Source of the DNA: a virus
Reading direction: 5' to 3' (one strand)
Virus record (IMG/VR): IMGVR_UViG_3300042553_000279
Span: 1-22,533 of that record
Length of the DNA: 22,533 nucleotides
Shown piece by piece: positions 1 through 22,533 of this stretch (within the stretch, counting starts at the first letter, position 1; each line of letters starts with the position of its first letter). A program made the translations under genes and the position numbers. Under the pieces are notes generated by a model, which saw only the letters and a program-made list of their open reading frames with translations, ran no database searches and was not told where the DNA came from.

Positions 1-1
1 A

Positions 2-301
2 AACGAGCAAACGGCCAACTACCAACTCATTCTGGCCGACCGTGGCAAGTCCGTCGTGATGAACGGCTCTAGCCTGACCCTGACCGTCCCGGCTAGCGGC
101 ACGGTCGCGTTCCCGGTGGGTACGGTCATTATCATCATCAATCTCAACGCAACGTCGCTGTCCATCGCAATCACGACCGATACGATGACCCTCGCTAACT
201 CCACCACGACCGGCACCCGTACCCTCGCCCGCAACGGCATGGCGACCCTTGTCAAGATCGCCTCAACGGCGTGGCTCATCAGCGGGGCGGGTCTGACATG
301 A
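2..301 (+). CDS. C-terminal part of a virion (tail/decoration-type) protein, 5' end outside window
   Basis: The frame is open from the first complete codon at base 2, so this is the last 99 residues of a longer protein; the ATG at 56 is internal. The visible part reads ...ANYQLILADRGKSVV..., then short beta-strand-like stretches rich in Thr, Ser, Val and Ile (for example VGTVIIIIN). This pattern is common at the C-termini of phage tail-fibre, tail-spike or decoration proteins. The stop codon overlaps the ATG of the glycine-rich gene (ATGA), so the two are probably cotranslated. The exact role cannot be read from this fragment. Confidence 0.65.
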   Translation, partial: NEQTANYQLILADRGKSVVMNGSSLTLTVPASGTVAFPVGTVIIIINLNATSLSIAITTDTMTLANSTTTGTRTLARNGMATLVKIASTAWLISGAGLT

Positions 302-951
302 GCGGCGCTACGCTCGCGGCTGCTATCGCAGGGACGACCGGCGGTGCGGGATCGGGCGTCTACGACTTTTCCGAAGGCGCAGGGACTATCTCCATCCCGA
401 CAGGCTTTACCTCGCTTTCCATCGAAGTGTGGGGCGCGTGTGGCGGCGGCGGGTGGGGAACGGAAACCTACGTCGGCGGCGACTTCCTCGAAACCCAAGC
501 CGCACCCGGCGGCGGTGGTGGTGGAGGCGGGTATGGCCGCAGCGTTGTAGCCATCTCTGGCGGCGATGTTGGCAAAACCATTTCTTACGGCGTCGGCACC
601 CCCGGAGAAGGCGGCACGGCAGGAAGCCCTATAGGCACTAGCGGCGGCATCTCGTCAGCCTCGGCTGGCACCTTCACAATCGACGAAATCGTCTGTAATG
701 GCGGCTTCGGGGGTTTTGGAGGGCTTGGCGTCAATGGCGGCAAGCAAGGCGCGGGCGGCACGGCTACGGGCGGCAATACCACCAACACGACTGGCAACGG
801 CGGGGCCAATTACACCCAAAACGGAGCGATTGGCATTGCAGGTGTCAACAGTTTGACAGGCGGCAATGGTGGCGACGGTGGCGACCCCGACGTAGGGGGT
901 AGAGACGGCCAGCCGGGTGCCAAGGGCCGCGTCCGATTCGTATTCAGTTGA
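298..951 (+). CDS. Glycine-rich tail-tip/adhesin-like protein
   Basis: A 217-residue protein starting at the ATG that overlaps the previous stop; an in-frame ATG at 271 lies inside the upstream gene and is less likely. Residues about 20-50 form a beta-rich segment (ISIPTGFTSLSIEVWGACG). The rest is dominated by glycine runs, including GGGGGGGG near residue 75 and repeated GGFGG, GGNGG and GGDGG blocks, ending in GAKGRVRFVFS. This matches phage proteins with a glycine-rich domain found at tail tips. Known glycine-rich adhesins of T-even-like phages (gp38 type) stack such runs as polyglycine-II helices; applying that fold here is inference. Receptor binding is the likely role, by position next to other virion genes. 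Confidence 0.7.
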   Translation: MSGATLAAAIAGTTGGAGSGVYDFSEGAGTISIPTGFTSLSIEVWGACGGGGWGTETYVGGDFLETQAAPGGGGGGGGYGRSVVAISGGDVGKTISYGVGTPGEGGTAGSPIGTSGGISSASAGTFTIDEIVCNGGFGGFGGLGVNGGKQGAGGTATGGNTTNTTGNGGANYTQNGAIGIAGVNSLTGGNGGDGGDPDVGGRDGQPGAKGRVRFVFS

Positions 952-958
952 GGTCACT

Positions 959-1294
959 ATGGCAGTTCAAGTCAAAGTCCTGATTCCGGCCAAGATCGCA
1001 GAGGCCACGCAGACGGCGCAGTACACGGCGACGAACGTATCGACCATCATCGACAAGTTCACCGCCACGAACTACGACACTTCTGCGCGCACCATCTCGA
1101 TCAATCTGGTGACATCGCTGGATACCGCCGGAAACAACAATCTGGTTATAAAAAGCAAAACCCTGCTCCCATCGGAGACGTATACGTTCCCCGAACTCGT
1201 AGGGCATATCCTGGCCCCCGGCGGGTATATCTCTACCCTTGCCTCGACCGGCACGGCTATCAACATCCGGGCGTCGGGCCGGGAGGTATCGTGA
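959..1294 (+). CDS. Small virion-region protein of unknown function
   Basis: A 111-residue protein. I place the start at the ATG at 959, seven bases after the previous stop and preceded by a GAGG Shine-Dalgarno; an upstream in-frame start at 917 would lie within the glycine-rich gene. The sequence (IPAKIAEATQTAQYTATNVS, then TFPELVGHILAPGGYIST) is beta-rich and has the look of a small head or tail component that coats or joins the particle. I do not recognise a named family. It ends in a GTGA overlap with the next gene. Confidence 0.75.
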   Translation: MAVQVKVLIPAKIAEATQTAQYTATNVSTIIDKFTATNYDTSARTISINLVTSLDTAGNNNLVIKSKTLLPSETYTFPELVGHILAPGGYISTLASTGTAINIRASGREVS

Positions 1295-1737
1295 CGCCGG
1301 AAGAATCCCTGCTGCGGAACTTTGAGGCGCTAGACCTGCCTCGGGACGCGACCGCGTGGCTGCTTGACCTGTGGGCGCTGACGCAGTTTTTTGACGATGT
1401 GGTGGACGGGGATTTGATCCGGCCACAGACCGCCCATGAGGCTATCTGGAAAGCCCTGATGACCTTCCCGACCAACCCGTTTTTCGTGGCAAACGTGACT
1501 GCCCTGCAACCGGCCATCGCAACGGCCATTTTGAAGTGGGAAGCCTCCCATACTGCCGAAATGACCGGCAGGGCCGATGAACGGTCGTTTGCATGGCGGG
1601 CGTCGTATTACGACATTGTTTTACTGGTAGTCCTGTTGTGCCAAGGCTACGAGTCTGCTATGGCGAAAGCCCCCACCGTAATGGCACTATACGGCGAGAA
1701 ATTCTCGGATTACCGAGCGGAGTTTCCCAATGCCTAG
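1291..1737 (+). CDS. Helical protein of unknown function in the virion gene block
   Basis: A 148-residue protein using a GTG start that overlaps the preceding stop (GTGA). It is mostly helical with many aromatic residues (for example ATAWLLDLWALTQFFDDVV), then an ILKWEASH...MTGRADERSFAWRASYYDI stretch and a hydrophobic IVLLVVLLCQGYES segment. The last segment could be a buried helix rather than a membrane span. I do not recognise the family. Its place between tail-type and ejection-type genes suggests a virion or assembly role, but this is from context only. The 3' end overlaps the next gene by eight bases. Confidence 0.75.
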   Translation: MTPEESLLRNFEALDLPRDATAWLLDLWALTQFFDDVVDGDLIRPQTAHEAIWKALMTFPTNPFFVANVTALQPAIATAILKWEASHTAEMTGRADERSFAWRASYYDIVLLVVLLCQGYESAMAKAPTVMALYGEKFSDYRAEFPNA

Positions 1738-2440
1738 TCCAGCAGTAGGAATCGTTGCGGGGTCGTCCGTCCTCGGCGGCGCTGCGCAAAGTCGCGCCTC
1801 CAGCAAGGCGGCAAGTGCGCAAGAGCGAGCCGCAGCGGCACAGCAGCAGCTTGAAAAGGAGATGTTTGACCGGCAGGTCGAATTGCAGGAGCCTTTCCGG
1901 CAGTTGGGCTTGCAGAACCTCAATCGTCTCGCAGGACTGTACGGCGAAGGCGGGGCATACGCCAACGCTCCCGGCATGGGCGAAGTCCAGATGGACCCCG
2001 GCTACGGGTTTCGGTTTGGCGAGGGCATGAAAGCCCTTGAACGCTCTGCCGCCGCCCGTGGTGGGCTGCTCTCCGGTTCCATGCTCAAGGGCGCACAGCG
2101 GTACGGGCAGGAAATGGGCTCGCAGGAATTCCAGAACGCCTATGCCCGCGCAATGGATCAGCGGGCCAGAGTGACAAACGCTCTCAGCGGTCTCGGCGGC
2201 ATCGGCCCCACGGCTGCAAGCACCATCGGCGGGGCTGCGCAAAACTACGCACAGGGCGCAGGACAGGCGATTCAGATGGGCGGTCAGGCCCGTGCGTCGG
2301 GCTACATCGGACGCGCTAATGCGCTTAATCAGGCGTTGAGCGGCATGGTCGGCGCTTTCGGACAATCGCAGTATGGGTTGTCTAGGCAGTCGCTAGATCA
2401 GATTCTTCCTGGCGTTACCGTGACTGGCCGACGGTATTGA
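1730..2440 (+). CDS. DNA transfer protein (p32-like), ejection protein
   Basis: A 236-residue protein with GGAG spaced seven bases before the ATG. After an Ala/Gln-rich coiled-coil-like N-terminus (about residues 22-55) comes the hallmark segment MDPGYGFRFGEGMKALERSA followed by ARGGLLSGSMLKG and QEMGSQEFQNAYARA. This block recurs in phage proteins usually annotated as DNA transfer protein p32 or as internal virion proteins. Such proteins are carried in the capsid and thought to be ejected with the DNA to help it cross the cell envelope. The C-terminal half is rich in Gly, Ala and Gln. The position before two large internal-protein candidates fits an ejection-protein block. Confidence 0.8.
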   Translation: MPSPAVGIVAGSSVLGGAAQSRASSKAASAQERAAAAQQQLEKEMFDRQVELQEPFRQLGLQNLNRLAGLYGEGGAYANAPGMGEVQMDPGYGFRFGEGMKALERSAAARGGLLSGSMLKGAQRYGQEMGSQEFQNAYARAMDQRARVTNALSGLGGIGPTAASTIGGAAQNYAQGAGQAIQMGGQARASGYIGRANALNQALSGMVGAFGQSQYGLSRQSLDQILPGVTVTGRRY

Positions 2441-2448
2441 GGTGAATT

Positions 2449-3717
2449 ATGGCACTCGTCGGTGACACCCAACTTCGACCAGTCAACTTCTTGGAAAGTT
2501 ATGCTCGCGGCCTTGAGCTAGGCGCGGCGCGGCAAGGACTGGAGCAGGAGCAGCTTCAGCGCATCAAAGCGGCAGAGCAAGAGCGCACCTTGAACGAACT
2601 ATACGCGCAGTCTATGGGCGCGGGCGGTCAGGTTGATCCTAACGCACTAATGCGCGGCATGGCACAAAGAGGACTTGGCGCTCAAATTCCTGCATTTCAA
2701 TCGCAACAGGCCAAAATTGCACAGGAACTGGCACAAGCCCGCGAAGCCGAAGCAAAAGTTCGTCTTGCCGAGTGGAATCAGTTTCGTGAAGAATTGGCAG
2801 CATTGCCCGCTGGCGATCAGGCGCGGTATCAAGCATGGGCTAACCGAGTATTGAGCCGTGCGCCGTGGGCAATAGATTTCCTTGCCCCCGTGTTTAATGA
2901 CCAAACCAAGCGTCAAATGCTAACGACTGCCGATGCCGCTTTGCCGAAGGGCGAAGTGCGCGATATCGGTGGCGGCGTGGCAACGATTGATCCGTTTACT
3001 GGAAACCAGATTGGCGCAACGATTGCCAATGTTCCCGATCCTGAAGCCGTGGTTCAAAGCAAAGAGCGCGTTGCTCGTGCTGGAGCGCCTACAACCGTTA
3101 TCGGCGGGGCTGGGGCATTTGGAAAAGCAATTGCTACTGGCGGCGGCGAAGAAATTGTAAAAAGCAGAGAACAAGCATCTTCTGCATTGGCAAGCATCAA
3201 CAACATCCAGTCCTTGCTGCCGCTCGTTTCTAGCCCTGAATTCATTTCTGGAACGTTGGGCGATGCTCGTCTTGCTGTTGCCAAGGCGCTTAACCTTCCG
3301 GGCGCCACGGAAACGCAAACGTATTTCAGCGGAATTGGCCGGGACGTTGCTGAAATCATCAAAGCGTTCGGCGCCGGAACCGGCTTGTCGGATGCTGACC
3401 GTGAGTTCGCAAAAGGAATTGCTGGCGGCGACATCAAGCTAACCGCGCCTGCAATCAGAAAGATTTTGTGGTTGAACGCAAATTACAACAATCAGCGGAT
3501 AAATCGGTATAACCAGCGTGTTGCTGAAATCGCCGCTAACCCGCTTACGGATGAGGCAACAAAGCAGCAATTAGCCGTTTTGCACGGCCCCATCGAAATG
3601 GCAAATGTTGGGCCGCGTCCAGTAATGAGCAAGGACGAGGCTAGGTTGCTTCCTCCGGGTACGGAATTCGTAATGCCCGACGGCGCGGTGTATCGCGTTC
3701 CGCAGAAAAAGAAGTAG
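2449..3717 (+). CDS. Probable internal virion/ejection protein
   Basis: A 422-residue protein with a good GAGGTGA ribosome-binding site just before the ATG. The first 110 residues are strongly helical and rich in Gln, Glu and Ala, consistent with a coiled coil. The middle (about residues 205-330) is Gly/Ala-rich and helical, and the protein ends in a lysine run (PQKKK). There is no signal peptide. Second-in-line proteins of this kind after a p32-like gene are usually internal capsid proteins ejected with the genome. I assign the role from position and composition, without a recognised catalytic motif. Confidence 0.7.
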   Translation: MALVGDTQLRPVNFLESYARGLELGAARQGLEQEQLQRIKAAEQERTLNELYAQSMGAGGQVDPNALMRGMAQRGLGAQIPAFQSQQAKIAQELAQAREAEAKVRLAEWNQFREELAALPAGDQARYQAWANRVLSRAPWAIDFLAPVFNDQTKRQMLTTADAALPKGEVRDIGGGVATIDPFTGNQIGATIANVPDPEAVVQSKERVARAGAPTTVIGGAGAFGKAIATGGGEEIVKSREQASSALASINNIQSLLPLVSSPEFISGTLGDARLAVAKALNLPGATETQTYFSGIGRDVAEIIKAFGAGTGLSDADREFAKGIAGGDIKLTAPAIRKILWLNANYNNQRINRYNQRVAEIAANPLTDEATKQQLAVLHGPIEMANVGPRPVMSKDEARLLPPGTEFVMPDGAVYRVPQKKK

Positions 3718-3726
3718 GTTTCTGCC

Positions 3727-5646
3727 ATGGCTAAAAACAACTCGATGTCCGGGTTTGAACTGGTCAGCGCGCCGCCTAGTCAAGTAAATGAAATTCCTAA
3801 AGGCCGCAAAAAAGACGGCCAAATGGCAGAGTTTGAGATGGTATCGGCTGCGCCTGTTTCTGCGCCCATTCCGTCTCGATCTTGGCTGCAAACTGTCGGG
3901 GAGTCTGTCGTTGCTGCGCCCGAAAGCGCACAGCGATTTGCGCGGGGAACGGTTGAGTCCTACATGAACCCCGTAGAAACCTTGACAGGGTTGGGCGAGG
4001 TATTTACCGGGCTATATGCCAGATTCATTCCTAAAGAATGGATGGCGCGACCGGACAAAGCGCAGGAGTTTATTGAAAAAGCCAACAACGCAGGTGGCTA
4101 TTTCCGTGACCGGTACGGGAGCGTTGAGGCGCTGAAAAACACAATCGCAACTGATCCCATAGGGTTCGCGGCAGACGTATCCACGGTGACCGGCGTGGGT
4201 GCTATGGCGCTGCCTGGCCGCGTCGGACAGGTTGCTGGCACGGTTTCTCGCGTTACCGACCCATTGCGGTTTAGCGGCGTGTTGCCCGTTGCCCAAAAAG
4301 GCGGCGAAATGCTGATGCGGGCAGGCGGCACCGCTTTGCGTGGCGCTAAAGCCAACGTGTTGCTAGAGGCAACAGAAGGGCGAGCGCCGGAGGTCGTTAA
4401 CGCGCTTCGCTCTCAAACGCAGATCGTTCCGGGGTCAATGCCCACGGCAGGCGAGGCGGCAGCGGTGCTTGGAATGCCCGCGACTGTTGGTGGGCCTCCG
4501 CGTCAAGGCGTAACTCGATTCGCAGCATTGCAGCGCAGCGCGGAAGAAGTGTTGCCGTCAGAGTATTTGATGAGGGAGCAGGGGCAGCAGGCTGCTCGCG
4601 TCAACGCTTTGCAGCAGATTGGCGGGACAGACGCCGCAAATCAAGCCACGCTGCAAAACCTTAAAAACTACAGGTCAACAGAAGCCAAGATTTTGTACGG
4701 GCAAGCCGGAAACAAGACCGTTCCGTCAGACTCTACGCTGGCAAGCCTGCTGGAGCGCCCATCAATGCGCAGGGCCGTAGACCGTGCGCGGCAACTGGCC
4801 GAAGAAGAAGGGGCGACGTTTAGCGTTGCGCCGGGACTTGGCCCGCAGCAGTATAAGGTTGGCGACTTGCATTACGTAAAGCTGGCGCTTGATGACATGA
4901 CTAGCGACCCCGCTGCTTTTGGCATAGGCAAGGTTGAGTCATCCAAGATCGGCGGCACAAAGAAAGAGTTTTTGGCTTGGCTTGAGAGCAAATCACCCGA
5001 GTACAAGACTGCGCGTGAAACGTTTGCTGCCCGCAGCAAGCCTATTAGTCAGATGGAAATTGGCGAGTTTTTGGAAAAGAAACTTAGGGGCGCGAAAGGA
5101 GAGGAGCGTCCGGGCGTGTTTGCCACGGCGGTACGCGAGGCTCCGCAGACCATCAAAAAGGCAACCGGCCAGCCACGCTACGAAAAACTGCGTGAAATAC
5201 TGGAGCCGGGGCAGGTCAAGATTGTTGATGACATACAGAAAGACTTGCAGCGGCAACTGGCTTTCCAAGAGCAAGCCGCCGCAGCGCGCAAGGCTGGCCC
5301 GCAGGCCACGCAGGCGGGAAGCAATGTGCTTGTGGAAGCCGCTGGTGGTGTAGCCGCGCCAAATTACCTGAACTCTGTCATCACTACAGCTAATGCGCTG
5401 TTGCGCCGATTGGCTGGAAAGATTGACCGCAAGGTCGCGCTCGAAATCGCCACCGATATGCTGTCGCCCGAGCAAACTGCCATCGCCTTGGAACAGGCTA
5501 TGCGTCGGTCGGAGCGCGTCAGTAGCGCGGGCGCTGCAATTCGCGAAGTAGGCAGAGGTGTAGCCCGCACGGCTACCCCCGCGTCAGCAACCGCAAACGC
5601 GCTTGTTGAATCTGAAAATCGTAACGCATTGAGGCCACAACCATGA
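3727..5646 (+). CDS. Large internal virion/ejection protein
   Basis: A 639-residue protein, the longest in the window. Its N-terminus has a short imperfect repeat, FELVSAPP at residues 10-17 and FEMVSAAP at 36-43, separated by a basic linker (GRKKDG). Residues about 125-210 contain Gly/Ala-rich amphipathic stretches (ATDPIGFAADVSTVTGVGAM) that could insert into a membrane, followed by a long helical region rich in Ala, Gln, Glu and Arg. Large helical proteins in this place in short-tailed phages are ejected to build a conduit through the envelope. I see no lysozyme or transglycosylase motif. The stop overlaps the next gene by an ATGA. Confidence 0.7.
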   Translation: MAKNNSMSGFELVSAPPSQVNEIPKGRKKDGQMAEFEMVSAAPVSAPIPSRSWLQTVGESVVAAPESAQRFARGTVESYMNPVETLTGLGEVFTGLYARFIPKEWMARPDKAQEFIEKANNAGGYFRDRYGSVEALKNTIATDPIGFAADVSTVTGVGAMALPGRVGQVAGTVSRVTDPLRFSGVLPVAQKGGEMLMRAGGTALRGAKANVLLEATEGRAPEVVNALRSQTQIVPGSMPTAGEAAAVLGMPATVGGPPRQGVTRFAALQRSAEEVLPSEYLMREQGQQAARVNALQQIGGTDAANQATLQNLKNYRSTEAKILYGQAGNKTVPSDSTLASLLERPSMRRAVDRARQLAEEEGATFSVAPGLGPQQYKVGDLHYVKLALDDMTSDPAAFGIGKVESSKIGGTKKEFLAWLESKSPEYKTARETFAARSKPISQMEIGEFLEKKLRGAKGEERPGVFATAVREAPQTIKKATGQPRYEKLREILEPGQVKIVDDIQKDLQRQLAFQEQAAAARKAGPQATQAGSNVLVEAAGGVAAPNYLNSVITTANALLRRLAGKIDRKVALEIATDMLSPEQTAIALEQAMRRSERVSSAGAAIREVGRGVARTATPASATANALVESENRNALRPQP

Positions 5647-5846
5647 TGAAAGGCGCTTTGAAATCCAAGACCGTGTGGTTCAACGTCCTGCTTGCCGTTC
5701 TCGGCGGTCTGGAACTGATGGGCGCACATCTGACTACGTTATGGGGGCCGCAGGTCGCTGCCGCCATCATGCTGTCAGGGGCAATGGCCAATCTTGCGTT
5801 GCGGGCAATTACTACGGAGTCTCTGCGGGAGAAGGCAGGTGGATAA
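5643..5846 (+). CDS. Small membrane protein, holin candidate
   Basis: A 67-residue protein starting in an ATGA overlap with the ejection protein gene; a second ATG follows at 5646, so a dual start is possible. A basic N-terminus (MMKGALKSK) precedes a hydrophobic segment VWFNVLLAVLGGLELM (about 11-27), and a second segment (about 36-55) precedes a polar C-terminus (TESLREKAGG). Two membrane segments in a small protein just before spanin and lysozyme genes point to a class II-like holin. It resembles widespread small phage proteins with a KSKTVWFN...LRAITT pattern. Pore formation is inferred from context. Confidence 0.7.
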   Translation: MMKGALKSKTVWFNVLLAVLGGLELMGAHLTTLWGPQVAAAIMLSGAMANLALRAITTESLREKAGG

Positions 5847-6066
5847 TTGGCAGGTACTGTTCAACATCGCGGTCGGGCTGGCCGGTGTGTTTGGTGGATG
5901 GATTCTGAAAAGCATCTCCCGCTCCATTGAACGACTGGACGACGACGTTCGCAAGATGCCCCTGACGTATGTCACGCAATCGACTTACCAGCGTGATATA
6001 GACGAAGTGAAGCAGATGCTGGGCAAAATCTTCGACAAGTTGGACGGCAAGCAGGACAAGGCGTGA
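5839..6066 (+). CDS. Single-span membrane protein with coiled coil, second holin/antiholin candidate
   Basis: A 75-residue protein. I choose the GTG at 5839 because GGAGAAGG lies just upstream and the start overlaps the previous gene; the upstream in-frame ATG at 5794 lacks this. One membrane segment (NIAVGLAGVFGGWILKSI, about residues 8-25) is followed by a polar heptad-like tail (IDEVKQMLGKIFDKLDGK). The arrangement is that of accessory lysis proteins that tune holin timing, or of small membrane-anchored proteins resembling the XhlA type in reverse order. It ends in a GTGA overlap with the spanin gene. Exact role unproven. Confidence 0.65.
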   Translation: MDNWQVLFNIAVGLAGVFGGWILKSISRSIERLDDDVRKMPLTYVTQSTYQRDIDEVKQMLGKIFDKLDGKQDKA

Positions 6067-6521
6067 TTCCGGTATGGGTGTTGCGATGGCTACCCACGGC
6101 GGTTCTGTGTGCTGGACTCGCCCTCGGTGTAGCCTATGGGATACACTTCCTGCGGGAGCAAGGCCGAAATGAACTTCGCCCAAAAGTCGCGGAACTCGAA
6201 AACCTCTTGGCGGCAGAAAAGAATGCTCGTCAACGTGCGGAAGATGCTGCGAATGCGTACTTCTCCGAGTTGGGTCATATTGCTCGTCGCCCTGTTCCTC
6301 GTACTCCTGTCCGGTTGTGCGTCACCCCAAGTGTGCCGGATAACCCCGCCGTCGGTGCTGATGGTGCCGCCCCCTCCACCGGGGTCAACGGTAACCAAGA
6401 TGGAGCAAATCTTGACGCAGGGCCAGACATCGGCCCCGAACTCTACGGCCTCGCCCAGTCCTGCGACGCCGAAATAGCCAAACTCCGCGCACTCCAAGGG
6501 TGGATCAATGACGTTCGATGA
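6063..6521 (+). CDS. Rz: Rz-like inner-membrane spanin (i-spanin)
   Basis: A 152-residue protein with a GTG start overlapping the previous stop (GTGA). Residues about 6-28 form one N-terminal membrane anchor (WLPTAVLCAGLALGVAYGIH) and the next 45 residues are a periplasmic coiled coil (ELRPKVAELENLLAAEK). The C-terminal part is Pro/Asp/Gly-rich with Cys residues. i-spanins bind the outer-membrane lipoprotein partner and fuse the two membranes at the last step of lysis. The assignment is supported by the o-spanin nested in another frame and by the lysozyme gene starting 14 bases before this gene ends. Confidence 0.85.
   Translation: MIPVWVLRWLPTAVLCAGLALGVAYGIHFLREQGRNELRPKVAELENLLAAEKNARQRAEDAANAYFSELGHIARRPVPRTPVRLCVTPSVPDNPAVGADGAAPSTGVNGNQDGANLDAGPDIGPELYGLAQSCDAEIAKLRALQGWINDVR
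6253..6477 (+). CDS. Rz1: Rz1-like outer-membrane lipoprotein spanin (o-spanin), nested within Rz
   Basis: A 74-residue protein read one frame over and wholly inside the i-spanin gene. The N-terminus is a lipoprotein signal, MRTSPSWVILLVALFLVLL followed by the lipobox LSGC with the lipidated Cys at residue 22. The mature part is short and proline-rich (VPPPPPG), as is typical of Rz1. I prefer the ATG at 6253 (GGAAG nine bases upstream); in-frame ATGs at 6223 and 6244 would add a charged extension before the signal. The protein would sit in the outer membrane and span the periplasm together with Rz. Confidence 0.85.
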   Translation: MRTSPSWVILLVALFLVLLSGCASPQVCRITPPSVLMVPPPPPGSTVTKMEQILTQGQTSAPNSTASPSPATPK

Positions 6522-6984
6522 AGCGTTTGACCTGCTGCTCAAGCACGAAGGTAATTTTAGCAACCACTCGGCTGATCCTGGCGGGGCTACCCGGTACGGC
6601 GTCACCGAGGCTGTGGCGCGGCAGGAAGGCTATACGGGCGATATGAGGGACTACCCGCTAGCCGAGGCCAAGAAGGTCTACAAACGGCTGTATTGGGATG
6701 CCATGCGCTTGGACGAGGCGCGTCCTGAAATCAGGTTTGACCTGTTTGACGCCGGGGTGAACTCCGGTGTGGCGACGGCTACCCGGTGGGCGCAGCGGAT
6801 TTTGTTTGTGCGCGACGATGGAGTCATGGGGCCGGTTACGATTCAGGCGCTAATGACGATGAATCCCGCCCTGTTCCGGTCGCGCTACAACGGCGCTCGG
6901 CTCAAGTTCATGGCAGGGCTGCGGCAATGGGATTCCTTCGGGCAGGGTTGGGCGAGACGGATTGCTGACAATTTGATGCGCTAG
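6508..6984 (+). CDS. Endolysin, GH108-type N-acetylmuramidase
   Basis: A 158-residue enzyme that cleaves the glycan strands of peptidoglycan. The family signature HEGNFSN at residues 13-19 holds the predicted catalytic Glu14, and DPGGATRYGVT (23-33) is the second conserved block. A C-terminal peptidoglycan-binding-3-like region includes FDAGVNSG and DDGVMGPVTIQAL. The length is usual for the family. There is no signal peptide or signal-anchor, so it should need the holin to reach its substrate. The start overlaps the Rz gene by 14 bases and is preceded by AAGGGTGGA. Confidence 0.92.
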   Translation: MTFDEAFDLLLKHEGNFSNHSADPGGATRYGVTEAVARQEGYTGDMRDYPLAEAKKVYKRLYWDAMRLDEARPEIRFDLFDAGVNSGVATATRWAQRILFVRDDGVMGPVTIQALMTMNPALFRSRYNGARLKFMAGLRQWDSFGQGWARRIADNLMR

Positions 6985-6992
6985 GAGGCGAC

Positions 6993-7289
6993 ATGCGCTC
7001 TGACGGCATCCCCAAGAAGTTCCAACTGCTTGGGCATACGATCACGGTCAAGGTTGTCCCGCCGTCCAAGTGGAAACACGGTAAGGGCTGCGTCGGCATC
7101 TGGTTCCCCGACGACCACCGCATTGAGATTCTGTCCACGGCCAAGGGGTCATACCGCCAGCAGGTTTGGGCGCACGAAGTCGTCCACGCCATGCTTGACC
7201 TTGCCGGTTACGAGAACCTTTCCCACGACGAGCAGTTGGTAGACCGACTCGGCCACCTGCTCCAGCAAATGCTTACCACGATGGAGTGA
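6993..7289 (+). CDS. Small putative zinc metallopeptidase (HExxH)
   Basis: A 98-residue protein with a perfect AGGAGG five bases before its ATG. It carries HEVVH at residues 61-65, the zinc-binding motif in which His61 and His65 bind metal and Glu62 would be the general base. A plausible third ligand lies in SHDEQLVDRL (Asp79 or Glu80). The N-terminal half is beta-rich (FQLLGHTITVKVV). Similar minimal HExxH proteins occur in phages, but their substrates are not known to me. There is no secretion signal, so it should act in the cytoplasm. It ends three bases inside the ribosome-binding region of the next gene. Confidence 0.7.
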   Translation: MRSDGIPKKFQLLGHTITVKVVPPSKWKHGKGCVGIWFPDDHRIEILSTAKGSYRQQVWAHEVVHAMLDLAGYENLSHDEQLVDRLGHLLQQMLTTME

Positions 7290-7291
7290 CC

Positions 7292-8356
7292 ATGCAGCTC
7301 AAGGCGACCGACGAACAAATCCTGCAAGCCCTAAAGAACGCCAAGGGGATTCGCGCAGCGGCTGCAAATGCGTTAGGCATCAACGAACGCACCCTGATGG
7401 CTCGCATGAACAAGATGCGGGGAAAGGGCTATTCCGTACCAGAGTCCACCTACCGGCAACCCATCGCAGCCATTGACCACGGCGACTACGAGTTCACGCC
7501 CCTCCCGGACGATGACGTTCCCATTGAGGAATTGATTGAGCAGCGCAAGCGCAAGTTTCTGCACAAGCAGGAGCATGAGGAAGCGTCCAAACTCATTCCC
7601 ATCAAGGTCAAGATACCCGGCGCCGTAGGCATCCTGCACTTTGGTGACCCGCACGTAGACGACGACGGCTGCGACATCGCCGCCATTGAGCGCCATACGG
7701 CCCTCGTCAACGCCACGGAAGGGCTGTTTGCTGCCAACGTGGGCGATACCACCAATGCATGGGTGGGTCGTTTAGCAAGGCTTTACGCAGATCAAGCCAC
7801 TTCTGCAGCTCAAGCATGGCGGTTGGCTGAATGGTTCATTAAAAGATGCAAGTGGCTGTACATGATCGCCGGAAACCATGACTTATGGGCAGGGGCTGGC
7901 GACCCATTGAAATGGATTGCTCGCCAACAAGAAGCTCTTTACAAGTCGTCCGAAGCGCGGATCGCCCTTAAATTCCCGAATGGCCGTGAAGTGCGAATAA
8001 ATGCTAGGCATGACCACGCAGGATCAAGCATCTGGAACCCCGCGCATGGCCCTATGAAAGCCGCCATGCTAGGAACCCGAGATCATATTTACGTTGCGGG
8101 TCATAAACATGAAAGCGCTTATAGCGTTCTAAAAGACCCTAGCGATGGAATCACAATGCATGCCATCAAAGTGGCTAGCTACAAAGTTTACGATCGTTAC
8201 GCAAAGGAAAAGGGGTTTAGAGATAATGCGCTATCCCCTTGCGCGGTAACAATTATTGACCCAGACCTGCCGCCAGATCATCCGGACATGGTAAAAGTGT
8301 TTTGGGAACCAGAAGAAGGCGCAGAGTTTTTGGCTTGGAAACGCAAAAAACGTTAA
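7292..8356 (+). CDS. HTH-metallophosphoesterase (DNA repair exonuclease-like)
   Basis: A 354-residue protein. I choose the ATG at 7292 with GGAG five bases upstream; a GTG at 7286 overlapping the previous stop is possible. Residues about 5-45 form a Fis-like helix-turn-helix (IRAAAANALGINERTLMARM). The phosphoesterase core follows with all motifs: GDPH at 118-121, GDTTN at 151-155, GNHD at 194-197, ARHDHAG near 240 and GHKH at 270-273. These bind two metal ions and cleave phosphodiester or phosphomonoester bonds; phage homologues are often called DNA repair exonucleases. The 3' half has lower GC than the 5' half. It converges on the HNH gene with a 4-base stop-stop overlap. Confidence 0.85.
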   Translation: MQLKATDEQILQALKNAKGIRAAAANALGINERTLMARMNKMRGKGYSVPESTYRQPIAAIDHGDYEFTPLPDDDVPIEELIEQRKRKFLHKQEHEEASKLIPIKVKIPGAVGILHFGDPHVDDDGCDIAAIERHTALVNATEGLFAANVGDTTNAWVGRLARLYADQATSAAQAWRLAEWFIKRCKWLYMIAGNHDLWAGAGDPLKWIARQQEALYKSSEARIALKFPNGREVRINARHDHAGSSIWNPAHGPMKAAMLGTRDHIYVAGHKHESAYSVLKDPSDGITMHAIKVASYKVYDRYAKEKGFRDNALSPCAVTIIDPDLPPDHPDMVKVFWEPEEGAEFLAWKRKKR

Positions 8357-8961
8357 GGCATGTCAGGCCAAACGCGATTGTTTTTTGAGTAATTTTCTGA
8401 GGCGGGAATGATTTGCAAGTTGGCTTCGCAATGCAACCCACAAACGCGCTTAGAAATTAACGGAACGATATGGTCAACGTGATGGCCTGGCTTGGCTTGG
8501 CACTCTTGATATATCGCCGCAATCGCTTTTGCGTCTGCCCATAGCGGCACCGCATTCAGCATCGCTGCTCGGCGTTTGCTTGATAAAGCCGCTACAGCAG
8601 CAGGGTTGTTTTTCTTCCACGCCGATTTCCAATAGCGAGCTTTTTCCGGGTTTGCAGCAGCCCATGCCCTGCTTATTTCGTTAAGTTTTTCGCGGCCAAT
8701 TGAAGCAACGCGAGCTTTGTGCGCTACGCCTCGGTTACGCTGGTTCCAGCGCTTTGACGCGGCTCTTGTTTTGTCGCGATTTTCGCTAGCCCATTTGGAA
8801 TAACGAGCCAAGTAACGGTCTTTGTTGTCGCGCTGCCATTTTGCAGCCGCAGCAGTATTGCAGGGCTTGCAACTTGATTTGTGACCGTCCTTGGATTGTG
8901 AAAACCGATGAAATTCGGTTAGCGGCTTAGTTTGGTGGCACTTGGCGCATTTCTTTTCCAT
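8353..8961 (-). CDS. HNH endonuclease, free-standing homing type
   Basis: A 202-residue protein. I choose the ATG at 8961 because the zinc-knuckle N-terminus (MEKKCAKCHQTKPLTEFH) starts there; a GTG at 8976 would add five residues. CxxC pairs at Cys5/Cys8 and Cys31/Cys34 form a likely zinc site, a long basic Trp/Asn-rich repeat region follows (NPEKARYWKSAWKK), and the HNH core HHVDHIVPL starts at residue 160 with Asn181 and a downstream NYSKNNR. Such proteins cut DNA at phage sites and spread themselves. It sits at the convergent end of two operons, overlapping both neighbours, as expected for an inserted selfish gene. Confidence 0.88.
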   Translation of the reverse strand: MEKKCAKCHQTKPLTEFHRFSQSKDGHKSSCKPCNTAAAAKWQRDNKDRYLARYSKWASENRDKTRAASKRWNQRNRGVAHKARVASIGREKLNEISRAWAAANPEKARYWKSAWKKNNPAAVAALSSKRRAAMLNAVPLWADAKAIAAIYQECQAKPGHHVDHIVPLISKRVCGLHCEANLQIIPASENYSKNNRVWPDMP

Positions 8962-9160
8962 TGTCCAATTGTACACACTTTTCGGCGCAAGCCTGTCTGA
9001 ACAGCTCCCGCTCTCGTTTAGTCCGAAGTGTGCAAAACCGCTGATGAAGGCGGTTCACGATGCTCCACCGAGACTTCCCGTCAATCTCCTCGTTGAGGGC
9101 CGTAAGTACCTCGTCCTCGGTCATGGAGGAGATGGCGTCGTTCAGTTCTTTCCAGTTCAT
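8927..9160 (-). CDS. Small helical protein of unknown function
   Basis: A 77-residue protein starting in an ATGA overlap with the VRR-NUC gene. The core (ISSMTEDEVLTALNEEIDGK, then IVNRLHQRFCTLRTKRE) resembles small phage proteins of the DUF7206 kind that follow replication or recombination genes; this is a pattern match from memory. The last residues (about DNGKEMRQVPPN) overlap the start of the HNH gene by 35 bases and may be a tail acquired when that gene was inserted. Function unknown. Confidence 0.7.
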   Translation of the reverse strand: MNWKELNDAISSMTEDEVLTALNEEIDGKSRWSIVNRLHQRFCTLRTKRERELFRQACAEKCVQLDNGKEMRQVPPN

Positions 9161-9468
9161 TTGCTCATCCGTTGTAAGTAAAGCGTTTGCAGGGCGACCA
9201 CCGTATCTTCGGGGTCGCGCCCCTCGTACCACTCGCCCTTGGGCTGGAATAGCCCCTGAAACCGTTTCTGGCCGTCAGAGAGCCGTCCGCCCTTTGCCTT
9301 GACCTCAACCCAACAGGTGTACGCTTTGCCGTCCTGTAACGGCTTTACGGCGAGCAGGTCGGGTATGTCGTGACCGGCGCTGCCGAAGTCGATGACCTCA
9401 AACCCTGCTTTGCGCAGGGCTTGGGCGATGTCTTGATGGTTGTTGTCCCGGCGTTTGGCGTATCGCAT
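9157..9468 (-). CDS. VRR-NUC/Holliday junction resolvase-like nuclease
   Basis: A 103-residue protein of the PD-(D/E)xK fold. Residues show the order expected for a VRR-NUC domain: an N-terminal helix (NNHQDIAQALRKAGFEVID), Asp37 in DIPDLLAV, and the E-x-K pair Glu55/Lys57 in WVEVKAKGGRLSDGQKRF. Stand-alone VRR-NUC proteins of about 100 residues are frequent in phages and cut branched or flapped DNA; the exact substrate here is unknown. It lies downstream of ERF and YqaJ in the same leftward operon, consistent with resolving recombination or replication intermediates before packaging. Confidence 0.85.
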   Translation of the reverse strand: MRYAKRRDNNHQDIAQALRKAGFEVIDFGSAGHDIPDLLAVKPLQDGKAYTCWVEVKAKGGRLSDGQKRFQGLFQPKGEWYEGRDPEDTVVALQTLYLQRMSK

Positions 9469-9773
9469 CAGTTGGGTTTAAGCGCCTTTTCGGCTTCAGC
9501 CGAGAATGTAAACCCATCTATGCCATAAGAGTAGACCGTACCGTCTGCCCAGACGACCATGAACTGCCCACCGGCGTACTTCCAGCAGCCGTAGGCGCCG
9601 ACCTTGCCGCCTTTTTCGGTGGTGTAGACCATGCGCTCACCCTCGGGGCATTGCGCCTGTACCGTGGTGAACACGATCTGACCGCCGTCGTTGTTGGTAA
9701 AACTGCCAAGAATTGTGAAGTCCTGTGCGACTGCGATGCTGCTGGCGAGTGCCAGGATTGACCAGATTTTCAT
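9468..9773 (-). CDS. Small exported protein of unknown function
   Basis: A 101-residue protein. The start at 9773 is fixed by a strong GGAGG six bases upstream and a clear signal peptide, MKIWSILALASSIAVA, with predicted cleavage after Ala16 (AVA-QD). The mature part is beta-rich with two cysteines (Cys42 and Cys63) that could form a disulfide, and repeated aromatic Gly motifs (GCWKYAGGQFMVVWADG). No lipobox is present, so a periplasmic soluble protein is predicted. A secreted product inside an early recombination operon is odd and would fit an envelope-directed role such as superinfection exclusion, but that is speculation. Confidence 0.75.
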   Translation of the reverse strand: MKIWSILALASSIAVAQDFTILGSFTNNDGGQIVFTTVQAQCPEGERMVYTTEKGGKVGAYGCWKYAGGQFMVVWADGTVYSYGIDGFTFSAEAEKALKPN

Positions 9774-9783
9774 TTTTCCTCCG

Positions 9784-9972
9784 TTAATCAATGGATCGGT
9801 CAGGCGCGTCTGCCGAGGCAGGGCGCTCATCAACCTTGTATGCCTTGCCTTCGCAAGACGGGATGCTGTGCCAACCGAAATGCGTGGCGTGGGAACACCA
9901 GATTTCGTTTGCCGTGCGTGTGAGATATGCCGACCAGAAACAGGTACGGCAGATAGCAAGGGGGTCGGTCAT
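9784..9972 (-). CDS. Small Cys/His-rich protein
   Basis: A 62-residue protein starting in an ATGA overlap with the upstream gene. Cysteines at 8 and 11 (CRTC), Cys26 followed by histidines at 28 and 31, and Cys40 suggest a small zinc-binding fold. Trp and Tyr are frequent in the middle (CFWSAYL, HFGWH). The stop lies ten bases before the start of the exported-protein gene, leaving room for that gene's Shine-Dalgarno. No function recognised. Confidence 0.6.
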   Translation of the reverse strand: MTDPLAICRTCFWSAYLTRTANEIWCSHATHFGWHSIPSCEGKAYKVDERPASADAPDRSID

Positions 9973-10196
9973 TGGCCCCTCGCACGGATGGCGTCGGCAA
10001 TCTGATCCGGGCTAACCAAAAACCCGGTCAGCGTGGAATGAAAGTCCATCCGCTCTGCTAACTCGGCACACGCCTCCCGCTCGGCTGCGGCAACGAGTTC
10101 AGCGAAGCGTTGAAGTGATTCGGTGCTTGGGCCAATGTAAGCATCGCCAGCAGACCAAACCTCTCGCGCCAGTCGGATGATGTCGTCGCGGGTCAT
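9969..10196 (-). CDS. Small protein with the EREACAE/IRARG module
   Basis: A 75-residue protein starting in an ATGA overlap (M-T-R-D-D-I-I). It carries the central helix RFAELVAAAEREACAELAER and the C-terminal AIRARG, the same two signatures found in two rightward genes at 15203 and 15526. The family is widespread in phage accessory regions and its function is not known to me. Part of the DNA encoding the signatures is nearly identical in all three copies, so these are recent or recombining modules rather than convergent sequences. Confidence 0.75.
   Translation of the reverse strand: MTRDDIIRLAREVWSAGDAYIGPSTESLQRFAELVAAAEREACAELAERMDFHSTLTGFLVSPDQIADAIRARGQ
10066..10082 (-). repeat. Inverted copy of the EREACA module core
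   Basis: Seventeen bases (GAGCGGGAGGCGTGTGC on the minus strand) are identical to 15410-15426 and 15637-15653. A second shared block lies at 9976-9993, where 17 of 18 bases match 15499-15516 and 15723-15740. Confidence 0.9.
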
Positions 10197-10414
10197 GCGA
10201 AAATGTCCGGGATAACGCGAGGCGTGATCAAGCGATAACTCGCATACTTCTTGCCGTTGCGAGTCTCGTACTCGGTGGTAATGCACAGCCCTTGACGGCG
10301 CAGGTCATCGACCCTAGCGGCCAACCGAAAGCACCCGTAGTCTCGCAGCGCATCCAGCGGCGTAATGCTCTTGCCGGATTCCAGATGCGCCCTAATCGCA
10401 TCAACCTGTGTCAT
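10193..10414 (-). CDS. Winged-helix DNA-binding protein (HTH_39-like)
   Basis: A 73-residue protein with the pattern AIRAHLESGKSITPLDALRD, then YGCFRLAARVDDLRRQG and a beta-wing RNGKKYASYRL. This matches small phage helix-turn-helix proteins of the HTH_39 type, where a short helix pair selects DNA and a wing follows. It could regulate phage genes or help replication or recombination proteins find DNA; nothing here decides between these. It starts four bases inside the preceding gene and ends with an ATGA overlap. Confidence 0.8.
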   Translation of the reverse strand: MTQVDAIRAHLESGKSITPLDALRDYGCFRLAARVDDLRRQGLCITTEYETRNGKKYASYRLITPRVIPDIFA

Positions 10415-10731
10415 ACGTTACCCATCCTCTTGTTTGCTGATATGGTTCGATACACGTCAAGGACAATCTGCTCGGTACTGCGCTTGTTATTGAGAAACGA
10501 ATAGAGCTGTAAAGCCTTGACGTACTCCTCATGCGCCTCGACGGTCTTGGAGTGTTGGGTAGCGGTGGCCTGGCGCTCGGCCACCGTCCCGTCTGCGTGG
10601 GTGAACACGGCTTCGCGGGTGCGCTTGTAAAAAAACTCTGCCCGCTCCACCTCACCCTTTGCCATCGCGCATTTCTCGTCGGTATCAACGAGGAACCGCA
10701 ATGCCTTCTCTGCCCGATCTTCGCTGATCAT
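10411..10731 (-). CDS. Helical protein of unknown function in the recombination operon
   Basis: A 106-residue protein whose ATG shares one base with the stop of the SSB-tail gene (TGATG). It is almost wholly helical and charged (MISEDRAEKALRFLVDTDEK, KGEVERAEFFYKRTRE), compatible with a coiled coil or helical bundle. Similar proteins occur between SSB-like and other early genes in many phages. I know no activity for them. Tight coupling to the SSB-tail gene suggests a role in DNA recombination or replication. Confidence 0.75.
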   Translation of the reverse strand: MISEDRAEKALRFLVDTDEKCAMAKGEVERAEFFYKRTREAVFTHADGTVAERQATATQHSKTVEAHEEYVKALQLYSFLNNKRSTEQIVLDVYRTISANKRMGNV

Positions 10732-10994
10732 CAGAACGGCGGCAGTTCGTCGTTCAGGTCTGCCGTCCCCCAATTGTCCTCGGTGACCTTCTGTGCGGGC
10801 TTGGGCGCTTGCCCTTCCTTCTTCTGGAAGGATATGGACAGATACCCCATGCCGCCCTTGGACTGCTTCTTCCACGCGGACAGGCGAAACTCCACCCCGT
10901 CCACGTTGCAGTCGCCGGTGTAATCAGGACGGGCAGGATTGCCCTTCTTGTCGTTGGCGAACAATGCGCCCCTGTTAGTCGGATCAAATGGCAT
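10731..10994 (-). CDS. Small putative ssDNA-binding-like protein with SSB-type acidic tail
   Basis: An 87-residue protein with GGAGA before the ATG. The N-terminal 60 residues look like a small beta-barrel domain (GDCNVDGVEFRLSAWKK, GGMGYLSISFQKKEG) reminiscent of DUF736-like proteins. After a Pro/Lys linker it ends in DLNDELPPF, close to the acidic DDDIPF-type tip by which bacterial SSB recruits exonucleases, RecO, PriA and other partners. A role as a minimal SSB or an SSB decoy is inferred from the tail and from its place between YqaJ exonuclease and other recombination genes. Confidence 0.65.
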   Translation of the reverse strand: MPFDPTNRGALFANDKKGNPARPDYTGDCNVDGVEFRLSAWKKQSKGGMGYLSISFQKKEGQAPKPAQKVTEDNWGTADLNDELPPF

Positions 10995-11598
10995 TTTTCA
11001 TCTCCTCAAGTGCTTTGACTTTCACATCCAATTCGCCAAGGAACTTCTCGACCTCGGCTTCCAACATCGCAATGCACTCGTCGTCGCGTGGTATGCGGAC
11101 AATGAGCAACTGCAAACCTTCTGGCATACGCGGGTCGTAGGACACCCAATCTGCCCACGCCGCTCCGGTACAGGCTATCTGCCATTGCATCTGGTAGTAG
11201 TACTTCTGCGGCGCCTCCCGAGTCATCAGGTACTCGATATGCTGGGCCGTCTGCGGACACTTGATCTCAAGACATCCCCCGCCTACCAGTCCGTCAGGGC
11301 TTGCCCCTGTCATCGGGATACGCGGGTGCGGGATAAACCCCACCTCGGTCACGAGTTCGCCGGTACGGGCCGAGTACGCAGCCCGTGCGGCGGGTTCTTG
11401 GTCAATCCCCCATTGCATCGCCGCATTGGTAAACGACTCTGCCCGTGTGCCGGTGAGGCGCTCACAGACCAGTTCAGCCATGTAGTTAGCTCGACTCGCC
11501 CCGTACCCGGTCTTGGTCTTGGCGACGACATCGGCAATGCGACTGGCCGTGACCTTGCCGCATCGGGCGGCAAACCATTCCTCGGTTTTCTGTTCCAT
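10984..11598 (-). CDS. YqaJ-type (lambda exonuclease-like) 5'-3' DNA exonuclease
   Basis: A 204-residue nuclease of the YqaJ/lambda-exonuclease family. It starts with TEEWFAARCGKVTASRIADV, the usual N-terminal signature. The PD-(D/E)xK site can be read as Glu68 (GIDQEPAAR), Asp102 (GASPDGLV), Glu111 and Lys113 (CLEIKCP), with a helical end (QMQWQIACTG). The enzyme degrades one strand of duplex ends to give single-stranded DNA on which the ERF protein acts. Its ATG shares one base with the upstream stop (TAATG), and its end overlaps the SSB-tail gene by 11 bases. Confidence 0.93.
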   Translation of the reverse strand: MEQKTEEWFAARCGKVTASRIADVVAKTKTGYGASRANYMAELVCERLTGTRAESFTNAAMQWGIDQEPAARAAYSARTGELVTEVGFIPHPRIPMTGASPDGLVGGGCLEIKCPQTAQHIEYLMTREAPQKYYYQMQWQIACTGAAWADWVSYDPRMPEGLQLLIVRIPRDDECIAMLEAEVEKFLGELDVKVKALEEMKNAI

Positions 11599-11822
11599 TA
11601 TTCCTTCTCCATCAGGGTTTTGAGTTCACGCACTTCGCGTTCCAGTCTGCGGACACGCTCCTGCGCCAGGCCCTCACGCATTTCGGCGTCAAGGCGCAGC
11701 TTGGTCTGTGTCCGTAGGCGCTGTGCGAGAACCTGCGACAGTTCCGAAGCGTCGTCAGCAAGGGCCATAACGTGGCCGACAAGTTCGCCCTCGGTCATGC
11801 TTTCGTAGTAGTGGAGGCTCAT
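11598..11822 (-). CDS. Small coiled-coil protein
   Basis: A 74-residue protein starting in an ATGA overlap. After MSLHYYESMTEGELVGHVMA the rest is one long charged helix (DDASELSQVLAQRLRTQTKL, then ERVRRLEREVRELKTLMEKE) with clear heptads, so it is probably a parallel coiled coil. No enzyme motif is present. It sits between ERF-linked and exonuclease genes, so a scaffold role in the recombination complex is possible but unproven. Confidence 0.75.
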   Translation of the reverse strand: MSLHYYESMTEGELVGHVMALADDASELSQVLAQRLRTQTKLRLDAEMREGLAQERVRRLEREVRELKTLMEKE

Positions 11823-12172
11823 TTGCCCTCCGCTTGGTCAAGCCATTCAATGGCTCGCATTGCAGCAAATGCTGCGTCCTGCTCTGCCCGCTTGATGGTT
11901 TGCTGTGCGCGCAGGACAGCACGCGCCCACTCGGTCGCATCCGTTGCGGCTAACGCATCGGCACGGCATTTGGCCCATGACGCAGCACTCGCAAGGCCAT
12001 TGCCCTTCATAAACCGCTGCCATTCTCCAGCCTGATGGTTCGCCGCCGCTCCCGCTAGGATTGCATTGGTTACGTCGCGTTCAGACCACATTGCCCGCCA
12101 TTCCTTGCCGTATCCGCGTGCGTCGGCAAAGTCCTGATGCGCCTCCAGCCGCGCCCACATTCTGTCAATCAT
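11819..12172 (-). CDS. Unknown helical protein between ERF and the exonuclease
   Basis: A 117-residue protein starting in an ATGA overlap with the ERF gene. It is rich in Ala, Trp and Arg and predicted helical (MIDRMWARLEAHQDFADARG, WARAVLRAQQTIKRAEQDA). I do not recognise a domain. The overlap means its translation is probably coupled to ERF. Confidence 0.75.
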   Translation of the reverse strand: MIDRMWARLEAHQDFADARGYGKEWRAMWSERDVTNAILAGAAANHQAGEWQRFMKGNGLASAASWAKCRADALAATDATEWARAVLRAQQTIKRAEQDAAFAAMRAIEWLDQAEGK

Positions 12173-12708
12173 GACAGCACCTTTTTGCGGGCCGAGAACT
12201 GGTCAACGTGGGCCTCGCGTACCTCGGGGGTCAACGACTTAAACAGCGCCGTCAGGTCAGCCTGTGTCGCTGCTGCGGCGATCTTCGCCAGCACCTCGGC
12301 ATCCTGCTTGGGCTTGTTACGGCCCTGTGCGGCTTCGGCGTCGTCGTCGATCTGGGCAAGTCCAACCATGGCTGCGAGGGCATAACGGCGAGCGTAGGTG
12401 ATGCCCGACCCTTGGCCCTGCGGACTGTCGTCCTTGGTCAAGATGGGACAGTACGACCGCACCCACTCGCCCGACGAGTGCGCCAAGATCGTGACCAACA
12501 TGGCACGATGCTCGGTCGGCTCAATCGTCTGTATGACGGCCAGCCCGTTGTCCGTGAGAGGCTTGCGGCAAGCGTCCCAACACGCCGCAAGGTCGGCGTA
12601 TTTGCTTTTGAAGAACGGGTTAGCCGAGTCCTTAAGTGCGCCCGTGATGGACGCCTGTGCCTTTGAAAGTGCCGCTGCGAGAGCGGCGATGGATTCTGAC
12701 TGGTTCAC
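12169..12708 (-). CDS. erf: ERF-family single-strand annealing protein
   Basis: A 179-residue recombinase of the ERF family, which anneals complementary single strands and promotes phage recombination and genome circularisation. I place the start at GTG 12708 (reads M-N-Q-S-E-S) because AGGAG lies seven bases upstream; an in-frame start at 12729 would ignore that site. Family blocks visible are NPFFKSKYADLAACWDACRK (30-49), AHSSGEWVRS (76-85) and QGQGSGITYARRYALAAMVG (97-116). The C-terminal 50 residues are a variable tail. Pairing with a YqaJ nuclease in one operon is the usual exonuclease-annealase arrangement. Confidence 0.92.
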   Translation of the reverse strand: MNQSESIAALAAALSKAQASITGALKDSANPFFKSKYADLAACWDACRKPLTDNGLAVIQTIEPTEHRAMLVTILAHSSGEWVRSYCPILTKDDSPQGQGSGITYARRYALAAMVGLAQIDDDAEAAQGRNKPKQDAEVLAKIAAAATQADLTALFKSLTPEVREAHVDQFSARKKVLS

Positions 12709-12709
12709 G

Positions 12710-13102
12710 TTATATCTCCTTACAGACATAGTTCCTTTTCATCTTTCTGGCTTCCGGCTTCGTCAGCACCCGATTCCAGCGCAACATGACGTTGTATTTC
12801 GTCATTTCCAGCATTTTGTTGCCGTAACGCAATCTGAAGGTTTCGTTGGCTTTCGGGTCGTCAAAGATGGCAGTCAACATCGCGTTGACGAAGTAAACGG
12901 TGCGGTCACGCTGCTCCTTTGTGCTTTGATCAAGCCACTTGAACGCTTGTTTGTTGAAGTCAGGATTCAAGAACCCAAGCAAGACGTAGAGCGCAACAAA
13001 AATGTCGCCGTCAATGTCCCAATCGCCAGTCAGCAGTTCGTGGTAAAAATCCAACTTCAACTGCTTTTTCCGCCGCTTTTTTGTGGGCTTTTTGTCTTTC
13101 AC
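12710..13102 (-). CDS. Unknown protein with basic N-terminus
   Basis: A 130-residue protein with a GTG start overlapping the preceding stop (GTGA) and a GGGAGG Shine-Dalgarno six bases away. It begins with a strongly basic MKDKKPTKKRRKKQLKLDFY, followed by an acidic patch (DWDIDGDIF), a hydrophobic segment (VALYVLLGFLNPDF) and a basic, aromatic C-terminal half. Composition suggests nucleic-acid binding. I do not recognise a family. It is the second gene after the leftward promoter, so it should be made early. Confidence 0.75.
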   Translation of the reverse strand: MKDKKPTKKRRKKQLKLDFYHELLTGDWDIDGDIFVALYVLLGFLNPDFNKQAFKWLDQSTKEQRDRTVYFVNAMLTAIFDDPKANETFRLRYGNKMLEMTKYNVMLRWNRVLTKPEARKMKRNYVCKEI

Positions 13103-13314
13103 TTGATCCTCCCGAGTTCGGCGCGAGCCTTGTCGATGGCGTCAATGATGTCGCGCAGCCCGCTAGACCACGCGGTGGCGGTCTCGCGTTCAATGCGGTT
13201 CACTTCTTCAAGGGAAGCAAGGCAGTTCCATGCTGCCTGTTCGGTGCGGACGGCTGCGTCTTGGTACGCCTCGGCCATCTCCAGCAAGTCTCGATCTTCT
13301 TGTCGTTCGGTCAT
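13099..13314 (-). CDS. First gene of the leftward early operon, unknown
   Basis: A 71-residue acidic helical protein. The start at 13314 follows an AGGAGA site with six-base spacing; an upstream in-frame ATG at 13335 lacks one. The sequence (MTERQEDRDLLEMAEAYQDA, then LEEVNRIERETATAW) is helical and charged with no recognised motif. Its leader, about 27 bases from the predicted transcription start, carries one copy of a repeated 9-base motif that may be an operator. Confidence 0.75.
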   Translation of the reverse strand: MTERQEDRDLLEMAEAYQDAAVRTEQAAWNCLASLEEVNRIERETATAWSSGLRDIIDAIDKARAELGRIK

Positions 13315-13328
13315 GTCAATCTCCTGTG

Positions 13329-13350
13329 AGGCCAATCCTCAAGGCCAATC
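13329..13350. repeat. Two direct copies of AGGCCAATC, operator candidate
   Basis: AGGCCAATC occurs at 13329-13337 and 13342-13350, 13 bases apart. The second copy overlaps the leftward -10 hexamer and the predicted transcription start, a good place for a repressor to act. The binding protein is unknown; the adjacent Cro-like protein is the natural candidate. Confidence 0.5.
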
Positions 13351-13375
13351 ATACCGGCATCTTTGGACTTGTCAA
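13348..13375 (-). promoter_or_regulatory. Leftward sigma-70 promoter of the recombination operon
   Basis: On the minus strand TTGACA (13375-13370) is separated by 16 bases from TATGAT (13353-13348), a near-consensus vegetative promoter. Transcription should start near 13341, giving a leader of about 27 bases before the first gene. The -35 element overlaps that of the rightward promoter. Confidence 0.75.
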
Positions 13376-13397
13376 CCCCGGTTGCGTGAGTTATTGT
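13369..13397 (+). promoter_or_regulatory. Rightward sigma-70 promoter of the Cro-like operon
   Basis: TTGTCA (13369-13374), a 17-base spacer and TATTGT (13392-13397). The -10 hexamer ends six bases before the ATG at 13404, so the transcript would begin at or within a base or two of the start codon. No Shine-Dalgarno exists upstream of that ATG, consistent with a leaderless message. Confidence 0.65.
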
Positions 13398-13403
13398 GGC
13401 GCC

Positions 13404-13565
13404 ATGGACATCAAGACATTGCTCAAAGCATTTGGGTCGCAGTCAGAGGCGGCAAGGCAGTTAGGCGTTAGCCGTCAGGCGGTAGCCAAGTGGGTGCGGG
13501 CGGGGGAAATCCCTGCGCTGCGCAAGTACCAGGTTCAGGTGCTGTTGCGGGGGAAACGGCGGTGA
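13404..13565 (+). CDS. Cro-like transcriptional regulator
   Basis: A 53-residue protein that is little more than a helix-turn-helix: MDIKTLLKAFGSQSEAARQL then GVSRQAVAKWVRAGEIP, the form seen in Cro and YdaS-type regulators. It lies directly after the rightward promoter and has no ribosome-binding site, so it is probably read from a leaderless mRNA. By position it should bind the divergent promoter region and set the balance between the two early operons. No larger CI-like repressor is encoded nearby, so this may be the only regulator of the switch in view. Confidence 0.85.
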   Translation: MDIKTLLKAFGSQSEAARQLGVSRQAVAKWVRAGEIPALRKYQVQVLLRGKRR

Positions 13566-13864
13566 TCAACCAAACCATCACTAGCAGCGACATTACTTGG
13601 GCTAGTCAGGCCAATATGAAAATGTGGGAAGAACTACGCGGCACCCCGTTGGGACGGCTGAAGTTGGCCGAAGCCTATCTCGCCCGCATCATCGTAGGCG
13701 ACTTTTCGCAGCGCGCCGAACGCATGGACTGGTTGAAGTCCTATATAGGCCCGCTGATTCGCGAGGTTGAACCCAAGGCCATCCTTGGTGACTCGCACTT
13801 GTGCGGCATGGTGCGGCAGCTTTGGGGTGAGCGTGGCGTCCAGAAGTTGAGGGACAAGGCATGA
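13562..13864 (+). CDS. Unknown protein downstream of the Cro-like gene
   Basis: A 100-residue protein. I choose the GTG at 13562, which overlaps the Cro-like stop (GTGA); an in-frame ORF extending upstream to 13490 lies inside that gene. The sequence (SSDITWASQANMKMWEELRG, LKSYIGPLIREVEPKAI, LCGMVRQLWGERGVQKLRD) is helical with several Trp. No recognised domain. Its stop overlaps the next start by four bases. Confidence 0.7.
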   Translation: MINQTITSSDITWASQANMKMWEELRGTPLGRLKLAEAYLARIIVGDFSQRAERMDWLKSYIGPLIREVEPKAILGDSHLCGMVRQLWGERGVQKLRDKA

Positions 13865-14145
13865 ACCTGCGGAAAGAAGCCTGTGGACGCGATTGCATGA
13901 TCCGGCTCCCTGGCATATGCACAAACGACCCCTCCACCGTAGTACTCGCGCACGTTCGATTGATTGGCGTGAGCGGTATGGGCATGAAGTCGCCCGACCT
14001 GCTCGGCGCTTGGGCCTGTTCAGCGTGTCACGACGTTGTGGATAGGCGCGTCAAAACGAACATTGACATTGGCGAGATTCGATTGGCGCACCTTGAAGGC
14101 ATGGTGCGAACGATAAACCAACTCATAAGAGAGGAAAAAGTATGA
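13861..14145 (+). CDS. YbcO/DUF1364-like nuclease
   Basis: A 94-residue protein similar to the DUF1364/YbcO group of phage-encoded proteins with an HNH-like zinc fold. It shows REACGRDCMIRLPGIC-like N-terminus (here KEACGRDCMIRLPGIC, Cys8, Cys12, Cys20), VLAHVR with His31, and the C-terminal zinc pair ACSACHDVVDRR (Cys53, Cys56, His57). Homologues sit in lambda-like ninR-type regions and are thought to act on recombination intermediates. Substrate here unknown. The ATGA overlap couples it to its upstream neighbour. Confidence 0.8.
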   Translation: MNLRKEACGRDCMIRLPGICTNDPSTVVLAHVRLIGVSGMGMKSPDLLGAWACSACHDVVDRRVKTNIDIGEIRLAHLEGMVRTINQLIREEKV

Positions 14146-14411
14146 CTGAACAAGCAAAGCAGGTGCCATTGATTGAGAGGCTTGAGGCTGTTCTCCCCGA
14201 TGCGCGGTTGACCATCCATGATGGACGCTACAGCACTTCGTACTATCCAGTCGGAGCGATGGTGCACGAAGCCGCCGCCGAACTGCGAAGGTTGCAGGCG
14301 GTGAACGAGCGCCTTGAGAAACTTTTTTACGACTGCCTTGGAGAACTAACCGCGCTACGTGCGGCGAAGCAAATGCGCGAAGCCATCAACAAAGCAAAGG
14401 AGAACACATGA
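14142..14411 (+). CDS. Small accessory protein, unknown
   Basis: An 89-residue protein beginning in an ATGA overlap. The first half has PLIERLEAVLPDARLTIHDG and a SYYPVGAMVHEAAAELRRLQ block; the second half is a charged helix (VNERLEKLFYDCLGELTALR). It looks like a small helical accessory protein of the kind that follows Cro/nin-type genes. Function not recognised. Confidence 0.7.
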   Translation: MTEQAKQVPLIERLEAVLPDARLTIHDGRYSTSYYPVGAMVHEAAAELRRLQAVNERLEKLFYDCLGELTALRAAKQMREAINKAKENT

Positions 14412-14638
14412 CAATCCGAGTCACACAACTGACGGTCGTCCCCGATGGCAAGCCGATCTTTGACGAATCCGCAACGCAGGTGGAGATCACCGACGAGGGC
14501 GGGGGAGAGTTTTTGATCATCAGGCAAACGGGCGTAGTCGGCAGGCAGATTCGTTTAGACGTTGACGAGTGGCCCACGATTTGCGAGGCGATTGATAGGA
14601 TGATCAACGAGGTGAAGGCGTGGGAGGACAAGACATGA
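14408..14638 (+). CDS. Small beta-rich accessory protein, unknown
   Basis: A 76-residue protein starting in an ATGA overlap. Strand-like segments (IRVTQLTVVP, TQVEITDEGGGEFLIIRQ) are followed by a C-terminal helix (DEWPTICEAIDRMINEVKAW). No enzyme motif. Preceded by AAAGGAGA, a good ribosome-binding site. Confidence 0.7.
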   Translation: MTIRVTQLTVVPDGKPIFDESATQVEITDEGGGEFLIIRQTGVVGRQIRLDVDEWPTICEAIDRMINEVKAWEDKT

Positions 14639-14985
14639 CCGACCGCGAACTGTTGGAACTCGCAGCGAAGGCAGCGGGGATGGAGTACAGCGACTTGCAA
14701 TGGAGCGAGTACGACGAAGAATATGTAACTTGGAACCCCCTGCATGACAACGGCGATGCGTTGGCGTTGGCGGTGAAGTTGCAATTTGAAATTGATATGG
14801 GTCGTGGGTGTATCGCCATTAGGCATTCGGTTGGCATCAAAATTCTTGAGGCTTTTAACGACGACCCCTACGCCGCCACACGCCGAGCCATCGTTCGTGC
14901 TGCGGCAGAGATTGAGAGGGCAAAGCGCCCGCTCGACGTGGTCCACCAGATGCTGCAGGACGAAGCAGAGGAGCCGAAGCCATGA
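14635..14985 (+). CDS. Phage accessory protein, widespread family
   Basis: A 116-residue protein. The start at 14635 (ATGA overlap, GGAGG seven bases upstream) is preferred over an in-frame ATG at 14620. It has the pattern DRELLELAAKAAG..., WNPLHDNGDALALAVKL and ATRRAIVRAAAEIERAKR, common in phages but without known function. It ends in EPKP, the same four residues that end the next gene, encoded by a 19-base repeat shared by both junctions. Confidence 0.8.
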   Translation: MTDRELLELAAKAAGMEYSDLQWSEYDEEYVTWNPLHDNGDALALAVKLQFEIDMGRGCIAIRHSVGIKILEAFNDDPYAATRRAIVRAAAEIERAKRPLDVVHQMLQDEAEEPKP

Positions 14986-14988
14986 GCG
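14970..14988 (+). repeat. Gene-junction repeat, copy 1
   Basis: GGAGCCGAAGCCATGAGCG spans the end of one gene (EPKP-stop) and the start of the next. The identical 19 bases recur at 15191-15209 at the following junction. Confidence 0.95.
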
Positions 14989-15206
14989 CGATCAACGACG
15001 GCGGCCCGGCGTTTCCGAGCACGATTCAATACTTTCCCGACGACAAGAACGCGAACGAAGAGCAAGGCATGACCCTGCGCGATTGGTTCGCGGGGCAGGC
15101 GTTGGCGGGGTTGGCGGCGAACCCTGACTTTGCAACATATGACCGTGCTGAATGGGCATACCGCTACGCCGACGCCATGCTCGCAGCGCGGGAGCCGAAG
15201 CCATGA
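14982..15206 (+). CDS. Phage accessory protein with GMTLRDWFAGQAL motif
   Basis: A 74-residue protein starting in an ATGA overlap. It opens with INDGGPAFPS, continues with GMTLRDWFAGQALAGLAANP and ends with YADAMLAAREPKP. This is one of the commonest small phage proteins and its function is unknown. The end of the gene repeats the end of its upstream neighbour at the DNA level. Confidence 0.85.
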   Translation: MSAINDGGPAFPSTIQYFPDDKNANEEQGMTLRDWFAGQALAGLAANPDFATYDRAEWAYRYADAMLAAREPKP

Positions 15207-15209
15207 GCG
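15191..15209 (+). repeat. Gene-junction repeat, copy 2
   Basis: Identical to 14970-14988 and placed at the equivalent gene junction, so a whole gene (14982-15206) lies between two copies, as a cassette would. Confidence 0.95.
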
Positions 15210-15529
15210 ACGACGAACTCAAAGCGTTGGTGCTGGAAGCAATGAAAGTGCCGCCGACCGACGACTTCCACTATCCCCTCGCCCCAAACCAACTGCGCTA
15301 CTTCGCCGCGCTGGTTAAACAGCATCTCGTCAAACAGGGCTATCGAAAGTGCGCCGAGGGGCAGAAAACGACGCAGTTCTGCGGGATGCTTGAGCAGGCG
15401 GTAACTGCCGAGCGGGAGGCGTGTGCGAAGGTGTGTGATGCAGAAAGAGCGCTTTGGAACTCGAGCCGCGAGGCATTAATTGCGGGCTTTTGCGCCGCCG
15501 CCATTCGTGCGAGGGGAGAAGGTAAATGA
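15203..15529 (+). CDS. Accessory protein with EREACAK/IRARG module, longer form
   Basis: A 108-residue protein starting in an ATGA overlap (MSDDELKALVLEAM). An N-terminal helix region specific to this copy is followed by LRYFAALVKQHLVKQG, then LEQAVTAEREACAKVCDAER and the C-terminal AAAIRARGEGK. The last part is shared with the next gene and with the leftward gene at 9969. Function unknown. Confidence 0.8.
   Translation: MSDDELKALVLEAMKVPPTDDFHYPLAPNQLRYFAALVKQHLVKQGYRKCAEGQKTTQFCGMLEQAVTAEREACAKVCDAERALWNSSREALIAGFCAAAIRARGEGK
15410..15431 (+). repeat. Direct repeat, EREACAK module, copy 1
   Basis: Twenty-two bases identical to 15637-15658; both encode the EREACAK part of neighbouring genes. 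Each gene's second shared block ends the coding sequence (15499-15516 and 15723-15740, identical over 18 bases). Confidence 0.95.
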
Positions 15530-15744
15530 GACTGCCTAAACCTATTGCGACCGGGGTCAGGTTCCAGTCCCGCGCACTTGGCAGCGTTTACACCGCCACG
15601 CAGATGAAGACCTATGCAGCCCTCGTTGCCGTAGCGGAGCGGGAGGCGTGTGCGAAGGCATGCGAAGACGTGTGGAATTCTAGGAAAGGGCTTGAGACAG
15701 GAACCGCTCTTGAATGCGTCGTCGCCATTCGTGCGAGGGGCTAA
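15526..15744 (+). CDS. Accessory protein with EREACAK/IRARG module, short form
   Basis: A 72-residue protein starting in an ATGA overlap. A unique N-terminus (MRLPKPIATGVRFQSRALGS) leads to YAALVAVAEREACAKACEDV and VVAIRARG. It repeats the module of the gene just upstream, including a 22-base identical stretch and an 18-base identical stretch at the end. It is the last gene before a hairpin that lies 7 bases after its stop. Confidence 0.75.
   Translation: MRLPKPIATGVRFQSRALGSVYTATQMKTYAALVAVAEREACAKACEDVWNSRKGLETGTALECVVAIRARG
15637..15658 (+). repeat. Direct repeat, EREACAK module, copy 2
   Basis: Identical to 15410-15431. The sequence between the two shared blocks differs, so only the module edges are conserved. 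Confidence 0.95.
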
Positions 15745-15776
15745 AAAAAAGCCCCGGTCGGGTTTACGTCCGGGGC
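15743..15776 (-). terminator. Rho-independent terminator acting leftward
   Basis: A perfect 7-base-pair stem (GCCCCGG 15751-15757, CCGGGGC 15770-15776) with a 12-base loop. The run of eight A on its left becomes a U-tract only for leftward transcription; rightward there is no U-tract. It would stop leftward readthrough from entering the accessory operon in antisense. Confidence 0.65.
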
Positions 15777-15818
15777 AACATCGATCTCTAGGGTGAACAA
15801 TAGGACGATAATGCAATC

Positions 15819-17132
15819 ATGACCAATCCACAAGACATTTCGCTGCTTCAGCCAGCCGACTGGTTCAAACGATTCGCCTACATCGTTTCGGATGATTCGT
15901 TTTTTGACGTTGAGACGCAAAGGGAATACAGCCGCAAAGCGTTCAATGCCATCTTCCGGGGCGTCCCCTGTTTCAGCGTCCACAACAAGCAGCGGCGCAT
16001 CGAGGCTGCGACGAGCTTTGACGAGAACAGGGCGGCTCTAGGGTCGAGGGTGCTAGAGGGCCTGACTTTTGCGCCGGGTGAAGGCATCTTGTGCGAGAAG
16101 TCCGACGGGGGCGTCTACGCGAACCGCTGGCGCGATGCTCGCCCTAGGGGAGTCCCTGGCGACGTTACGCCGTGGCTCGCTCACGCAGAACGGATGCTGC
16201 CTGACCCTATCGAACGTAACCATGTCCTAACCGTGCTGGCGTATAAAGTCCAGCACCCCAATAAAAAAATAAATCACGCCATCCTGCATTGCGGTCTGCC
16301 GGGGGCGGGAAAGGACAGCTTGTACGCTCCCTTTCTCTGGTCGATTGGGGGGCAGAGCCTGACCAATGTCACTACCGCAAGGGCTGACGATGTGATCGGC
16401 CAATGGGGCTACTCGCTGGAATCCGAAGTGTTGGTCCTTAACGAACTGCGGCAACCGAACGTATTCGACCGGAGCGCCTTGGAAAATCAACTCAAACCGT
16501 TAATTGCGGCCCCGCCAGAGTTCCTGTTGGTCAATCGAAAGGGCTTGCATCCTTACCCTGCCCTAAATCGAATGCTTGTCTTGGCGTTTAGCAACGAACG
16601 GATGCCCATTGCCTTGTCGAGTGAGGATCGACGATGGTTTGTGGTCTGGTCTACCGCCCCCCGGATGTCCGATGAGGAAGGCGAGCGCCTTTGGGCCTGG
16701 TATCACTCTGGTGGGTTTGCCGCCGTGGCCGCCTATCTCCGGCAAAGGGACGTATCGGCCTTTAACCCTGGCGCAACGCCGCCCATGACCCCAGCCAAGG
16801 CGAGCCTGATTGACCTGTCTCAAAGTCCGTCAGAGGTGCATTTTTTGCGGATGATTCAAAGCCGCGAGGGGCCGTTTACGCGTGGCGTGGTCGCAAGCCC
16901 TTGGGTGGACGTGATCCAAGCCTGCGGAGGCGCGACCAAATCGGCTAACAGAGAGATGCGTGAGACGCTATATCAGGCGTTTTCAACAGCCGGATGGATA
17001 GACAGGGGCCGATGCACCAGCCGCCACCATATGACGCCACGGGCGATCTGGTGCGCCCCGGAGCATGCCAGCAAGACGGCCACCGAATTGAGACTGATGG
17101 TGGAGGAACCCGTCCTAGCCCTCGTGAAATAA
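15819..17132 (+). CDS. SF3-like replicative helicase / primase-helicase NTPase (DUF5906-like)
   Basis: A 437-residue protein with the ATPase core of superfamily 3 helicases. Walker A is GLPGAGKDS (159-167, Lys165), Walker B is VLVLNE (204-209), and the sensor region is LAFSNERMPIAL (255-266) followed by DRRWFVVW with Arg271/Arg272. The N-terminal 120 residues may be a remnant of a primase or DNA-binding part; the C-terminal 100 residues look like a winged helix. It should unwind DNA at the phage origin. The ATG has no well-placed Shine-Dalgarno (AGGA is 13 bases away); a GATAAT hexamer ends six bases before it. Confidence 0.85.
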   Translation: MTNPQDISLLQPADWFKRFAYIVSDDSFFDVETQREYSRKAFNAIFRGVPCFSVHNKQRRIEAATSFDENRAALGSRVLEGLTFAPGEGILCEKSDGGVYANRWRDARPRGVPGDVTPWLAHAERMLPDPIERNHVLTVLAYKVQHPNKKINHAILHCGLPGAGKDSLYAPFLWSIGGQSLTNVTTARADDVIGQWGYSLESEVLVLNELRQPNVFDRSALENQLKPLIAAPPEFLLVNRKGLHPYPALNRMLVLAFSNERMPIALSSEDRRWFVVWSTAPRMSDEEGERLWAWYHSGGFAAVAAYLRQRDVSAFNPGATPPMTPAKASLIDLSQSPSEVHFLRMIQSREGPFTRGVVASPWVDVIQACGGATKSANREMRETLYQAFSTAGWIDRGRCTSRHHMTPRAIWCAPEHASKTATELRLMVEEPVLALVK

Positions 17133-17154
17133 AAACCCCGGCACTAGGCCGGGG
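17131..17154 (-). terminator. Rho-independent terminator of the leftward small-gene cluster
   Basis: A perfect 7-base-pair stem (CCCCGGC 17136-17142, GCCGGGG 17148-17154) with a 5-base loop. The A-rich bases to its left (including the helicase stop codon) form the U-tract in leftward transcripts. It lies six bases beyond the last possible gene of the cluster. Confidence 0.75.
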
Positions 17155-17159
17155 TGGAG

Positions 17160-17216
17160 TCAGTCGGTGAGCAGTTCGATGATTATTGTGAGAATAACTG
17201 CCGCTAGGATTACCAT
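17160..17216 (-). CDS. Possible 18-residue hydrophobic peptide
   Basis: ATG at 17216 opens MVILAAVILTIIIELLTD and stops five bases before the terminator hairpin. It is one uninterrupted hydrophobic helix of membrane-spanning length with an acidic end. GAAGGG lies four bases upstream of the ATG, and the start overlaps the stop of the preceding small gene (ATGGTAA). Translation is unproven; random hydrophobic ORFs of this length do occur. Confidence 0.35.
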   Translation of the reverse strand: MVILAAVILTIIIELLTD

Positions 17217-17341
17217 TGCACCCTTCGCCGAATGACGGTCGATGGGTCTGGGTTTGGCACGTGGCGCCACGTGTCATCCTCGAAACGATGGATATGCCAG
17301 CGCCACCCCAACCAGACCAATAGCCTAGTAAACGGCCTCAT
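17210..17341 (-). CDS. Small Trp/Arg-rich protein
   Basis: A 43-residue ORF starting in an ATGA overlap with its upstream neighbour. It reads MRPFTRLLVWLGWRWHIHRF then EDDTWRHVPNPDPSTVIRRR and VQW: basic, with five Trp. The ATGA coupling, used throughout this genome, is the main support. No function recognised. Confidence 0.5.
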   Translation of the reverse strand: MRPFTRLLVWLGWRWHIHRFEDDTWRHVPNPDPSTVIRRRVQW

Positions 17342-17484
17342 GGCTCCACCCCCAGCCACGAAACGCCATCTATCACGCGGGTGGCAAACTCTTTCAGCTG
17401 TTCGCCGGTAAAGATAACTTCCGTCCCGTCCTCGTCGGCAATGACGAGCGCGCCGACGTCCTCGGCCAATCGCTCAAGGTCCAT
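17338..17484 (-). CDS. Small acidic protein, unknown
   Basis: A 48-residue protein. GGAGGG eight bases upstream fixes the start at 17484; a longer in-frame ORF upstream overlaps the zinc-ribbon gene. The sequence (MDLERLAEDVGALVIADEDG, FTGEQLKEFATRVIDG) has a strand followed by a helix. Its start overlaps the end of the zinc-ribbon gene by 11 bases. Confidence 0.65.
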   Translation of the reverse strand: MDLERLAEDVGALVIADEDGTEVIFTGEQLKEFATRVIDGVSWLGVEP

Positions 17485-17695
17485 AGTGGCATCCCTCCGT
17501 GTCCCATTGGTGGTAGGTGTCAATTTCCTCTCCGTCCTCAAGTTCGCGAAAATGCTCGTGGCCGCAGACAGGGCAGCAGTCGCCCTCCCAGACGACGATC
17601 CATTCGCGGCCAATACCGTAATCGGCTAGTTCGCGGTCAACCTTGTGGCCTGGCTCGTCGAAATGCTCGTCGCAGTCGAGACATTGAAACGTCAT
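17474..17695 (-). CDS. Zinc-ribbon protein
   Basis: A 73-residue acidic protein. Two CxxC knuckles, CLDC at residues 5-8 and CPVC at 41-44 followed by GHEHF, form a classic zinc-ribbon; the last third (ELEDGEEIDTYHQWDTEG) is acidic. Such small phage zinc-ribbons can bind nucleic acid or host transcription proteins, but the partner is unknown. The start lies one base after the stop of its upstream neighbour. Confidence 0.7.
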   Translation of the reverse strand: MTFQCLDCDEHFDEPGHKVDRELADYGIGREWIVVWEGDCCPVCGHEHFRELEDGEEIDTYHQWDTEGCHYGP

Positions 17696-17696
17696 G

Positions 17697-18074
17697 TCAG
17701 CGGTACCAGTACGTGGCGCCGTCAATCTCTACGGGCGTGTAGTCAATACGCACGTTTCGGGCTGTCGCTTCCCAGTCAATTTCGACCCATGACGGCAAGT
17801 CACGCGGAATCGTGCCGCAGTCTTCCAGCAAGTCGCGTGCGTAGGTGGTGAAATAGCAGCAGCGAACGAGCGTCACGGGGTACCAATCGCCGCGCCACTC
17901 CTCATCGCCGCCATACCCTTTCAATTCGTGCAAAATACGGGTCAGCATGTTCCATTCAGCGATGCGCTCGCCCTCGCCAATGGCGTCAACTTCTGCCTCC
18001 ATCTCTTCAACGCGGGCGATGATGTCGCGCACGTCAATGAAGTCGGCAGACAGGTCAAATGTGGTCGTTTGCAT
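17697..18074 (-). CDS. Unknown phage/plasmid accessory protein
   Basis: A 125-residue acidic protein with its own ribosome-binding region (AAAGGGTGA). It has ADFIDVRDIIARVEEMEAEV, then LHELKGYGGDEEWRGDWYP and the ending IDWEATARNVRIDYTPVEID followed by GATYWYR. Proteins with this C-terminal pattern are common in phages and plasmids of proteobacteria; some neighbours are antirestriction genes, but I cannot assign that role here. Confidence 0.75.
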   Translation of the reverse strand: MQTTTFDLSADFIDVRDIIARVEEMEAEVDAIGEGERIAEWNMLTRILHELKGYGGDEEWRGDWYPVTLVRCCYFTTYARDLLEDCGTIPRDLPSWVEIDWEATARNVRIDYTPVEIDGATYWYR

Positions 18075-18111
18075 AAATCACCCTTTAGATTGGTAGCCCA
18101 TTGCCACCCCG

Positions 18112-18138
18112 AAGCCGTCCCCACGGGCAGGACGGCTT
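18112..18138 (-). other. Perfect 9-bp hairpin between genes
   Basis: AAGCCGTCC (18112-18120) and GGACGGCTT (18130-18138) form a perfect stem with a 9-base loop in the 79-base gap after the clamp gene. No U-tract follows on either strand, so it may be a pause, processing or mRNA-stability element, not a classical terminator. Confidence 0.6.
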
Positions 18139-18153
18139 AAGGCTGCCAGCGGA

Positions 18154-18810
18154 TTAGGCGGCAGCAGAGACGCCAGGATAGGCGCTCCGGAACCATTCAA
18201 GCGACATTGTGACGGCACGTGCATTGTCCGCAGCATCGTGCGTCAATCGCATGGGCATGACCAGAACCATCGCCCCCGGCTCACCATCCGTGAATACAGC
18301 ACAATCGTTCCCGGCAGGATGCACCAACACTCCGGCTTTCTTGGGGTCTCGATTGCGGTATATCGCAAGCGCTTTTGCGGCGTCGGCCAGATACTGGCCG
18401 TTATAGGCGGCAGGGGTTGCAGACTGCACGACCTGCGGAATGATGCGGCGGTAATCCGGGAAAATGCCTTCCAAAGCCGGGAAGGTAAACTTCGAACCAT
18501 CCTGCAATTCAGCGGTAATCCAGACTTTATTGTCAGTTTTTGTGATGCCGAAGGATACGCTACAGGACACAATGTTGCGCCCCGTACCGCATGCCTTGAC
18601 GATACGCTCCGCATCAGCATTGGACACGAGGAAAGAATCCATATCGGCCGGCGCGTCGACGTCACCGATAAAGAGCCGGTGACCGTCAGTCGCCACGATG
18701 CGACCAATACGACAATCAAGGTAGACGCCACAAAGGTAGTAGCGAATATCCTTGTCTGCGGAATGCGTCAAAGCAGCGCGGAGAGCAGAGACTGAAACTG
18801 TAATGTTCAT
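18154..18810 (-). CDS. Two-domain beta sliding clamp homologue (DnaN-like)
   Basis: A 218-residue protein related to domains II and III of the bacterial DNA polymerase III beta clamp. It has DIRYYLCGVYLD (21-32), RIVATDGHRL (37-46), FPDYRRIIP (117-125) and VMPMRL (184-189), matching E. coli beta motifs DVRYYLNG, VATDGHRLA, FPDYRRVLP and the C-terminal VVMPMRL. Domain I is absent, domain III is about 50 residues shorter, and 29 residues follow the usual end. The peptide-binding cleft residues are kept. Bacterial clamps are dimers of three domains; two domains per subunit would need a trimer, as in T4 gp45 and PCNA. It has an AGGTGA ribosome-binding site and its own leader. Confidence 0.82.
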   Translation of the reverse strand: MNITVSVSALRAALTHSADKDIRYYLCGVYLDCRIGRIVATDGHRLFIGDVDAPADMDSFLVSNADAERIVKACGTGRNIVSCSVSFGITKTDNKVWITAELQDGSKFTFPALEGIFPDYRRIIPQVVQSATPAAYNGQYLADAAKALAIYRNRDPKKAGVLVHPAGNDCAVFTDGEPGAMVLVMPMRLTHDAADNARAVTMSLEWFRSAYPGVSAAA

Positions 18811-18861
18811 GAGTTCACCTATTAAGTAGAGTTATCGGACGTTCAAAAGAGTACTTGGCGG

Positions 18862-19041
18862 TTAGCGGTAACTGGCTTCAATGGCTGCAATCAAAAGGTT
18901 TTTCCAGATGGGGTCGGGTATGTCGTTGGTATCTTCAAAGCCGAGTTCGATGAGCATTTCGCGCATAACGTGTGCTTCATCATCAGTAGCATCGCCCATG
19001 AGTTCGGCAAATTGGTTATCAGTCGAATTTCGGATATTCAT
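18862..19041 (-). CDS. Small acidic protein, unknown
   Basis: A 59-residue protein starting at the ATG preceded by TAGGTGA; an in-frame ATG at 19071 has no such site. It is acidic and helical (FAELMGDATDDEAHVMREML, IPDPIWKNLLIAAIEASYR). Its leader shares a 12-base sequence (GTCCGATAACTC on the minus strand) with the leader of the clamp gene. Function unknown. Confidence 0.65.
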   Translation of the reverse strand: MNIRNSTDNQFAELMGDATDDEAHVMREMLIELGFEDTNDIPDPIWKNLLIAAIEASYR

Positions 19042-19086
19042 TGGCTCACCTATAGAGTTATCGGACGGCAAAACAATAGTTAGTGG

Positions 19087-19227
19087 TCAATCAACCTGCA
19101 ACGACGACGTGCTTGCGTCACCGCCAGGCGGACAGCTATGACCATCGCAGGGGTCGACCAAAGCCGCTAACAGATAGACGGCGACTAGAGCCGCAGACAG
19201 GATCGCAACGCGGGTGCGGTCTTTCAT
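19087..19227 (-). CDS. Small single-span membrane or secreted protein
   Basis: A 46-residue ORF with AGGGTGA just before the ATG. A basic start (MKDRTR) leads into one hydrophobic segment (VAILSAALVAVYLLAALV, residues 7-24), then a short Cys/Gly/Pro-rich tail (DPCDGHSCPPGGD). It could be a membrane-anchored peptide with a periplasmic tail or have a cleaved signal. Its first eleven bases match those of the gene at 19761 (ATGAAAGACCG). Confidence 0.6.
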   Translation of the reverse strand: MKDRTRVAILSAALVAVYLLAALVDPCDGHSCPPGGDASTSSLQVD

Positions 19228-19247
19228 GGTGTCACCCTATTGATCGG

Positions 19248-19469
19248 TTAACGGATCGTCAATGCAGCATAATGGCAGTCAACGTATCGCCTACCCTGCG
19301 CCATGTACAAGTGACCGTCTTTACCATCTTTCAAGACCGGCATACCGGCACGTGAGAATGCAGCGACGGTGCGGGCATTGATCGGAGTGATACGTGTTGC
19401 AGTTTGAATGTAAAGAGTTTTGCCGGATTCAATAGCAGTTAGCAGTTCTGCGGCAGTTGGTCTAACCAT
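19248..19469 (-). CDS. Small protein, unknown
   Basis: A 73-residue protein with TAGGTGA before the ATG. The sequence (TAAELLTAIESGKTLYIQTA, INARTVAAFSRAGMPVLKDG, HLYMAQGRRYVDCHY) is a helix followed by strands, with basic residues throughout; it could bind nucleic acid. No family recognised. Confidence 0.7.
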   Translation of the reverse strand: MVRPTAAELLTAIESGKTLYIQTATRITPINARTVAAFSRAGMPVLKDGKDGHLYMAQGRRYVDCHYAALTIR

Positions 19470-19479
19470 ATGTCACCTA

Positions 19480-19761
19480 TCAGGAAAAGATGGAAAGAAT
19501 GTCGTCAATGGTGTGGGTGTCGTGGCGATACTCCACAATCGGAGCATCGGCATTGGTGTAGGCGTCCTCATCGGCATAGACGCTGCAAAACCAATCGTCA
19601 TGCGTGGGATAGTCGCTATCGCGGGACACGACGACGATATAGCGGCCATCGTCAGCGGTAGTCGCAAGGTATCGCACGTGGTAGTCGTCTACCGCGTCAA
19701 ACTCTGGCAAGTCTGCGGCGAAGTCATCGCGAAGGGATTGGACGTAAGCACGGTCTTTCAT
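19480..19761 (-). CDS. Acidic protein, first gene of the leftward small-gene cluster
   Basis: A 93-residue strongly acidic protein with AGGGTGA before the ATG. It is rich in Asp and Tyr (VDDYHVRYLATTADDGRYIV, DSDYPTHDDWFCSVYADEDA). High acidity invites comparison with DNA mimics, but nothing specific supports this. It lies nearest the control region, so it should be the first gene transcribed leftward from there. Confidence 0.7.
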   Translation of the reverse strand: MKDRAYVQSLRDDFAADLPEFDAVDDYHVRYLATTADDGRYIVVVSRDSDYPTHDDWFCSVYADEDAYTNADAPIVEYRHDTHTIDDILSIFS

Positions 19762-20318
19762 GAGTCACCCTTGTTTGTGTTCTGACAAGGAAAGTTTGAC
19801 AGACTGCAATGCAATCGTTCGTGCAATCGCTAGTCATGACCACAGCGCGGATACTATGGAATAACCCTATTAGAAACAGGCAGTTAGGCGGTAAATAGTA
19901 AATAGTGGGGTTTTGGGGAGTGTGTAAAAAAATCATTAGCACAAAATGGACTTGGCTTAAAATGCATCTTTTGACTACAGAGGCATAAAATCCTTTTACT
20001 TTCAACAACTTAACGCATAGTACTTTCCCCAAACACGAAAACACTATCCCTTTAAAATCAAAGACTTACGCCATAGTACTTGACTATGGGTTTTGACTAT
20101 TTCGGCACAATTGTGTTGTATGTACGCAACATGTTGCGTCTACGCTACACATGGGATGCGTGATCCGTGGTGTGACCGCCTGGTGGTTGTGGTAGAAATG
20201 CTACTGTGGTGGAAAGGAGACTAGGGGGGGGTACAGGGCCAAACCCCACCCCCCTGTGTTGTTACGAAGGCCTCGAAAGGAATTTTTATTTTTTTACAAA
20301 CTCTCGTATCCTCTCCCT
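19762..20318. promoter_or_regulatory. AT-rich control region, possible origin and promoters, no convincing long gene
   Basis: About 560 bases without a convincing gene. It holds TAAATAG twice in tandem (19892-19905), CATAGTACTT twice (20016-20025 and 20072-20081), an inverted repeat CCATAGT/ACTATGG (20071-20089), two perfect palindromes (20106-20115 and 20124-20139), and a G-run/C-run hairpin (20223-20255). A TTGACT (20093-20098) with TTGTAT 17 bases on (20116-20121) is a weak rightward promoter candidate. The region divides leftward early-type genes from the rightward terminase genes, so it could hold the promoters for both and perhaps the origin. Confidence 0.55.
20106..20139. repeat. Paired perfect palindromes, operator candidates
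   Basis: CACAATTGTG (20106-20115) and ACGCAACATGTTGCGT (20124-20139) are perfect palindromes of 10 and 16 bases with centres 21 bases apart, two helical turns. They lie across the spacer and start region of the candidate promoter. Confidence 0.7.
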
Positions 20319-20831
20319 ATGGACTCATTCCGATCCATTCCGTTTGAACCGCGTGAGTTGAAGGCGTCGCCTGAGATGCTGGAGAAGATTTACGCTGCTG
20401 CCAAACTTGGTCTGAGGGGAGATGCGTTGGCATTTGCCGCTGACCTCTTGCCCATTGAGTATCGTCGATTGACACAACTGGACGCTGCTGCGGCCACAGC
20501 GGAGGCTAAGGGTCGTGCGGACAGCGAAGTGGAAGCGGCTACCGTGCTGCGAGGAGCGGCTCTGGAAGGCGATAGCAAGGCTGCTCTCGCGCTCCTTACC
20601 CATCTGCACGGGTGGGTGGCCAAGACGCAGGTACAGGTCGATATCAAGTCGCAGATCAGCATTATCGCTGCCCTGCAAGAAGCGGAGTCTCGCGTCATCG
20701 AGGGCAGAGTACTGTCGGATGCGGGGGCTGCATTGACCGACGGTTCTCGGGACAATGCGATTGCATTAACGCACTCCTTGCCGAACTCCAAACTGGAACG
20801 TCATTCCGAATATGCAGACGCCGATCTATAG
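20319..20831 (+). CDS. terS: Terminase small subunit
   Basis: A 170-residue protein. An N-terminal helical DNA-recognition region (MLEKIYAAAKLGLRGDALAF, PIEYRRLTQLD) is followed by the small-terminase pattern KGRADSEVEAATVLRGAAL, DSKAALALLTHLHGWVAK and a helical C-terminus. It should bind the packaging site and recruit the large subunit, whose gene overlaps its end by 20 bases. I choose the ATG at 20319; a GTG at 20256 would add an unlikely basic/aromatic extension. Unusually, the ATG is preceded by a pyrimidine stretch with no Shine-Dalgarno. Confidence 0.8.
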   Translation: MDSFRSIPFEPRELKASPEMLEKIYAAAKLGLRGDALAFAADLLPIEYRRLTQLDAAAATAEAKGRADSEVEAATVLRGAALEGDSKAALALLTHLHGWVAKTQVQVDIKSQISIIAALQEAESRVIEGRVLSDAGAALTDGSRDNAIALTHSLPNSKLERHSEYADADL

Positions 20832-22344
20832 CCCTGACGAAGAACAGTTGCTGATGTCCAAGGTCTGGTCACCCCAGATCAAGGACGACCCGGAAGCCTT
20901 TGTCCTGATGGTTTTCCCTTGGGGTAAGCAAGGTACGCCCTTGGAACACTTCAAGGGGCCGAGGAAATGGCAGCGTGGGGTGCTGCGGCATATCGCCTCA
21001 CACATTGCCAAGAACAAGCAGACGACCGCCTACGAAGTCCTGCGTATGGCTACGGCCTCGGGACGCGGTATCGGTAAATCTGCGCTCGTCTCTTGGCTCA
21101 TCCTGTGGATGCTTTCGACGCGGATAGGCTCTACGACCATCGTTTCGGCCAACTCCGAAGCCCAGCTGCGCTCGGTCACATGGGCAGAAATCACAAAGTG
21201 GCTGGCCCTTTTGATGAATTCGCATTGGTTTGAGGTGTCTGCCACCCGCGTGATGCCCGCCAAGTGGCTTGCCGAACTCGTCGAACGCGATCTGAAGGTC
21301 GGCACACGCTATTGGGCCGTCGAAGGACGCCTCTGGAGTGAGGAAAACCCCGATTCCTACGCTGGCGTCCACAACCAGGCGGGCGTGATGGTCATTTTTG
21401 ACGAAGCATCGGGCATTCCTGACGCTATCTGGTCGGTCACTTCAGGATTTTTTACAGAAAATACCCCGAATCGCTTCTGGTGCGCGTTTTCCAACCCCCG
21501 GCGCAATGCGGGCTACTTTTTCGAGGCTTTCCATGCCAAAAGAGCGTTCTGGTTCACGCAAAACATCGACGCCCGCGAAGTCGAAGACACCGACAAAGCG
21601 GTCTACGAGCAAATCATCGCCGAATACGGCCCCGACTCCACCCAAGCCAAGGTCGAAGTCTACGGACACTTCCCCACAGATGACGGCGATCAATTCATCT
21701 CGCCCCACGTGGTCGAACACGCTATGTCCACCCCCAAATACAAGGATGAAACCGCTCCCCGAGTCATCGGCGTCGATCCCGCCCGCTCCGGAGCCGACTC
21801 GACGGTTATCGTGGTTCGTCAAGGTCGCGATCTGGTGGCGATTCGTCGCTATCAGGGCGAGGATACAATGGCTACTGTGGGTCGCGTTATTGACGCCATC
21901 GAAGAGTTCCAACCGACGCTGGTGGTCTTAGACGAAGGCGGCCTTGGATACGGCATCCTTGACCGCTTGAAAGAGCAACGGTATAAGGTCGTTCGGGGCG
22001 TCAATTTCGGTTGGAAGTCAAAAACCCCGCAGATGTATGCGAATAAACGCGCAGAACTCTGGGGTTCTATGCGTGAGTGGCTGCAAACCGCTTCTATCCC
22101 GCAAGACCGCCAACTGAAATCAGACCTGATCGGGCCTAACCAGAAACCCAATTCGTCGGGGTCGATTCAGTTGGAAAGCAAGAAGGACATGAAATCACGC
22201 GGATTGGCCTCTCCAGACGCCGCAGACGCTCTGGCGTGTACTTTCGCCTATCCGGTGGCCCATCGGGAGGCCCGCGTCAAAGACCGCCGTGTGAGCGTCT
22301 ACGACGGCCCTAACGGCCTTCACAATTCATGGTTGGGAGCCTGA
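20812..22344 (+). CDS. terL: Terminase large subunit
   Basis: A 510-residue packaging motor. Walker A is SGRGIGKS (83-90, Lys89), Walker B is VMVIFDEAS (192-200, Asp197 and Glu198), and the coupling motif is SNP at 227-229. The RNase H-like nuclease domain has Asp322 in GVDPARSGADST, Asp374 in VVLDEGG and Asp469 in SPDAADAL. It pumps DNA into the prohead and cuts the concatemer. The length is normal for the family. It starts inside the small subunit gene, so the two are translated together. The next gene follows after one base. Confidence 0.95.
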   Translation: MQTPIYSPDEEQLLMSKVWSPQIKDDPEAFVLMVFPWGKQGTPLEHFKGPRKWQRGVLRHIASHIAKNKQTTAYEVLRMATASGRGIGKSALVSWLILWMLSTRIGSTTIVSANSEAQLRSVTWAEITKWLALLMNSHWFEVSATRVMPAKWLAELVERDLKVGTRYWAVEGRLWSEENPDSYAGVHNQAGVMVIFDEASGIPDAIWSVTSGFFTENTPNRFWCAFSNPRRNAGYFFEAFHAKRAFWFTQNIDAREVEDTDKAVYEQIIAEYGPDSTQAKVEVYGHFPTDDGDQFISPHVVEHAMSTPKYKDETAPRVIGVDPARSGADSTVIVVRQGRDLVAIRRYQGEDTMATVGRVIDAIEEFQPTLVVLDEGGLGYGILDRLKEQRYKVVRGVNFGWKSKTPQMYANKRAELWGSMREWLQTASIPQDRQLKSDLIGPNQKPNSSGSIQLESKKDMKSRGLASPDAADALACTFAYPVAHREARVKDRRVSVYDGPNGLHNSWLGA

Positions 22345-22345
22345 T

Positions 22346-22477
22346 ATGCCCCTCGTAAAGTCCGCGTCCAAGGCTGCTTTCCGCAAGAACGTCAAGGCCG
22401 AGGTCAAATCCGGCAAGCCGACAAAGCAAGCCGTGGCGATTGCGTATTCCGTTCAGCGTAAGGCCAAGCGCAAGTAA
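22346..22477 (+). CDS. Small basic phage protein (KPTKQAVAIAYSV type)
   Basis: A 43-residue protein starting one base after the terminase stop. It reads MPLVKSASKAAFRKNVKAEV then KSGKPTKQAVAIAYSV and QRKAKRK. This pattern is very common in phages next to terminase and portal genes (DUF6496-like). It is basic and probably helical; function unknown. It is too short for usual ORF cut-offs but the conserved motif makes it secure. Confidence 0.8.
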   Translation: MPLVKSASKAAFRKNVKAEVKSGKPTKQAVAIAYSVQRKAKRK

Positions 22478-22533
22478 TGGACAACGGCATGAAGGGGGTG
22501 GTCGCTAACACCCCATCCAAGCGCAAGTCGGCT
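22477..22533 (+). CDS. Start of a further gene, runs off the window
   Basis: The ATG at 22477 shares one base with the previous stop (TAATG) and opens MDNGMKGVVANTPSKRKSA, in frame to the end of the window. In comparable phages a short protein or the portal gene follows here. Too little is visible to name it. Confidence 0.5.
   Translation, partial: MDNGMKGVVANTPSKRKSA

Follow-up and report, generated by a model that had tools for sequence, protein, structure and literature searches.

The DNA analysed here, called the window below, is an entire virus record of 22,533 bases (IMGVR_UViG_3300042553_000279), which has no match among phages in a nucleotide search with its full sequence. Between its terminase and primase genes lies a minus-strand group of small genes, one of which encodes a 218-residue protein that resembles part of DnaN, the bacterial beta sliding clamp. 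The features in and around this gene are as follows.

17135-17155, minus strand: hairpin resembling an intrinsic terminator, at the end of the minus-strand island (a consensus match; the total number of such sites is not above shuffle expectation)
17697-18074, minus strand: ArdA-like antirestriction gene, the next gene downstream on the same strand (PF07275, E = 1.4e-4, short of the cut-off)
18154-18810, minus strand: ring-less DnaN-like protein of 218 residues, comprising DnaN domain II, the C-terminal half of domain III and a tail
18157-18243, minus strand: C-terminal tail, residues 190-218, which varies in the family and is missing in Dhillonvirus-like members
18244-18435, minus strand: residues 126-189, forming the third beta-alpha-beta-beta-beta unit, which corresponds to E. 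coli DnaN ~315-366 and has the VMPMRL cleft strand at its end (AlphaFold, hhalign)
18816-18821, minus strand: Shine-Dalgarno-like AGGTGA just upstream of the ATG (read directly from the sequence)

The coordinates assigned to the gene in a sequence-only reading of this DNA are correct; the 218-residue open reading frame lies on the minus strand, and the plus-strand translation of the interval is unrelated to it. The reading frame is genuine and under strong purifying selection: relatives that share 93-94% amino-acid identity with the protein differ from it by 53-65 synonymous versus 19 nonsynonymous changes, giving a dN/dS of ~0.07-0.09. The ArdA-like gene downstream also matches phrog_36653, an anti-restriction family (E = 9e-4), and phrog_25535 (E = 1e-39). 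Elsewhere in the window, minus-strand genes at 10984-11598 and 12169-12729 encode a phage recombination pair, consisting of a YqaJ-type exonuclease (PF09588) and an Erf-family annealing protein (PF04404), and a plus-strand gene at 15819-17132 encodes a DUF5906-containing primase/helicase-like protein. The product of the minus-strand gene at 8353-8976, with its cysteine-rich N-terminus and HHVDHIVPL motif, resembles an HNH endonuclease by eye. No match to DNA polymerase A was found in the window record.

The similarity to DnaN that had been read from the sequence is borne out far above chance by profile, PDB and shuffle tests. The protein belongs to PHROG 3007, whose profile it matches over its full length (E = 2.6e-34, residues 2-192 on positions 2-189 of 190), and it matches solved beta clamps in the PDB at E = 7e-7. 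When the window protein and its two near-identical relatives are left out of the family HMM, the window protein still scores 166.5 bits, while the top score among 500 shuffles is 4.8. Matches to the general DnaN models are more distant: TIGR00663 gives E = 6.4e-9 with 35.2 bits, below its equivalog cut-off of 137.65, and PF02767 (domain II) gives E = 0.0014, under the curated cut-off, although the latter matches 49 of 49 family members at E up to 1, with a best value of 6e-15. Domain I is missing, as the same reading had stated. No match to PF00712 occurs in the window protein or elsewhere in the 21 records comprising the window and the records of 20 relatives, and a second gene supplying domain I is therefore rejected. 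A scan of bacterial genomes gave 25 relatives at no more than 34% identity, several of them apparently cellular DnaN, and hence no basis for naming a host.

The retained part of the clamp was initially described as domains II and III. That description holds for domain II, but profiles, models and spacing agree that domain III is reduced to its C-terminal half. Profile matches, the AlphaFold models of two family members and their structural alignment all give an architecture of DnaN domain II (E. coli ~126-255) followed by this half domain (~315-366). Domain II occupies residues 1 to ~125, the half domain III residues ~127-189 and a low-confidence helical tail residues 190-218; E. coli DnaN residues ~256-314 have no counterpart. 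The FPD motif and MPMR are separated by 59-72 residues (median 66) across 48 family members versus 119 in E. coli DnaN, and the family profile falls on E. coli DnaN in two pieces, 137-282, the end of which is weak, and 315-365. An early profile comparison with a small alignment likewise extended into the N-terminal half of domain III. The two half-domain units of domain III are alike, and a global hhalign test tells them apart, with the third unit scoring 26.3 over 55 columns against the C-terminal half versus 3.7 against the N-terminal half. In the homologue from Salmonella phage SeSz-2, PF02768 is matched at profile positions 68-121 of 121 only.

The AlphaFold model of the window protein (mean pLDDT 85.6, pTM 0.82) contains three beta-alpha-beta-beta-beta units, the third without its first strand formed, followed by a C-terminal helix of low confidence. 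Structural alignment places residues 1-189 on E. coli beta 126-366, with a Z of 16.6 and 172 residues superposed at an rmsd of 2.3. The model of a tail-less relative of 177 residues, which ends at MPMRL, covers an equal E. coli span with Z ~12.

In E. coli beta, the first half of domain II joins with the second half of domain III to form the cleft that receives partner proteins, and exactly these parts are retained here. Alignment to E. coli beta confirms the residue equivalences proposed for this cleft, both in domain II (L26 for L155, T41 for T172, H44/R45/L46 for H175/R176/L177, P118 for P242 and I123 for V247) and in domain III (L183 for V360 and M185-L189 for M362-L366). The cleft is the most conserved surface of the family: with the search-motif columns excluded, its columns have a mean entropy of 0.94 versus 2.42 for other positions, and none of 200,000 random draws was as low.

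Closure of the E. coli ring depends on Ile78 and Phe106 in domain I, which pack against Ile272 and Leu273 of domain III, with charged residues including Arg103, Glu298 and Glu304 contributing (PMC11139829). The equivalents of all of these residues fall in segments that are absent from the family, and neither ring interface exists in the window protein because it has neither domain I nor the N-terminal half of domain III. The PCNA/gp45-like trimer that had been suggested is accordingly not supported, and a canonical trimer of this kind is unlikely. Its proposed subunit would contribute only one and a half domains, without the ring-closing residues, while the usual trimer requires two full domains per subunit. 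The subunits of the trimeric clamps T4 gp45 and PCNA are similar to the window protein in length and share the clamp fold, but each contains two full domains, as opposed to one and a half (PMC9690074). A hydrophobic face in need of cover is to be expected on the half domain III; self-association or a partner is therefore likely, and a new type of ring is conceivable. A further comparison is with E. coli beta*, a two-domain, UV-inducible product of DnaN that reportedly forms a trimer. Both proteins lack domain I, but beta* keeps a complete domain III, half of which is missing here.

The family that the window protein joins was known but is uncharacterised. Other members of PHROG 3007, among them Bcep781 gp15, Eta_0010 of Serratia phage Eta and proteins annotated 'DNA polymerase III beta subunit' in a Dhillonvirus and a Skatevirus, are alike in size, motif order and architecture, with identities to the window protein of 25-37% apart from the two near-identical relatives. 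A tblastn search found 257 phage records, 180 of them at 80% coverage or more and mostly at ~24-35% identity. The family is thus found in hundreds of phages of enterobacteria and other hosts, under names that are often misleading. In full-text literature searches we found no account of a ring-less phage clamp, and none that mentions the absent half domain or assigns the family a function; as far as the literature was searched, the half-domain architecture and its consequence for ring closure are undescribed, although a survey of viral replicases may contain an earlier account.

In many phages the gene is part of an accessory island on the counter strand. In all 26 cases compared, the gene and the terminase are on different strands, and in all 17 the gene also runs counter to the primase/helicase cluster. 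In Bcep781 it is the lone counter-strand gene among the head genes, and in the Dhillonvirus, where it was noted as a possible moron, it likewise lies on the strand opposite the head genes. Among the records of the 20 relatives, which are mostly contigs (those of Bcep781, Eta, the Dhillonvirus and SeSz-2 being complete genomes), PolA is encoded in 8, the family occurring with or without it, and Pol III alpha, PolB and DNA_pol3_delta2 in none. A simple pattern for the clamp-binding motif, which misses unusual motifs, found no instance in the eight PolA proteins or in the listed window genes. A ParB-like gene precedes the short clamp gene in Serratia phage Eta (L008), Salmonella phage SeSz-2 (L011) and a third record (L079), and in Eta and L079 a large helicase gene follows it, making a recurrent trio. 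Because the commonest named neighbours are ParB-like proteins and helicases, at few loci only, we rejected an antirestriction island as the general rule.

We give about an even chance to the reading that the protein is a ring-less decoy or adaptor for host clamp-binding motifs and not a clamp that encircles DNA. A soluble protein of this kind is favoured because the site at which the motifs dock has been kept while the parts that make the ring have been lost, and the suggestion in the sequence-only reading of a monomer that titrates host proteins would fit the predicted anatomy better than its trimer. Family members bear quite different names in the databases: some are called 'DNA polymerase III beta subunit', some 'beta clamp' and some 'RusA-like Holliday junction resolvase'. 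The resolvase label is borne by the best PHROG match and by many RefSeq features, and is attached to DnaN-like proteins in, for example, NC_004333.2 and NC_054643.1. Yet the fold is that of a clamp by structural alignment, and at E up to 1 the RusA family of Pfam is found in 0 of 49 members while PF02767 is found in 49 of 49, so we reject a resolvase, to which we attach practically no probability. The name seems to have arisen as an error in PHROG 3007 and to have propagated to RefSeq records, where it needs correction. Bcep781 gp15 itself is described in its record as 'DNA Pol III b subunit fragment', and the separate Rus gene of that phage is gp22.

A true sliding clamp, assembled from at least three small subunits through a non-standard interface into a ring that tethers a polymerase, either host Pol III or one of the phage, to phage DNA, is a more serious alternative, although we consider it unlikely. 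It would account for the intact domain II and cleft and for the conserved RYY loop (whose columns were part of the search motif), and several depositors chose the name 'beta clamp'. Strong conservation of the cleft, which we have read as the mark of a decoy or adaptor, would be expected equally of a real clamp, and the helicase and ParB-like neighbours in some phages, like the helicase or single-strand-binding protein genes beside some relatives, suit a role in replication. Set against this, both known ring-closing surfaces are absent, most relatives lack PolA, and neither Pol III alpha nor the DNA_pol3_delta2 clamp loader is present in any of the 20. Moreover, the full-length DnaN-like phage clamps KL1 gp28 (386 residues) and phiAxp-1 orf63 (346 residues), both larger than the short form, are encoded next to a DNA polymerase gene (gp27/28 and orf62/63, respectively), which the short form mostly is not. 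Every clamp domain is a pseudo-twofold pair of one beta-alpha-beta-beta-beta unit, and two half-domain III units could in principle pack into a composite domain, yielding a curved homodimer with two clefts that joins two partners. The open face predicted for the half domain, which in the 177-residue members has no tail to cover it, speaks for such an arrangement, but that cover might come from the C-terminal helix in the window protein, and we regard the homodimer as distinctly unlikely. Less probable still is an anti-defence protein whose clamp fold blocks a host defence protein from docking on the clamp. The downstream neighbour in the window is ArdA-like, and the Skatevirus gene sits in an island with an anti-restriction gene; however, antirestriction is absent from the commonest named families among 81 neighbours of relatives, PADLOC gave no match for the clamp fragment or its neighbours, and we know of no defence protein that docks on the clamp in this way.

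As a decoy or adaptor, the protein would act as a ring-less derivative of the bacterial beta clamp that keeps the docking cleft without either ring-closing surface. Candidate host proteins that it might bind are the clamp-loader subunit delta, Pol III alpha, repair polymerases, Hda and MutS/MutL; these could either be drawn off the host clamp, or one of them could be passed to the DNA metabolism of the phage. A monomeric E. coli beta carrying Ile272Ala/Leu273Ala binds delta ~50 times tighter than the dimer does and cannot support processive synthesis (PMC11139829). It is possible, though doubtful, that phages excised the docking cleft of DnaN as a soluble decoy to take over host replication, most likely by trapping the host clamp loader through delta, or a repair or regulatory partner such as Hda. 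Among clamp-related phage proteins, Adephagia gp35 is larger (402 residues) and was among the most toxic gene products tested, which its authors link to interference with host replication (PMC11373665); Twort Gp168 also acts against the host clamp system but is unrelated and plugs the DNA channel of the clamp. Phage clamps are usually taken to be processivity factors, while PHROG 3007 keeps the docking site without the ring. Were its members decoys, the partners of the host clamp would be a common target of phages, and the family would offer a natural soluble competitor of the clamp cleft, itself a drug target.

The tails of the family differ in sequence. In the family alignment, 29 of 41 tailed members have an aromatic motif, P-A/G/S-W/F or Y-x-G-F/L-N, after MPMR, and this motif is possibly a plug over the open face of the half domain. 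In its place, the tail of the window protein has LEWFRSAYPG.
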